A stretch of 64,000 nucleotides of DNA from Streptomyces sp. SW4 (lineage in GTDB: Bacteria > Actinomycetota > Actinomycetes > Streptomycetales > Streptomycetaceae): contig QKWM01000004.1 of the NCBI GenBank assembly GCA_003248315.1, positions 2,601,001-2,665,000 on the forward strand, given 5' to 3'. Below, piece by piece: positions 1 to 64,000 of the stretch. The first letter of the stretch is position 1. The number at the start of each line of letters is the position of its first letter. The translations under genes and the position numbers were made by a program. The notes beneath the pieces were generated by a model. That model did not search any database and was not told the DNA's origin. It worked only from the letters and a program-made list of their open reading frames with translations.

Positions 1-117
1 CGCGACGGGCACCGGGGCACCGGGTCCGGCGGTCGCGGCCGTGGCGAGGGGGCCGACGGCCAGCGAGGCCAGCAGCGCGGCGGCGACGGCGGTGCGGGCA
101 TGGGCGCGGGTGTTCAT
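1..117 (-). CDS. Partial secreted protein (signal peptide only)
   Basis: Only the first 39 codons lie in the window; the gene runs off the left edge. The ATG at 117-115 has an AGGAG about nine bases upstream on the minus strand. The product starts MNTRAHARTAVAAALL, with a basic N-terminus, a hydrophobic Ala/Leu/Val core over residues 10-28 and a small-residue stretch near residue 30 that suits signal peptidase I, so it is probably exported. Nothing beyond the signal peptide is visible and no function can be assigned. It is transcribed away from the tetR gene at 337. Confidence 0.6.
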   Translation of the reverse strand, partial: MNTRAHARTAVAAALLASLAVGPLATAATAGPGAPVPVA

Positions 118-296
118 GGAAACGGGCTCCTGCTTCGGCGAGGGGAGCGTGCTTCGGACGGTCCCCATCCTGGTGATCACGCCCGCCGCCGGGATCCTGC
201 CCGGTGAGGAGGCCGCCCCCACTCCGGGCCCCCGCACGTCGGGTCGGCCCTTAGAGGTCGCCTGCGGCGATGGAGGGGTGCGCGCGTCGCGCACCG

Positions 297-322
297 CGTA
301 TTGCAACGATCGATCCAATACG
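297..322. promoter_or_regulatory. Palindromic operator of the tetR gene
   Basis: Arms CGTATTG (297-303) and CAATACG (316-322) are perfect inverted repeats separated by 12 bases. A second palindrome, CGATCG, sits exactly at the centre (307-312). The site overlaps the presumed promoter of the TetR gene at 337, as expected for autorepression. The arm ends give a TTG-N12-CAA pattern that recurs upstream of the adjacent MFS gene. Confidence 0.6.
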
Positions 323-330
323 GCTAGGCT
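301..330 (+). promoter_or_regulatory. Promoter of tetR gene, probably leaderless
   Basis: TTGCAA (301-306) and TAGGCT (325-330) are 18 bases apart and fit -35 and -10 elements. The ATG at 337 starts only six bases after the -10 hexamer and no ribosome binding site is visible, so the transcript probably begins at or next to the start codon. The promoter is buried in the palindrome at 297-322. Confidence 0.5.
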
Positions 331-336
331 GGCCGC

Positions 337-933
337 ATGGCCCGACCGCGGATGTTCGACGAGGAGCGGGCCCTGGACGCGGCGATGCGCACGTTCTGGG
401 AGAAGGGTTACGAGGCCACTTCCACCCAGGACCTGTGCGAGGCCACCGGACTGGGGCGCAGCAGCATCTACAACACGTTCAAGAGCAAGCGCGACCTGTT
501 CGAGCGTGCGCTGGCCCACTACATCGACACCATGACCACCGCCCAGCTGGCCGTCCTGGAGGACTCTCGGCGCCGTGCCGCCGATCGCATCCGTGCCCTG
601 TTCGCCATGGTCGTCGACGGCGAGACCGAGCACCGGGTCGGCGGTCGCAGCCTGGGCTGCCTGACCGTGAACACCACGGTCGAGCTGGCCGCCCGGGACG
701 GCCGGGCGGCGGGAATGCTGGAGCGGGACACGGCCCGCAGGCTGACGGCGCTCCGCGCGGTGATCGAGGAGGGCCGCCGGGACGGCAGTATCACCTCCCG
801 GCGGGACGCCGAAGCGCTGGCCCGCTTCGTCAACGCGGCGATCGGCGGCATGCGCATCTCCAGCCAGGGCGGCGCTGACCGGACCACGCTGGAGTCGATC
901 GCGGATGTCGCCCTCGACGCACTGACCCACTGA
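337..933 (+). CDS. TetR/AcrR family transcriptional regulator
   Basis: A 198-residue intact protein with an N-terminal TetR helix-turn-helix (about residues 8-55; it contains EKGYEATSTQDLCEATG followed by SSIYNTFKSKRDLF). The rest is the helical ligand-binding and dimer domain. Cys residues near 97 and 109 are not diagnostic. It lies upstream of and co-directional with an MFS exporter, and similar palindromes precede both genes, so it most likely represses itself and the exporter and is released by a transported compound. The start is supported by the -10 element six bases upstream. The inducer is unknown. Confidence 0.85.
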   Translation: MARPRMFDEERALDAAMRTFWEKGYEATSTQDLCEATGLGRSSIYNTFKSKRDLFERALAHYIDTMTTAQLAVLEDSRRRAADRIRALFAMVVDGETEHRVGGRSLGCLTVNTTVELAARDGRAAGMLERDTARRLTALRAVIEEGRRDGSITSRRDAEALARFVNAAIGGMRISSQGGADRTTLESIADVALDALTH

Positions 934-985
934 TCCGCCGACCCGCTGACTCGCTGATCCACTGACCCGCTGATCCACTGACCCC
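922..985. repeat. Four 16-bp tandem repeats across the tetR stop codon
   Basis: Four exact-length 16-base units run 922-937, 938-953, 954-969 and 970-985. The last two are CTGATCCACTGACCCG and the same with a final C; the first two are degenerate. Each unit is itself two related 8-base halves. The array begins inside the last codons of the TetR gene and includes its TGA (931-933). Confidence 0.8.
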
Positions 986-1010
986 GCTCCGGGGTCGCCC
1001 GCCCGTACCC

Positions 1011-1038
1011 GAGTTTTGTACTGGACAATCCAAAACTC
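1011..1038. promoter_or_regulatory. Palindromic operator upstream of MFS gene
   Basis: Arms GAGTTTTG (1011-1018) and CAAAACTC (1031-1038) are perfect inverted repeats around a 12-base spacer. The spacing and the TTG...CAA inner ends match the palindrome at 297-322. It lies about 60 bases before the MFS start and probably overlaps that promoter, making it a second target of the neighbouring TetR protein. Confidence 0.55.
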
Positions 1039-1098
1039 TTCGTCATCACGCCCTCCGGCCCCGCGCCGGCCGGCGTCGACCCTCAAGGAGACCGAACC

Positions 1099-2289
1099 GT
1101 GCCCCGTGCCGTATACGTCCTGGCGCTCGGCATCTTCGCCATGGTGACCAGCGAGTTCGCGGTCGCCGGACTGATGCCTCAGATGGCCGACGGCCTGAAC
1201 GCGAGCATCCCGCAGATCGGATACCTCATCACCGCGTTCGCGGTGGCCATGGCGGCCGGCGGGCCGTTCCTCACCCTGGCGCTCATGAAACTGCCGCCAC
1301 GGACGGCACTGATGACGCTGTTCGTCGTCTTCCTGGCGGGCAACGTCCTGGCTGCCACCGCGACCGGCTACGCCACGATGATGACCGCGCGGATCATCAC
1401 CGGCATCGCCTCCCAGGCCTTCTTCGGGGTCGGCATCTCGATGTGCGCTCAGCTCACCCGCCCCGAGATCCGCGGCCGGGCGATCGCGGTCGCCATGAAC
1501 GGCCTCATGCTCGGCACCCTGCTCGGACTGCCCGTCTCCACCCTGGTCGGCGAGCGGTTCGGCTGGCGCGCGGCGTTCTGGACCATCAGCGCCATCACCG
1601 TGATCGCCGCCTTGGCCACCCTGTTCGGCGTGCCCCGCATCGAGCGCGCCGACAGCGGTGGCACCTTCCGGCAGGAGGTCGGCGTCTTCAGGAAGCCCAA
1701 GCTGTGGCTGGTGCTGTCCACCAGCACGCTCATCATCGGCGCGACGTTCTCCGCCTTCAGCTACTTCACCCCGATCCTCACCGGCCTCACCGGCTTCTCC
1801 GCGGGCACCGTCCCCGTTCTGCTGATCGCCTACGGCGCCGCCGGAGTCGTCGGCAACAACATCGTCGGCCGCTTCGCCGACCGCCACACCGTCCCGGTGC
1901 TCACCGTCGGTCTCGTCCTCAACGCCGTGTTCCTGGCCGGCTTCGCGGTGCTCGCCGACCTGCCCGCACCGGCCGTGCTCTGCATGATGGGCATCGGTCT
2001 GGCCGGCGTCACCATGAACCCGGCCATGGCGACCCGCGTCCAGCGCACCGGCAACGCCGGCCCGCTGGTCAACACCGTTCACACCTCGTTCATCACCCTC
2101 GGCGTCATCCTCGGCTCCTCCCTCGGCGCCGTCGTGATCGAAGCCTGGGGCCTGCGCGCCCCGCTCTGGCTCGGCGCGATCATGGCCCTGGCCGGCCTGG
2201 CCACCGTCCTGCCCGACCTCGCCCGCCGTTCCGCACCCGCACCGGCCGCCCCCGCCCCGTGCCCTGCCGGGCAGGCAGAACGCGTCTGA
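1099..2289 (+). CDS. MFS transporter, DHA1-type drug exporter
   Basis: A 396-residue inner-membrane protein with the length and roughly 12 hydrophobic segments of the major facilitator superfamily. The N-terminus (MPRAVYVLALGIFAMVTSEF) and the following AGLMPQMADGL resemble AraJ/CmlR-like DHA1 proton antiporters, which expel drugs or sugars. A good AAGGAG lies eight bases before the GTG. It follows the TetR gene and a palindromic operator, so it is probably the regulated efflux pump of a two-gene unit. The substrate cannot be told from sequence. The frame is intact; the C-terminus is Ala/Pro rich. Confidence 0.85.
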   Translation: MPRAVYVLALGIFAMVTSEFAVAGLMPQMADGLNASIPQIGYLITAFAVAMAAGGPFLTLALMKLPPRTALMTLFVVFLAGNVLAATATGYATMMTARIITGIASQAFFGVGISMCAQLTRPEIRGRAIAVAMNGLMLGTLLGLPVSTLVGERFGWRAAFWTISAITVIAALATLFGVPRIERADSGGTFRQEVGVFRKPKLWLVLSTSTLIIGATFSAFSYFTPILTGLTGFSAGTVPVLLIAYGAAGVVGNNIVGRFADRHTVPVLTVGLVLNAVFLAGFAVLADLPAPAVLCMMGIGLAGVTMNPAMATRVQRTGNAGPLVNTVHTSFITLGVILGSSLGAVVIEAWGLRAPLWLGAIMALAGLATVLPDLARRSAPAPAAPAPCPAGQAERV

Positions 2290-2449
2290 GCGTTCGCGTC
2301 ATCCGGCAGGCGGGACCCGTCGCTCCACGATCGCCACGGGCCGGCGGGCGTCGATCACATCGATGCGACGACGCCTGAAGGGGCCCCCGAGGCCGTGAAC
2401 GCATAGGCTGCGGCCTGGTCAACGCATCGGATCGAGGGGGAGGGGCCCG

Positions 2450-4194
2450 ATGACCCACGCGACCGAGGCCTTCCAGCCGCTCCAGACGGACGACCCGCCC
2501 ATGGTGGGCGGGTACCGGCTCGCCGCCCGGCTCGGAGCGGGCGGCATGGGGCGGGTGTATCTCTCGCACACCCAGGGCGGCCGGCCGGTGGCGATCAAGG
2601 TGGTGCGGCCGGAACTGGCCGACGACCCCGGCTTCCGGCGCCGTTTCAGCCGGGAGATCAAGGCCGCCCGGCGCGTGAAGGGCGCGTACACCGCCGAACT
2701 GATCGACGCCGACGGGGACGGCGTACCGCCCTGGCTGGCCACGCTGTACGTGCCCGGGCCCTCCCTGACACAGGCCGTGGACCGCAACGGACCGCTGCCG
2801 GTGCCGGCGGTGCTGTGGCTGATGGCGGGCGTCGCCGAGGCGCTCCAGGCCATCCACGGCGCGGGGATCGTCCACCGGGACCTCAAGCCGTCGAACGTGC
2901 TGCTCGCCGCCGACGGCCCCCGGGTCATCGACTTCGGCATCGCGGTCGCCGCGGACGGCACCGCCCACACCGCCACCGGCGCCGCCATCGGCACCCCCCA
3001 GTTCATGGCCCCGGAACAGGCGTCCGGGAGCGGCGACGTCACCGCGGCGACCGACGTCTTCGCGCTCGGCCAGACCGCGGCGTTCGCGGCGCTGGGCCGG
3101 CCGCTCTACGGCGACGGGCCGTCGGTGAGCGTGCTGTACCGGATCGTGCACTCCGAGCCCGACCTGACCCGGCTGCCCGAACCGCTCCGCGAGCCGATCG
3201 GCCGGTGCCTGGCCGCCGACCCGGCCAAGCGGATCACCCCGGCGGAGGTGGTCGCCTGGTGCCGGCGGCTCCTGGGACCCGACGCCGACGCGGGCGCCGG
3301 ACCGGCCGTGTGGCGGGAGATCGCCGGGCCGCCGACGACGGTCCCGCCGCCCGCGCCGGCGGCCCCGCGCCCCGCACCCGCCACCCGCACGCCCCGGTAC
3401 CGCACGCCCCGGCCCCGCACACGCTGCCGTTCACCGCACCGCTGCCCGCGGCCGGCCCGGCGTTCCCGCCCGCCCCGGGCAGCGCACCGACCCCGGGCGG
3501 CGGCCCGGCCGCGGGCGGCGCACGGCCCTCGTCGTGGGCGCCGGCGTGACGGCCGGCCTGCTGCTGCTCGCCGGCGTCACCTGGACCGTCATGGACGCCG
3601 TGGACCGGCTGGCCGACCGGAACCGCGCCCGGGACACGGCCGCGTCCGGCCCCTCCGGCGGCACCGCGTCCGGCGCTCCCGGCCGGGCGTCCGCCGGCTC
3701 CTCCGCGACCGGGGGCGGTTCCGCCCCGGAGGCGTCGCCCGGCACGGGGTCCGCGGCGGCGGCCGGCGCCGGGACCGGCGCGGACGCCGGCCGCCCGCCC
3801 TCCGCGTCCGGCGCGCCCGGGCGCTCGCCCTCCCCCGGTGTGGCTGGACGGGAAGACCTCGACCGACCTCACCGACATGGACCTGCGCAAGGACCGCAAG
3901 GGCGACATCCGCCTCGACTGCGCTGGGACCGGATGCGCCCTGGAGAGCGACGCCGCCGTGTTCAAGCTGCTGTACGGCGAACCGGGCGCCACGTACGAGA
4001 CCTGCCGGTCGGCCCTCGACGGCGACCGGCACGACGGCCACCGTCTGCCGCTGGCGGCCGCGGCCCAGGGCAGCGAGATCTGCGTGCGCAACCGGAACGG
4101 GGACATCGCGCTGCTCGTGCTCACCGTGAAGTCGACCGCCCTGCCGGACATCGCCTTCGTCACCGCCGACCGGACGGTGTGGCGGGCGGCCTGA
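2450..4194 (+). CDS. Membrane Ser/Thr protein kinase (frameshifted)
   Basis: A Hanks-type kinase domain occupies about residues 22-280: the glycine loop LGAGGMGRVYL, VAIKVV lysine, catalytic HRDLKPSNVLL, DFGIAV and GTPQFMAPEQ. A Pro/Ala-rich linker follows. After two one-base breaks (near 3390 and 3500) a single membrane segment is readable (TALVVGAGVTAGLLLLAGVT, from about 3522), then a Gly/Ser-rich stretch. A further break near 3830, possibly two bases lost from a C run, leads to an extracytoplasmic domain beginning at WLDGKTSTDLTD. The start has GAGGGGGAGGGG upstream and a TAGGCT -10 at 2404-2409. The kinase faces the cytoplasm; the external domain is probably a sensor. Its targets are unknown. 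Confidence 0.8.
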
Positions 4195-4356
4195 CGCCGT
4201 GCGTGGGGCGGACGCCGTGCGCGGGCGGACGGGTTGACGCATGGGGGGCGTGCGGGCCGACGCCATGCGTGGGGCGTGCGGGCCGACGCCGTGCGTGGGG
4301 CGGGCGGCGCCGTGGATCAGGCGGGTCGTGCCGTGGAGCGGGCGGCCTGACGCCGT
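4182..4356. repeat. GC-rich repeat region at the kinase stop codon
   Basis: A 19-base sequence containing the kinase TGA (GCGGGCGGCCTGACGCCGT) occurs at 4182-4200 and again at 4338-4356. Between them a 26-base unit starting GGGGCGTGCGGGCCGACGCC is tandemly repeated at 4245-4270 and 4271-4296, with partial copies on either side. No gene is evident here, and the 326-base gap to the next gene is otherwise empty apart from the operator at 4424. Confidence 0.75.
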
Positions 4357-4423
4357 AGGGCGGGCGGGCCCGCGGCTCAGGGCGCCGCCACGGACCCGCG
4401 CACCCGTTCCGGCCATTTTCATG

Positions 4424-4435
4424 CAAGCATGCTTG
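4424..4435. promoter_or_regulatory. Palindromic operator CAAGCATGCTTG upstream of catabolic operon
   Basis: A perfect 12-base palindrome set in an AT-rich island (the flanks include ATTTTC and TTGATTGTTTTT) that is unusual for this region. It lies about 90 bases before the first gene of the acyl-CoA operon. The TetR gene closing that operon (13988) is the obvious candidate to bind it. I saw no second copy in the window. Confidence 0.55.
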
Positions 4436-4520
4436 ATTGTTTTTGGCTCCGCTGCCATGCTCCTCAGCACGCCGCGCCAGCACACCGCGCCGCACGCCGC
4501 CGTGCCCGAGGGGAGCGCCC

Positions 4521-5314
4521 GTGTCCGACCCGACGCCCGTCATCGACGACCTGCGCGAGGAGAGCGAGGAACTCGACGCGCTGGTCGCCCGGCTGAGCCC
4601 CGGTCAGTGGAGGCGGCCCACCCCGGCCCCCGGCTGGACCGTCGCCCACCAGATCGCGCACCTGACCTGGACCGACCGCTCGGCCCTGCTGGCCGTCACC
4701 GACGCGGACGCCTTCCGCGCCCTGGCCGAGAAGGCCCTCGCCGCGCCCGGCACCTTCGTGGACGAGGGCGCCGAGGAGGGCGCCGCCCTGCCGCCCGCCG
4801 GGCTGCTGGCGGCCTGGCGGCAGGGGCGTACCGCCCTGGACGAGGCACTGCGCGGATCCGCGCCCGGAGCCCGCTTCCCCTGGTACGGCCCGCCCATGTC
4901 GGCCGCCTCGATGGCCACCGCCCGGCTGATGGAGACCTGGGCCCACGGCCTGGACGTCGCCGACGCGCTCGGCGTGCACCGCCCGCCCACCGGCCGGCTG
5001 AGGCACGTGGCCCGCATCGGCGTGCGCGCCCGCGACTACGCGTTCACCGTCCACGGACTCACCCCGCCCGCCGGGGAGTTCCGCGTCGAACTCACCGCCC
5101 CCGACGGCACCCTCTGGGCGTACGGCCCCGAGGACGCGGACCAGCGGGTCACCGGCCCCGCCCTCGACTTCTGCCTCCTCGTCACCCGGCGCGCCCACCG
5201 CGCCGACCTCGACCTGACCGCCGAGGGCGCCGACGCCGACCGCTGGCTCGGCATCGCCCAGGCCTTCGCGGGCCCGCCCGGCCCCGGCCGCCCGCCGAAG
5301 GGGGCGCCCGGTGA
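4521..5314 (+). CDS. TIGR03084-type MDMPI-fold metal-binding protein (frameshifted)
   Basis: The likely GTG start at 4521 follows GAGGGGAG. The protein begins [19 protein letters not shown] and contains [19 protein letters not shown], which carries the conserved His of the maleylpyruvate-isomerase/DinB metal-binding fold, and [15 protein letters not shown] with a second His. Length (about 264 residues) and sequence fit the TIGR03084 group, typically found beside acyl-CoA catabolic genes in actinobacteria. A one-base loss in a G run near 5302 breaks the frame; restored, the gene stops at a TGA inside the GTGA that starts the next gene, a four-base translational coupling. The reaction is not established for the family. 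Confidence 0.75.
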
Positions 5315-6981
5315 CGGTCCTGCGCATCGGCAACGCCTCCGGTTTCTACGGCGACCGCTTCGACGCCATGCGGGAGATGCTCACCGGCGGCCCGCTGGAC
5401 GTCCTCACCGGCGACTACCTCGCCGAGCTGACCATGCTCATCCTCGGCCGGGACCGGCTGAAGGACCCCGGCGCCGGGTACGCCCGCACCTTCCTGCGGC
5501 AGCTGGAGGAGTGCCTCGGCCTCGCCCACGAACGGGGCGTGAAGATCGTCAGCAACGCCGGCGGGCTCAACCCGGCCGGCCTCGCCGACGCCGTCCGCGC
5601 CCTCGCCGACCGGCTGGGCATCCCCGTCCGGGTCGCGCACGTCGAGGGCGACGACCTCAAGGACCGGTACCCGGACAGCCTCGCCGCCCACGCCTACCTC
5701 GGCGGCCATGGCATCGCCGCCTGCCTGCGGGCCGGCGCCGACGTCGTCGTCACCGGGCGGGTCACCGACGCCGCGCTGGTCACCGGGCCGGCCGCCGCCC
5801 GCTTCGGCTGGGCGCCGACGGAGTACGACCGGCTCGCGGGCGCCGTCGTCGCCGGGCACGTGCTGGAGTGCGGGACCCAGGCCACCGGCGGCAACTACGC
5901 CTTCTTCCACGACGGGGACGTGCGGCGGCCCGGCTTCCCGCTGGCCGAACTCCACGCCGACGGCTCCTGCGTCATCACCAAACACGACAACACCGGCGGG
6001 CTCGTCGACGTCGGCACGGTCACCGCCCAGCTGCTGTACGAGACCGGCGGCGCCCGGTACCCGGGCCCGGACGTCACCGCCCGGCTGGACACCGTACGGC
6101 TCCGGCAGGACGGCCCCGACCGGGTCCGGATCGACGGCGTGCGCGGTGAGGCCCCGCCGCCCGTCCTCAAGGTCGGCCGCAACCGCCTCGGCGGCTTCCG
6201 CAACGAGGTCACCTTCGTCCTCACCGGCCTGGACATCGACGCCAAGGCCGCGCTCGTCCGGGAGCAGCTGGAGCCCGCCCTCGGCAAGGTCACCGACGTG
6301 CGCTGGGAACTGGTGCGCACCGACCGGCCCGACGCGGCGACCGAGGAGACGGCCAGCGCCCTGCTGCGGCTCGTCGTCCGGGACCCCGACCAGCAGGCCG
6401 TCGGACGGGCGCTGAGCGGCGCCGCCGTCGAGCTGGCGCTGGGCAGCTACCCCGGCTTCCACGTCCTCGCGCCCCCGGGCAAGGGCGCCCCCTACGGCGT
6501 CTTCGAGGCGGCGTACGTCCCCCGGGACGCCGTCGGCCATGTCGCGGTCCTCCACGACGGGCGACGGATCGACGTCGCCGAGGCCGGGGACACCGCCGTC
6601 CTCACGGACGTACCGGAGCCGCCGCTTCCCGAGCCGCTGCCCGCCGGGCCGTCCCGGCGCGCCCCCCTCGGTCTCGTCGCCGGCGCCCGCAGCGGCGACA
6701 AGGGCGGCAGCGCCAACGTCGGCGTCTGGGCCCGCACCGACGACGCCTGGCGGTGGCTCGCGCACGCACTGACCGCCGACCGCTTCCGGGAGCTGATCCC
6801 CGAGGCCCGCGACCTGCCCGTCACCCGCCACACCCTGCCCAACCTGCGCGCCCTCAACTTCGTCGTGGACGGCATCCTCGGCGAGGGCGTCGCCGCCCAG
6901 GCCCGCTTCGACCCGCAGGCCAAGGCGCTCGGCGAATGGCTGCGCTCCCGCCACCTCGACATCCCGGAGGTCCTGCTGTGA
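5311..6981 (+). CDS. AtuA-like acyclic terpene utilization protein (DUF1446)
   Basis: A 556-residue intact protein. The N-terminus ([17 protein letters not shown], then [16 protein letters not shown]) and the internal [17 protein letters not shown] and [11 protein letters not shown] motifs are those of the AtuA/DUF1446 family. In Pseudomonas AtuA belongs to the acyclic terpene (citronellol/geraniol) operon; its exact reaction is unsettled. A C-terminal piece ([20 protein letters not shown]) is a second conserved block of the family, here fused in one polypeptide. The gene overlaps the preceding one by four bases and lies 37 bases before the carboxylase beta gene, so it is part of the same operon. 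Confidence 0.8.
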
Positions 6982-7018
6982 CCGTCCCCGTCCCGGACCC
7001 CGCCCCGGAGGTCGCGCC

Positions 7019-8614
<1,596 letters not shown>

Positions 8615-8622
8615 GGGAACCC

Positions 8623-10462
8623 ATGATCGCTTCCGTCCTCGTCGCCAACCGGGGCGAGATCGCCTGCCGGATCTTCCGCACCTGCCGCGAACTGGGCATC
8701 CGCACGGCCGCCGTCTTCTCCGACGCCGACGCCCACGCCCTCCACACGCGCGTGGCCGACACGGCCGTACGGCTCCCGGGGCGACGCCCGCCGAGACGTA
8801 CCTGCGCGGCGAGGCGGTCGTGAAGGCCGCCCTCGACGCCGGCGCCGACGCCGTCCACCCCGGCTACGGCTTCCTCTCCGAGAACGCCGGCTTCGCGCGG
8901 GCCGTCCTCGACGCCGGCCTGACCTGGATCGGGCCGCCGCCGGAGGCGATCGAGGCCATGGCGTCCAAGACCCGCGCCAAGGAACTGCTCGGCATCGAGC
9001 CCCTGAAGGAGGTCACCGAGGCCGATCTGCCGGTGCTGGTGAAGGCGGCGGCCGGCGGCGGCGGACGCGGCATGCGGATCGTGCGGCGGCTCGCCGACCT
9101 CGACGCCGAGCTGACGGCCGCCCGCGCGGAGGCCGCGAGCGCCTTCGGCGACGCAGAGGTCTTCGTCGAGCCCTACGTCGAGAACGGCCGCCACGTCGAG
9201 GTGCAGATCCTCGCCGACACCCACGGCACGGTGTGGGCGCTCGGCACCCGCGACTGCTCCCTCCAGCGCCGCCACCAGAAGGTGATCGAGGAGGCCCCGC
9301 GCCCGGCCTGACCGAGGCCCTGACCCAGGACCTGTACGCGCAGGCGGTCCGCGCCGCCCGCGCCGTCTCCTACGTCGGCGCCGGGACCGTCGAGTTCCTC
9401 GTCGCCGCCGACGGCACGGCCCACTTCCTGGAGATGAACACCCGCCTCCAGGTCGAACACCCCGTCACCGAGGCCGTGTACGGCGTCGACCTGGTCGCCC
9501 TCCAGCTCCGCGTCGCCGAGGGCCACGCCCTCGACGCCGAGCCGCCCCGCGCGCGCGGCCACGCCGTCGAGGCCCGCCTGTACGCCGAGGACCCGGCCGC
9601 CGGCTGGGCCCCGCAGACCGGCCGGCTGCACCGCCTCGCCGTCCCCGGCGTCCGCCTCGACACCGGATACGGCGACGGCGACGACATCGGCGTCCACTAC
9701 GACCCGATGCTCGCCAAGGCCGTCGCCCACGCGCCCACCCGCGCGGAGGCGATCCGCCGGCTCGCCGGCGCCCTGGAACGGGCGGCGATCCACGGCCCGG
9801 CCACCAACCGCGACCTCCTCGTCCGCTCCTTGCGGCACGAGGAGTTCACGACCGCCTGCATGGACACCGGCTTCTACGACCGCCACCTGGCCGACCTGAC
9901 CGCACCGGCCCCGGACCCCCTGGCGCCGCTGGCCGCCGCCCTCGCCGACGCCCACGGCCGCTCCCGGTTCGGCGGCTGGCGGAACGTCCCGTCCCAGCCG
10001 CAGGTCAAGCGGTACGCCATGGCCGGCGAGGAGCACGAGGTGCGCTACCACCACACCCGCACCGGCCTCACCGCCGACGGCGTACGCGTCGTCCACGCCG
10101 ACGCCCACCTCGTCGTCCTGGAGACCGACGGCGTCCGGCGCCGCTACGAGGTCGCCCGCTACGGCGACCGGGTCCACGTGAACACCACCGTCCTCACCGC
10201 CCTGCCCCGCTTCCCCGACCCCGCCGCCCAGCACGCCCCGGGATCGCTTCTCGCCCCCATGCCGGGCACGGTCGTCCGCGTCGCGGAGGGTTTGACCGAG
10301 GGGACCGCCGTCCGAGCGGGCCAACCCCTCCTCTGGCTGGAGGCGATGAAGATGGAACACAAGATCACCGCCCCGGCCACCGGCACGCTCACGACCCTGC
10401 ACGCCGTACCCGGTCAGCAGGTGACGGTGGGCTCTGTGCTGGCGGTGGTCCGAGAGACCTAG
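8623..10462 (+). CDS. Acyl-CoA carboxylase alpha subunit (biotin carboxylase + BCCP; frameshifted)
   Basis: The N-terminal biotin carboxylase starts [20 protein letters not shown] and contains [15 protein letters not shown], the ATP-grasp loop [14 protein letters not shown], and [12 protein letters not shown]. The C-terminus carries the biotinylation motif [13 protein letters not shown] about 40 residues from the end. One-base losses near 8779 (G run) and 9300 (C run) split the frame; repaired length is about 613 residues. The segment before the ATP-grasp loop looks shorter than in typical homologues. GAGGGAA precedes the ATG, eight bases after the beta-subunit stop. It charges biotin with CO2 for the beta subunit encoded next door. 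Confidence 0.87.
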
Positions 10463-10517
10463 GGGCGAGGGGAACCGCGCGACAAGCCACGACGAAGCCC
10501 GCAGCCAAAGGAGCCGC

Positions 10518-11681
10518 ATGACCACCCTCATCGAATCCGAAGAGCACAAAGCCCTCCGCGCGGCGGTGTCCTCCTTCGCCCGAAGCCACCCCACCGGCGA
10601 CAACAAGTCCTTCTGGCAAGAGGCCGCCAAGCTCGGCTACATCGGCGTCAACCTGCCGGAGGCATACGGCGGAGGAGGCGGCGGCATCGCCGAACTCTCC
10701 CTGGTCCTCGAAGAGATGGGCGCCGCCGGCAACCCCCTGCTGATGATGATCGTCTCCCCGGCGATCTGCGGCACCGTCATCGCCCGCTTCGGCACCGACG
10801 CCCAGAAACGGGAATGGCTCCCCGGCCTGGCCGACGGCACCCGCCTCATGGCCTTCGGCATCACCGAGCCCGACGCCGGCTCCAACAGCCACCGCATCAC
10901 CACCACCGCCCGCCGCGACGGCGACACCGGCGACTGGACCCTCACCGGCCGCAAGGTCTTCGTCAGCGGCGTCGACATAGCCGACGCCACCCTCGTCGTC
11001 GGCCGCACCGAGGACGCCCGCACCGGCAGGCTCAAGCCCTGTCTGTTCATCGTCCCCCGCGACACCCCCGGCTTCGAGCGCCGGCAGATCGACATGGAAC
11101 TCGACGCCGCCGAGAAGCAGTTCGAGCTGACCCTCGACGACGTACGGCTCCCCGCCGACGCCCTCGTCGGTGGGGCACCGCCCATGCTCTCGGCAGTGGG
11201 GAGAGGACGCCGGCCTGCTCCAGCTCTTCGCCGGCCTCAACCCCGAACGCATCATGACCGCGGCCTTCGCGATCGGCATGGGGCGGTACGCCCTCGGCAA
11301 GGCCCTCGCCTACGCCCGCGAACGCACGGTCTGGAAGACCCCCATCGGCGCCCACCAGGCCATCGCCCACCCCTCGCCCAGGCCCACATCGACCTCGAAC
11401 TCGCCCGCCTGATGATGCAGAAGGCGGCCCACCTCTACGACGCCGGTGACGACATCGGCGCCGGCGAGGCCGCCAACATGGCCAAGTACGCCGCCGGCGA
11501 GGCCTGCGTGAAGGCCGTCGACCAGGCCGTGCACACCCTCGGCGGCAACGGCCTCACCCGGGAGTTCGGCCTCGCCCGCCTGATCACGGCCGCGCGCGTG
11601 GCCCGTATCGCGCCGGTGAGCCGGGAGATGATCCTCAACTACGTCTCCCACCAGACCCTGGGCCTGCCCAAGTCGTACTGA
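10518..11681 (+). CDS. Acyl-CoA dehydrogenase (frameshifted)
   Basis: An FAD enzyme that introduces the alpha-beta double bond in an acyl-CoA. Visible signatures are AFGITEPDAGSNSHRITT (FAD and substrate loop), VHTLGGNGLTREFGLARL with the C-terminal family motif, and NPERIMTAAFAIGMGRYALG. Three bases appear lost (two G runs around 11171 and 11201, one C run near 11373), so the outer frame is the same before and after but the middle reads out of frame. A short extra GC-rich element (see 11170) sits in the loop after ALVGG. AAAGGAG precedes the ATG. It fits between the ligase and carboxylase in an isovaleryl- or citronellyl-CoA pathway. Confidence 0.85.
   Translation: MTTLIESEEHKALRAAVSSFARSHPTGDNKSFWQEAAKLGYIGVNLPEAYGGGGGGIAELSLVLEEMGAAGNPLLMMIVSPAICGTVIARFGTDAQKREWLPGLADGTRLMAFGITEPDAGSNSHRITTTARRDGDTGDWTLTGRKVFVSGVDIADATLVVGRTEDARTGRLKPCLFIVPRDTPGFERRQIDMELDAAEKQFELTLDDVRLPADALVGGAPPMLSAVGRGRRPAPALRRPQPRTHHDRGLRDRHGAVRPRQGPRLRPRTHGLEDPHRRPPGHRPPLAQAHIDLELARLMMQKAAHLYDAGDDIGAGEAANMAKYAAGEACVKAVDQAVHTLGGNGLTREFGLARLITAARVARIAPVSREMILNYVSHQTLGLPKSY
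11170..11204. repeat. Short GC-rich element inside the acyl-CoA dehydrogenase gene
   Basis: A segment bounded by GTGGGG(G)CACC and AGTGGGG(G)AG, with an imperfect inverted structure, is inserted in frame after the codons for ALVGG and before EDAGLLQLF. Homologues I remember lack these roughly 12 residues. The pattern TGGGGG...TGGGGGAG is typical of short dispersed Streptomyces repeats. Both G runs appear shortened by one base in this sequence. Confidence 0.5.
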
Positions 11682-11710
11682 CCCGGCACAGCGTTGTGCG
11701 AGGAGGAACC

Positions 11711-13275
11711 GTGTTCCGCAGCGAGTACGCCGACATCCCGCCCGTCGACCTGCCCATCCACGACGCCGTCCTGGCCCGCGCCCCGAGTTCGGCTCCGCCC
11801 CGGCGCTGATCGACGGCACGGACGGCACCACCCTCTCGTACGAGCAGGTGGACCGGTTCCACCGGCGCGTCGCCGCCGCCCTCGCCGAGGCCGGTGTCCG
11901 CAAGGGCGACGTCCTCGCCCTGCACAGCCCCAACACGATCGCCTTCCCCTCGCCTTCTACGCCGCCACGCGCGCGGGTGCCTCGGTCACCACCGTGCACC
12001 CGCTCGCCACGGCCGAGGAGTTCGGCAAACAGCTCCAGGACTGCTCGGCCCGCTGGATCGTCACCGTCTCCGCGCTGCTGGACACCGCCCGCAGGGCCGC
12101 CGAGACCGCCGGCGGGATCGAGGAGATCTTCGTCTGCGACAGCGCACCCGGCCACCGCTCCCTCATCGACATGCTGGCCTCCACCGCGCCCGAACCGTCC
12201 GTCGCCGTCGACCCGGCCGAGGACGTCGCCGCCCTTCCGTACTCCTCGGGCACGACCGGTGTCCCCAAGGGCGTGATGCTCACCCACCGGCAGATCGCCA
12301 CCAACCTCGCCCAGCTCGCACCGGCCATGCCGGCCGTCCCGGGCGACCGCATCCTGGCGGTGCTGCCCTTCTTCCACATCTACGGGCTCACCGCCCTGAT
12401 GAACGCGCCCCTGCGGCAGGGCGCCACCGTCGTCGTCCTGCCCCGCTTCGACCTGGAGCAGTTCCTCGCGGCCATCCAGAACCACCGCATCACCGGCCTG
12501 TTCGTCGCCCCGCCGATCGTCCTGGCCCTCGCCAAGCACCCCCTGGTCGCCGACTACGACCTGTCCTCGCTGCGGTACATCGTCAGCGCCGCCGCCCCCT
12601 GGACGCCGGCCTGGCCGCCGCCTGCTCCCGGCGGCTGGGCCTGCCGCCCATCGGCCAGGCCTACGGCATGACGGAACTCTCCCCGGGCACCCACGTCGTG
12701 CCGCTGGACGCCATGCGCGAGGCGCCGCCCGGAACCGTCGGCAAGCTCATCGCCGGCACCGAGATGCGCATCGTCTCCCTCGACGACCCCGGCAAGGACC
12801 TCGGCCCCGGCGAGTCCGGCGAGATCCTCATCCGCGGCCCCAGGTCATGAAGGGCTACCTGGGCCGCCCCGACGCCACCGCCGCGATGATCGACGCCGAC
12901 GGATGGCTGCACACCGGGGACGTCGGCCACGTCGACGACGCCGGCTGGCTGTTCGTCGTCGACCGCGTGAAGGAACTGATCAAGTACAAGGGCTTCCAGG
13001 TCGCGCCCGCCGAACTGGAGGCGCTGCTCCTCACCCACCCCGGCATCGCCGACGCCGCCGTCGTCGGCGCCCCGGACGACGACGGCAACGAGATCCCCCA
13101 CGCCCACGTCGTGCGCCGGCGGGACGCCGGGGAGCTGACCGAGAACGAGGTCATGATGTACGTCGCCGAACGCGTCGCCCCCTACAAACGCGTCCGCCGG
13201 GTCTCCTTCCTCGACGCCGTCCCGAGGGCGGCCAGCGGGAAGATCCTCCGCCGCGAACTGCGGGGGCGCCGGTGA
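11711..13275 (+). CDS. 4-coumarate-CoA ligase-type acyl-CoA synthetase (frameshifted)
   Basis: An ATP/AMP-forming enzyme that activates a carboxylic acid with CoA. Motifs: A3 YSSGTTGVPKGVML, FFHIYGLTALMN, A5 GQAYGMTELSP, A7/A8 DGWLHTGDVGHVDDAGWLFVVDRVKELIKYKG and the C-terminal lysine in RAASGKILRREL. GAGGAGGAA precedes the GTG at 11711. Four C5 runs appear shortened to C4 (near 11784, 11949, 12596 and 12839), each restoring the family frame when one C is added; repaired length is about 522 residues. The stop overlaps the next start (GTGA). It probably feeds the adjacent dehydrogenase. Confidence 0.87.
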
Positions 13276-14000
13276 TCGCCCGCAGCCGCGCCCGGGGCGT
13301 CGAGACCCTCACCCTCGACTCCCCGCACAACCGCAACGCCCTGTCCGCCGCCCTCGTCGGCGAGCTGGCCGGCGCCCTCACCGAGGCCGGCGCGGACACC
13401 GGCGTCCGCGCCGTCGTCCTCGCCCACACCGGCACCACCTTCAGCGCCGGCGCCGACCTGCGCGACCCGCCCGACCCGGACGCCCTCGTCGCCCTGCTCC
13501 GGCAGCTCGTGGAACTGCCCAAGCCCGTCGTCGCCCGCGTCACCGGCCACGTCCGCGCCGGCGGCCTCGGCCTCCTCGCGGCCTGCGACATCGCGGCGGC
13601 CGCGCACACGGCGACGTTCGCCTTCACGGAGGTCCGCATCGGTGTCGCGCCCGCCGTGATCTCCCTGCCCGTGCTGCCCCGCACCGACCCGCGCGCCCTC
13701 GCCCGCTACTACCTCACCGGCGAGCGCTTCGACGCCGCCGAGGCCGCCCGCATCGGCCTGCTCACGGCGGCCGGCGACGACGTCGACGCCGTACTGGAAC
13801 CCGTCCTGGACGGTGTGCGCCGCGCCTCACCCGAGGCCCTGGCCGAGACGAAACGGCTGCTCACGGCTAGGGTGCTGGAAGCCTTCGACCGGGACGCGGC
13901 CGGCCTGACCGCGCTCTCGGCCCGGCTGTTCTCCTCCGCGCAGGCCCGCGAGGGGATGACGGCCTTCCTCGAGCGACGGGATCCGGAATGGGTGGTGTGA
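13272..14000 (+). CDS. Enoyl-CoA hydratase/isomerase family protein
   Basis: Crotonase-fold protein of 242 residues, intact. It begins VIARSRARGVETLTLDSPHNRNALS and has the oxyanion-hole motifs AGADLRDPPD and HVRAGGLGLLAACDIA; the usual second glutamate region reads FTEVRIGVAPAV. It likely hydrates the enoyl-CoA made by the dehydrogenase, though the first catalytic glutamate region is not canonical, so an isomerase or other crotonase activity is possible. It overlaps the ligase gene by four bases and the TetR gene by 13, which places it firmly in the operon. Confidence 0.83.
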   Translation: MIARSRARGVETLTLDSPHNRNALSAALVGELAGALTEAGADTGVRAVVLAHTGTTFSAGADLRDPPDPDALVALLRQLVELPKPVVARVTGHVRAGGLGLLAACDIAAAAHTATFAFTEVRIGVAPAVISLPVLPRTDPRALARYYLTGERFDAAEAARIGLLTAAGDDVDAVLEPVLDGVRRASPEALAETKRLLTARVLEAFDRDAAGLTALSARLFSSAQAREGMTAFLERRDPEWVV

Positions 14001-14645
14001 ACGGTGCCGTGAGCGCGGTCGACCGTGCGGAACGCGTCCCCAAGCAGGACCGCAGCCGGGTCACCCGGCAGCGGCTCCTGGAAGCCGCCGTGGCCTGCCT
14101 CGCCGAACACGGCTGGGCGGGCTCCACGGTCTCCGTCGTCGCCGAGCGCGCCGGAGTCTCCCGGGCGCCGCCCAGCACCACTTCCCGACCCGCGAGGACC
14201 TGTTCACCGCCGCCGTCGAGTACGTCGCCGAGGAACGCTCCACCGCCCTGCGCGCCGTCTTCCCCGAGGGCGCCTCGGCCGCCGACCGCCGGGCGGTGGT
14301 GGCCGCCCTCGTCGACCTCTACACCGGCCCCTCTTCCGCGCCGCCCTCCACCTGTGGGTCGCCGCCTCCAACGAGGACCAGCTGCGGGGCAGGGTGACCG
14401 AGCTGGAGGCCCGCGTCGGCCGGGAGACCCACCGCATCGCCGTGGAGCTGCTCGGCGCCGACGAGTCCCGCCCCGGCGTCCGCGAGACCGTGCAGGGCTT
14501 CCTCGACATGGCCCGCGGCCTGGGCCTCGCCAACCTCCTCACCGACGACACCGCCCGCCGGGAACGGGTGGTCGAGCAGTGGGCCCGCCTGCTGGACGAC
14601 GCCCTGAGCCGGCCCGGGGAGCCCGGAGACCCGGTCAGGGGCTGA
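13988..14645 (+). CDS. TetR family regulator of the catabolic operon (frameshifted)
   Basis: The N-terminal helix-turn-helix is clear: [38 protein letters not shown] and, after a one-base G loss near 14164, [19 protein letters not shown] second loss in a C run near 14325 precedes [20 protein letters not shown]. Repaired length is about 219 residues. The chosen ATG at 13988 overlaps the end of the hydratase gene; a GTG at 14009 is an alternative. As the last gene of the acyl-CoA operon it probably represses the operon through CAAGCATGCTTG at 4424, with an acyl-CoA as inducer (inference). Its 3' end overlaps convergent pdxH by 11 bases. Confidence 0.8.
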
Positions 14646-15337
14646 GCCGCTCCACCCGCCACGAGCCGTCCGGCTGCGCCACGTACCGCAGCCGGTCGTG
14701 CAGCCGGTTCTCCCGCCCTGCCAGAACTCCACCGAGTCCGGCACCACCCGGAACCCGCCCCAGTGCGGCGGCACCGGCACCTGCTCGCCCTCCGGATACC
14801 GCGCCGCCAGCTCGGCGTACGCGGCGTCGAGCTCGCCGCGCGAGCCCACCACGGAGGACTGGGCGCTGGCCCACGCGCCGAGCTGGGAGCCGTGCGGCCG
14901 GGTCCGGAAGTACGCGGCCGTCTCGTCCCGCCCGGTGCGCCGGGCGGACCCGGTGACGATCACCTGCCGTGCCATCGGATGCCAGGGGAACAGCAGCGAG
15001 ACCCAGGGGTTCGCGTCGATCTCGCGCGCCTTGCGGGAGTCGTAGTTGGTGTAGAAGACGAAGCCCTCGCCGTCGAAGTGCTTCAGCAGCACCGTCCGGG
15101 AACTGGGCCGGCCCGCGGCGTCCGCCGTGGACACGATCATCGCGTTGGGCTCGAACAGGCCCCGTCCACGGCGGCCTGCTTGAACCAGCGCGCGAACTGC
15201 TCGACGGGTGTCGCGGCCAGCTCGCTCTCGGACAGGCCCTCGGCCCGGTACTGCTTGCGCATCGAGGCCAGATCGAACGGAACGGCGGGAGCCGCGGGCG
15301 CGGCGGAGTCGGCGGGGACGGCGTCTCGATCGGTCAC
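14635..15337 (-). CDS. pdxH: Pyridoxamine 5'-phosphate oxidase (frameshifted)
   Basis: An FMN enzyme that oxidises pyridoxamine- or pyridoxine-phosphate to PLP. Visible: [98 protein letters not shown] and the C-terminal VERLSP, all PdxH signatures. One-base losses lie near 15163 (G5 to G4, minus strand) and 14717. Repaired length is about 234 residues. The GTG at 15337 is chosen because it starts [10 protein letters not shown] directly before the conserved part. It is divergent from citrate synthase and convergent with the TetR gene. Confidence 0.9.
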
Positions 15338-15620
15338 GCCGTCATCCTGCCGCATCCCGCCCGCCGCCCGGCCGCGACGGTGGTCTACGTCACGCCCTGG
15401 CACTGAGTGCCGTAGCCACTCCCCAAAGGTGACACCCGGGGATATCGTGCTGTGACCGTCCCGTCCGGATGACCGCCGGCGGTGCGGGGCATCACAGGGG
15501 TGACCGCCCGGACCGCGAGTCGTGGCACGACGACCGTGGATCCAGGACGGAGGCGACCACGACGCACCCGCACGTGCGCGTGCCGCCACACACACGATCA
15601 CGACCACGAGGAGCCGCCTG

Positions 15621-16720
15621 ATGTCCGACTTCGTACCCGGACTCGAAGGAGTCGTCGCGTTCGAGACGGAGATCGCCGAACCGGACAAGGAGGGCGGCGC
15701 CCTCCGCTACCGGGGCGTCGACATCGAGGACCTGGTCGGGCACGTCTCCTTCGGCAACGTCTGGGGCCTGCTCGTCGACGGCGCCTTCAACCCCGGCCTG
15801 CCGCCCGCGGAGCCCTTCCCCATCCCCGTCCACTCCGGCGACATCCGGGTCGACGTCCAGTCGGCGCTGGCGATGCTCGCCCCGTCTGGGGCCTGAAACC
15901 GCTCCTCGACATCGACGCCGAGCAGGCCCGCGAGGACCTCGCCCGCGCCGCCGTCATGGCCCTGTCCTACGTCGCCCAGTCCGCCCGCGGCCAGGGCCTG
16001 CCCATGGTCCCGCAGCGGGAGATCGACAAGGCGCAGTCCGTCGTCGAGCGCTTCATGATCCGCTGGCGGGGCGAGCCCGACCCCAAGCACGTCAAGGCCG
16101 TCGACGCCTACTGGACCTCGGCCGCCGAACACGGCATGAACGCCTCCACCTTCACCGCCCGCGTCATCGCCTCCACCGGCGCGGACGTCGCCGCCGCCCT
16201 CTCCGGGGCCGTCGGCGCCATGTCCGGCCCCCTGCACGGCGGCGCCCCCTCCCGCGTCCTGCACATGATCGAGGAGATCGAACGCACCGGGGACGCCGAG
16301 GCGTACGTGAAGAAGACCCTGGACCAGGGCGAGCGCCTGATGGGCTTCGGCCACCGCGTCTACCGCGCCGAGGACCCGCGCGCCCGCGTCCTGCGCCGCA
16401 CCGCCCGCGAACTGGGCGCGCCCCGCTTCGAGGTCGCCGAGGCCCTGGAGAAGGCGGCCCTGGAGGAGCTGCACAACCGGCGCCCTAACCGCGTCCTGGC
16501 CACCAACGTCGAGTTCTGGGCGGCCATCGTCCTGGACTTCGCCGAGGTCCCGGCGCACATGTTCACGTCCATGTTCACCTGCGCCCGCACCGCCGGCTGG
16601 TCGGCGCACATCCTGGAGCAGAAGCGCACCGGCCGCCTGGTCCGCCCCTCGGCCCGCTACGTCGGCCCGGGCCCCCGCGACCCGCGCGAGATCGAGGGCT
16701 ACGCGGACATCACCGGCTGA
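15621..16720 (+). CDS. Citrate synthase 2 (frameshifted)
   Basis: Condenses acetyl-CoA and oxaloacetate to citrate in the cytoplasm. It starts [20 protein letters not shown] after GAGGAG. Key motifs are [23 protein letters not shown] (catalytic His), [15 protein letters not shown] (second His) and [19 protein letters not shown] (catalytic Asp region), ending near [16 protein letters not shown]. One C is missing near 15885 in LAPVWGLKP; repaired length is about 366 residues, the shorter citrate synthase type rather than the roughly 430-residue primary enzyme. A 2-methylcitrate synthase role is possible. Downstream is a long stem-loop. Confidence 0.9.
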
Positions 16721-16744
16721 TCCTTCCGGCGCGACGAACGCAGA

Positions 16745-16807
16745 CGACCCGCGAGTCTGGTTCCTCCGGAGAGGAGCCGGCCGGACGTACCGGCGACTCG
16801 CGGGTCG
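16745..16807. terminator. Long stem-loop downstream of citrate synthase (terminator or small RNA)
   Basis: Perfect 13-base arms CGACCCGCGAGTC (16745-16757) and GACTCGCGGGTCG (16795-16807) enclose a 37-base loop that itself contains CCTCCGGAGAGG and GCCGGCCGG self-complementary pieces. No T run follows. It begins 25 bases after the citrate synthase stop. The remaining gap to 17019 holds no convincing ORF, so a structured small RNA is also possible. Confidence 0.5.
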
Positions 16808-17007
16808 GGTGACTGCTGGGGATTGGGCCGGCTGCACGCGTCGCTCACGTGCTGGTCCGGCACCGCACTCGATGTGGTGGCGGACCGCTAGCCCGCAGCC
16901 ACCTCACGCGTCCGGTTTCCATACATCTGCCGAACCACCTCCCTTCTCGTGTGCTCCACACCCTAGGAATCCCCCCGGCGCCCGGGCAACGGGTTTTTCC
17001 GAACCGC

Positions 17008-17019
17008 TAGCGTTGCCGC
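17008..17019 (+). promoter_or_regulatory. Leaderless-type -10 element of RidA-GNAT gene
   Basis: TAGCGT at 17008-17013 is followed by six bases and then the ATG at 17020, with no ribosome binding site. The spacing equals that seen at 325-337, 50439-50451 and 63905-63917. Confidence 0.45.
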
Positions 17020-17863
17020 ATGACCAAGGGCGGGAACGACGGGCGATCGTCAGCGGATCGGTGTTCGAGGAGCGGATCGGGTACGCCCGGGCCGTCGTCG
17101 ACGGGACTGGGTCCACGTGTCGGGGACGACCGGGTACGACTACGCCACCATGACGATCTCCGACGACGTCGTGGAGCAGGCCGCGCAGTGCCTGCGCAAC
17201 ATCGGGGCGGCGCTGGCGGAGGCCGGGTGCACCTTCGCGGACGTGGTGCGGGTGCGGTACCTGCTGCCCGACCGGGCGGACTTCGAGCCGTGCTGGCCGG
17301 TGCTGCGGCGGGCGTTCGGGGAGGTGCGGCCGGCCGCCACCATGATGGTGTGCGGGCTCGCGGACGAGCGGATGCGGATCGAGATCGAGGTGTACGCGCG
17401 CCGGGGGACGCGACCGGGCGGCTGCGGATCGAGCGCGCCGACGGCGAGGACGCCCTGCGCGACTGGCGGCACGTGCACAACACGATCGTGCCGCCCGCCG
17501 CGATGTCCCCGAGGAGGTCCGCGAGCGCGGCCGGCGGTACCTGCTGGAGAACGCCTACCTCGACGACGTCCTCGTGGGCTGCTCGACGGTCCGGCCGCCG
17601 GAGGGCGAGGAGCGGGTGGCGACGGTGATCGCCCGGGTGCTGCCCGCCTTCCGGGGCGGGGGATCGGCGCCGCCCTGTACGAGCGGGGCCTGCGGCACGC
17701 GCGCGAGCAGGGCGCCGGCGCCGTCGAGACGGTCGTGCTGGCCGCCAACGGCGACGGGCTGCGGTTCGCCGCGGCGCGCGGCTTCGCCGAGCGGGAGCGG
17801 TACGTCCTCGACGGGGAGAGCGCCGAGTGGGTCGACCTCCGGCTGGTGCCCGGCGGCCCGTGA
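17020..17863 (+). CDS. RidA-like domain fused to GNAT acetyltransferase (frameshifted)
   Basis: Repairing five one-base losses (near 17048, 17107, 17407, 17507 and 17658, all in G or C runs) gives one continuous protein of about 282 residues. The first half (VFEERIGYARAVVDGDWVHV, SGTTGYDYATMTI, then VVRVRYLLPDRADFEPCWPV and ERMRIEIEVYARRG) is a RidA/YjgF enamine-imine deaminase-like domain. The second half (VGCSTVRPPEGEERVATVIA, then FRGRGIGAALYERGLRHARE) is a GNAT domain with the acetyl-CoA loop RGRGIG. No stop lies between them after repair. Substrates are unknown; a joint role in clearing a reactive amino compound is conceivable but unproven. Confidence 0.7.
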
Positions 17864-17930
17864 CCGGACGGCCACCGGAGGCGACGGTGCTGGTGACAGC
17901 GGCGTATGCCGGGTCTCCGCCGTACAACGA

Positions 17931-17950
17931 TTCCCGCAATCTTGCGGGAA
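17931..17950. promoter_or_regulatory. 20-bp palindrome before the PAS-domain gene
   Basis: Perfect arms TTCCCGCAA (17931-17939) and TTGCGGGAA (17942-17950) with a two-base centre. It lies 31 bases before the ATG at 17982 and 67 bases after the RidA-GNAT stop. The tiny loop and lack of a T tract favour an operator over a terminator. It resembles LacI-family operators only in general form. Confidence 0.5.
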
Positions 17951-17981
17951 CCGGGTGTGGGCTGCGTCACGTTCGAGTTGA

Positions 17982-19476
17982 ATGAAGGCCAGTGAGGATA
18001 CCGACGTTCCGTACGGCGGACACAGCCTGCAGGGGGTCCAGGTGAGTGCTTCCCGGCGTAGGGGACCACGGACGAGCTGGGACCGGACGAGCCGGAGCGG
18101 CCCGATCCCGGCCGGCCCGAGCCCGGTCCCGAGCCCGAGCCCGAGCGCGACGGCGCGGATCTGCTCGCCGCGCTCCTCGACGGGATGGACGCGGCCCTGT
18201 GCGCCTTCGACGCGGACGGCGTCATCACGCACTGGAACCGCGAGGCGGAGCGCATCCTCGGCTGGACGGCCGCCGAGGCGGTGGGCCGGCAGGGCTTCGC
18301 CGGGTGGGCCGTGCGCACCGCGGACGCCGAGGAGGTCGAGGGGCGGCTGCTGTCCGCGATGCGGTCGCCGGGGCGGCAGGTGCACGAGTTCGCGCTGCTG
18401 ACCAAGGACGGCGGGCGGGTGCTGGTGCGCACCCAGTCGGCGGCCGTGCGCGGACCGGACGGCGAGCCGGCGGGCCTGTACTGCGCGTTCAGCGAGGTGC
18501 ACGCCCAGATCGACCTGGAGCGGTCCATCGCGCTGAGCGAGGCCCTGTTCGAGGACGCGAGCTGGGGTGTCGTCCTGGTCGACGCCGACCTGCGGCCCGC
18601 GGTGGTCAACGCGCACGCGGCCCGGTCGCTGGGCCGGGGCGCACGGCGGTGCTGGGCAGACCGCTGGGCGAGCTGCTGTCCCAGGGCGTGGAGGAGCTGG
18701 AGAGCGCGCTCACGCATGTGCTGGCCGAGGGCGCGCCGCCCGCGCCGACGGAGATCTGGGTGAGCGTGCGCACCCCGGAGGGCGACCGGCGGCGCTGCTG
18801 GCGCAGCGGCTTCCTGCGGCTGGCCTCGCCGCTGGCGGAGGAACCGGTGCCGCTCGGCGTCGGCTGGCTGTTCCAGGACGTCACGGACGCCAAGCAGGGC
18901 GAGCAGGAGGCGTCGCTGCTGCGCTTCCGCACCAGCCAGCTGCACCGCGCGGCGCGCGCGGCGGCCGAGTGCGAGGACCCCGCCGAGGCGGCCACCGTGC
19001 ACCTGGACTTCGCGCTCGCCGGGTTCGCCGACCACGCGCTGATCGACCGGGTGGCCGGCGGGGCACGGGCCGACGGCGAGACGACGGGCCCGGTCCGGCT
19101 GGTCCGGGTGGCCGCGACACCGGCCGGGGCACCGGGACCGGGCCTGCCGCCCGGCGCGACGGGGCTGCCGGTGCGGTACGGCGAGGGACACCCGGCGGTG
19201 CAGTGCGCGGAGCGCGCCGGGTCGGTGCGGGCGAGTGCCGGGGCGATGGCGCCGGACCGGGCACGCGAGTGGGCGGCGGCCCGGCAGTGGCCCGAGGACG
19301 CGGTGCACGCCCTGTGCGCGGTGCTGCGCAGCCGGGGGCGGACGCTCGGCGTCCTGACGTTCCTGCGGAGCAGCGGACGCAGCCCGTTCGAACGGTCCGA
19401 CGCGACGTACGCCGAGGACGTCGCGGCCCGCATCGCAGCGGCCCTGGACCTGGCCGGCACGGCCGACGGGCCGTAG
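17982..19476 (+). CDS. PAS-domain signalling protein (frameshifted)
   Basis: About 498 residues after repair of one-base losses near 18064 and 18637 (both G runs). The N-terminus is acidic and Pro/Glu-rich. A PAS fold follows (LLDGMDAALCAFDADGVITH, then WNREAERILGWTAAEAVGRQ and EFALLTKDGGRVLVRTQS), then a second PAS-like unit around FEDASWGVVLVDADLRPAVV, a short helical linker and a C-terminal GAF-like domain (VHALCAVLRSRGRTLGVLTF, with FERSDATYAEDVAARIAAAL). No kinase, phosphatase or DNA-binding domain is visible, so it is a sensor that must act on a partner. The start is the ATG following the 17931 palindrome. Confidence 0.7.
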
Positions 19477-19603
19477 GCGCCGGGACGGCGGGGAAGGGCC
19501 GGCGCACGTACCGGCGCCCGGGCCGGCGGGCTTTCGGCGGCCGGCGGGGCGGCGGGCGGGCGGCTCGGTCCGGTTCGGGGAGCCGGTGGGCGCCCCGTCA
19601 GGG

Positions 19604-20358
19604 TCAGTGACGGTAGAAGATCCGGTCGCGGTACTGCTCCAGCACGCGGCCGTTCCATTCGTGGCCGCCGTCGACGTTGCCCGAGCGCAGCAGCGGGGGC
19701 TCGATCCCGCGGTCGGCGAGGGCGGCGGCCGTGGTGGCCATCACGGCCTGGAGGAGGGCCGTGGTGACGACGGTGGAGGCCGGCGCGAAGGGCGCCGGGA
19801 CGGTGTCCAGGCTCAGCTCCGCGTCCCCGACGGCGATCTTCGAGTCGAGCACGATGTCGCAGTGGTCCTTCAGGAACGACCCGGAGGCGTGCCGGGACTT
19901 CGTCTGCGCGGCGTACGCCACGGACGTCACGCCGATGACCTTGACGCCCAGGGCACGGGCGTTCAGGGCCATCTCGACCGGAAGAGCGTTGCGCCCGGAC
20001 AGCGAGACGATCACCAGCGCGTCGCCCTCGCGGACCGGGGACGAGTCCAGGACCGCGCCCGCAAGGCCGTCGACCCGCTCCAGGGCGGAGCCGAGCGTGG
20101 CGGGCATCACGTCGACACCGACGACGCCGGGAGCGGCGAGCAGGTTCATCAGGGCCAGCCCCCGGCGCGGTAGACGATGTCCTGCGCGGCCAGGGAGGAG
20201 TGACCCGCGCCGAAGGCGAAGAGCCGGCCGCCCCGCTCCACGGTGTCGGCGAGCAGCGTGCCCGCCGCCTCGATGCCGGCGGCCTCCTCGTCGCGGACAC
20301 GGTGCAGCAGGTCGATCGCCGCGTCGAGGAACTGGCCGGCCGGCGTGCGGTCGCTCAT
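19604..20358 (-). CDS. SIS-domain phosphosugar-binding protein (frameshifted)
   Basis: About 251 residues. It begins MSDRTPAGQFLDAAIDLLHR after GAAGGGGA and includes LFAFGAGHSSLAAQDIVYRA, the N-terminal sugar-phosphate loop of the UPF0309/SIS family. After a one-base loss in a G6 run near 20160 it continues NLLAAPGVVGVDVMPATLG and EGDALVIVSLSGRNALPVEM (second SIS loop). These proteins bind or isomerise sugar phosphates such as N-acetylglucosamine-phosphates; the substrate is not evident. It is divergent from dmdR1 across a 250-base intergenic region, an arrangement I remember from S. coelicolor SCO4393/SCO4394. Confidence 0.8.
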
Positions 20359-20389
20359 GGGGTCCCCTTCGGAAAGGCGGTGTCGCGGA

Positions 20390-21349
20390 TCACGGTGCGG
20401 TCCGGACCAACGCGGTGTCAATACGGCACAGCCGGTGCGCCCGCCCACGCGGTTCCCGGCACCCCCTGCGGCCCTTCCCGGCGCCCTCTGCCACCCCGCG
20501 TTCCCGAGGGGCCGCACGGTTGTCAGTCGTATGCGTCAGAATTGGATGCAGGGCCAGCGCACGCGCCGGGGCCGACCAGCCCGCGGCAGATCTCATCGAG
20601 GGGCACGTATGTCCGGACTGATCGACACCACGGAGATGTATCTCCGCACCATCCTCGAGCTGGAGGAGGAAGGTGTGGTCCCCATGCGTGCCCGGATCGC
20701 CGAGCGGCTCGACCAGAGCGGACCGACGGTCAGCCAGACGGTGGCCCGGATGGAGCGCGACGGCCTGGTGTCCGTCGCCAGCGACCGCCACCTGGAGCTC
20801 ACCGACGAGGGACGCCGGCTGGCCACGCGCGTGATGCGCAAGCACCGCCTCGCCGAGTGCCTGCTCGTGGACGTGATCGGCCTGGAGTGGGAGCAGGTGC
20901 ACGCCGAGGCCTGCCGCTGGGAGCACGTGATGAGCGAGGCCGTCGAGCGCCGCGTGCTGGAGCTGCTGCGCCACCCGACCGAGTCGCCGTACGGCAACCC
21001 GATCCCGGGCCTGGAGGAGCTGGGCGAGAAGGACGGCGCCGACCCGTTCCTCGACGAGGGCATGGTGTCCCTCGCCGACCTCGACCCCGGCGCGGAGGGC
21101 AAGACCGTCGTCGTGCGCCGCATCGGCGAGCCGATCCAGACCGACGCCCAGCTGATGTACACCCTGCGGCGCGCGGGCGTGCAGCCCGGTTCGGTGGTGA
21201 GCGTGACGGAGTCGGCCGGCGGCGTGCTCGTCGGCAGCGGCGGCGAGGCGGCCGAGCTGGAGTCGGACGTCGCCTCCCACGTGTTCGTCGCCAAGCGCTG
21301 ACCCCCGCGCGCAGGACGCCGGCTCCTCGCGGGACGCCGGTCCGCCCAC
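20390..21349 (-). other. Long antisense ORF across dmdR1 (adm-like candidate)
   Basis: A 319-codon open frame runs on the opposite strand over all of dmdR1 and its upstream region. Such frames are common by chance in GC-rich Streptomyces genes. I list it because, from memory, an antisense gene called adm was described opposite dmdR1 in S. coelicolor. The sequence (His/Ala/Gly/Val rich) shows no recognisable domain and no clear start signal, so it may be only a shadow. Confidence 0.2.
20609..21301 (+). CDS. dmdR1: DtxR/IdeR-type iron-dependent repressor
   Basis: A 230-residue intact protein with the three-domain DtxR layout. The winged helix (residues 1-70: MSGLIDTTEMYLRTILELEE and PTVSQTVARMERDGLV) is followed by the dimer and metal domain with the ligand cluster EACRWEHVMSEAVE (Cys, Glu and His of the primary and ancillary sites) and a C-terminal SH3-like domain starting near EGKTVVVRRIGEP. 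With Fe2+ it represses siderophore and iron-uptake genes. Length and neighbour match DmdR1 of S. coelicolor from memory. No iron box was recognised in this window. Confidence 0.85.
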   Translation: MSGLIDTTEMYLRTILELEEEGVVPMRARIAERLDQSGPTVSQTVARMERDGLVSVASDRHLELTDEGRRLATRVMRKHRLAECLLVDVIGLEWEQVHAEACRWEHVMSEAVERRVLELLRHPTESPYGNPIPGLEELGEKDGADPFLDEGMVSLADLDPGAEGKTVVVRRIGEPIQTDAQLMYTLRRAGVQPGSVVSVTESAGGVLVGSGGEAAELESDVASHVFVAKR

Positions 21350-21578
21350 CGCGGGGGACCGCCCCGCCGGCCCGCGACGTTTCGGGCGCGTTGCGATTCC
21401 CGTCGATTCCGCGCTTGCGTGAACCGAACGGCAGCGCCCGCAGGCCGCGCGTGCGAGGCTGTCGCCGAGGCATGTGACGCGGGTGCTCCCGGCCCGTGGC
21501 CCGACAGCGATGTCGCCGGGCCCCGTGGGGAGGGGAGCGGGCGCGACGAGGGGGTGGGGTGCCGTGAAGACGACAGAG

Positions 21579-21606
21579 GGCCCCGGCGCTGAGCGGCGCC
21601 GGGGCC
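21579..21606. terminator. Terminator hairpin
   Basis: Arms GGCCCCGGCGC (21579-21589) and GCGCCGGGGCC (21596-21606) pair perfectly around a six-base loop, and the pairing extends outward with one bulge (ACAG against CTGT). It probably ends dmdR1 transcription; there is no T run, as usual in this genus. Confidence 0.65.
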
Positions 21607-21771
21607 TGTCCTCCCCTGTGCTGACCCGGAGCCCCGAGCTCTCAGGGTCATTCCCTCGGACCGGTTTCCCCGAGCGGTCCGCCTCCCGCTGAAGATCTCC
21701 CCTCGGCGGCGGCGGTCAATCCCCGGAGGCTGTCACTCGAATGAGGGGTGTTGCCTGCCGGTGCCGCATTT

Positions 21772-21787
21772 TCGAATAGAGGTTCGA
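21772..21787. promoter_or_regulatory. LexA (SOS) box-like site
   Basis: TCGAAT-AGAG-GTTCGA matches the actinobacterial LexA consensus TCGAAC-N4-GTTCGA at 11 of 12 fixed positions with the correct spacing. It lies about 260 bases upstream of the alpha/beta hydrolase gene, the only gene it could serve on the plus strand. Confidence 0.35.
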
Positions 21788-22045
21788 TAGCCTGCGGGTC
21801 GACGGCCGGCTGCGGGAAAGCGCGTTCGAGCCCCGGGGCCGCGGACGTCACCGCGGCCCGACGGGACGACAGCACCACCGGACGGCAGCACCACGGCACG
21901 ACGGATCCACCAGCACGAGAGCACCACGCACGGCAGGACGGCCGCCCGCGGCCACAGCGCCGGCGGCAGCACGGCAGGACACGGTTCAGGACCGGACGCC
22001 CGACGGGCGGCGGGTGGTCCGAGCAGAGCTTGGGGGTGCCAACCA

Positions 22046-23005
22046 ATGGCGCGACGCATCGACGTGATCGGGACGGGCGGCGTACGCCTGGCCGCCTGGG
22101 AGTTCGGCGACCCTCCCAAGACCGACCCGCCCAGGACCGACCCGCCCAGGACCGACCCTGCCGGGACCGACCCGGCGAGGACCGGCCGGGCGCCGGACGA
22201 GGCACCCGGGGCCGGCGACGGCGCCCGGCCGCCCGGCGTGCTGTTACTGCACGGCCTGATGGGCCGCGCCTCGCACTGGGCGGCGACCGCCCGCTGGCTC
22301 TCCGCCCGCCACCGCGCCGTCGCCCTGGACCAGCGCGGTCACGGCCGCAGCGACAAGCCGGCCGCCCGCTCCGCCTACACCCGGGACGCCTACGTCGAGG
22401 ACGCCGAGGCCGCCCTCGAACAGCTCGGCCTCGGCCCGGCCGTCCTCATCGGGCACGCCATGGGCGCCCTCACCGCCTGGCAGCTCGCCGCCAAACGCCC
22501 CGACCTGGTCCACGGGCTGGTCATCTGCGACATGCGGGCCTCCGCCCTGGGCGCCGCCTCCCAGCGGGAGTGGGCCGAATGGTTCCGCGCCTGGCCCCTC
22601 CCTTCGCCACGCTCGCCGACGTCCGCAAGTGGTTCGGCGAGGACGACCCCTGGATGGAGCGGCCCAATCCGGCCCGCGGCGAGTTCTACGCCGAGGTGAT
22701 GGCCGAGTCCCGGACGGCTGGCGGCCCGTCTTCGCGCCCGAGCAGATGCTCGCCTCCGCGAGTCCTGGGTCTACGACGCCCACTGGGAGGAGCTGGCCCA
22801 GGTGCGGTGCCCCACCCTGGTGGTGCGCGGCCTCGACGGCGAGCTGGGCCGCGCGGAGGCCCAGGAGATGGTCCGCGTCCTGCCGCGCGGCCGGTACGCC
22901 GAGATCGCCGACGCCGGCCACCTGGTCCACTACGACCAGCCCGACGCCTGGCGCGCCGCGGTCGAGCCGTTCCTCGACACCCTGCGTCCGCCGCTGCCCG
23001 GCTGA
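22046..23005 (+). CDS. Alpha/beta hydrolase with a TTA codon (frameshifted)
   Basis: After repair, about 320 residues. LLLHGLMGRASHW (oxyanion region), VALDQRGHGRSDKP, LIGHAMGALTAWQLAAKRP (nucleophile elbow G-H-A-M-G, with Ala where Ser is normal) and the late His in DAGHLVHYDQP mark the fold. The missing nucleophile Ser suggests a non-hydrolytic or altered reaction unless misread. One-base losses lie near 22605, 22717 and 22753. A leucine TTA codon (22244-22246) makes translation depend on the bldA tRNA. Five Pro-rich 15-base repeats (22112-22186) enlarge the N-terminal region. The function is not known. Confidence 0.75.
22112..22186. repeat. Five 15-bp in-frame repeats inside the hydrolase gene
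   Basis: Units of 15 bases encode PPKTD, PPRTD, PPRTD, PAGTD and PARTG in tandem. The second and third DNA copies are identical (CCGCCCAGGACCGAC). Length variation here would stay in frame. Confidence 0.8.
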
Positions 23006-23045
23006 GCGGCCGCCCCTGCGTCCGCCGCTGCCCGGCTGAGCGGCC
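22981..23045. repeat. 34-bp tandem duplication of the hydrolase gene end
   Basis: The last coding bases and stop (CCTGCGTCCGCCGCTGCC... through TGAGCGGCC) at 22981-23011 are repeated 34 bases later at 23015-23045 with 31 identical bases, and a degraded third copy follows. The second copy lies outside the gene. Confidence 0.8.
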
Positions 23046-23085
23046 CCCTGCGCCCGCCGCCGCCACGCCGAGCGGCCGCCCGCCC

Positions 23086-24718
23086 TCACGCCTTGCTGAC
23101 CGCCGTCAGGATCTCCGGCAGCCGCTCGGCCGTCCGCGGCGCGGCCAGCCGCAGCCCGAGCAGGGTCAGCGCCGCGCCGTAGACCACGCCCACCGGCAGC
23201 ACCAGCCACACCAGGTCGTCGCCGCCCGCGCTCACGTTCAGCCAGATCGTGAGCGCGATGACCGGGGCGCACAGCAGGGCCGCGGCGACCATCCCGCCGA
23301 AGATGGAGATCCAGGCGAGCCCGACCTGACCGGGGCCACGTTCTTGTGGCCCTCCTGCGGAATGGAGTACGGGAAGCGGGCCGAGGTCCAGGCGCCGGTC
23401 GCGAGCATCGCGCCGAGCAGCGCGAAGGACAGCCCCAGCGCCTCCGGCAGGGTCCGCCAGTCGCCGAGCATGGCGGTGGTCAGGACGGTGACGAACGCGG
23501 CGTACGGCAGGGTGATCAGCAGCAGGGCGAGGGCGCGGGCGCGCAGCTCCACGTAGGCGTCCCGGGGCGAGGAGATCGTCATCGCGACCATCCAGAACGC
23601 GGACGTGTCCTGCCCGAACTGGTTGTACATCTGGATGCCGAGCATCCCGGCGGCGAAGCAGGCGAAGTAGACGGAGCCGGTGCCCTGCCAGGCGTTGAAC
23701 ACGGGAACGATCAGGCCGATCGCCAGCGACGTCACCCAGGCCGCCTTGGTCTTCGGGTCGCGCCACACGTACCGCAGGGTGCGCTCCATGACCGTGCCGG
23801 TGCGGCCCGCCGGGAGCAGCCGGGCCAGGCCGGTGGAGGTGCGCTCCCGCTCGGGCCGGCCGCCCGTCCGGAGCGTGGAGCCGTCGGGCGCGGTCATCAG
23901 CCGCGTCAGGTGCCGGGCCCACACCCACAGCAGCGCGGCGAGCACGGCAGCGGTCAGCGCGAGCTGCGCGGCCGCCACGCCGTACGCCCCCTCGCTCACC
24001 GCGTCCACCGCGCCGATCGCGGAGGCGGGCGGCAGCCAGCGCAGCACGTCGGCGGCCGGATCGAGCTGGCCGAGGCCCGAGGAGCCGAGCCGCTGGACGC
24101 CGAAGTTGACGAACTGCGCGCCGATCGCGACGACCAGTCCGCTCAGCACGGCCAGATCCCGTCCCTTGCGGCTGGTCAGCAGCCGTACGTTGGCGGCGGC
24201 GACGGCCCGGGCGAGCGCCACGCACACCAGCAGCGCCAGGGCGACGGCGACGACGCCCACGGCGAACGCCGCCCCGCCGCGGGCGACCGCGATCACCGAA
24301 CCGACGAGCATGCACAGCGTGAACAGCGGACCGATGCCGACCAGCGAGGCCACGAGCAGGGCCCGCACCAGCGGCGGGGCCGCAGCGGCAGCATCACCAG
24401 CCGGGTCGGGTCCAGCGTCTCGTCCCCGCCGGGGAAGAACAGCGGCATCACGGCCCAGCCCAGGCCCAGGACCGCCACCAGCAGCACGATCAGGGCGTCG
24501 GCGTGGGCGTGCCCGCGCAGCGCGATCAGCCCGATCAGCTGGAGCGCGGTGAAGAGCAGGACGACGGCGGCGGAGGCGATGTAGGCGGCCCGGCGCCCGC
24601 CGGACTGCCGCAGCCCGTTGCGCAGCAGCGCCAGCTTCAGCCGTACGAAGACGGAGGTGACGGAGTCGGCGTGAGCGGTGGGGGCGGTGGGGGTGGCGGA
24701 CGTGACCGAGGTGTTCAC
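23086..24718 (-). CDS. ABC transporter permease, ABC-2-like (frameshifted)
   Basis: About 544 residues with roughly 12 hydrophobic segments, for example LGLSFALLGAMLATGAW, LLWVWARHLTRLM and ALLVASLVGIGPLFTLCMLV. It begins NTSVTSATPTAPTAHADS at a GTG overlapping the ATPase stop by four bases. One-base C losses lie near 24378 and 23334. A central cytoplasmic loop (GGRPERERTSTGLARLLPAG) and VMERTLRYVWRDPKTKAAWV resemble large two-module export permeases. With the ATPase next door it forms an exporter of unknown substrate. Confidence 0.8.
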
Positions 24719-25490
24719 CGGGCGCCTCCGCCGCCCAGCCAGTCCAGTCCTGCGGCGGTGTCCCGGCCTCCGGCGCCGACGAGTTCGAGGAACACCTGCT
24801 GCAACGAGGCCGCCTCGCCGCGCACTTCGGCGAGCGTTCCGGTGGCCCTGATGCGGCCGGCGGCCATGACGGCCACCCAGTCGCACAGCGACTCGACCAG
24901 CTCCATCACATGGGAGGAGAACACCACGGTGGCGCCGGAACCGGTGTACCGCTCCAGGACGCCCCGGATGGTCTGCGCGGACACCGGGTCCACCCCCTCG
25001 AACGGCTCGTCCAGGAAGAGCACTTCGGGGTTGTGCAGCAGGGCGGCGGCCAGCCCGATCTTCTTCCGCATGCCGGTCGAGTAGTCGACGACCAGCTTGT
25101 GCTGGGAGCCGGCCAGGTCGAGCAGGTCGAGGAGCTGGGTGGCCCGCTTGTCGACCTCGGCGCCGGGCAGCCCGCGCAGCCGGCCCGTGTAGGCGAGCAG
25201 TTCCCGGCCGGACAGCCGCTCGAACAGCCGCAGCCCTCCGGCAGCACCCCGATCCGCGCCTTCACCTCGGCCGGGTCCCGCCACACGTCGTGCCCGACGA
25301 CCTCGACGGTGCCCTGGTCCGGCCGGAGCAGCCCGGTCACCATCGACAGCGTGGTGGTCTTCCCCGCGCCGTTCGGCCCGACGAGCCCGATGAACTTCCC
25401 CGCGGGCAGGTCGAGATCGATCCCGCCGACGGCCACCTGCTCCCCGAACCGCTTCCAGAGCCCCCGGACCCGTACCGCGTCAGCACTCAC
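24715..25490 (-). CDS. ABC transporter ATP-binding protein (frameshifted)
   Basis: About 259 residues: Walker A VGPNGAGKTTTLS, a signature region near VVDYSTGMRKKIGLAAALL, Walker B EVLFLDEPFEGVDP and the H-loop SSHVMELVESLC, typical of ABC-2 drug- or antibiotic-type exporters. The GTG at 25490 is preferred over one at 25508 because GGAGGGAGAAGC precedes it. One G is missing near 25237. The stop overlaps the permease start (GTGA). Confidence 0.87.
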
Positions 25491-25551
25491 CGCTTCTCCC
25501 TCCGTCACCTCGAACCCTACGGGGGAGTAGCGCCGGGGGAGGGCCGGAGGG

Positions 25552-26204
25552 CTACCGGTCCCGCCCGCACGCGTAGGCCAGCGGGGAGATCAGCTCCTCC
25601 ACGTCCGGCAGCCACCGGTTCGTGGCGGTGGGCGGGCACGCCCACTGCACGGCCCCCGCGTCCCGTACCGTGTGGGCGGCGCGGCGACGTACTCGCCCTC
25701 GCCCAGCGCCGTCAGGTCGAGGGAGACGGGCGACCAGCCCAGCTTGCGCACCAGCTCCGGCACCTTCGCGGCGGCGCCCGGAAGCACGAAGAACCGCATC
25801 CGCCGGTCCGGCGCCAGCGTCACCGGGCCGAGCGTCAGCTCCATCCGCCGCATCCGCGCCAGCGCCAGGAACCCGGCCGTCTCGGGCACGACGATCGCGT
25901 CGAACGTCCGCCCCGTGGGCAGCAGGATCGACGCCGTGGGCCGCTGCTGCCACATCCGCCGGGCGACGGTCGCGCTGCCGGTCGCCTGGCTCGTCCAGTC
26001 CGCCGACGCCGGGTGCGCGCCCGGCGCGGCGCACGCCGGGTCGCCGCAGGAGCAGACCTGCACCCCGTCGGCGGCTTCCAGCCAGGTGCCGGGGAACACG
26101 TCCCAGTGGCGCTCCTCGGCGTAGCGAACGGCGGTCTCCAGCAGCGATGTCCCGCGCTGCTGGGGGATCTGTGCGGTCTGGGTGCCCGGGATCGTCTCTT
26201 CCAC
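25552..26204 (-). CDS. Prim-pol-like (bifunctional DNA primase/polymerase) protein (frameshifted)
   Basis: About 218 residues, starting VEETIPGTQTAQIPQQRG. AVRYAEERHWDVFPGTWLEA, VCSCGDPACAAPGAHPASAD (a small Cys-rich knuckle) and MWQQRPTASILLPTGRTFDA follow the N-terminal pattern of Streptomyces prim-pol domain proteins. One base is lost near 25668, after which NRWLPDVEELISPLAYACGR ends the protein. The catalytic acids of active primases are not obvious, so it may be a regulatory relative. The start codon lies inside the perfect palindrome TTCCACGTGGAA (26199-26210). Confidence 0.6.
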
Positions 26205-26532
26205 GTGGAACTCAACTCCGCCGCCCAGCCCGGGTTACGGCTCCTCCGCGCGCGGGGAGGAGCACCGCGCCGGTCCCGGGGCGCATGGGTGCACAGGCGG
26301 GGCGCGCGGGAGGAACCGCGGCGGGAGCTGGGTAGCCAGGTCTGGGGCCGGCGGCAGCCGTCACCCCGGCAATCCTCGCAAACCCCGCATCACCGGCATG
26401 TGAGCGGGGCATTGATCTTCACGGCCGGTTCCACGCACCCGGGTTCACCGCCGGGCCGCGGGAGCCGGACGCGCAAGACACGTCAACTCGGTGCGTGGGC
26501 AGGCACCCGAGCCATGAAGCAGGGGTTACGCC
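26205..26532. other. 328-base intergenic promoter region
   Basis: Divergent region between the prim-pol-like gene and the NsdA-like regulator. I see no gene, no clear terminator and no strong promoter; CTCCTCCGCGCGCGGGGAGGAG (about 26241) is an inverted repeat that could form a hairpin. Confidence 0.5.
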
Positions 26533-27918
26533 ATGGCCGCAAGGCCTCTCGTCGCGCGGCAGCCGAACGAACGGCTGCAGGCGCTCATCCAGGAAGCCGG
26601 CTGCTCGAACGCGGGCCTGGCCCGCCGGGTCAACATGTGCGGCGCCGAGCACGGCCTCGACCTGCGCTACGACAAGACGTCCGTGGCCCGCTGGCTGCGC
26701 GGACAGCAGCCCCGGGGACGCGCGCCGGCGATCATCGCCGAGGCGCTGGGCCGCAAGCTCGGCCGTACGGTCACGATCGACGAGATCGGCATGGCCAACG
26801 GCAAGAACCTCGCGTCCGGCGTCGGCCTCCAGTTCTCGCCGACCGTACTGGGGGCCATCGAGCAGGTCTGCGAGCTGTGGCGCAGCGACGTCGGGCGGCG
26901 GGACTTCCTCTCCGGGTCCTCCGTCGCCGCCTCCGCGCTGGTCGAGCCCAGCCGCGACTGGCTGATCTCGGCGCCCGACGCCCAGGTGGCGCGCTCCGCC
27001 GGGCCGCGGGTGGGCCAGTCCGACGTCACGGCCGTGCGGGCCATGACCCAGGCGCTGGTCGACCTGGACCACCAGTACGGCAGCGGCCATGTGCGGCCGG
27101 TCGTCGTGCACTACCTCAACAGCGTCGTGTCCGGCCTGCTCGCCGGGTCCTACCGGGAGGCGGTGGGGCGGGACCTGTTCGCCGCCGTGGCCCGGCTGAC
27201 CGAACTCGCCGGGTACATGGCCGTGGACACCGGCCAACCGGGCCTCGCCCAGCGGTACTACATCCAGGCGCTGCGGCTGGCGCAGGCCGCGGGCGACCGC
27301 GGGTACGGCGGCTATGTGCTGGCCGCGTCCATGAGCCACCTCGCCGCCCAGCTCGGAAACCCGCGCGAGATCGCACAGTTGGCGCGCGCCGCGCAGGAAG
27401 GAGCGCGGGGGCGCGTGACACCGCGCGCGGAGGCGATGTTCCACGCGGCCGAGGCGCGCGGGCACGCGCTGATGGGCGACGTACGGGCCGCGCAGACGGC
27501 GGCCGGGCGCGCGCTCGGCGCGATGGAGGCGGCCGACGCGGCCTCCGGTGACGACCCGGCGTGGATCGCGCACTTCGACGAGGCCTACCTCGCCGACGAG
27601 TTGGCGCACTGCCACCGGGACCTGGGGCAGGCAGAGGCGGCCGCGCGGTGCGCCCAGCAGTCCCTGGCGGGGCATCCCGAGACCCGGGCGCGCAGGCGGG
27701 CCATCGGCTATGTGCTGCTGGCCACGGCCCAGGTGCAGCAGCGCGAGATCGAGGAGGCGTGCAGCACGGGCCTGAAGGCGGTGGAACTGCTGCGCACCCT
27801 GCGCTCGGACCGCGGTTCGGAGTACCTGGAGGACTTCCAGCAGCGGCTGGAGCCGTACCGGGAGGAGGCGGTGGTACGGGAGTTCGGGGCGCGGCTCGAC
27901 CTCCAGGCGGCCGCGTGA
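26533..27918 (+). CDS. NsdA-like XRE/TPR regulator
   Basis: A 461-residue intact protein. The N-terminal helix-turn-helix region (QPNERLQALIQEAGCSNAGL, KTSVARWLRGQQPRGRAP) is followed by a VGRRDFLSGSSVAASALVEP stretch, the conserved RRDFL segment of the NsdA/NsdB group, and then TPR-like helical repeats (for example LTELAGYMAVDTGQPGLAQR). In S. coelicolor NsdA is a negative regulator of development and antibiotic production; this is a family member, not necessarily the orthologue. It probably acts by protein or DNA binding in the cytoplasm. The start is unsupported by a strong ribosome binding site (AGGGGTTACGCC precedes it). Confidence 0.75.
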   Translation: MAARPLVARQPNERLQALIQEAGCSNAGLARRVNMCGAEHGLDLRYDKTSVARWLRGQQPRGRAPAIIAEALGRKLGRTVTIDEIGMANGKNLASGVGLQFSPTVLGAIEQVCELWRSDVGRRDFLSGSSVAASALVEPSRDWLISAPDAQVARSAGPRVGQSDVTAVRAMTQALVDLDHQYGSGHVRPVVVHYLNSVVSGLLAGSYREAVGRDLFAAVARLTELAGYMAVDTGQPGLAQRYYIQALRLAQAAGDRGYGGYVLAASMSHLAAQLGNPREIAQLARAAQEGARGRVTPRAEAMFHAAEARGHALMGDVRAAQTAAGRALGAMEAADAASGDDPAWIAHFDEAYLADELAHCHRDLGQAEAAARCAQQSLAGHPETRARRRAIGYVLLATAQVQQREIEEACSTGLKAVELLRTLRSDRGSEYLEDFQQRLEPYREEAVVREFGARLDLQAAA

Positions 27919-28120
27919 ACATGCGGCCCGCGGCGGTGTGAACCGGCGGTGAACACGGGCGGCATGTGGCGGAGGTGACATCAACAGCGTGCCGCGGCAC
28001 GGTTTTGTTACTGCTGTCACAGGGAAGAAGGTCGCGTCCTGTGCGGCGTGGCAAGGGGCTCAGGGGACCCGGTAGCGTGAGCCGACGATTGACGAAGGTC
28101 CCCCATTCGTAGGAGTCCCG

Positions 28121-30143
28121 GTGACGCAGAGTGGACAGGGCGAGGAGCCCTCGCGGCGCCCCGCGCGCGAAGGCATCGTGCTGCCCTCCGACGGCGGCGA
28201 ACCCCTGCTGCCGGGCCCGGCGGGCGGTACCGCCGGGTACCCGGCCGGCGGGCCCGCGCCCTCCTCCGCACCCGCCTCCGCCCGGCCGGCGGCCAGGCCT
28301 GGGACCAGCCGTGGGGGCCCGGCCCGCAGCAGAGCCCGGCTCCCGCCCCCGGCCAGGGCTGGGCCGCCGCGCCCGGCCGGCCCTGGGACACCCCCGACGC
28401 CGCCCACCAGGCCCCGCCGGTCCAGCAGTCTTCCGGGGTTCACCAGGCCCCCTCTGCCCACCAGCCCCACGGGGCCCACCAGCCCCACGGAGCCCAGCAG
28501 CCTCAGGCGGGCCAGCAGCCTCAGGCGGGCCGGCCTCATGGGGCCCAGCAGCCTCACGCGGCTCACCAGTCCTCTCCGGCGCAGCAGGCCCCGCTGTCTC
28601 AGCAGCCCCCTGCGGCGCACCAGCCTCCGGTCGGCGGTCCGCCCGTGTCCGGGCCGGGCCCGCTGCCCCCGGAGGGCGCGCCCCCGGCCGGGTACGGGAC
28701 CCGGCCGCCGTCGTACGACGGCCACCCCCGGCGGCCCACGACGGCCACCCCCGGCGGGCTACGGCAGCCCGGCCCCGGCGTCCTACGGCGGCCAGTCCCC
28801 CGCGTCCTACGGCGGCCCGGCACAGGCGTCCCACGGCGGCCCGGCGGCCGCATCCCCCGGCGCTCCGGCACCGGCGCCGCACGGCGGCCCGCAGGCGTCG
28901 TACGCCGCGCACGGGCAGGCCTCCGCGCCGCTGCCCGCGCCCGCCGACGAGGGCGCCACGCAGTACCTGCCGCCGGTGGCGGCCCCGGCCCCCGCCGAGG
29001 ACGCGGCGACCCGGTACATACCGCCGGTGACGGCGTCCGCGGACGAGGGCGCGACGCAGTACATACCGCCCGTCGCACCGGGCGCGCTGCCGCCCGAGAA
29101 CCCCGCCGGGCCCTCCTCGGAGGACACCCGCATGCTGCGCAGGCCGGCGTCCCCGGACCGCAGCCCGCCCCCGGCCGGCGTCCGCGCCGCTGCCGCCCGC
29201 CTCCGGCCCCGACGCCGAGGCCACGCAGTACATCGCGCCCGTGCCCGGGCGGCCCGCGGACCGGACGCCCTCCGGTGCCGCGCCCGGCGGGGACGCCGGA
29301 CGGCAGCCGCCGGCCGAGTTCGACAACCTCTTCCGGAGCGAGCCGGGCGGCGACGGGGCGGCCTCCGCCACCCAGCAGCTGCCCGCCTTCGACGACCCGG
29401 CCCGCGCGGCCGACCGCCCCGGGTACGCCCCGCAGGGACCCGGCGGCGGTGGCGGCCGGCGGCGCGGCGGCCACGGCGGCAGCGGCGGGGACGGCGGACG
29501 CGGGCGCACCGGCTCACGCGTGCCGCTGCTCGCGGCCGTCGGTGTCGGCCTCGCCGTCGTCGGGATCGGCGCGGGCGCCCTGCTCGCCGGCGGTGGCGGC
29601 ACGGACCGGGCCGACGACGGCAAGGAGCCCCTCTCCGCCACGGCCCCCGCGACCGAGGAGTCCGCCTCCCCGTCGCCGACCGTGGACCCGGCCGAGCAGC
29701 AGGCCGCCGAACTGGACAAGCTCCTCGCGGACAGCGGCGACAGCCGGACCACGGTGATCAACGCCGTCTCCGACGTGAAGTCCTGCGACAACCTCGGCCA
29801 GGCCGCCAAGGACCTGCGTGCCGCCGCCAAGCAGCGCACGGGCCTGGTCACGCGCCTGAAGGGGATCTCGGTCGACCGGCTGCCGAACCACGCGGAACTG
29901 ACCACCGCCCTCACCAAGGCGTGGCAGGCCTCCGCCTCCGCGGACAACCACTACGCGGCCTGGGCCGACCAGACGGCCGGCAAGAAGGGCTGCAAGAAGG
30001 GCAAGGCCCGCACCACCGACGAGACCCGGGCCGGCCACCGGGCCAGCGGCGTGGCCAGCACCGAGAAGACCAAGGCCGCCAAGCTCTGGAACGAGATCGC
30101 GCGGAAGTACGGCCTGACCGAACGGCAGCCGACCCAGCTGTGA
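28121..30143 (+). CDS. Pro/Gln-rich membrane protein with TQYIPPV repeats (frameshifted)
   Basis: The GTG at 28121 follows AGGAG. After repairs near 28285, 28735 (two bases) and 29180 the product has about 670 residues. The first 450 are low complexity: His/Gln/Pro/Ala stretches, then repeated acidic-plus-TQY units (EGATQYLPPV, DAATRYIPPV, EGATQYIPPV, EATQYIAPV). One membrane helix (VPLLAAVGVGLAVVGIGAG, about 29520-29580) precedes an external helical domain with SCDNLGQAAKDLRAAAKQRT and two Cys residues. The cytoplasmic repeats look like phospho-threonine or FHA-type docking sites, which is inference. A perfect palindrome ends the gene. Confidence 0.65.
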
Positions 30144-30146
30144 CGG

Positions 30147-30170
30147 GCGGGGGCGGCGCGCCGCCCCCGC
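30147..30170. terminator. Bidirectional terminator palindrome
   Basis: A perfect 24-base palindrome (each arm GCGGGGGCGGCG or its complement) fills the gap between the convergent genes ending at 30143 and 30171 and can stop both transcripts. Confidence 0.7.
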
Positions 30171-31477
30171 TCAGTTCACCTCGGCCCCGCGCAGCGTCTC
30201 CGTCGTGTCGAGGGAGCCCTTGCGGGCCGCCACCAGCCGCCCGTCCCGGACCACCTGCACGGTGACGTCGGTGTTGACCAGGCGCGGGAAGCCGACGGAC
30301 GACAGCTTGTTGTCGAACTGCCACTGCAGGGTCGGCGTGAGCCCGCCCGTGCCGACCTCCAGCCCGTCGTCGAGGGCCCCGGTGATGGTGCCCGCGGTCA
30401 CCTCGCGGTCGCCGAGGGCCTCGACGATCTCCTTGAACGCGGTGTAGGCGATCCAGGTGGTCTGCACCCCGGCGTCCGCCGGATCGATGCGGTTGTCGCC
30501 GAACGCCTCCTGCTGGATCACCTTCTTCATCCGGTCCCAGCGCGGGTCGGCCGACACCGGGTACCAGCCGGTGACGTACGACCCTCGTAGGGGCTGGAGG
30601 CGCCGCCGGTGGCGTTGATCACCGACTGGTCGACGCTGCCCAGCACGGTGCCGGTGCGCACGTCGGGGTAGTCCTCGCGGGCGCGCCGGAAGGAGTCCAT
30701 GAAGGTGGCGGTGCGGTCGCCGAGCACCGGGACCACGCAGCCCTCCGCCGGCGGCTCGGCCGTCGCGTGCGCCAGCGCCTGCTCGGACTGGCCGCTGTAC
30801 TCGGTGGCGTCCTCCGGCGCCCGCTGGTCGGCGGCGCGCGCGTGCCCGCCCGCCCGCAGCCCCGAGTCGAGCATCGCGGGCAGCTGGTCGCCGGCGATGG
30901 TGTCCGGGCGGACGAGGGTGACGGGGCCGCAGTTCCCGGACAGCGCGCTGCCCAGACCGGCCAGCAGCGACGGCAGGCCGCCGTTGACCGGGTAGGACAG
31001 CGGGCTGGTGAACTCGGCGTTGGTGATCCCGTACCCGCCGATGTACGGGATGCCGGCGCCCTCCAGGACCGGGAAGAAGGAGTCGGCGTGCTGGCTGTAG
31101 GAGCCGACGACGGCGACCGCGCCCTCCTTGACGGCCTGCCGGGCGCACTTGGCGGCGGCGATGCTGTCGTTGTGGTCGTTGCAGGTCAGCACCGTCAGCT
31201 CGCGGCCGTTGATGCCGCCCTGCTTGTTGATCCAGCGGGCGTAGGCCTGCGCGAAGGCGGGCATGCCGGGCTTGTTGGTGGCGCCGGTGTCCTGCGGCGC
31301 CCAGGTCATGACGGTGATCGGATCGTCCCCGGCGCCCCCCGTGACACCGGGGACGATCCCGCAGCCGGCGACGAGCGACGCACACGCCGCCAGCGCGCCC
31401 GCGGCCAGCGCGCGTTTGCCGGCGGGTCGGAGGAGGCGGGGGAGGAGGGTGCTGGGGATGCGTGGCCTGCCGGTCAT
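30171..31477 (-). CDS. Branched-chain amino acid-type ABC substrate-binding lipoprotein (frameshifted)
   Basis: About 435 residues. A basic start and hydrophobic core lead to the lipobox LVAGC, so the protein is exported and lipid-anchored. Then VMTWAPQDTGATNKPGMPAF, GSYSQHADSFFPVLEGAGIP and YIGGYGITNAEFTSPLSYPV follow the periplasmic-binding type I fold of leucine/isoleucine/valine receptors. One base is lost near 30588 (G run), then SYVTGWYPVSADPRWDRMKK and TTWIAYTAFKEIVEALGDRE. No permease or ATPase genes sit beside it, so it may be an orphan receptor or sensor. Confidence 0.8.
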
Positions 31478-31594
31478 GGTCCCGCACGATTCCGCCACAC
31501 GACTAACCTGGAAGTGACCTCCGGTCAACGCAGGGTGACGTGGAGGTGAATTGCGGGGGCCGGTGGGGCATGCCAGGAGGGGAACGTACGATCG

Positions 31595-32095
31595 ATGACC
31601 GTGCAAGGTTCGGAGAACTCTTCCCGTCGTGGCCGTCGCTCCTCCACCATGGGCGGCATGCCCCTGAACGACATGCCGTGGTGGCGCTGGCGCAGCAACG
31701 TGCGCTCGGCGCTGCACATGCTCTCCGACCCCGCCTTCCAGCGGGACGTCTGGCTGGCCGGCGTGGACGGCTACGGCGACGTCACCGACGCGGTGTACCG
31801 GCTGGTCGAGGACACCTGGCTGGACCACTGGTCCGCCGAGAAGTACGTCGGCACGATCTTCCGCGACTCCCAGGAGGCGGCGCTCGTCGACACCGCCGTG
31901 CTGCGGGTGCTGCGGATCATGCACCAGGTGGGCCCGGACGCCCCGGTGTCGGCGTACGTCGACCACCCCGCGTGGCCGGAGGCGGTGCGGGCGGCCAGGG
32001 ACGCCCACGTGCGGCTGGCGAGCAGCGACGGGGAGGACCCGGACCAGCCGCCCCGCACGCTGGAGGTGCTGAGCATCCTGACGCGGTCCGCGTAA
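31595..32095 (+). CDS. Conserved hypothetical cytoplasmic protein
   Basis: A 166-residue intact protein, with GGAGGGGAACG before the ATG. The conserved-looking core begins [20 protein letters not shown] at residue 19, so an ATG at 31649 is an alternative start. It continues [20 protein letters not shown] and [20 protein letters not shown], a helical, Trp- and Asp-rich sequence with no membrane segment or catalytic motif that I recognise. It lies upstream of purU with a 72-base gap. I know it only as a conserved Streptomyces protein of unknown function. Confidence 0.7.
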
Positions 32096-32167
32096 GGGGC
32101 CCGCGCGAGGGGTCCGCGTGGCGGGACGGGCGCCGGGCGGGGCGCCGGATATGGGACCCTGTCCTGC

Positions 32168-33048
32168 ATGAACGAGCAGTCCTCCCCGGCCCCGGTCTCC
32201 GCCGACCAGTACGTCCTCACCCTCTCCTGCCCGGACAAGCAGGGCATCGTGCACGCCGTGTCCAGCTACCTGTTCATGACCGGCTGCAACATCGAGGACA
32301 GCCAGCAGTTCGGAGACCACGACACCGGGCTGTTCTTCATGCGGGTCCACTTCTCCGCCGAGGCCCCGGTGACGGTGGCCAAGCTGCGCGCCAGCTTCGC
32401 GGCGATCGGCGACGCCTTCCAGATGGACTGGCAGATCCACCGGGCCGACGAGAAGATGCGCATCGTCCTGATGGTCAGCAGGTTCGGCCACTGCCTGAAC
32501 GACCTGCTCTTCCGCGCCCGGATCGGCGCGCTGCCGGTGGAGATCGCCGCGGTGGTGTCCAACCACACCGACTTCGCCGAGCTGGTGGGGTCCTACGACA
32601 TCCCCTTCCACCACATCCCCGTGACGAAGGACACCAAGCCGGAGGCCGAGGCCCGGCTGCTGGAGATCGTCCGCGAGGAGAACGTGGAGCTGGTCGTGCT
32701 GGCCCGCTACATGCAGGTGCTCTCCGACGACCTGTGCAAGCAGCTGGCCGGGCGGATCATCAACATCCACCACTCCTTCCTGCCGAGCTTCAAGGGCGCC
32801 AAGCCCTACCACCAGGCGCACGCGCGCGGTGTGAAGCTCATCGGCGCCACCGCGCACTACGTGACGGCCGACCTCGACGAGGGCCGATCATCGAGCAGGA
32901 GGTCGAGCGCGTCGGCCACGACGTCACGCCGGACCAGCTGGTCGCGATCGGACGGGACGTGGAGTGCCAGGCGCTGGCGCGGGCCGTGAAGTGGCACGCG
33001 GAGCGGCGCATCCTGCTCAACGGGCGGCGGACGGTCGTCTTCGCCTAG
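32168..33048 (+). CDS. purU: Formyltetrahydrofolate deformylase (frameshifted)
   Basis: Hydrolyses 10-formyl-THF to formate and THF, feeding purine synthesis and balancing one-carbon pools. An N-terminal ACT domain ([20 protein letters not shown], about residues 13-90) precedes a formyltransferase domain with [38 protein letters not shown] and [20 protein letters not shown] (catalytic His and Asp). One G is missing near 32885, in DEGPIIEQE. Repaired length is about 293 residues, normal for PurU. A hairpin at 33063 ends the gene. Confidence 0.9.
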
Positions 33049-33062
33049 GGATGGCCCCCCTT

Positions 33063-33081
33063 CCCCTCGGCCTTCGAGGGG
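33063..33081. terminator. Hairpin between convergent purU and anti-sigma genes
   Basis: Arms CCCCTCG (33063-33069) and CGAGGGG (33075-33081) with a five-base loop, in a 45-base gap between two convergent stop codons. Confidence 0.55.
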
Positions 33082-33093
33082 CGCTCCTCGCCC

Positions 33094-34588
33094 TCACATC
33101 CTGCTGAGGCTGGCCGCCGCGAAGAGGACGTCCCGGATGGCGTCCCGGTCCCCGACCTGCCCGGCCGCGGCCTCCGCCGGCGGCACATGGCCGGCGGCCA
33201 GCCGGCAGAACTCCACGCCGTCCAGCGCGACGTGCGCCACCTCGTGCGCGGCCGAGCCGACCGCCGCCGGGGAGTCCAGCGGGATGAACCACTCGCCACC
33301 GCCCGAGCCCTCGATCTCCAGCCGCAGGCTCCGGCCCGGCTCCCCGGCCGCGACCAGGTGCCGGTGGGGCCCGGCCGAGGCGAGCCCGGCCCGGCGGCGC
33401 TCCGCCAGCACGCCCGGCAGCATCCGGGCCGCGAGGTCGATCATCCGGTTCAGATGACGCGGCGACGGCGGGTCGTACGGGTAGTCCACGGCGTCGGCGA
33501 TGTCCTCCGCGTGCACCCAGCACTCGAACGCGCGGTCCAGCAGCGCGTCGTGCAGCGGCAGCTCGAAGTCCCCGTAGGAGACCGGCAGCCCGCCCGCCGA
33601 GCTGCCGGTGAAGGAGGCCGTGCGGACGATGCCGTGGACCTGCTCCCGCCAGGGCGCCCGCACCGTGCGCGTGGGCGGGAAGTGCGACGCCCGCCAGTAG
33701 GCCTCGGTGCGGCTCGCGGGCGCCGGCGTACGGGCCGTGATCTCGCCGAGCGGGTCGGGCAGGCCGAGGGCGACCGCCACCAGCCCGTCGACGGTCAGCA
33801 GGTGGGCGATGACCCCGGCGACGGTGGTCCGGCGGCTCGCCGTGTCGTCGCCGTCGAACCAGCGCAGCCGCACCGGGGCGTGCCACTCCGCGTCGCCGAA
33901 ATCCTGGAGCAGGGCGTCCAGCCGCGCCGTCTCGGCGTCGTACGGGACCGCCCACTCGGGCACCGGGATGCGCGGCGGGCGCCGCTCCAGGCAGCCCTCG
34001 AGGACGCGGGTGCGCAGCGCGGGGTCCAGGTCCAGGGTCTCGGGGCGCTGGAGCAGCCCGACCGCGTCGCGCAGCCGCAGCGCCTCCTCGGCGCAGGCAC
34101 CGCAGACGCCGAGGTGCTCGTCGACGGCGGCGCTCTCCTCCGCGGAGCAGGCGGCCAGCGCCCATGCCCCCAGCAGTGACCTCAGCACGTCGTGCTCCAG
34201 CACCAGCGGGCCGTTCCCGGCCGGGTCCCCGACGACCTCCGAGGGCGGCGGCAGCGGCACCGGGGAGTCCTCGACGGCGGCCCGCGGCAGCGGTATCCGC
34301 GGCGGTCCCTGCCCCGGCGTCCGGTCGCCGGGCTCCCCGGGACCGCGCCCGGCCCGGAGGCCCCGCCGGGCCGCTCCCGTCTCCGGGACCCGGCCCGCTC
34401 CCGTCCCCGCTCGTGTTCCTGTCTCCGGGACGGCTCCCGTGCCCGTGCCCGTTCCCGTTCCCGGGGCCGGGTGCGCGGTCCGCGCCGTCGGGTGCCCGCC
34501 GCTCGTCGTCGTGCGGCTCCCGCCCGGGGAAGGGGCCGCCCGCGGTCTCCGGGTCCTCGGGCCGTCCCAGCCCTCCGTACTCGCTCAT
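33094..34588 (-). CDS. Zinc anti-sigma factor fused to MDMPI-like domain (frameshifted)
   Basis: The ATG at 34588 overlaps the sigma-factor stop (ATGA). The first 100-110 residues are acidic, Gly/Pro/His-rich linker (MSEYGGLGRPEDPETAGGPF) with a one-base break somewhere in 34270-34420. The zinc anti-sigma motif follows: DEHLGVCGACAEEAL (H-x3-C-x2-C). The rest (about 280 residues) includes TTVAGVIAHLLTVDGLVAV and DALLDRAFECWVHAEDIADA, typical of the mycothiol-dependent maleylpyruvate isomerase N-terminal/DinB fold. It should bind and inhibit the adjacent sigma factor, possibly with the MDMPI domain as a thiol or metal sensor. Confidence 0.75.
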
Positions 34589-35165
34589 GCCGCGCCCCCG
34601 TAGCCGGGCGGCGCGCCGGGTGCCCCCACGTCGTGGGCGGTGGCCAGCAGCTGGAGGCCCAGACGGAGCCGCCGGCGGGCCTCGTCCTCGGTGACGCCGA
34701 GGTCGGCGGCGGTCTGGCGGTAGTCCCGGCGCTGGAAGTAGGCCAGCTCCAGGGCGGCGCGCAGCGGCGCCGGCATGGACTGGACGATGTAGTCGGCGCG
34801 GGCGGCGACGGAGGCGTGGCGCACCTTGCTCTCCAGCTCCTCGGGGCTGCCGGTGCCGCCGCGCTCCAGGGCGGCGGTCTCCGTGGCGCGCAGCCGCTGC
34901 ACGGCCAGCCGGTGGGTCAGGTTCGCCACCCAGGTGCGCAGCGGTCCCTGCCGGGGTCGTAGGCGTCCGGGTGCTCCCAGACGTGCGCGAAGACGTCGCG
35001 CGTGATGCCGTCGGCCGCGTGCTCGTCACCGAGCACCCGGTGGGCGAGGCCGTGCACGAGCGAGGCGAACCGGTCGTAGAGCTCGCCGAGGGCTGCCGCC
35101 TCGCCGCGCGCGAGCCGCTGCTGCATCTTGCGGTCCCAGCGCAGCGGCGCGTCCCTTTTCGCCAT
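34585..35165 (-). CDS. ECF RNA polymerase sigma factor (frameshifted)
   Basis: About 193 residues. Region 2 is GEAAALGELYDRFASLVHGL, VLGDEHAADGITRDVFAHVW and, after a one-base loss near 34950, RTWVANLTHRLAVQRLRATE. Region 4 is MPAPLRAALELAYFQRRDYR followed by QTAADLGVTEDEARRRLRLG. The ATG at 35165 starts MAKRDAPLRWDRKMQQRLAR. It is translationally coupled to the anti-sigma gene and divergent from the STAS gene, so this is a classical ECF sigma/anti-sigma pair with further switch genes nearby. Its regulon is unknown. Confidence 0.83.
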
Positions 35166-35486
35166 GCGGCCCCTTCACCCCCTGTCCGTCCCCCAGCCTG
35201 CGGCCCCCGCCTCCACGAATGTAGTCGGCACGTACGACGACGCACGCCCCTTTGTGGCAAAGCGCGCCCCCGCCGGTCCGCGGATGGTAGTGCCACCCGC
35301 AGGGCACCCGCTTCCCCCAGCGTGCGACCGGATACGATCGAACAGGATCGAAAGCGACTAAAACAAGCCTCTTTCGGTCGGTGGCCGTTTCCGGTGACGT
35401 GTTTGCGGGCACGGCCGGTGGGCAGGCGCGCGCCCAAGAAGCGTAGGCACAGCTTCCGTTTCGGATGAATCCGGACGAATCGCCGA
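35166..35486. other. Divergent promoter region of sigma factor and STAS gene
   Basis: No gene in these 321 bases. Direct repeats GATCGAACAG and GATCGAAAGC (35336-35355) stand in an AT-richer stretch with CTAAAACAAGCC. They are candidate regulator sites for either direction. Confidence 0.4.
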
Positions 35487-35876
35487 GTGAAGGGCATGGT
35501 GGTGGCGTTCAATGTGACCGGAGCCGAGCAGGGCGAGTGGGCCGTGCTCCAGGTGTCGGGAGAGCTGGACCTGGTGACGTCGCCGGTACTGCGCCAGCGG
35601 GTGCACGACGTCGTGGCCGAGGGGCGTCACAGCCTCGTCCTGGACCTCTCCGACGTGCTCTTCTGCGATTCCAGCGGGGTGGGCGTCCTGATCGCCGCCC
35701 GCCGCCTCATACGTTCCTGCCAGGGCAGCCTGCGGCTGATCCTGCCGGCCCGGGGCGCCGCCGACGGCTCCCACGTCAACCGGGTCCTCGGCGCCCTCGG
35801 CGTCCGCCGTCTCTTCGACGTCCACCCCGACCTCGCCTCCGCGACCGGCGACGAACCCCGCCCGCTGTCGGCCTAG
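35487..35876 (+). CDS. STAS-domain anti-sigma factor antagonist
   Basis: A 129-residue intact protein. SGELDLVTSPVLRQRVHDVV and LVLDLSDVLFCDSSGVGVLI form the STAS fold; the DSSGVG motif carries the serine that a HATPase anti-sigma kinase phosphorylates. The HATPase gene at 37019 is a likely partner. Either the GTG at 35487 or the ATG at 35496 may start it. It should sequester an anti-sigma kinase when unphosphorylated and so release a sigma factor. Confidence 0.83.
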   Translation: MKGMVVAFNVTGAEQGEWAVLQVSGELDLVTSPVLRQRVHDVVAEGRHSLVLDLSDVLFCDSSGVGVLIAARRLIRSCQGSLRLILPARGAADGSHVNRVLGALGVRRLFDVHPDLASATGDEPRPLSA

Positions 35877-36036
35877 GCGGTCGCGCCGGCCGGCACCCCC
35901 ACCCGTTCCGGTGTTGTCCCGGAATTTCCCCGGTCTTGGTACAGGCGCCGCCTTCCGGCTCCGCGGCGGCCCCCGGCGTCGTACGCTCCGTGCGAGAAGC
36001 ACCCACCGACGTGACGTAAAGGCGGCCCGAAAAGAC

Positions 36037-36549
36037 ATGGTCAGCAGCGAGTACGAGCGCAGGATCGCCGCCCGGTTCGCCACCTTCGACCAGGACGGCA
36101 ACGGCTACATCGACCGACAGGACTTCAACGGCGCGGCCAAGGCGCTGCTCGCCGAGTTCGACGAGCCGGCCCGCTCCGACAAGGGCCAGGCCCTCTACGG
36201 CGGTGCCGAGGCGTTCTGGCAGGGCATGGCCGGGATCGCGGACCGGGACGGCGACCAGCGCATCACCCGGGACGAGTTCGTCACCGGCGCGGTCAAGAGG
36301 CTGCGCGACAACCCCGACCGGTTCGCCGAGATCGCCCGGCCCTTCCTGCACGCCGCCCTGGACGTCGCCGACACCGACGGTGACGGCGCCGTCACCGTCG
36401 CGGACGCCGCGCGCGTGCTCACCGTGTTCGGCGTGCCCGGGAACACCGCCCGGGCGGCCGCCGCCGCGCTCGACGCCGACGGCGACGGAAAGATCGGCGA
36501 GGCCGAGATCGTCCCGGCGTTCGCCCGGTACTTCACGGTGCCCGAGTAG
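36037..36549 (+). CDS. EF-hand calcium-binding protein (calerythrin-like)
   Basis: A 170-residue intact protein with four EF-hand loops: DQDGNGYIDRQDF, DRDGDQRITRDEF, DTDGDGAVTVADA and DADGDGKIGEAEI. The second loop has Gln rather than Gly at its centre and the third lacks the final Glu, so their affinity may be lower. It is soluble, with no signal peptide. The family (calerythrin, Cab proteins of Streptomyces) is thought to buffer or sense Ca2+. The ATG at 36037 gives the conserved-length N-terminus MVSSEYERRIAARFATFDQD. Confidence 0.88.
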   Translation: MVSSEYERRIAARFATFDQDGNGYIDRQDFNGAAKALLAEFDEPARSDKGQALYGGAEAFWQGMAGIADRDGDQRITRDEFVTGAVKRLRDNPDRFAEIARPFLHAALDVADTDGDGAVTVADAARVLTVFGVPGNTARAAAAALDADGDGKIGEAEIVPAFARYFTVPE

Positions 36550-37018
36550 GGCGCCCGGCTCGGCCGGTGTCACGGATCGTGGCACACCGGTGTCACGGAG
36601 CGTCGATACCGGGTTGTGTCCTGCGCGGGTGCCGTCACGGCCCGGAGTCGGCCCCGCGCTCCGGTACCTTGTGGAAGATGCGAGTGGTCCGAGCGCGAAC
36701 CGTGCCGGTGTTGCCCCTGGGGCGGCTCCGGAACCGCCGGTGCGCACCGCCGCTCGCCGGGCGGAACGGCCGCCGGCCGCCGCCTGTTCGACTCCCCGCA
36801 ACGAGCGTCGCACAGTATGCCGCACGGGTACTCCTTCGTGCTGGAATATGCCCGAAGCGCTTGTTGGGGTGACTGTACGTCAACCATGCTGTCTCACAGG
36901 GGACTCACGTTCCGTGATCCCCGCCCCGGCCGTTGTTCTGGCCATGCAGAAAATGGCTACGATCGTGGCCCTCGTGAGGCGCGAGCCTTTGTGTCCGCCG
37001 GTTCGGATGGTGTGAGCG
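36550..37018. other. 469-base intergenic region before the HATPase gene
   Basis: No convincing ORF. Direct repeats CCGGTGTCACGGATCG and CCGGTGTCACGGAGCG (36565 and 36588) follow the EF-hand gene. A plausible promoter is TTGTTC (36933-36938) with TACGAT (36958-36963), 19 bases apart, leaving a leader of about 50 bases to 37019. A stretch around 36830-36900 is lower in GC than its surroundings. Confidence 0.4.
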
Positions 37019-37492
37019 GTGCAGGTGCTTCAAGTGCAGCTGGAGATCCGGCCCGACCCCGCGGAGGTCGGGCGGGCCCGACGGTGGGCCCGCTCGAGGC
37101 TCGCCGGGTCCGGGATAGCGGCCGACGAGCCGCTCGCCGAGACCCTCGTCCTGCTCGTCTCCGAACTCGTCACCAACGCCGTCGTGCACACGGGCAGTCC
37201 CGCCGTCCTGAGCCTCTCCCTGCCCGGGACCGCGACCGAGGACGCCACCGTCCGCCTGGAGGTCGCCGACACCAGCGAACGGGCCCCGGTGCCCCGGTGC
37301 GTGGGCGGCGAGGCGACCGGCGGCCGGGGCCTCGCCCTCGTCGACGGACTCGCCGACCGCTGGGGCTGGAGCCCCGAGGGCGCGGGCAAGCGCATCTGGT
37401 GCGAACTCGACCGCTGCGCCGGCCGCGCCGAACCGGCCGCCCCCTGCGAGGCCACGGTGCTGTACGACGGGTTCGCCTACGAGGCGGTGTGA
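37019..37492 (+). CDS. HATPase anti-sigma/regulatory kinase (RsbW-like)
   Basis: A 157-residue intact protein of the GHKL ATPase fold: LVLLVSELVTNAVVHTGSPA (N box), LEVADTSERAPVPR (G1-like, with Asp) and TGGRGLALVDGLADRWGW (G2 box). Such small kinases phosphorylate STAS antagonists or hold sigma factors; the STAS protein at 35487 is a natural partner, though other partners are possible because Streptomyces has many such kinases. The start GTG at 37019 lacks a clear ribosome binding site; a promoter candidate lies at 36933-36963. Confidence 0.78.
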   Translation: MQVLQVQLEIRPDPAEVGRARRWARSRLAGSGIAADEPLAETLVLLVSELVTNAVVHTGSPAVLSLSLPGTATEDATVRLEVADTSERAPVPRCVGGEATGGRGLALVDGLADRWGWSPEGAGKRIWCELDRCAGRAEPAAPCEATVLYDGFAYEAV

Positions 37493-37706
37493 CACGCGCG
37501 GAGCCCGCGTGAGCCGTGGGACGGGACGCCGGGGCAGGGATGCACGGGCGCACCGTCCCGCGGACCGGGGGTGTCGGCGTGCGCCGGTGTGTGCTTCCGT
37601 GCGCGTCCGCCCTGACCACCGCGCGAACAGGTAACCCCTTGGTGGGTATTGACGGCCCGTGACCGTTTGATCACGCTTGTGCTCAGCGATTCGCCGTGAG
37701 GGACGA

Positions 37707-37732
37707 CGAGGGCCCGGTGACGGGGGCCCTCG
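37707..37732. terminator. Hairpin CGAGGGCCC/GGGCCCTCG
   Basis: Nine-base perfect arms at 37707-37715 and 37724-37732 with an eight-base loop, downstream of the HATPase gene. A likely terminator. Confidence 0.5.
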
Positions 37733-37867
37733 ACGAGTGTGGGTCGTGATCCGGCGTCGGCTCCCTCAGGGCCACGGGGAGCCGGGGCGGGACGCCGGGC
37801 CGGGTCGGCGGCGCGCGGTGCCGTGCTCGGGGCGGACAGCGCCGCGCCGCCGGTCGGCCGCCGACGC

Positions 37868-37888
37868 GCGTCCACAGGCTGTGGACAG
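37868..37888. promoter_or_regulatory. Two converging DnaA-box-like 9-mers
   Basis: GCGTCCACA (37868-37876) and, on the other strand, CTGTCCACA (37888-37880) face each other, forming the palindrome GTCCACA-GGC-TGTGGAC. CTGTCCACA is one base from the Streptomyces consensus TTGTCCACA. Confidence 0.3.
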
Positions 37889-37914
37889 AGCCCGGCCGGG
37901 GAACCGCCCGCCGG

Positions 37915-38032
37915 CCGACGGCACGTGGACCGACGGCACGTGGACCGACGGCACGTGGACCGACGGCACGGGGCCGACGGCACGGGGGCCGACGGCACGG
38001 GGGCCGACGGCACGGGGGCCGACGGCACGGGG
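37915..38032. repeat. Eight 14-15 bp tandem repeats next to the immunity gene
   Basis: Three copies of CCGACGGCACGTGGA are followed by units of CCGACGGCACGGGGG (three of 15 bases and two of 14, one G shorter). The array ends one base before the stop codon of the minus-strand gene at 38034. Repeat length follows the codon period but no frame across it looks like a gene. Confidence 0.85.
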
Positions 38033-38033
38033 C

Positions 38034-38738
38034 CTAGGGGCGGGAGCCGTCCTGCCCGGCGGCCCGGGGCCCGCCGTCCGGCCGGGGACCGGCCAGTCGC
38101 CCGGCGACGAGGGTGAGCCAGCCGCTCGGCGCGTACGGCGCCGGCGGGTCGACCTCCATGCCCAGCTCGGCGACGGCCACCGCGTACTCCGACTCCGCCA
38201 GGTCCAGGGCGAGCAGCTCACGCAGCTCTCCGACGACACGGGCCACGAGGTGCGGGTCGGTGGTCCTGCGGTAGTCCTCCACGGCGGCGTCGTGGTCGTC
38301 GAACTCGTCGGGCATGTCCTGCGAGAACCAGCCGCCGAGGAACTGGCCCAGCTCCGGGAACCGGGCGTTCCATTCCCAGTGGGTGGCGGGGACGGCGGGG
38401 GGCGGGACGAGCCCCTCCTCGACGCTGCGCCGGACGTGGTCGGCGACCACCGTCAGCCAGTCCAGCATCTGCGCGTCGGGCAGACCGACGTCCGGCAGGG
38501 CGTAGAACTCCCCGAGCCGGACCCGCAGTCGCCCCGGGGGATTGCGGGCGTACTCGCGCAGCTGGGTCTCGGCCGCGGCGAGGGCCCAGGGGCGGGTGTG
38601 CCAGGTGTGCCTCAGATAGGCCGTGAGGGCCAGGCTGGGCTTCTCCTCGGTGTCGTCCGCGGGAAGGCCGGTGTAGGCGCGGAGGACCTGGTCCAACTCG
38701 CCGTAGCGGCGGTCGTGTTCGAGCGGGGTCAGGGCCAC
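38034..38738 (-). CDS. CdiI-type immunity protein for RNase A-like toxin
   Basis: A 234-residue intact protein, starting VALTPLEHDRRYGELDQVLR. HTWHTRPWALAAAETQLREY, LGEFYALPDVGLPDAQMLDW and LGQFLGGWFSQDMPDEFDDH match, from memory, the contact-dependent growth inhibition immunity family found widely in Streptomyces next to RNase A-like toxins. It should bind and neutralise a toxin in the producing cell. It lies 16 bases after the truncated RNase A-like ORF at 38755 and is the last gene of the toxin island. Confidence 0.75.
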   Translation of the reverse strand: MALTPLEHDRRYGELDQVLRAYTGLPADDTEEKPSLALTAYLRHTWHTRPWALAAAETQLREYARNPPGRLRVRLGEFYALPDVGLPDAQMLDWLTVVADHVRRSVEEGLVPPPAVPATHWEWNARFPELGQFLGGWFSQDMPDEFDDHDAAVEDYRRTTDPHLVARVVGELRELLALDLAESEYAVAVAELGMEVDPPAPYAPSGWLTLVAGRLAGPRPDGGPRAAGQDGSRP

Positions 38739-38754
38739 GGTGGGACTGCTGCCT

Positions 38755-39054
38755 TCACAGGTAGACGGGGAAACTGGCGTGCACGGCGAACCCGTGCGCG
38801 GCGGACGGCTCGCGGCGCAGCACGACCCGCGCCGCGCGGACCTCGACCGCGCCCCGGCCGGCCAGCGCCATCGCCTGGAGCAGCACCCGTCCGACCGGCT
38901 CCTCCCGGGACGGCCACGCCGCCTCGATGGTCAGCCGCTGCCGGGTCGACCGCGCCAGCCAGCTGTGGATGACCTGTTCGTTGCGGGTGACCACGTGCTG
39001 GGTCGCCCATTGCGCGGTCTCACGGTCGGGATAGGTGGCGGTACGGGTGCGCAA
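38755..39054 (-). CDS. Orphan, truncated RNase A-like toxin module
   Basis: About 99 residues from a TTG (39054) preceded by GGAAGGAG; an ATG at 39105 in the same frame is the alternative. The sequence RTRTATYPDRETAQWATQHV, then RLTIEAAWPSREEPVGRVLL and VRAARVVLRREPSAAHGFAV is the C-terminal two thirds of an RNase A-like CdiA toxin domain. The N-terminal catalytic His block (H-x3-K-H-V-G type) is absent, and there is no export domain. It looks like a displaced toxin tip that kept its partner immunity gene. It could recombine onto the full toxin or simply be decaying. Confidence 0.65.
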   Translation of the reverse strand: MRTRTATYPDRETAQWATQHVVTRNEQVIHSWLARSTRQRLTIEAAWPSREEPVGRVLLQAMALAGRGAVEVRAARVVLRREPSAAHGFAVHASFPVYL

Positions 39055-39094
39055 GGGGCTCCTTCCGGGGCGGGGGCCGGGCCGGGATCCGTGG

Positions 39095-39664
39095 TCACCA
39101 CGCATGGAAGGACCAGACCATCCCGACCTCCGTGTCGGAGACGAGGAACAGGCCGACGTCCCACACATGCCGGGAAATCGTGCTGCAGCCGGAGATCTTC
39201 TTATAGTAGTCGAGTTCCGCGCTGTCACGTCCGGTGTTGGCATAGAAGCGGGAACCGTCCGGGAAGCGCGCCAGGACGACGTCCGCCTTCTCTTCCCATT
39301 CGGCCCTGTGCTGCTCGAATTCCTTGGTCTTCTCGATATTCAGCCAGAGCGTGGAAAGGGCCACCAGGAGTTTCCTGGCGGAGGAACGCGGGATCTCGTG
39401 CACACGGGATCTGAGGGATTGCGCCTTCTCGGGATCGGACGGCACCTCGACGAACGGGTAGTACGGGTCGTCGACCCGCTCCGGTTCGCCCGCCTTGGGG
39501 TCGTTCACGCGCCAGCCGCGGATGTCGGGCGTGCTCTCGTGCATCAGCCTGCCGACGTCGAGCGCCCAGTCCTCGTGCTCCCGGCCGGTCACCTTCGCGA
39601 TGGTGTACCTGTGCGCGTACATTCCGATCGCGTCGGCCCACGAGCGTGCGTCGGTCTCCGGCAT
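39095..39664 (-). CDS. Unknown protein, candidate cognate immunity protein
   Basis: A 189-residue intact protein with GAGGGGAAG before the ATG, 19 bases after the toxin stop. It begins MPETDARSWADAIGMYAHRY and contains HEDWALDVGRLMHESTPDIR, RKLLVALSTLWLNIEKTKEF and FLVSDTEVGMVWSFHAW at the end. It is acidic, soluble and Trp/Tyr-rich, with no family that I recognise. Its position directly behind the RNase A-like toxin gene is that of an immunity gene, which is the main support for the proposed role. Its codon use is less GC-biased than that of its neighbours (for example ATA and TAT codons), suggesting transfer. Confidence 0.6.
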   Translation of the reverse strand: MPETDARSWADAIGMYAHRYTIAKVTGREHEDWALDVGRLMHESTPDIRGWRVNDPKAGEPERVDDPYYPFVEVPSDPEKAQSLRSRVHEIPRSSARKLLVALSTLWLNIEKTKEFEQHRAEWEEKADVVLARFPDGSRFYANTGRDSAELDYYKKISGCSTISRHVWDVGLFLVSDTEVGMVWSFHAW

Positions 39665-39683
39665 TTCCGCTTCCCCTCACCTG

Positions 39684-41436
39684 TCACTGCGGCATGGACG
39701 TCAGAACGACGAACGGCGGGTCCAGGCTCGGCTCGTACTTGAGCACCGTCAGGACGCCGTGCGCGTCCTTGGGCGGCGTCGGGTGATTGTTCACCACTTC
39801 CGCCGTACGCCCGGTCACGGGGGAGCCGCCAGGGGGCCGTCGGTGACCGAGGACACCTCGAAGTCCTGCTTGTCGCCCACCGCCGGAGGGCCTTGCAGCC
39901 ACTTGTCGATTTCCGCTGAATTCGCTCGGATATTGTACTGCGTGTACTTCTGAGCGGATTCCAGGTCGGTGAAGCTCGACGCCGCGGGGATGTCCGGCAC
40001 TCCCGATCCGCTCGACTCGTCCCGCAGCCGCTGCGTCAGCTGGTCGTCCGTGAGACCGACGTGCTTGTCGATGCTGTGGCCGCCGTGCAGTTCCTCCTCG
40101 GTCGCCAGGTCGATGGAGTACTTGAACGGGATCTGGCTCTCCCCGGGCCGCTGCCAGCTGTGCTCCTTCTTGAAGTCGTTCAGGGTGCGGGCGCCGTACG
40201 CGGCGGCGCGGGCCGCCTCCGCGCGGAACGTCGGCACGCTGAGCAGGGCCTCGTCCAGCTGCGGCTCCAGCTTCCGCAGCTCCGCGGCGGCGGAGCTGAA
40301 GGCCTGGTGATACGCCTCGACCGCCTTGTCGGCGGCGGCCTTGTCCATGTGCGAGCGGAACGTCATCACGATCTCGCCGAAGGCCATCGTGGCCGCGAGC
40401 CGCGTCAGTTCGAACAGATCGAGGCCCAGGGTCAGGTCCTTGACCGTCGCCTTGGTGGCCTCCACCGCGAGCCGGGTCGTGGTGTCCCGCGTCTGCTTCC
40501 CCACCTCGGCCAGGTGATCGAGCTTCTGCTGCACCGTGTTGGCGGTCTCGTGCAGGATGTCGATGATGGGCCGCCGCTTCGCCGGCTGGACGTTGCGTTC
40601 CGTCTTCCACACCCGGCCGATGGAGACCCGGTTGCCCTGCGGGTCCAGCGTCCGGCCCCACTCGGTGGTGCCCCAGATCGTCTGGCAGAACGCCTTCATC
40701 GCGCCCTGCCACTCGTCGTTGCCCTTGTTGTTGGTGATGAACTTGATGGCGCTGTTGAAGTTGCTCGACGCGGCCTTCGCGTCCTTCTCGATCGCGCCCC
40801 AGGCCGTCGCCATCGCCTTGAACTCGTCGTCCCTGACGCCCGGCGTGATCTCGTGGGTCTTGCCGAGGCGCAGCCCGTGCTCGATCGCGGGCCGGATGAC
40901 GTCGGCCAGGAAGTCCGGAATCTCGCCGAGGGCCCGGAGATCGCCCAGGAGTCCGCGTCCTCACCGGTGCCGGTCCACTTGATGTCGTTGACCGGGCCGT
41001 ACCTGGGCGGGTTCTGGATGACGGCGGGCGGCTGCTTCTCGACGGGCGGCGGACCGTACATCCGGCGGGCCTGCCAGTCGGCCTGGACGTACTTGTTGGT
41101 CGTGTCGGTCAGACCGACGGCGACGCCGCCCACGCTGACCACGCTCTTCGCCCAGAGCTCCAGGTACTTCTCGGTCAGCGACCTGTACGCCGTCGCGAAC
41201 TCGTCCGCGCCCCAGCCGGCGCCCGCCGACTGGCTGTACTGGTTCAGCACCTCGACCAGCGCCCTGGCGCCCTTGTCGTACTCGAACTGCCCGTCGCGCA
41301 CCACGAGCGCGGTGTAGTAGACGTGCTGCGGCGCCACGTCGAAACCACCGCCGCCGCTCTTCTTGGGCGACGGGACCCGGGCCTCCCTGCGCTCCTGCGC
41401 GCGCTCCTCGTCGGTGGGCAGCTTGCCGTCGGCCAT
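39684..41436 (-). CDS. WXG100-associated polymorphic toxin with RNase A-like C-terminus (frameshifted)
   Basis: About 584 residues. The ATG at 41436 overlaps the WXG100 stop by one base (TGATG). The N-terminal half is helical and soluble (VYYTALVVRDGQFEYDKGAR, KYLELWAKSVVSVGGVAVGL), with no signal peptide, as in type VII effectors. The middle repeats helical motifs (ETANTVQQKLDHLAEVGKQT). The C-terminus begins HGGHSIDKHVGLTDDQLTQR (catalytic His block), then IPAASSFTDLESAQKYTQYN and ends VLTVLKYEPSLDPPFVVLTS, the RNase A-like toxin pattern. G losses near 40940 and 39833 break the frame. It probably kills competitors by RNA cleavage. Confidence 0.72.
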
Positions 41437-41750
41437 CAGGCGCCACCCCAGCCGCGCAGCACCGCGAGGTGGGCGGCCGTGAAGCCGCTGTGGCCGGTGG
41501 TCACCACCTCGTGCAGCCACTTCTGGGCCAGTTGCAGGTCCTGGGCGGAGCGGTCCCACTCGTCGAGCTTCTCGACGAAGACCTCGCGGGTCTCGCCCTG
41601 CCAGGACAGCACCACGGGCACGACCCGGTCGTAGAGGCCGTCCAGCTTGCTGTTCAGCTTCTTGAGGATGTCCTCGAGATCGCCGGCCAGCTCCTGCAGG
41701 GCGGTGAAGGAAACGGATATGTACTCGTCGGATTCGGAGCCGGTCGACAT
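41436..41750 (-). CDS. WXG100-family protein
   Basis: 104 residues, intact, starting MSTGSESDEYISVSFTALQE. Two helices meet at a turn with VVLSWQGETREVF (W-x-G type), the signature of ESAT-6/WXG100 proteins secreted as helical-hairpin dimers by type VII systems. It overlaps the toxin start by one base, so the two are co-translated and this protein probably pairs with the WXG100 protein at 41792 or with the toxin N-terminus for export. Confidence 0.75.
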   Translation of the reverse strand: MSTGSESDEYISVSFTALQELAGDLEDILKKLNSKLDGLYDRVVPVVLSWQGETREVFVEKLDEWDRSAQDLQLAQKWLHEVVTTGHSGFTAAHLAVLRGWGGA

Positions 41751-41791
41751 GATCCCCCTGTTTCGTCTCGGCGTTCCCGGTGGTGAGCGGG

Positions 41792-42211
41792 CTACAGGTA
41801 GTCGAGGCTGCTGCGCGGCGGGGCCGCCGGCGCCTGCGGGTTCGGCGTCGACAGGCGGTCCACCTCCCGCTCGACGTCCACCTCGATCTGCCGGATCCGG
41901 GCGAGCACTTCGAGGTCCTCCTTGGAGAAGCCGTCACGGCTCAGCCGTACCGCCTCCTCCAGCAGCTTCATCACCTCACGGATGCGCACGGCGTCCTCGG
42001 TGGCGGCACGGTGGAAGCCGCGGTACACGGAGGCGGCCGGGCCCTGCCACCCCGCCTCGATGCTGTCCACGATCGCGTCCATGCGCCGGACCTGCTTGTC
42101 GAGGTGGTCCTGCATGTCGTTCAAGTCGTCGGCGAGCTTGGTGAGGCCCTGGGCCGACACCCGCAGATCCGGGCCGCCCTTCTCTCCCTGGCCCGTTCCG
42201 GGCACACCCAT
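41792..42211 (-). CDS. WXG100-like protein, first gene of toxin operon
   Basis: 139 residues, intact, starting MGVPGTGQGEKGGPDLRVSA. Helices flank DSIEAGWQGPAASVYRGFHR, a W-x-G turn. The C-terminal tail is longer than usual (EVDRLSTPNPQAPAAPPRSS). It lies 41 bases before the second WXG100 gene, giving an operon of two WXG100 partners, toxin, candidate immunity gene, toxin tip and second immunity gene. No type VII secretion machinery genes are in the window, so the export apparatus must be elsewhere. Confidence 0.72.
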   Translation of the reverse strand: MGVPGTGQGEKGGPDLRVSAQGLTKLADDLNDMQDHLDKQVRRMDAIVDSIEAGWQGPAASVYRGFHRAATEDAVRIREVMKLLEEAVRLSRDGFSKEDLEVLARIRQIEVDVEREVDRLSTPNPQAPAAPPRSSLDYL

Positions 42212-42303
42212 GCCGTGCCACCGTCCCCCGTCACCCGGGCATCACCGGTCTGATGCCGTTGCGATGATCCTACAAGCGGCGTCGAGGAAGGGCAGGGAGC
42301 AAC

Positions 42304-43341
42304 TCAGCTCCGGCGCGCGTGGGGTGACGCTCCGTCGGACGGGCGGGCGGTGCTGCGGAAGGTGCGCCGGTAGGCGGTCGGGGTGACGCCGAGGGCCGCC
42401 TGGAGGTGCTGGCGCATCGACTGGGCCGTGCCGAAGCCCGCTTCCCGGGCGACCTGGTCGACGGACAGGTCGGTGGACTCCAGCAGGTGCCGGGCCCGCT
42501 CGACGCGCTGCTGGGTGAGCCACTGCCCGGGGCTGATGCCGACCTCCTCGCGGAAGCGGCGGGTGAAGGTGCGTACGGACATGGCCTCCTGCTCGGCCAG
42601 GTCCCGCAGCTGGATCGGCTCGTGCAGCCGGCCCAGCGCCCACGCCCGGGCACCGGTGGTCGTCGCCTGCTGCGGATCGGGCACCGGCCGCTCGATGTAC
42701 TGCGCCTGCCCGCCGTCCCGGTAGGGCGGCACGACGGTGCGCCGGGCCACGTCGTTGGCGACGGCCGTCCCGTGGTCGCGGCGCACGATGTGCACGCACA
42801 GGTCGATCCCGGCGGCCACCCCGGCCGAGGTCAGCACGTCCCCGTCGTCGATGAACAGCACGTCCGCGTCCACCCGCACCTTCGGGAACAGCCGCTGGAA
42901 GTGCTCGGCCGACGCCCAGTGCGTGGTCGCGGGGCGGCCGTCGAGGTACCCGGCCGCCGCCAGGACGTAGCCCCCGGTGCAGATCGCGACGAGCCGGGTG
43001 CCGGGACGGACGCGGCCGAGCGCGGAGGCCAGTTCCGGGGTGAGCACGCCCTCGGAGTGGACCGGGCCCAGCTCGTAGGAGGCGGGGACGACGACGGTGT
43101 CGGCGGTGGCCAGGGCCTCGGGGCCGTTCTCGACGAGCACGGCGAAGTCGGCGTCGGTCTCCACCGGCCCCGGCGGCCGGACCGAGCAGGTGACCACCTC
43201 GTAGAGCCGGCGCCCCTCCGCGTCCTTGGCCCGGCCGAAGATGCGCTGCGGAATGCCCAGTTCGAAGGGGAGCAGGCCGTCGAGCGCGAGGACCACGACA
43301 CGGTGCGGGCGGTGCGGCGGGGCCGGCTGTTCCGGGGTCAT
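42304..43341 (-). CDS. GlxA-family AraC-type transcriptional regulator
   Basis: A 345-residue intact protein. The N-terminal DJ-1/PfpI-like domain includes VVVLALDGLLPFELGIPQRI and VAICTGGYVLAAAGYLDGRP, with Cys at the usual nucleophile site, although catalysis is not expected in regulators. The C-terminal AraC double helix-turn-helix includes LAEQEAMSVRTFTRRFREEV and VAREAGFGTAQSMRQHLQAA. It is divergent from the MFS transporter at 43413 across a 71-base gap and probably controls it. Confidence 0.87.
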   Translation of the reverse strand: MTPEQPAPPHRPHRVVVLALDGLLPFELGIPQRIFGRAKDAEGRRLYEVVTCSVRPPGPVETDADFAVLVENGPEALATADTVVVPASYELGPVHSEGVLTPELASALGRVRPGTRLVAICTGGYVLAAAGYLDGRPATTHWASAEHFQRLFPKVRVDADVLFIDDGDVLTSAGVAAGIDLCVHIVRRDHGTAVANDVARRTVVPPYRDGGQAQYIERPVPDPQQATTTGARAWALGRLHEPIQLRDLAEQEAMSVRTFTRRFREEVGISPGQWLTQQRVERARHLLESTDLSVDQVAREAGFGTAQSMRQHLQAALGVTPTAYRRTFRSTARPSDGASPHARRS

Positions 43342-43412
43342 GGCCCGATCCTAGCGAACAGTGACTTCCGGGCCACTCGTTCGGACGGGCCGGACATCGG
43401 AAGCTCTGTGAC

Positions 43413-44743
43413 GTGACCCAGACAACCGACACCGCAGCAGCCGTGGAGCAGCCCGGGAAGCCCGCCCGTGCGCGCCGCGTCCGTCCGGGCCGCATCCGGG
43501 TGCACCGCGCCTGGCTCGTGGCCGCCGTCACCTTCGTGACGATCATCGGAGCCGCCGCCTTCCGCTCCGTACCCGGCATCCTGATCGACCCGCTCCACGA
43601 GGACTTCGGCTGGTCGCGCGGCACCATCGGCGCCGCCGTCTCCGTCAACCTCGCCCTGTACGGGCTGACGGCCCCCTTCGCGGCGGCCCTGATGGACCGC
43701 TTCGGCATCCGGCGCGTCGTCGCCGTGGCCCTGACGCTGATCGCGCTCGGCTCCGGCCTCACCGTCTGGATGGAGTCCGCCTGGCAGCTGATCCTGTGCT
43801 GGGGCCTGCTCGTCGGCCTCGGCTCCGGATCGATGGCCCTGGCCTTCGCCGCCACCGTCACCAACCGCTGGTTCACCGAGCGGCGCGGCCTCGTCAGCGG
43901 CATCCTCACCGCCGCCTCCGCCTCCGGCCAGCTGATCTTCCTGCCGCTGCTGTCCTGGATCGTCGCGACGTACCGCTGGCAGCCGGCCGCCGTCACGGTC
44001 GCCCTCGCCGCCCTCGCCGTCGTCCCCTTCGTCTGGCTGCTGCTGCACGACCATCCCGCCGACGTCGGCCAGAAGCCCTACGGCGCCCGGGAGTTCGTAC
44101 CGAAGCCCGAACCCGTCCCGGGCGCCGCCCGCCGGGCCGTGGCCGTCCTGTTCTCGGCCATGCGCACCGGGCCGTTCTGGCTGCTGGCCGGCACCTTCGC
44201 CATCTGCGGCGCCTCGACCAGCGGCCTGATCCAGACCCACTTCATCCCCGCCGCCCACGACCACCACATGCCGGTCACCGCCGCCGCCTCGCTGCTCGCC
44301 GTCATCGGGGTGTTCGACGTCGTCGGCACGATCGCCTCCGGCTGGTTCACCGACCGCTTCGAGCCGCGGCGCCTGCTGGCCGTGTACTACGCGCTGCGCG
44401 GCGTCTCGCTCCTCTTCCTGCCGCTGCTGCTGGCCCCGACGGTCGAGATACCGATGATCTTCTTCATCGTCTTCTACGGCCTCGACTGGGTCGCCACCGT
44501 GCCGCCCACCCTCGCCCTGTGCCGGGAGCAGTACGGCGAGGACAGCGCGATCGTCTTCGGCTGGGTGCTCGCCTCCCACCAGGTCGGGGCCGCCCTGGTC
44601 GCGTTCCTCGGCGGCGTCGCCCGCGACGCCTTCGGCTCCTACGACGTGGTCTGGGTCGCCTCCGGGCCCTGTGCGCCGCGGCGGCGCTGATGGCGCTGGT
44701 GATCCGGCGCCGCACGGAGCCGGCGCCGGCGGCCTTGGCCTGA
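43413..44743 (+). CDS. MFS transporter (frameshifted at the 3' end)
   Basis: About 443 residues with 12 hydrophobic segments and a long basic N-terminus (PGKPARARRVRPGRIRVHRA). FGWSRGTIGAAVSVNLALYG, GLLVGLGSGSMALAFAATVT and WFTERRGLVSGILTAASASG fit the monocarboxylate/oxalate-type MFS groups. A one-base G loss near 44671 shifts the end; repaired, it reads ASGALCAAAALMALVIRRRT and stops at 44743. It is divergently transcribed from the GlxA regulator. The substrate is unknown. Confidence 0.83.
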
Positions 44744-44794
44744 TCGTCAGGCGGGTGCCCTGCCCGCACCCCGCCGGCGGCGCGGGGGCCCGGG

Positions 44795-46071
44795 TCAGCG
44801 GGGCAGACGGGAGACCTGGCCCGCGTGCCGCCTGGCGACGGCCGCCGCGATCCGGACCGCGTCGAGGCGCAGCTCGCGGAGCATGCCGCTGACGGGGTTG
44901 GTGAAGCCGGTGAAGTACAGGCCCGGCGCGTCCTTCGGGGTGCGGGCGCCGCGGACGACCGGCCCGCCCGCGCGTCCAGCACGCCGAGGTGGCCGACCAG
45001 CGGCTGCAGGCCACGGGCGTAACCGGTGGCGGCGATCACGGCGTCCGGGGCGATACGGGTGCCGTCGGCGAGGAGCACCTCGCCGTCCTCGAACCCCTCC
45101 ACGGCGGCCACCACCTCGACCTTTCCGCGGCGCACGGCATCGACGACGCCGACGTCCTGCACCGGGATGGCGCCCTCGGCGGCCCGGCTGAACAGACCGG
45201 TGTCCGGGCGGGGCAGCCCGTGCGCCGTCAGATCGGGCACGGCCAGCCGGGCCGGCAGGCGGACGAGCAGGTCGGCGAGGCGGACCGGCAGGTGCCGGAC
45301 GAGGACGCCGGTGTGCTGGGCCGCCCACCACACCGTCGAACGCCGCACCAGGTGCGGGCCGTGCGCACCGCCAGCCGCACCCGGGAGGCGCCGCCCTCCA
45401 CCAGGTCGACGGCGATCTCCGCGCCGGTGTTGCCGACGCCGACGACGAGCACGTCGCGGCCGGCGTACGGGCGGGCGTTGCGGTACGCGGCGGCGTGCAG
45501 GAACTCGCCGGTGTAGGTGTCCCGGCCGGGCCACTCCGGTATCCGGGGGTGTGGTTGTAGCCGGTGGCGACCACCACCGCGGCGCCGGTCAGCTCCCGGC
45601 CGCCGGTCGCGCGCAGCAGCCAGCCGGAGCCGTCGGGCGCGCGTTCGACGCGGGAGACCTCGACGCCGGTGACGATCTCCAGCGCGTGGTGCTCGGCGTA
45701 CTTCTCCAGGTACCGCACCATGTCGTCGCGGGCCGGCCAGCGGCCGAAACGGCGCGGCATCGGCAGTCCCGGCAGACCCGACAGACGGCGCGTGGTGTGC
45801 AGGCGCAGCCGGTCGTAGTGACCCCGCCAGGACGCGCCGACCCGGTCGGCACGCTCGAGGACGACGGCGCGCACGCCCCGGGCGCGCAGCGCGTAGGCGG
45901 CGGCGAGGCCGCCGGGTCCGCCGCCGATGACGTACACCGGCCGCTCCGCGGGGTGGCGCGGTTCCGGGTCCGTGCCGCGGGCCGGAGGCCGGTGCGCCGG
46001 GGCGGCGGCCGGTGCCGCGGGGCCGGCGGCCGGTGCGGCGGGGGCGTCGGGGACGCTGTGGAGTCGACCAT
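44795..46071 (-). CDS. Flavin-containing monooxygenase-like protein (frameshifted)
   Basis: About 425 residues. The FAD Rossmann motif VYVIGGGPGGLAAAYALRAR, GASWRGHYDRLRLHTTRRLS, VVVATGYNHTP and a second dinucleotide motif VLVVGVGNTGAEIAVDLVEG define a class B FMO/TrkA-like oxidoreductase that uses NADPH and FAD. A C-terminal IAATGYARGLQPLVGHLGVL and LYFTGFTNPVSGMLRELRLD complete the fold. One-base losses lie near 46035, 45546, 45351 and 44977. The start ATG at 46071 is the best of several weak choices. The substrate is unknown. Confidence 0.8.
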
Positions 46072-46333
46072 GCGGCGAGCGTAACCGCGCACCAGGTTGA
46101 TGGGTCTCGGTCAAGATGGAAAGTGGTTGCGGAATGGTCACGGGGGTGGCCGGCCTGGCGGGGCGAGGGGAGGGGATGGGCGGGCGCCCGTGAGGGGGCG
46201 CGGGCGGTCAGGCGGCGGCCGGTGATGGGTGGGCCGTGGTGGGTGGCGGCTCGTTATGGGCGAGGGCCGGGCGGCGAGGGGGCGGGCCGGTAATGATCAG
46301 GCGTCGTGCGGGCGGCTCGGCTTGAATGGGTTC

Positions 46334-46954
46334 ATGGCCTCTGCACGCGATGCGCGGACCCTCTCCCCGCAGTCCCGGTCCCTTCCCGAGGTACGGGGAC
46401 ACGGCCTGTACCTGCGCCCGTGGGACCCGGAGTCCGACGCCGACGTGGACGCCTGGCTGCGCGGGGTCGCCGACCCCGAGTTCCGCCGGTGGAACACGCC
46501 GCTCAAGGACGTCGACGGCACCGAGGACGCGCGGGCCTCGCTGCGCGCCCGGATGCGGGACGCCGCCGAGGGGCGGTCGGCGTCGTTCCGGATCACGGGC
46601 GAGGACGGCGGTACGACGCTGGGGCACATCGGCGTCAACGAGATCAACCGGCCGTTGCGGCTGGCGCGGGTCGGCTACTGGGTCCTGCCCGAGGCGCGCG
46701 GGCGCGGGGTGGCGAGCCGTGCGCTGCTGGTCGCCGCGCGCTGGGCCTTCGACGAGCTGCGGCTGTACCGGCTGGAGCTGGGGCACGCCGTCGGGCACGA
46801 CGTCTCCTGCCGGGTGGCTGAGCGGTGCGGGTTCGGGTACGAGGGGACGATGCGCGGGGCCATGTTCGAGGCCGGGCGGCGGGATGCGTTCCGGGATGCG
46901 CATCTGCATGCGCGGTTGGCGTCGGACGCGGAGCCGGGGGTGGAGGGGGAGTAG
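46334..46954 (+). CDS. GNAT family N-acetyltransferase (RimJ/RimL-like)
   Basis: A 206-residue intact protein. LRPWDPESDADVDAWLRGVA and RVGYWVLPEARGRGVASRAL (acetyl-CoA loop R-G-R-G-V-A) with LYRLELGHAVGHDVSCRVAE follow the RimJ/RimL ribosomal-protein acetyltransferase pattern, although the substrate may be a small molecule or another protein. The frame is clean despite neighbours with breaks. No strong ribosome binding site precedes the ATG. Confidence 0.85.
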   Translation: MASARDARTLSPQSRSLPEVRGHGLYLRPWDPESDADVDAWLRGVADPEFRRWNTPLKDVDGTEDARASLRARMRDAAEGRSASFRITGEDGGTTLGHIGVNEINRPLRLARVGYWVLPEARGRGVASRALLVAARWAFDELRLYRLELGHAVGHDVSCRVAERCGFGYEGTMRGAMFEAGRRDAFRDAHLHARLASDAEPGVEGE

Positions 46955-46976
46955 GTGCCGCCCCGCCGCCTTCCTC

Positions 46977-47134
46977 CGTTCCCTGCCCCGGAGGCTGCCG
47001 CCCCCGCCGCCCCTTCCCGTTCCCTGCCCCGGGGCTGCCGCCCCGGACCCCGCTTCGGCCTGGACGGGCCTCGTCCTCGAACGCCGGACGGGCCGGGTGT
47101 CCGCCCCTCCACCTCGAACGTCGGACGGGCCGGG
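46977..47134. repeat. GC-rich repeats downstream of the GNAT gene
   Basis: CGTTCCCTGCCCCGG(A)GGCTGCC occurs at 46977 and 47018. CCTCGAACGCCGGACGGGCC (47075) recurs with one change at 47112. The second pair is a variant of a motif (CCTCAAACGCCGGACGGGC) that I remember as dispersed downstream of many Streptomyces genes. Confidence 0.65.
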
Positions 47135-47143
47135 CAGCCCCGG

Positions 47144-47836
47144 TCACGGCCACAGGAGGCGGGTGGTCCAGCCCTGGTGTGCGCGGTGGTACGACAGGCG
47201 GACGTGGCGGCGGTGGGCGTCGCCCTGGAAGAACTCGACCTCGTCGGGGCGCAGGCGGTAGAGGGTCCAGGTCGGGACGGGGGCGTCCGGCTCCCGGCCC
47301 GCGCGGGCCCACGCCGCCTCCGAGGCCCGGGCCAGCTCCTCGAGCGAGCCGAGGGGCCGGCTCTGCCGGCCGGTCAGGGCGGCGGCGAGCGCGCCGGTGG
47401 AGCGGGCGTGCAGGTCGGCCTGGCCCTCCGCCGACGGCGCGGCGGTGACCGGGCCGCGCACCCGCACCTGGCGGCCGAGGACGGGCCAGTAGAAGACGAG
47501 CGCGGCATACGGGCGGGCGGCGAGGTGCCCGCCCTTGCGGCTGTCGGCGTGTGTCGCGAAGGACCAGCCGTCGGCGTCCGCGCCGTGCAGCATCACGATC
47601 CGTACGTCCGGCAGCCCCTGCGCGTCCGCCGTCGCCAGCGACATGGTGTGCGGCTCGGTCTGGCCGGCCGCCACCGCCTCCGCGAACCACCGGGCGAACA
47701 GCGGCAGCGGGTCGGCGGGCGCGGCGTCCGGGTCGAAGGGCGGCAGTTCGGTGACGGCCGGGTCCCACACCCGCAGCGACCTCAGCAGTTCGTGCAGCTC
47801 TGGCGGTACGGGGGGTTCGTGCAGCTCGGATTCCAT
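47144..47836 (-). CDS. PdxH-like pyridoxamine phosphate oxidase family protein
   Basis: A 230-residue intact protein. PHTMSLATADAQGLPDVRIV and WSFATHADSRKGGHLAARPY mark the FMN-binding split barrel, and YRLRPDEVEFFQGDAHRRHV with SYHRAHQGWTTRLLWP is the PdxH-like C-terminus. It is a paralogue of pdxH at 14635, with differences in the substrate loop, so it may act on another phospho-pyridoxal or related substrate. FMN binding is expected. Confidence 0.82.
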   Translation of the reverse strand: MESELHEPPVPPELHELLRSLRVWDPAVTELPPFDPDAAPADPLPLFARWFAEAVAAGQTEPHTMSLATADAQGLPDVRIVMLHGADADGWSFATHADSRKGGHLAARPYAALVFYWPVLGRQVRVRGPVTAAPSAEGQADLHARSTGALAAALTGRQSRPLGSLEELARASEAAWARAGREPDAPVPTWTLYRLRPDEVEFFQGDAHRRHVRLSYHRAHQGWTTRLLWP

Positions 47837-47881
47837 GCGCCGATTGTCACGCGCGGGCGCTCGCCGCCCCCGGCACTCCGC

Positions 47882-48307
47882 TCACACCGTCCCGAGGTCG
47901 GACGACACCCAGCGCTCGGGCCGCATCCGGACGACCGCCTGCTCGCCGTGGTTCTCCCACGCGAACTCGACGTACCCGTCGACCTTCTCGGCGGGCAGAT
48001 AGCGGGCGGCCAGCTCTCTCAGCTGCTCCCGGGTGGCCGCAGCGGTGTCGACGACCGGTCCCTCCACCGACACGTACCTGATGGTGGGCTCCAGCCGGTC
48101 GACCATGAGCGAGAAACGGCCGGCCGCCTTGATCAGCTCGTACTTGCGGGAGTCGAACCCCGTCATGATCCAGACGTCGCCCCCGGGCGCGTACTGGTAC
48201 CAGATCGGCACCGTCAGCGGGGCGCGGTCCGGACCCGCGTCGACCGCCAGCGCGGCGATGTGGGGCTCGGCCAGGAACTGTGCACGCTCTTCGCGGGTCA
48301 GGGCCAT
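47882..48307 (-). CDS. PPOX-class flavin/F420 oxidoreductase-like protein
   Basis: A 141-residue intact protein from an ATG preceded by GAGGAG. ALTREERAQFLAEPHIAALA, TVPIWYQYAPGGDVWIMTGF and YVSVEGPVVDTAAATREQLR belong to the small split-barrel PPOX family, which binds FMN, heme or F420. A longer frame starts further upstream, but the ribosome binding site supports 48307. An fbiC candidate at the window end makes F420 plausible in this organism. Confidence 0.75.
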   Translation of the reverse strand: MALTREERAQFLAEPHIAALAVDAGPDRAPLTVPIWYQYAPGGDVWIMTGFDSRKYELIKAAGRFSLMVDRLEPTIRYVSVEGPVVDTAAATREQLRELAARYLPAEKVDGYVEFAWENHGEQAVVRMRPERWVSSDLGTV

Positions 48308-48378
48308 CGCGGTCTCCTCGACGGTGCGGGTGATTACCGAACGACGGGACAACGTCGCGGAACGTGACGGTGTTCCCG

Positions 48379-49004
48379 TCAGAACGTCGCCAGCCGCTGC
48401 ACCAGCAGGAACGCGCCGATGCCCAGCATCGCCGCCCCGGACGTCCGGGTCACCGCCCGGGCCGCCGCCGGACGGGCGCCCAGAACGGCGCGGGCGGCGA
48501 GGCCGACCGAGAGGTACACGGCGGCGCAGCAGGCCATGTGCAGCAGGCCGAGGGCGACGGTCTGCACCGGCACCGGCAGATGGCCGCCCCGGTCGACAGG
48601 AACTGCGGCAGGACGGAGAGGTACAGCAGGAGCCCCTTGGGGTTGAGCCCGCTGATCGTGGCCCCGCGCAGGAACACGCGGGAGCGGCCGGCCGGGGTCG
48701 TCTGTTCGTCGGCGGCCCCCGGCGTGCCCGGCCGGCGCAGTACGCCCCAGCCCAGCCACACCAGGTACGCCGACCCCACCACCGTCAGCGCGGTGAGCAG
48801 GGACGGGGACCCGGCGACCAGGACCGCGAGGCCGGCCGCCGCGAGGGCCGTGTGCAGCGCGTAACCGGCGACCAGCCCGCCGACCGCCCATGTCACGGAC
48901 CTGTCGCGCAGCCCGGCGGAGATCGCGTACGCCCAGTCCGCGCCCGGTACACACACCAGCAGAAAGTCCAGGGCGAGGAAAGAAATCAGCGTTCCCGAGT
49001 CCAT
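48379..49004 (-). CDS. LysE family amino acid exporter (frameshifted)
   Basis: About 209 residues with six hydrophobic segments: LALDFLLVCVPGADWAYAIS, VAGYALHTALAAAGLAVLVA, ISGLNPKGLLLYLSVLPQFL and the C-terminal SGAAMLGIGAFLLVQRLATF, the LysE/RhtB pattern with its conserved N-P-K. One G is missing near 48588. It is divergent from the Lrp gene at 49086 and is probably the amino acid exporter that Lrp controls. Confidence 0.83.
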
Positions 49005-49085
49005 GGAGGGAAGATTAGGCCGATATGGCGCGAAAGTGTTCCCGAAGATTCTCGGTGACAGCGAGGGCGTGGAAGGATTTCCTTC

Positions 49086-49538
49086 GTGGACGACATGGAC
49101 CGGAAGATTCTTGCCGAGCTGCAGCAGGACGGGCGGCTGACCGTGACCGAGCTGGCCGCCCGCGTGCGGCTGAGCGTCTCCCCGTGCCACCGGCGGCTGC
49201 GGGAGCTGGAGCGGTCGGGCGCGATCAGCGGCTACCGGGCGGTGGTGGACCCGGCCTCGGTGGGGCTGACCTTCGAGGCGCTGGTCTTCGTGTCGATGAA
49301 GCAGGAGGACCGGGAGACGGTCGAGCAGTTCGAGCGGGCCGTGAGCGAGGTGGCCGAGGTGCTGGAGGCCCAGCGGCTGTTCGGCGAGCCGGACTATCTG
49401 CTGCGGGTGGTCGCCGCCGACCTCGCCGCCTACCAGCGGCTGTACGACGAGCGCCTGGCCACCCTGCCGGGCGTGCAGCGGCTGACGTCGACGCTGGTGA
49501 TGAAGCACGTCGTACGGGACCGGCCGCTGCCCGCGTAG
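49086..49538 (+). CDS. Lrp/AsnC family transcriptional regulator
   Basis: A 150-residue intact protein. The winged helix (ILAELQQDGRLTVTELAARV, SVSPCHRRLRELERSGAISG) is followed by a RAM ligand domain (VVDPASVGLTFEALVFVSMK, FGEPDYLLRVVAADLAAYQR). It responds to an amino acid and probably controls the divergent LysE exporter. GAAGATTCT repeats near 49051 and 49103 are candidate sites. The GTG at 49086 is chosen; an ATG at 49095 is possible. Confidence 0.87.
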   Translation: MDDMDRKILAELQQDGRLTVTELAARVRLSVSPCHRRLRELERSGAISGYRAVVDPASVGLTFEALVFVSMKQEDRETVEQFERAVSEVAEVLEAQRLFGEPDYLLRVVAADLAAYQRLYDERLATLPGVQRLTSTLVMKHVVRDRPLPA

Positions 49539-49680
49539 CGGACCGGCGCCGCCACCGGCCGGCTGCGCGGGCGGCGGCCCGGAACGCGACAGGCGGCGGC
49601 CCGCTCGGGAACCGCCGCCTGGCAGACAGGAGTTGCGTACGTCGTGGCGTCGTGAGGTGGGTGCGTGGGTGCGCCTCCGG

Positions 49681-50328
49681 CTACCGGGTCGGCTTCTTGC
49701 CGGTGATGCCGAGGTGGACCAGGAGCGCGAGGTTCGGCTTCAGCTCGGCCTGCTTCACCCCCCAGGAGGAGAAGCCCTTCTGGTGCGAGGCGACGGCCGC
49801 GAGCATCGCCACCAGGGAACCGGCGATCGCGCCGGGGTTCACGTCCTTGTCGACCTTGCCCTTGGCCTGCAACTCGGCGACGGAGTCGGCCAGCGAGCTG
49901 TTCACGGAGTTGAGGATCTTCATCCGGAGCTTGTTGAACCGCTTGTCGCCCTCGGCGGCACCGAGGTCGACCACGCGCAGGATGGCGTCGTTCTTCTTCC
50001 AGAAGTCCAGGAACCCGTCGACCAGTTCCTGCGCCGTCTGCCAGCCGGCCTTGCCGGTCCACGAGCGGCCCTCGACCAGCTCGGTCAACCCGGCGCCCTC
50101 GGCGGCCATTTGCTCGGCGATCTCCAGAACGGCGCCCTCGACGTCCGGGAAGTACTGGTAGAACGTCGCCGGCGAAGTGCCCGCCTTCCTGGCGACATCG
50201 ATGACTTTGACATCCCGGTAGGGGGAGGAGCTGAGCATCTCGCTGAGGCAGTCGAGCAGCTTCTGCCGGGTCGCCTGCCCACGTCGACCGGCCACCCGGC
50301 CGTCGACGGTACGCACTTGTCCTGTCAT
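49681..50328 (-). CDS. TetR family regulator upstream of kbpA
   Basis: A 215-residue intact protein. Helix-turn-helix: GQATRQKLLDCLSEMLSSSP and VARKAGTSPATFYQYFPDVE. The rest is helical ligand domain (RSWTGKAGWQTAQELVDGFL and ILRVVDLGAAEGDKRFNKLR). It is divergent from kbpA across 122 bases and, from memory, corresponds to SCO4421 beside the AfsK locus, so it could regulate kbpA/afsK. The ligand is unknown. Confidence 0.8.
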   Translation of the reverse strand: MTGQVRTVDGRVAGRRGQATRQKLLDCLSEMLSSSPYRDVKVIDVARKAGTSPATFYQYFPDVEGAVLEIAEQMAAEGAGLTELVEGRSWTGKAGWQTAQELVDGFLDFWKKNDAILRVVDLGAAEGDKRFNKLRMKILNSVNSSLADSVAELQAKGKVDKDVNPGAIAGSLVAMLAAVASHQKGFSSWGVKQAELKPNLALLVHLGITGKKPTR

Positions 50329-50438
50329 GCCGTCAGCTTACCGACGGGTGATCCGAGCGCGATTCGGCCGACTGCAAATGGGGTGCACGGGTGCCGAGAG
50401 GCTGGTGTGCCTGGTCTGCGCGGTGCGGGAGGCGCGGT

Positions 50439-50450
50439 TACTTTGGCGGC
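50439..50450 (+). promoter_or_regulatory. Leaderless-type -10 element of kbpA
   Basis: TACTTT (50439-50444) stands six bases before the ATG at 50451, with no ribosome binding site. Confidence 0.45.
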
Positions 50451-51394
50451 ATGGCCGAAAACAGGGCATCCGCGTACACCGAGGGCGACCCGTGCTGGGT
50501 GGACGCCCAGCTCCCCGACGTCGAGGCGGGCAAGCGCTTCTACGGCGAGCTCTTCGGGTGGACCTTCGACGAGCCCGGCGCCACCGAGGGGCCCGGCGCC
50601 ACCGAGGGGCCCGGGGGCTCCGAGGGGTCCGGGGCCTCCGGCGCAACCGGCGCATCCGGCGACTCCGGTGACTCCGACGGTCTCACCGACTCCGGCGATC
50701 TCCGTGAAGCCGGTGGTGCGGGTGACTCGGGTGCCCCGGAGGGGCACGGTGCCCTGGGTGCCCCGGGTGCCCCGGGTGCCCCGGGTACTGCGGGTGCCCC
50801 GGCGGGGTCCGTGTGGGCGCGGCTGGACGGGGAGCCCGTCGCCGAGCTGGTCCGCAAGACCGACGGACGGATGCCCACGGTGTGGACCGTGTACTTCCAC
50901 ACCCCGGACGTCCACGCCCTGGCCCGCCGGATCACCGCGGGCGGCGGCCAGCTCGTCTCCGGTCCCCGCCCCGCCGGCCGCCGCGGGACCGCCGCCCTCG
51001 CCGCCGACCCGCAGGGCGCCGTCTTCGGCCTGTGGCAGCCGGCCGGCCACGCCGGTTTCGGGCGGCGGCACGAGCCGGGCGGCTTCGCCTGGGCCGAGCT
51101 GTACACCCGCGACACCGAGGCCGCCAACGCCTTCTACGGCGACCTCTTCCACGAGGCCCTGTTCGGGCCCGGCGCCGACCCCGACTTCGGCCGCGCCCCC
51201 GTCTCCTCCGTCTTCCCGGCCGAGATGCCGCCCCATTTCCTGGTGCACTTCGCCGTCACCGACGTCGAGGCGGCGCTCGGGACGGTGGCCCGGCTGGGCG
51301 GCCGGGTGCGGGTCCCGCCCTTCGAGACGTCGTACGGCGCAGTGGCCGTGGTCAGCGACGACCAGGGGCGTCGTTCGCCCTGCTCCAGGGCTGA
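50451..51394 (+). CDS. kbpA: KbpA-like two-domain VOC protein with low-complexity insertion (frameshifted)
   Basis: About 314 residues. The N-terminus MAENRASAYTEGDPCWVDAQ and LPDVEAGKRFYGELFGWTF begin a vicinal-oxygen-chelate fold; a second VOC unit starts near FAWAELYTRDTEAANAFYGD. KbpA, the inhibitor of AfsK autophosphorylation, is encoded just upstream of afsK in S. coelicolor and is about 252 residues there (from memory). The extra length here is a Gly/Ala/Ser/Asp-rich segment (residues 42-118) inserted in the first domain. One G is missing near 51367 (QGASFALLQG at the end). The gene is co-directional with afsK, with a 178-base gap. Confidence 0.75.
50574..50808. repeat. Short tandem repeats inside kbpA
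   Basis: The insertion is built from short repeats: GGCGCCACCGAGGGGCCC is exactly repeated at 50578 and 50596, with a degraded third copy, and GGTGCCCCG-type units repeat near 50760-50800. The translation is ATEGPG, GAPGAPGAPG and similar. The repeats keep the frame. Confidence 0.75.
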
Positions 51395-51572
51395 CGTACC
51401 GGCGACGACGGCTGATATCGGGCGAGACACCCCATTTGTCCCGGGTTCGCCAGCAGGGCTCCGGCCAGGAAGAATCAGGGTGCGTGCCGCCGCGGCGGTG
51501 CGGTGGTGAGACGCTGCACACGGTCGCGTACATAAGTGGGTGACGCGGCTCGTACGGGGAGGTGGCAGGCAA

Positions 51573-53989
51573 GTGGTGGATCAGCTGACGCAGCACGATC
51601 CTCGGCGGATCGGGCCGTTCGAGGTGCTGGGACGGCTGGGGGCCGGCGGCATGGGGCTGGTCTATCTCGCACGGTCGGCGTCCGGCCGGCGCGTGGCGAT
51701 CAAGACCGTCCGCACCGAACTGGCCGAGGACCAGCTCTTCCGCGTCCGCTTCACGCGCGAGGTCGAGGCGGCCCGGGCCGTCTCCGGCTTCTACACGGCC
51801 GCCGTGGTCGACGCCGACCCCCGCGCCGCCGTGCCGTGGCTGGCCACCGCCTACGTGCCCGCGCCCTCCCTCGAGGAGATAGTGAACGAGTGCGGGCCGC
51901 TCCCGGCCCAGGCCGTGCGCTGGCTGGCGGCCGGCGTCGCCGAGGCGCTCCAGTCGATCCACGGCGCGGGCCTGGTCCACCGCGACCTGAAGCCCTCCAA
52001 CGTCCTGGTGGTCGAGGACGGCCCCGGGTGATCGACTTCGGCATCGCCTCCGGCGTCTCGAACACCCGTCTGACCATGACGAACGTCGCGGTCGGCACCC
52101 CGGCCTACATGTCCCCGGAGCAGGCGAAGGACTCCCGCAGCGTCACCGGCGCCAGCGACGTCTTCTCCCTCGGCTCCACCCTCGTCTTCGCCGCCACCGG
52201 ACACGCCCCGTTCCACGGCGCCAACCCCGTCGAGACCGTCTTCATGCTGCTGCGCGAGGGTCCCGACCTCGAGGGCCTGCCCGACGAGCTGCGCCCCCTG
52301 ATCGAGTCCTGCATGCAGATGGAGGCCGCAGCCCGCCCCAGCCCCGCCGACCTCCAGGCCCAGCTCGCCCCGCACCTGTTCGGCTCCGGCTCGGACGACA
52401 GCGGCACGGCGTCGGCGTGGCTGCCCGAGCGGGCGGTCAGCCTCATCGAGGCCCGCCGGGGCGGCCGCCCGGCGGCCAAGCCCGCCACTCACGGACACGG
52501 CGCCGGTCACGGGCTCGGCGGACACGGGCCCGGCGGCGGCCGGAGCGGCGGCAGCGGCGGGGCTCCGCGCCCGCCCGTCGTCCCGCCCCCGCCGGCGCAC
52601 GACCCCGTCGTCCCGGCCCACCCGGCGCCTGCCTCCGTCGGCGCACCCGACACCGGACCCGTGCAGCTGGCCGGCGCCGCCGTGCCCATCGGCCCCGGCC
52701 CCCGCGTCGCCGACATGCGTGCCGCCGCCGTCAAGGCGCCCCCGCCGGAGTCCGCCCTCGCCGGCTCCTGGTCCCGGCCCCGGCCCGGCGTCAACGGCGC
52801 CGACCCCGCCGTCGCCGCCGCGCCGCCCGCCCCGACGGCACCCCCGGAGGCGGCGGCCACCGGCTGGCGCCCCTGGCGGTTCCGCATGTCCAACGACGTC
52901 TGGGGCACCCCCGCCGTCGCCGACGACCTCGTCTACGTCACCTCCTTCGAGGTGCACGCCCTGGACGTGGCGACCGGCCGGCGACGCTTCAAGACCCGGG
53001 ACGTCGCCTGGTCCATGGCGGTCGCCGACGGCCGTGTCCACGCCTCCGACGGCCCCACCCTCTTCGCCCTCGACGCCCGCGAGGGCACCGACCTGTGGCG
53101 CATCCAGACGGACGCCTGGGTGTACGCGCTGAAGGCCGACCGGGGCACGGTCGTCACCGGCACCCGCGGCGGCGGCGTCCAGGCCTGGGAAGCCGCCAAC
53201 GGGCGCAAACTGTGGGAGATCACCGGCTGCCAGACCGACTTCGAGTCCCCGGAGGCCGGCCCGGCCCTCCACGACGGCACCGTGTACGTCTGGCAGGACG
53301 CCCGGCTGCGCGCCCTGGACGCCCGCACCGGCGACGAACGCTGGTCGTACCCCATCGGCGACGCCGCCTCCTGCGGCGGCGTACCCGTCCGCGTCGCCCA
53401 GGCGCCCGACGGCTACGCCTACGTCTCCGCCGGCACCCGGGTCCTCGCCCTCGACGTGGCCGGCGGACACGTCAAGTGGCACTTCGAGGCCCCGGCGGTC
53501 TTCCTCTCCCCACCCGCCTTCGTCCCCGGCCCGGCCGTCACCGGCGGCGGCGTCTACCTCGCCGACTACCTCGGCACCGTCTACGCCCTCGACGCCGCCG
53601 ACGGCCGCGACCGCTGGCGCATCGCCACCGAGTCCCGCGCCTCGATCGACCCCGTCCTGGTCGCCGCGGGCCACGTCCACGTCGGCAGCGGCAAGGGCCT
53701 GTACACGCTGGACGCGGTCACCGGTACGCCCAAGTGGCGCTTCCAGGCCGGCGGCGACATCGTGGGCGCGCCCGCGGTGGCGGAGGGCCGCATCCACTTC
53801 GGCTCCACGGACCACCTCCTGTACACCCTCAAGGCCGACGACGGCCGCCTCCGCTGGAAACTGGCGACCGGCGGCGAGATCACCGGCTCGCCCGTCGTCC
53901 GGGACGGCATCGTGTACGCGTGCAGCAAGGACCGGTGCGTGTACGCGCTGGACGCGGAGAAGGGCACCGGGACGGCACGGACGGCGTGA
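51573..53989 (+). CDS. afsK: AfsK Ser/Thr kinase with PQQ-like propeller (frameshifted)
   Basis: About 805 residues, close to the 799 of S. coelicolor AfsK from memory. It starts VVDQLTQHDPRRIGPFEVLG after GGGGAGG. Kinase domain: GRLGAGGMGLVYLARS, VAIKTVRTEL, VHRDLKPSNVLVVEDGP, DFGIASGVSNTRLTMTNVAV, GTPAYMSPEQA. A Pro/His/Gly linker follows, then PQQ-type propeller blades (VYVTSFEVHALDVATGRR, VYVWQDARLRALDARTGDER and others) from about residue 450. One C is missing near 52028. AfsK autophosphorylates at the membrane face and phosphorylates AfsR, and KbpA inhibits it. No membrane helix is obvious. Confidence 0.9.
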
Positions 53990-54106
53990 CACCGGTCCCG
54001 GTTCCGGCCCGCAGGGAGCCGGTACACGGCTGTCACGCCATGATGACCCTCCCGTGACAGACCGTCACTAGAGTGAAGGCATGCGCTCATCGAGGGAGGT
54101 GAGGAC

Positions 54107-54187
54107 ATGTACCCGACGGTTCGATCGGTGTGGATGGCGGGGACGGCCAGGCCGGTGATCCTCACCTCGGACTTCACTTGTCCATGA
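54107..54187 (+). CDS. Possible 26-codon leader peptide downstream of afsK
   Basis: ATG at 54107 after GGGAGGTGAGG (a strong ribosome binding site) encodes MYPTVRSVWMAGTARPVILT plus six more residues with one Cys near the end. An overlapping 25-codon frame starts at 54081. No homology is recognised; a regulatory leader or a chance frame are both possible. Confidence 0.3.
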   Translation: MYPTVRSVWMAGTARPVILTSDFTCP

Positions 54188-54396
54188 CCCCGTGCCAGGA
54201 GGCGGGCCCCGGACACACCCCGGGACCCGCCTCTTGCCATGGGTGGGGCGGGGCGTTGGCGGGGCGGGGAGTCGGTGGGGCGCTGTCTCTGGGCGGGCGC
54301 GCGGGGGCGTTGGTGGGGTGCCGTCTCTTGGGCGGCGTGCGGGCGTTGAGGGGGGCTCCGCCTCTTGTAGCGGGCGTACAGGGGGAGTTGTGGGTG

Positions 54397-54720
54397 CCGC
54401 CTGATGGTGAGGTGACCGTCGGGGCCGCCCGCTTCCTTGTCAGTGTCGTGCTTCCGCGGGCCGAGTAAAGGGCGCTGCGCTTCGCTCCGCGTCGGCTGCG
54501 CCGATGGGCCTGCGGCCCACCCTTGACTCGTCCCGCTCCAGCACGGGGAAGAAGCGAGCGAGCGGCCCGGAAAGGCGGGTGGCCGACCGGCAAGCCCCAT
54601 CAAGTCGGCCACGTCCTCACCCGGCGTTCGGGCCCGCATCCGCGCCTCGCCAGCACGCCGGGCCGGCTCGGCGGCTTGCGGTGGGTGGGGGTGGGGGGAG
54701 TGGGGGTGCGGTGGCGCAGA
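54397..54720. repeat. Left arm of a 324-base inverted repeat
   Basis: The sequence from CCGCCTGATGGTGAGG (54397) through CGGTGGCGCAGA (54720) recurs in inverse orientation at 55577-55254 with only one-base length differences in G runs near 54632 and 54698. The outer part is moderate in GC, the inner part is G-rich (runs of GGGTGGGGGTGGGGGG). No transposase is inside. Confidence 0.9.
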
Positions 54721-55253
54721 AGGGGCTTCGGGGCACGCCGGGTGGATTCGGCGGCTTGCGGGGGGTGTGGGGGTGCGGCGGTGGCGCGGTGGTGGCTCGG
54801 GCGTGCCGGGTCGGCTTGGCGGCTGACGACCGGTGGGTGGGGCGATGGGCGGTGGCGGGGCGGGTGCGACGGCGCGCGAGCGCGGCCTGGGGCCGTCACA
54901 GGGGTCTCACCCGCCCCGTCAACTGGGTGATCGGTGCGTTTGTCTCGCGGGTGGGGGCGGTGGGGGGCCCTCTGCCAGGGGATGGGGAGTGTGGGTGAGA
55001 CATCGGCTCCGATCACTGCTCAAGGGGATGGGCGGTCCCGGCTCAGCCCTTGCCCTCAAACGCCGTACGCCCTTTCCCCGCCCACGGTCCGCAAGCCGTC
55101 GAACGTGCCCCCCATTCCCCCTTCGGCGCCACCGCACCCCGCCCAAGCCGCCGAGCCCACCCGGCGTGCCCGAGCCACCACCGCGCCACCGCCGCACCCC
55201 CACACCCATCCCCCGCAAGCCGCCGAGCTCGCCGGCGTGCCACCAGAGCACTC
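54721..55253. other. Spacer of the inverted repeat, G- or C-rich modules
   Basis: No supported gene. Diverged copies of an approximately 70-80 base module (CACGCCGGG, then CGGCGGCTTGCGG, then GGGGGTGCGGTGGCGC) extend the inverted symmetry inward. The centre (about 54920-55030) is non-repetitive and contains GTGATCGG and CCGATCAC facing each other. Confidence 0.7.
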
Positions 55254-55577
55254 TCTGCGCCACCGCACCCCCACCCCCCCACCCCCACCCACCGCAAGCC
55301 GCCGAGCCGGCCCGGCGTGCTGGCGAGGCGCGGATGCGGGCCCCGAACGCCGGGTGAGGACGTGGCCGACTTGATGGGGCTTGCCGGTCGGCCACCCGCC
55401 TTTCCGGGCCGCTCGCTCGCTTCTTCCCCGTGCTGGAGCGGGACGAGTCAAGGGTGGGCCGCAGGCCCATCGGCGCAGCCGACGCGGAGCGAAGCGCAGC
55501 GCCCTTTACTCGGCCCGCGGAAGCACGACACTGACAAGGAAGCGGGCGGCCCCGACGGTCACCTCACCATCAGGCGG
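55254..55577. repeat. Right arm of the 324-base inverted repeat
   Basis: Mirror copy of 54397-54720. Its outer end supplies the TGA stop of the minus-strand DUF559 gene (55572-55570), so the arm boundary coincides with that gene's last codons. Confidence 0.9.
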
Positions 55578-56561
55578 GCGCTCGGGTGCCTCCGGGTCGG
55601 CCCCCGCATGCGTCAGCCAGTGCCTCGCGGATCTCCCTCACCATCTGCTCAGGCCGGTGCAGCACGTCCTCGGCTCCGTATCTGAGCAGGCGCCGCACCT
55701 CGGGCAGCCGAGGATCTCGTTGAAGCGGGCCATGTCCCGGCGGTGGGCGTCGCGGGAGCCGTGGTAGGCGTAGCCCTCGATCTCCACGGCCACGCCCTCC
55801 GCCCGGAACAGGAAGTCCAGGTAGCGGCGGCGTCCTCGCGCCGTCCGCACTTCTGCCTGCGTCTCCGGGTGCAACCCGGCGTCCAGCATGCGCAGGCGGG
55901 CCAGCGTCTCCGCCGGTGACCCTGCGCCCCGGTCCGCGAGCCTCCACCACGTACGTGCACGGGTGCGACCCAGAAGCGGCGCCTCCAGGGCGAGTTCGAC
56001 TGCGGCCGGGGTGATGAGCGGCGGGCGGCGCTTCCCGTCGACCCTGCGGTAGCCGAGCGCGGACTCCACGGCCACGACGGCGTCGTCCCTGGGGCCGCGC
56101 CGCAGCAGATCGGCGACAGTCCGGCCGACGTCCGTGACCCGTAGCCCGCCGCCCAGCCTCACGACGTCGGTTTCGTCGAGGGGGATGCGGTGTACGCGGG
56201 CGTCCGGCAGCCGTTGCCTGAACGTGAGCGCCGGGTCGGTGAATTCGAGGAGGGGGAGCCTGCCGGTCCCACGGCCGCCCGCCCCACGGGCGCTTGTGTC
56301 CAGCGTCTCGATTCCCCAGAGCCGGGCGGCCGAGCGGTGACTCACGACGAGGCGCGGGGTGACGAGCTGCGTGGTCCTCAGCCGGACGCCGAGGCCGACC
56401 GCGTCCCCGCGTGGTTCGGACCAGACCCCCTGCCGGACCGGTGTCCAGCCCTCCGACCTCAGCCGGCGGGCGAGCGTAGCCCGCGACCAGCCGGCCGCCA
56501 GCGCCCGCGAGCTGAGCAGCAGCCCGCCCTCGACCAGTTCGCGCAACTCCTTCCGCTCCAC
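55570..56561 (-). CDS. AbiEi-antitoxin-like/DUF559 protein (frameshifted at the 3' end)
   Basis: About 330 residues. The GTG at 56561 starts VERKELRELVEGGLLLSSRA; the N-terminal winged-helix region (GWSRATLARRLRSEGWTPVR) resembles the AbiEi antitoxin family of type IV toxin-antitoxin systems. The C-terminal part (RRYLDFLFRAEGVAVEIEGY and AYHGSRDAHRRDMARFNEIL) is the DUF559/Vsr-like nuclease fold with Asp and Glu in place. A one-base break near 55713 leads to LPEVRRLLRYGAEDVLHRPE and a stop inside the inverted repeat. No toxin partner gene adjoins, so regulation or DNA processing are both possible. Confidence 0.7.
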
Positions 56562-56601
56562 GGTCTCAGTGTGCCGCCGAACGGAACAGCCGTCCCGAGC
56601 C

Positions 56602-56610
56602 TGTGGACAA
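56602..56610 (-). promoter_or_regulatory. Consensus DnaA box
   Basis: TTGTCCACA on the minus strand, the exact Streptomyces DnaA consensus, isolated in the intergenic space upstream of the DUF559 gene. No cluster of boxes is present, so it is not an origin. Confidence 0.4.
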
Positions 56611-56727
56611 CCGGGCTCGGGGCCTTGGCTCGTCACCGACCGGTACCGGACCCGGGTGGCCGGTGGCGGCCTCGACGCCGCTGAGGCCGAGGGCTTCGCT
56701 CGGCCTCAGCGGTGACCATGTGGGGCG

Positions 56728-56874
56728 TCAGGGCATGTTGTTGTCCAGCGGGGCGACGACCCCGTCGTGCGGGCTCACCGGCATCTGGTTGTCGGCCAGC
56801 GCCGGGCCCGCGGCAGCGCCCGTGACGCCGATGATCAGGGCGAGGGTGGCGAGGATCTTCCTGGTGAGGCTCAT
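56728..56874 (-). CDS. Small secreted peptide with DNxMP motifs, downstream of afsS
   Basis: 48 residues from an ATG at 56874 after AGGAGCAACG. A signal peptide (MSLTRKILATLALIIGVTG, then AAAGPALA) is followed by a 20-residue mature tail containing DNQMP and ending LDNNMP. AfsS, encoded just upstream, is built from DNAMP repeats (TTLDNAMP), so the two share a motif while one is cytoplasmic and the other exported. The gene lies 176 bases after afsS in the same direction, behind a strong terminator and a 20-base palindrome, so it has its own promoter. The function is unknown. Confidence 0.7.
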   Translation of the reverse strand: MSLTRKILATLALIIGVTGAAAGPALADNQMPVSPHDGVVAPLDNNMP

Positions 56875-56933
56875 CGTTGCTCCTGGCTGGTGAGGAATCC
56901 CTGACGGTTGGGACGCTAGCGGTAGACGAGGCG

Positions 56934-56953
56934 GTGTTCGGACGGTCGAACAC
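56934..56953. promoter_or_regulatory. Palindrome GTGTTCG-N6-CGAACAC upstream of the secreted peptide gene
   Basis: Perfect seven-base arms at 56934-56940 and 56947-56953, 60 bases before the ATG of the peptide gene. Probably an operator for that gene. Confidence 0.5.
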
Positions 56954-56993
56954 TTTGCGTCGCGCTTTGACGCGAACGCTTCTCTTGACACAC

Positions 56994-57033
56994 GTCGGCC
57001 GCGGCGGCTCCCCTCCGCGCCGCCGCGGCCGAC
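56994..57033. terminator. Terminator of afsS
   Basis: Perfect 15-base arms (56994-57008 and 57019-57033) with a ten-base loop, 18 bases after the afsS stop on the minus strand. Confidence 0.75.
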
Positions 57034-57050
57034 CCCCGCTGGGGAGTGGT

Positions 57051-57239
57051 CTACTTGCCGTCGCGGTCCAGAGCGGGCGGCGTCGGCATGGCGTTGTCCA
57101 ACGTGGTGACGCCCTCTGTCTTGGCCGGCCCGCTGGGCATGGCGTTGTCGAGCGTCGTCACCGTCTCGCCGTCAGCCGGCGGCGTGGGCATGGCGTTGTC
57201 CTGAGGAGTGGCCTCTGCGTCCTTGTTCTTGTCGCTCAT
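57051..57239 (-). CDS. afsS: AfsS, secondary-metabolism activator peptide
   Basis: 62 residues, intact, starting MSDKNKDAEATPQDNAMPTP after GAAGGAAGAG. It contains three DNAMP units, two of them TTLDNAMP, the repeat signature of AfsS (63 residues in S. coelicolor from memory). AfsS is a small protein whose expression, driven by AfsR, raises antibiotic production; its mode of action is unresolved. It lies 210 bases downstream of afsR and is read in the same direction from its own promoter (see 57408). The terminator at 56994 ends it. Confidence 0.92.
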   Translation of the reverse strand: MSDKNKDAEATPQDNAMPTPPADGETVTTLDNAMPSGPAKTEGVTTLDNAMPTPPALDRDGK

Positions 57240-57279
57240 GTGGTCTCTTCCTTCGCCCTTGTGACGGTAGGTCAGGAAT

Positions 57280-57316
57280 GCCCGTCCAGTAGCTCCCCGA
57301 GGGCCACCGGACGGGC
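57280..57316. terminator. Hairpin in the afsR-afsS gap
   Basis: Arms GCCCGTCC (57280-57287) and GGACGGGC (57309-57316) with a 21-base loop in the afsS leader. It could terminate afsR read-through or attenuate afsS. Confidence 0.4.
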
Positions 57317-57407
57317 GTTCGGAGCCGCACCCTACTGGTCAGGGCTCCCGGCCACTCCGTCTGCCCCCCGACGCGACGGTGTGCCAGGGACGAGATTGCC
57401 GGGCGCG

Positions 57408-57425
57408 GATAAACGAATGCTGAAC
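57408..57425 (-). promoter_or_regulatory. afsS: AfsR/PhoP-type direct repeat upstream of afsS
   Basis: On the minus strand GTTCAGC-ATTC-GTTTATC: two seven-base units with an 11-base period, the arrangement of PHO boxes (GTTCACC units) and SARP sites. In S. coelicolor AfsR and PhoP compete for such a site over the afsS -35 region (established knowledge, from memory). It lies 25 bases after the afsR stop and 169 bases before afsS. Confidence 0.6.
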
Positions 57426-57449
57426 GCCCCTGTCCCCTTCTGCAGTGCC

Positions 57450-60419
57450 TCAGGCCGCAGCCGAGGGCGCGAGCAGTTTGCGCACCTCGTCGGCCTCGGG
57501 CGCGGTGCACTGGTCGTAGAGATTGACCGCCTCGCGCCAGCACGCCTGCGCCCTGTCCACCTGGCCCAACCCGGACAGCGCACGCCCGAGGAGCGTCAGG
57601 ACGTTACCGCGCATGCGGTCACCTCCGATGCAGCCCAGCGCCAGGGCCTGTTCCGCGTGCTGTGCCGCCCGCGCCGGGCGCCGGGCAGCCAGGTGGACCT
57701 CGGCGATACGAAAGTTGGTGGTCCCCTGCCAGAGACGTTGCCGGTGGTCCTCGAAGATCCGCAACGCGTCGGAGAACTGCTCCAGGGCCTCTTCGTGGCG
57801 GTCGGCCCTCGTGAGGGCGATCCCCAGGGTGAAGTGACCGTTGGCGAGGCGCATCGTGCGTCCGATGTCGAGGTGTGCCTCAAGGCCTCGGTGAGCGATC
57901 GACACAGCCTTGGCGATGTTGCCCATGCCCAGATGGGCGCGGGAGAGATTGGACAGGCTGAGGGCTTCGCCCGCGCGGTTGTCCGCCGTCCGGTATCCCT
58001 CGATGGCCTGCTCCAGGAACACCCTGCCATCCGCGAAGCGCCCCTGGTGCAGCGAGATGAGGCCCCGGTCGTTGGCCACCCAGCTGACTGCCGTCGTGTC
58101 ACTCACGGACTGCGCCAGGGCCATGGCCAACTCAGCCTGTTCGGCCGCTTGCTGGATGCGTCCGGAGATCAACAGCACATTGGTGAGCGTGGTGCGTGCC
58201 CGGCCTTCCGCTCGGGGTCTCCGGCGGCATGGGTCGCGTCACACATCGCTCGGGCCGTCATCTCGTACTGACGTGAGTTCGCCCCGGACTCCGTCAGATC
58301 CTTCGCCGCCCACAGCAGATCAACGGCGCGCCGCAGCCTGTCCGTGCCGACGGCCTGCCGTACGCAGGCGAGCAGGGCTGCTGCCTCGGTGTAGAGCCAG
58401 TCCAGCGCGGCCGAGCCTTCGGTGAAGTCCAGCCCGGGGTACGAGGTCGGCTCCAGGCCGTCCACCAACCGATCCCCGGCCGTTCGATCGCGTACACGCC
58501 CGCTGCTGTCGCCAGGTAGAAGTCCAGCAGGCGGGACAGCGCCGCGTCCCGTTCGCGAGGGGGCCACTCGTCGCGTTCGGCGCAGGCGCGGGCGTACAGG
58601 CGGACCAGGTCGTGGAAGCGGTAGCGGCCGGGGGCCGCCGATTCCAGGAGGGACGTGTCGACCAGGGACTCCAGCAGGTCCTCCGTCTCCTCCAGGGGGA
58701 GGTCGAGGACCGCGGCCGCGGCGGCGAGGGAGATGTCGGGGCCGTCGGCCAGGCCGAGGAGGCGGAAGGCGCGGGCCTGGGCCGGCTCCAGTTGGCCGTA
58801 GCCCAGTTCGAACGTCGCCTCGACCGCCAGGTCGCCCGCCTGGAGTTCGTCCAGGCGGCGGCGTTCGTCCGCCAGCTTGGCGGCGAGGACGGAGACCGTC
58901 CAGGTGCGGCGGGCCGCCAGGCGGGACGCCGCGATGCGGATCGCCAGCGGCAGGAAGCCGCACGCCGCCACCACGTCCAGGGCGGCCTGGCGTTCCGAGG
59001 CCACCCTCTCCTCGCCGACGATCTTCGTGAACAGCGCCAGCGCCTCGTCGGGGGACATCACGTCCAGGTCGACCAGGTGGGCGCCGGCCAGGCCCACCAT
59101 GCGGACCCTCGACGTCACCAGGGCCGCGCAGCCCGCCGTCCCCGGCAGCAGGGGCGGACCTGGGCGGCGTCGCGGGCGTTGTCCAGCAGGACGAGGACCC
59201 GGCGGCCGTCGAGCACGGACCGGTACAGCGCCGCCCGTTCCTCCAGCGTGTCCGGGATCGCCGAGTCCGGTGTGCCGAGCGCGCGGAGGAAGGAGCCGAG
59301 GACGGTCTCCGGTTCGGCGGCGCGGGGCCGGCGCCCTGCAGGTCGACGTACAACTGGCCGTCGGGGAAGGCGGATCGGGCGCCGTGGGCGACGTGGACGG
59401 CCAGCGTGGTCTTGCCGACGCCGCCGATGCCGGCCAGCGCCGACACGGCCATCACCCGTCCCTCGGGCTCGCGGTCCCCGGACGCCGATGCGAGGACGTC
59501 GCTCAGTTCGCGGACGAAGGAGGAGCGGCCGGTGAAGTCCGGCACCGTGGCGGGGAGCTGGGCCGGGCGGACCGGGGCCGCGGCCGGTTCCGCGGCGGGC
59601 GACGACGGTTCGGCCAGGGTGGGGTCGGCGCGCAGGACCCGCTGCTGGAGGTCGCGCAGCGCGGGGCCCGGGTCGACGCCGAGTTCCTCGGCCAGCAGGC
59701 GGCGGGTGTCGGCGTACACCGCGAGCGCCTCGGCCTGGCGTCCGCTGCGGTAGAGCGCCAGCATCAGCAGCTCGCGCAGGCGTTCGCGGAGCGGGTGGGC
59801 CGCCGTCAGCGCGGTCAGTTCGGAGACCGCCTCGGCGTGGCAGCCCTGCTCCAGGTCCATGTCGAGGCGGGTTTCGAGGAGTTGGAGGCGCCATTCCTCC
59901 AGGCGGACCCGCTGGGCCTGCGCGTACGGGCCGGGCACGCCCGCCAGTACCTCGCCGTCCCAGAGGGCGAGCGCGCGGCGCAGCACCTCGCGCGCCTGGC
60001 ACAGGTCCCCGGCGCTGCGCGCCTTCTCCGCCTGTGCCGCCAGGTCCTGGGCGACCGCCAGGTCCAGCGCCCCGTCGGCCAGCCCGCGCACCGCGTAGCC
60101 CCCGACTCGCTGACCAGGACACCGGCGTCGAGGACCTTGCGCAGCCGGGACGCGTAGGTCCGCACGGCCGCCAGGGCCTGCGACGGCGGTTCCTCGCCCC
60201 ACAGCGCGTCGATCAGCTCGGCGGCCGTGGCCGTGCGGCCCTCGCGCAGCAGCAGGGCGGCCAGCAGCGCGCGTTGCTGGGGGAGCCGGTGGCCAGCGGT
60301 TCCTCGCCGCGCCAGGCCCGCACCGGGCCGAGCACGCCGAAGCGCAGGGGTGCTGCCGCCGGTTCCGCCGTGGAGCCGTCGGCGCGCCGCTGCTCCGGGA
60401 CCCGCGGTTCACCGTCCAT
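57450..60419 (-). CDS. afsR: AfsR, SARP-family global regulator (frameshifted)
   Basis: About 991 residues after repair, against 993 in S. coelicolor from memory. Start MDGEPRVPEQRRADGSTAEP. The SARP winged helix (LRFGVLGPVRAWRGEEPLAT, then SPQQRALLAALLLREGRTAT) and BTAD domain (residues about 130-270: LTALTAAHPLRERLRELLML) precede an NB-ARC ATPase with AGIGGVGKTTLAVHVAHGAR and VLVLLDNARDAAQVRPLLPG, then TPR-like C-terminal repeats. Six one-base losses lie near 60287, 60103, 59330, 59147, 58482 and 58197. It is phosphorylated by AfsK and activates afsS. Confidence 0.92.
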
Positions 60420-60467
60420 GCCGTCGTCCCCCTAGACATCCTGAGCAACCCTGTCAGTTTGCCTTGT

Positions 60468-60976
60468 TCATGCCGACCACGTCAGCCGTGCGAGACGCCG
60501 ATCACAGGCCGAAAGGCGCCGGATCACACGCTTCTCACATCCCCTCCTCAACCGGGCGGTCCGCCCCGCCGTCGGCCCGCCGGTGTCCAGGTCGATCCGC
60601 ACCGTCAGGAGCCCCGCCCCCATCACCCGCACCCCGAGGCCGTTGAGCCGGGGGAGGAGCCGCAGCCGGGCCACGGGATCGTCGTCGGGCATCGGGTGGG
60701 CCGTCCCCGGTACCAGCGGCCCCGGAGGCGCACCCGCACGCGCGGGTCGGCCTCGATGTTGCGCACGTACTGCGAGCGCGTGCCGAACTCGGAGACCAGC
60801 CAGAACGTGTCCCCGACCCGGCGTCCGCCCACGGGTGTGCGGCGGGGCAGGCCCGAGACCCGGCCCGTGGTCTCCAGGAGCGTCTGGCCCGGCAGGCGCC
60901 GCAGGAGGGGGTTGACCCGGCGCTGGAAGGCCGTGACGGCCCGGTACTTCTTCGCGTGCCGCGCATCGGTCGACAT
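60468..60976 (-). CDS. Deazaflavin (F420)-dependent nitroreductase-family protein (frameshifted)
   Basis: Starts MSTDARHAKKYRAVTAFQRR. VNPLLRRLPGQTLLETTGRV, SGLPRRTPVGGRRVGDTFWL and VSEFGTRSQYVRNIEADPRV are Ddn-family signatures; after a G loss near 60711 it continues AHPMPDDDPVARLRLLPRLN. The exact C-terminus is uncertain: the present frame runs to 60468, but a stop near 60535 is likely once another break near 60580 is allowed. It uses F420H2 to reduce quinones or nitro-compounds. The fbiC candidate at 63917 makes F420 synthesis plausible nearby. Confidence 0.7.
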
Positions 60977-61097
60977 GGTCCGTTCACGCTCCCGACTCGT
61001 GGGCCTCCACGTTCCCTGGAGAACCTCTGCCTCCATGTTCCCCGGAGAACCTCCGGGGTAGGGCGTGCACAGACGACGAGAGACGGGTGGTGCGGGC

Positions 61098-61914
61098 GTG
61101 CGCATCGTGACCTGGAACCTGTGGTGGCGGTTCGGTCCCTGGCAGGAGCGGCGCAAGGCGATCCTGGCCGTCCTGCGCGAGCTGGACCCCGACGTGGTCG
61201 GCCTCCAGGAGGTGTGGGACGCCGGCGGCGAGAACCTCGCGGTGTGGCTCGCCGGTGAGCTGGACCTGCACTGCGCCTGGGCGCCCTCGCCCGATCCCGG
61301 GCGCTGGCAGCGGCGCATCGGCGACGACGGCGTCGGCATCGGCAACGCGGTCCTCAGCCGCTGGCCGGTGCGGGAGCGGGCCGTGCTGCGCCTGCCGGCT
61401 CCGCCCGAACTGGACGACGGGCGGCTCGCGCTGTACGCCCGGCTGGACGCCCCCGGCCGGCCGGTGCCGTTCTTCACCGCCCATCTGACCTCGCAGGTGC
61501 ACGCCTCGGCGGTCCGCTGCGAGCAGGTGCGGGCCCTCGCCCGGTTCGTCGACGCCCACCGGCGGGCACCGCCTTCCCGCCCGTCGTCACCGGTGACTTC
61601 AACGCCTGGCCGGACTCCGACGAGATCCGTCTCCTCGGCGGCTACCGGACCGCGCCCGCCGTGCCCGGCCTGGTCCTGCTCGACGCCTGGGAGTACGCCG
61701 ATCCGGCGGCCCCGTCCGTGACCTGGGACCCGGCCAACCCGTACGTCGCACCGGGTGGTGAGCCGGGCGCGCGGATCGACTACGTCCACGTGGGGCCGCC
61801 CGGCCCGGGCGGGCGGGCCGGGTCCGGGCGGTACGGCGGGCGGGCGCGGGGCCCGTGGACGGCGTGTGGCCGTCGGACCACGCGGCGGTGGTCGCCGACC
61901 TGGCCGACGACTGA
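61098..61914 (+). CDS. Endonuclease/exonuclease/phosphatase family protein (frameshifted)
   Basis: About 272 residues. VRIVTWNLWWRFGPWQERRK, LDPDVVGLQEVWDAGGENLA (Glu ligand), FFTAHLTSQVHASAVRCEQV and, after a G loss near 61568, FPPVVTGDFNAWPDSDEIRL (Asp and Asn) follow the EEP fold, and a C loss near 61850 leads to VWPSDHAAVVADLADD, the final catalytic His block. It is a Mg2+-dependent phosphodiesterase of unknown target; no signal peptide is present. The GTG at 61098 starts it. Its last codons are tandemly repeated downstream. Confidence 0.8.
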
Positions 61915-62040
61915 CCGGTACGGGTGTGCCGTCGACCCGGCGGACGACTGACCGGTACGGGTGTGCCGTCGACCCGGCCGACGACAGACCGGTACGGAGG
62001 TGCCGCCGGCCTGCCCGACGACCGGCCGGTACGGGTGGTG
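61906..62040. repeat. 37-bp tandem repeats across the EEP stop codon
   Basis: Units start GACGACTGACCGGTACGGGT at 61906, 61943, 61980 (diverged) and 62017 (partial). The first two 37-base units differ at one base. The array begins with the last two codons and stop of the EEP gene. Confidence 0.85.
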
Positions 62041-62140
62041 CGGCGCGCCCGCCGGGCAGCCGGCCGGCGCCGGTGGCGCCCGGAGCGGCGCGGGAGGCCG
62101 GCCTGCCCGGCCGACCCCGTACGCGCCCGCCCGGCAGCCG

Positions 62141-63646
62141 TCAGCGTCGGCCGAGGAAGATCGGATTCGTGAACGCCGCAAGCGCCCCGGCAGCGGCCCG
62201 GCCGCCGCCTCGTGCCGCAGCTCCGCCCGGACGTACGCGGCGTAGGACGCGGTCGTCCGCCACTCGGCGACGCCCGCGCCGGACACCGGCAGCGGGGCGC
62301 TGGTGAACAGCACGCCCTGGTCGGTGACGAAGCGGACGGTGCAGCGGGGGGCGCCGGTCACCTCCAGGCGGACGGTGACGGGGTCGTCGCCGTCCACCGG
62401 CAGCCGCTCCCCGATCCCGGCGTGCCCGCCGCGCCCGCCGGACGCGGTGAACGCCAGCGTCACCTTCGAGGACTCGGCGACGTAGGACCGTCCGGCCCGG
62501 ATGCCGTCCAGGACGGCCCGCCGGGTCAGGTCGTCGGCCAGCACGACGGTCTGCGGCGAGCCGATGACGTCCGGGTCGCGGTGGGCGTCGCTGCTGCCCA
62601 TCGCCGGGATCCAGTCCCGGCCCTCGCGCACGGACGCCACCAGCATGCCGTCCCAGTCGGCCAGCGCCACCTCGTCGTCGGGCGTGTACGGCCCGTTCCA
62701 CACCTCGACCGCGTCGGCCTCGCCGAAGCCGAACTTCCAGTTGCAGCCGATGCAGGTGGCGTGCGGGTGGGCCGGGACGACCAGGCCGCCGGCGCGGCGG
62801 ATCCGGCGGGCGAAGTGGCCGAAGCGGTTGTCCCGGGCCCGGTAGCGCCAGTCGACGAAGGTGCCCGGGTCGGTGCCGAGGGCGACGACGTGCCCGTTGC
62901 GCGTCGTGACCTCCTCGCCGAGCAGGACGAGCAGGTCGTCGCCGGCGACATCGGCCCAGTGGGCGTGCGCGGAGTGGGTGTTGTGCTCGGCGGAGTTGAT
63001 GAAGTCCAGCCCGGCCGCGCGGGCCAGCGCCCCGATCTCGGCCGGGGTGCGGCGGCCGTCGGAGTACCAGGAGTGGAGGTGGCAGTCGCCCCGGTACCAG
63101 GCCCGGCCCCGCCCCGGGCCCGCTCGGGCGGGTACACGGGCCGTACGGCCTCGCCCGGTTCGCCGTACGTCAGCGTGACCGTGAGCTCGTACGACAGGCC
63201 CTGCGGGGCCACGGTGTACGGGCCGAGCGCGATGTGCCACGTGCCCGGCCGCACCGGGCCGGGGAGGTATCCGGGCGTGGCGTCGTCGGCGCGGACGAAG
63301 AACTCGGTGCGCGCCCCGCCCGACCAGCCCCGGAAGCCGGGCCGCCCAGCCCGGTGCCGCGCTCGTCGAACAGGCCGATGTCGAGGGCGTTGCCCGGTGT
63401 CCCGGCGGGCACGGCGGGCCGGTCGTAGGTGTAGGAGACCCGGATCTCCCGTACCCCGCGCGGGACGTCGACCGGCACGTACACGAAGTCGGGGGATCCG
63501 GTGGGCAGCGTGCCCCGTACCGTCCTGCTCTCCCGCTCCCGGCCCGCGGCCGCCGCGAAGCTCACGGTCCCCAGCGTGAGCGCGGCGGCGGCTCCCGTCA
63601 CGAACAGGGCACGTCTGCCCATACCGGTCAGGTGGTCCTCGCACAT
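62141..63646 (-). CDS. Secreted CehA/McbA-type PHP metallohydrolase (frameshifted)
   Basis: About 503 residues. An N-terminal signal (MGRRALFVTGAAAALTLGTV, with a twin Arg) suggests export, perhaps by Tat. The PHP metal site is readable: YRGDCHLHSWYSDGRRTPAE (H-x-H), FINSAEHNTHSAHAHWADVA, VVPAHPHATCIGCNWKFGFG and AMGSSDAHRDPDVIG. A beta-rich N-terminal domain precedes it. Breaks near 63348, 63117 and 62190. It resembles CehA/McbA hydrolases that cleave phosphate or carbamate esters. It may act outside the cell; the substrate is unknown. Confidence 0.75.
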
Positions 63647-63904
63647 CGGGCTGCTCCCCACTCGTCGGGTGTGGTGCGCGCAACCTTCGTATTGAGCAGT
63701 GAACTCCGTTGTAAGGGAAGGGGATCGGCGGAAGAAGGAATCGCCGGGGGAGGGGCGGCGGGCGCCGGGCACGGGAGCCGCGGGAGCGGCCCGGGCCTGC
63801 GCGGCGGGCGCCGGCGAGGCGAGCCGTGCCGGCGGCCCGGGCCGCGTCCGGGCCGCGTCCGGGCCGGGTGTCGCTCCCCGGCACCGCCCTGATCAGCCCG
63901 CTCG

Positions 63905-63910
63905 TATGCT
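63905..63910 (+). promoter_or_regulatory. Leaderless-type -10 element of fbiC
   Basis: TATGCT, six bases before the ATG at 63917. Confidence 0.45.
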
Positions 63911-63916
63911 CGAGGG

Positions 63917-64000
63917 ATGACGACTTCCGCGACCCCCGGAACCGGCTCCACCGGCCCCACCGGCCGCCCCACCGAGAACTCCATGCGTCGCGCCCTCAAA
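63917..64000 (+). CDS. fbiC: Partial N-terminus, probable FO synthase FbiC
   Basis: The first 28 codons (MTTSATPGTGSTGPTGRPTE, then NSMRRALK) run off the right edge. From memory, Streptomyces FbiC starts MTTSAT followed by RPTENSMRRALKRARDG, so this is probably the bifunctional 7,8-didemethyl-8-hydroxy-5-deazariboflavin synthase that makes the F420 core. The radical-SAM domain is outside the window, so confidence is moderate. Confidence 0.6.
   Translation, partial: MTTSATPGTGSTGPTGRPTENSMRRALK

Follow-up and report, generated by a model that had tools for sequence, protein, structure and literature searches.

Regulators of the SARP-NOD-TPR architecture, of the STAND kind, are represented in Streptomyces by AfsR, a control protein of antibiotic production with a C-terminal TPR sensor; whether an inducer binds this sensor 'remains elusive' (PMC10936776). 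The word 'ligand' does not occur in that text, and none of the passages that we consulted names a peptide inducer. AfsS, the product of the neighbouring gene, is placed downstream of AfsR by reviews (PMC10972967) and is reported to act there by an unknown mechanism (PMC2267785, PMC10972967). Peptide sensing by a SARP has a precedent in NosP of S. actuosus, reported to respond to peptidyl ligands from a precursor peptide (cited in PMC10972967). The ligand of NosP comes from a thiopeptide precursor encoded in a biosynthetic cluster and not from a dedicated secreted motif peptide. In the RRNPP peptide-pheromone systems, such as PapR-PlcR and Phr-Rap (PMC10075063), a small propeptide gene lies beside the gene for a TPR regulator, the propeptide carries a signal peptide, and the active peptide, at the C-terminus, is re-imported by an oligopeptide permease and bound inside the cell. 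Finally, the TPR domains of LGN/Pins and of kinesin light chain (KLC) bind short linear peptides, but these are eukaryotic scaffolds without a pheromone role.

Here, we describe a small gene beside afsR and afsS in Streptomyces sp. SW4 whose product, predicted to be secreted, repeats the same short motif as AfsS. The window, that is, the whole stretch of DNA that was analysed, comprises 64,000 nucleotides (GCA_003248315.1, contig QKWM01000004.1, positions 2,601,001 to 2,665,000). The features of the locus, in window coordinates, are as follows.

56728–56874, minus strand: gene of the predicted secreted peptide, 48 codons plus stop, ending in LDNNMP.
56794–56874, minus strand: predicted signal peptide (MSLTRK, hydrophobic core, ALA), aligned with MTRTKK...PALA of homologues, without the use of a signal-peptide predictor.
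56728–56793, minus strand: predicted mature tail DNQMPVSPHDGVVAPLDNNMP plus stop, with the motif at both ends.
56880–56884, minus strand: ribosome-binding site AGGAG, five bases before the ATG, read by eye.
56913–56918, minus strand: TAGCGT, candidate −10 element, identified by eye, also seen in some close relatives and not found by a sigma-70 scan.
56934–56953: dyad GTGTTCGACCGTCCGAACAC upstream of the peptide gene, seen as GTTCGA-N5-TCGAAC in some relatives.
56996–57031: GC-rich hairpin between afsS and the peptide gene, a possible afsS terminator, identified by eye and not reported by a T-run terminator scan.
57051–57239, minus strand: afsS, 62 aa, three DNAMP repeats.
57408–57426, minus strand: afs box (AfsR direct repeats) upstream of afsS, CGTTCAGCATTCGTTTATC.
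57450–58178, minus strand: C-terminal TPR (sensor) domain of AfsR (Pfam TPR_2/TPR_12).
58047–58049, minus strand: codon of TPR residue 44, His here.

The first-pass annotation had noted a 48-residue peptide with a signal sequence and a 20-residue mature tail sharing the DNxMP motif with AfsS, encoded 176 bases away on the same strand. Our analysis confirms this observation, and extends it. The peptide MSLTRKILATLALIIGVTGAAAGPALADNQMPVSPHDGVVAPLDNNMP is encoded on the minus strand and reads MSLTRKILATLALIIGVTGAAAGPALA up to the predicted cleavage site and DNQMPVSPHDGVVAPLDNNMP beyond it, so that cleavage after AxA would leave 21 residues and not 20. The gap of 176 bases to afsS was retrieved. 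Several lines of evidence indicate more than chance. The NCBIfam model of AfsS (NF053616, RegAfsSStmc), which scores the AfsS of the window at 92.1 bits, also picks out residues 28–48 of the peptide, although weakly (E = 6.6e-4, 20.2 bits) and below the cut-off of 60 bits. The pattern GAYAAYNNNATGCCNTRR (D-N-x-M-P followed by a stop or TGG) occurs once in the 7.48 Mb assembly (83.4% complete), at this very place, whereas its reversed control occurs 0 times. Three close homologues are 60–71% identical, the GC3 of the ORF is 0.98, and dN is below dS in all five comparisons with the window's copy (0.156–0.289 versus 0.250–0.393), although nearly equal in one of them. In the surroundings, afsR is split over several frames (57450–60448, minus strand; ORFs 60448–58169, 60122–59115, 59118–58294 and 58178–57450) and afsK over two (51540–52031 and 51536–53989, plus strand), probably because of indels in the assembly. 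A large imperfect inverted repeat (54397–55577; 239-nt arms 100% complementary, with further arms inward) lies between afsK and the peptide gene, with mirrored ORFs on both strands, and the ORF downstream of the peptide gene (55638–56636, minus strand) has no Pfam match at E ≤ 0.01.

A single-sequence search gave mostly weak hits; the two best after the window's own, L002 and L003, correspond to places later recognized as divergent family members at afsR (L175 and L185; L numbers designate the retrieved loci). Scanning afsS loci then revealed the colinear homologues. A 4-row profile found the peptide in 46 of 392 Streptomyces genomes (E ≤ 1e-4), and a 34-row profile in 79 of 392 (E ≤ 1e-5) and in 30 of 197 genomes of the order (E ≤ 1e-6), all in one of six genera. 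In 67 of the 79 genomes the peptide follows the AfsR TPR on the same strand, normally in the order afsR-afsS-peptide, with a median distance from the TPR end to the peptide start of 653.5 bases over the linked loci. It had been proposed in advance that such peptides being common and unlinked to afsS would speak against the first-pass interpretation, and this is not what we found. Of the 12 other genomes, nine have best E-values above 1e-7, and several of the hits are longer secreted proteins. The distance from AfsS stop to peptide start is 120–320 bases in 58 of 67 pairs with a positive gap. The small repeat ORF taken as AfsS in divergent species is supported by position and promoter, as a two-repeat afs box is found upstream of 63 of 67 afsS genes (250 bases searched), against 0 of 67 peptide genes (150 bases searched) and 0 of 67 shuffles at the same score (≥11 of 12). 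The peptide does not, therefore, appear as a direct target of AfsR within the 150 bases searched. NF053616 passes its cut-off in 62 of 392 genomes, and AfsS proteins whose motif ends in Thr, Ser or Gly (T/S/G class), recognized by position and afs box, largely fall below it.

In L126 (c.2950) and L206 (c.4030, both peptide-oriented), the profile match of the predicted secreted peptides DNHAGVAPQ and DNHSSVAPQ starts 65 and 136 bases downstream of a TPR protein, without an AfsR TPR hit; in L206 this protein is HTH_31-NB-ARC-TPR_12, perhaps a second STAND regulator with such a neighbour. L131 (c.2979) and L236 (c.3988) encode multi-copy secreted ENH/DNHAS repeat peptides with no AfsR TPR found in the stretch. 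In L208 (c.4041), a secreted peptide with DDGWSTV repeats lies near an oligoribonuclease-like gene and may represent another repeat-peptide family.

The motif is hypervariable between species (DNAMP, GDGHMP, DNNHGT, ERHQT, DHYAS, STRP), and DNxMP is thus not the rule but the local variant. Nevertheless, AfsS and peptide of one genome share a variant. Among the clearest pairs (AfsS/peptide) are GEGHIP/GEGHLP (L146), GDSHMP/GDSHIP (L145), ENLHVT/ENVHVT (L179), NAHVT/NGHVT (L175), DHYAS/DHYSS (L200), ERHQT/ERHQS (L139), DNNHGT/DNNHSS (L186 and L205), DSNRP/DNNRP (L185) and DEQMPAPSP/DEHLPAPSP (L180), whereas others match less, for instance DTHAT/ENHAG (L137) and GDSHQP/DDHAS (L196). Over 67 pairs, the mean best local score of own pairs is 49.5 against 32.3 ± 1.3 for shuffled pairing (0 of 20000 permutations), and over 16 divergent loci (TPR identity below 60%) it is 42.7 against 27.0 ± 2.3 (0 of 20000). 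However, the own partner is the single best of 67 in only 10 cases starting from AfsS and 12 starting from the peptide, with median ranks of 7 and 6. As relatedness alone should not raise own over swapped scores between sisters, we also compared 33 path-disjoint pairs on the AfsR tree, in which the own pairing wins 22, loses 9 and ties 2 (Wilcoxon p = 0.003, sign test p = 0.015). The 16 closest pairs (TPR identity ≥0.74) go 6 for, 8 against and 2 ties, so that the signal comes from the 17 more distant pairs, with 16 for and 1 against. A later set, fetched after the profile was fixed, gives 55.1 against 35.2 ± 3.3 over 16 pairs (0 of 20000); in this set L237 repeats L114 and L236 has a spurious AfsS, both retained in the count of 16, and four of the 20 loci gave no AfsS. 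The last motif residue (Pro or not) agrees between AfsS and peptide in 65 of 67 loci, a tie being counted as Pro for the peptide.

The 67 pairs derive from 86 loci (the window, L112–L156 and L173–L212). We left out L113 (same DNA as L140), L112 (same DNA as L083, which was itself not in the input, so that genome G330 is missing from the pairs), 14 loci without the AfsR TPR, two without a recognized AfsS, and L151, whose peptide lacks a signal. The AfsS of L182 was chosen by its DNHQP repeat, and six AfsS N-termini were trimmed by hand. Three of the five profile hits in genome G396 and two on contig C18 of genome G237 were not retrieved with the others.

The predicted mature part of the peptide (median 32, range 15–83 residues, some cleavage sites being uncertain) begins with a motif in 61 of 67 loci by a loose pattern (56 by another pattern) and ends exactly with one in 37 of 67, where position alone would give 5.1 (0 of 20000), while 30 do not end in it. 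For AfsS, the same pattern gives 3 of 67, with 5.85 expected; these three matches are pattern accidents, whereas the AfsS of L200 and L201 does end in DHYAS, which the pattern misses. The motif patterns were written after seeing the sequences, and the expectation uses the same pattern at inner positions. A free C-terminal motif is what a processed peptide signal would need. Upstream, the dyad GTTCGA-N5-TCGAAC and the TAGCGT element are shared by some close relatives. The dyad is clear only in these (9 of 67 at ≥11 of 12 matches, against 0.0 in shuffles; 30 of 67 at ≥9, against 12.0), and like sites are not rare in the genome (21 places at one mismatch, 8 for the reversed control), so that we name no regulator. 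In the alignment of upstream DNA, the row of L212, taken at wrong coordinates, is ignored.

The AfsS motif also co-varies with the TPR sensor of AfsR. AfsS motif distance correlates with TPR distance (r = 0.573), also after removal of NB-ARC and arm distance (0.455), while NB-ARC given TPR gives −0.01; for the peptide motif the corresponding figures are 0.369, 0.251 and 0.163, and the peptide therefore follows AfsR less closely than AfsS does. This alone is weak evidence, since the TPR is the fastest AfsR domain (mean distance 0.476, versus 0.347 for the arm and 0.138 for NB-ARC), and part of the correlation may reflect better phylogenetic resolution. More telling is a single column, first noticed by mutual information. 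When 801 AfsR columns were scored for a residue common to loci of the T/S/G class and absent from the four lineages with Pro-ending motifs (P class), TPR residue 44 reached 0.967, the next column 0.635 (mean 0.117, SD 0.128). It is Tyr in 29 of 30 T/S/G-class loci and in 0 of 36 P-class loci, the window, with His, being left out of this count. As this score was devised after residue 44 had been seen, the later set is the independent check: Tyr is present in 7 of 9 T/S/G-class loci (Phe in L245, Ser in L247) and in 0 of 5 new P-class loci. In the 41 TPR stretches from the AfsS search loci, which have Pro-ending motifs, the residue is never Tyr, although some genomes occur twice there. At 387 columns conserved in the T/S/G class, the two lone P-class leaves depart at only 18 and 12; only two such columns are lost in both large P clades, and at one of them, residue 44, both lone leaves depart too. 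In the two loci with discordant AfsS and peptide, L133 and L196, residue 44 follows AfsS. There are exceptions, as L189 has Leu and L245 Phe, and L180 aligns as His or Leu in two alignments because of a one-residue insertion seen by eye, but is not Tyr in either. One P-class lineage is weak support, since L136 has both ENHAP and ENHAS repeats with Ser44, and its near relative L247 has ENHAS with the same Ser44. Independent class changes are moreover too few for formal significance (3–4 pairs, nearly always concordant, sign test p 0.125–0.5); directions of change are not inferred on the tree, and that Pro arose four times is our reading of four changes.

A model of the TPR from a single sequence was poor (pLDDT 42.5), whereas AlphaFold2 with a six-row alignment gave a confident one (mean pLDDT 90.3), in which residue 44 ends the helix 28–44. 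With G39 as position 8 of the TPR register, residue 44 is position 13, one of the ligand-facing positions; its predicted place in the groove thus rests on the register and not on geometry. Asn 36, 77 and 113 are nearly invariant. Besides AfsR itself (chains 8k60/8jke), the peptide-binding TPRs of LGN/Pins and KLC are among the best sequence and fold matches, with RapF further down.

The best explanation, which we hold to be about as likely as not, is that the ORF encodes an exported repeat peptide that belongs functionally to AfsR-AfsS. In this view, a signal peptide sends it out and cleavage after AxA frees a short peptide that begins, and often ends, with a species-specific motif ([DE]-x-H-x-P/T/S/G; DNxMP here), while AfsS carries tandem copies of the same variant in the cytoplasm. 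Both would be read by the same peptide-binding groove, most likely the TPR sensor of AfsR. AfsS, made by active AfsR from the afs box, would be the internal ligand in a feedback, and the peptide, taken back up whole or trimmed by an oligopeptide permease, would be the external ligand reporting on neighbours of the same motif type, a pheromone-like logic. The tighter covariation of AfsR with AfsS than with the peptide fits AfsS as the primary ligand and the peptide as a mimic that must keep up. Among the 30 best AfsS loci (L053–L082, about 1.5 kb flanks), only five have an intact-looking peptide and two a decayed remnant beside canonical afsS (L060 c.1863, ...QALADSHAP; L061 c.1838, ...VVIPQDSHMP), which fits a dispensable social signal but equally says that the AfsR-AfsS core works without it. 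We favour an agonist because raised afsS dosage stimulates antibiotics (PMC2267785), whereas the placement of AfsS downstream of AfsR in reviews speaks against this mechanism. What our data establish are the ORF, its linkage, the covariation of the motif between AfsS and peptide and of the AfsS motif class with TPR residue 44, the afs box at afsS with none seen at the peptide gene, and the motif at the C-terminus in about half of the peptides. Export is a prediction, and binding to AfsR, processing, re-import and the sign of the effect are inferences.

The first-pass annotation had suggested a shared partner or an origin by duplication, and raised the possibility of an extracellular signal linked to the AfsR pathway; this interpretation is supported in part. 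A shared partner is supported by the covariation, an origin by duplication remains possible, and an extracellular signal is the use that we favour, by inference.

Compared with AfsS, the peptide has the same motif variant within a genome and a neighbouring gene on the same strand, but it does not reach the family cut-off and no afs box was seen upstream of its gene; AfsS shows no signal peptide and seldom ends in the motif. Compared with RRNPP systems, we observed a small propeptide gene near a TPR gene, species-specific variants, a conserved n-region, hydrophobic core and AxA judged from the alignment alone, and a C-terminal motif in about half of the peptides. However, the neighbour is a SARP-NOD-TPR protein and not an RRNPP protein (HTH or effector plus TPR, without an NTPase domain), and an intracellular protein, AfsS, carries the same motif. 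The peptide is therefore not an AfsS, and as read here it would work like an RRNPP pheromone system, with re-import only inferred, but is not a member of that class. Literature searches on AfsS and AfsR and their feedback, afsS repeats, afsS with secreted or signal peptides, SCO4424, RRNPP systems in Streptomyces, peptide pheromones with SARP or TPR proteins, and BldK revealed no description of the peptide in the open literature searched (PMC2267785, PMC10936776, PMC3897704, PMC8914203 and PMC10972967 among it), most subscription journals not being covered. SCO4424 of S. coelicolor, listed as 'possible secreted protein' (PMC3897704), may or may not belong to this family; two genes separate afsK from afsR (PMC10936776).

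Alternatively, AfsS and the peptide could share the motif because both bind some other partner (AfsK, an unknown downstream regulator or a processing enzyme), the TPR covariation reflecting only phylogeny. The reported action of AfsS downstream of AfsR, the fast evolution of the TPR and the small number of independent class changes favour this reading. However, within AfsR, the only candidate partner compared, one TPR column and not the domain in general tracks the motif class, all four P-class lineages lack the Tyr, and the partial correlations for the AfsS motif point to the TPR and not to NB-ARC. We consider this alternative rather unlikely, though it is the likeliest of the rivals. Less likely still, the gene could be a duplicate of afsS that gained a signal peptide, the likeness persisting through duplication or gene conversion without a signalling role. 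The weak match of the AfsS model to the tail, the same-strand neighbourhood, the codons shared by tandem repeats inside each protein (0.60–0.63) and the absence of a covariation gain in the closest sister pairs are in line with this idea. Against it, codon identity between the two genes at matched 4-fold residues is at background (0.468 own, 0.459 cross, 0.435 for any same-residue pair) although the amino-acid motifs match, so that recent gene conversion is not supported and selection on the protein is suggested instead; the C-terminal placement of the motif is far above chance; and AfsR tracks the AfsS motif class. A metal-binding peptide appears very unlikely: cleavage after AxA would leave a free N-terminal X-X-His, the Cu/Ni-binding ATCUN signature, and residue 3 of the predicted mature peptide is His in 46 of 67 loci, but 21 of 67, including the window's own (DNQ), lack it (a few through an uncertain cleavage site), C-terminal copies cannot be ATCUN sites, and covariation with cytoplasmic AfsS and AfsR is left unexplained. 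A non-functional ORF with a chance motif, suggested by the patchy distribution with remnants and the frameshifts nearby, is hardly compatible with homologues in 79 of 392 genomes, conserved order and distance, the dyad in close relatives, the GC3 of 0.98 and dN below dS.

More tentatively, and with a probability that we put somewhat below even, there may be a three-part, co-evolving recognition code in Streptomyces, in which the STAND/TPR sensor of AfsR would be a peptide receptor whose specificity (residue 44 and neighbours) defines pherotypes, AfsS its internal multi-copy ligand and the small peptide its external, reimported ligand, so that antibiotic production would be gated by self and non-self peptide recognition. 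STAND regulators of other kinds may use the same trick, as the DNHxxVAPQ-type peptides of L126 and L206 could suggest. How AfsS acts, and what, if anything, the AfsR sensor binds, are described as unknown (PMC2267785, PMC10972967, PMC10936776). Our analysis shows that AfsS is more diverse than its database model, and a shared, hypervariable motif that tracks one residue of the AfsR TPR domain provides a concrete ligand–receptor hypothesis. It points to an unrecognized peptide signal in antibiotic control, the peptide being carried by a good share of Streptomyces, adds a possible extracellular peptide input to a global antibiotic switch in this genus, and suggests synthetic pentapeptides as possible elicitors of silent antibiotic clusters.
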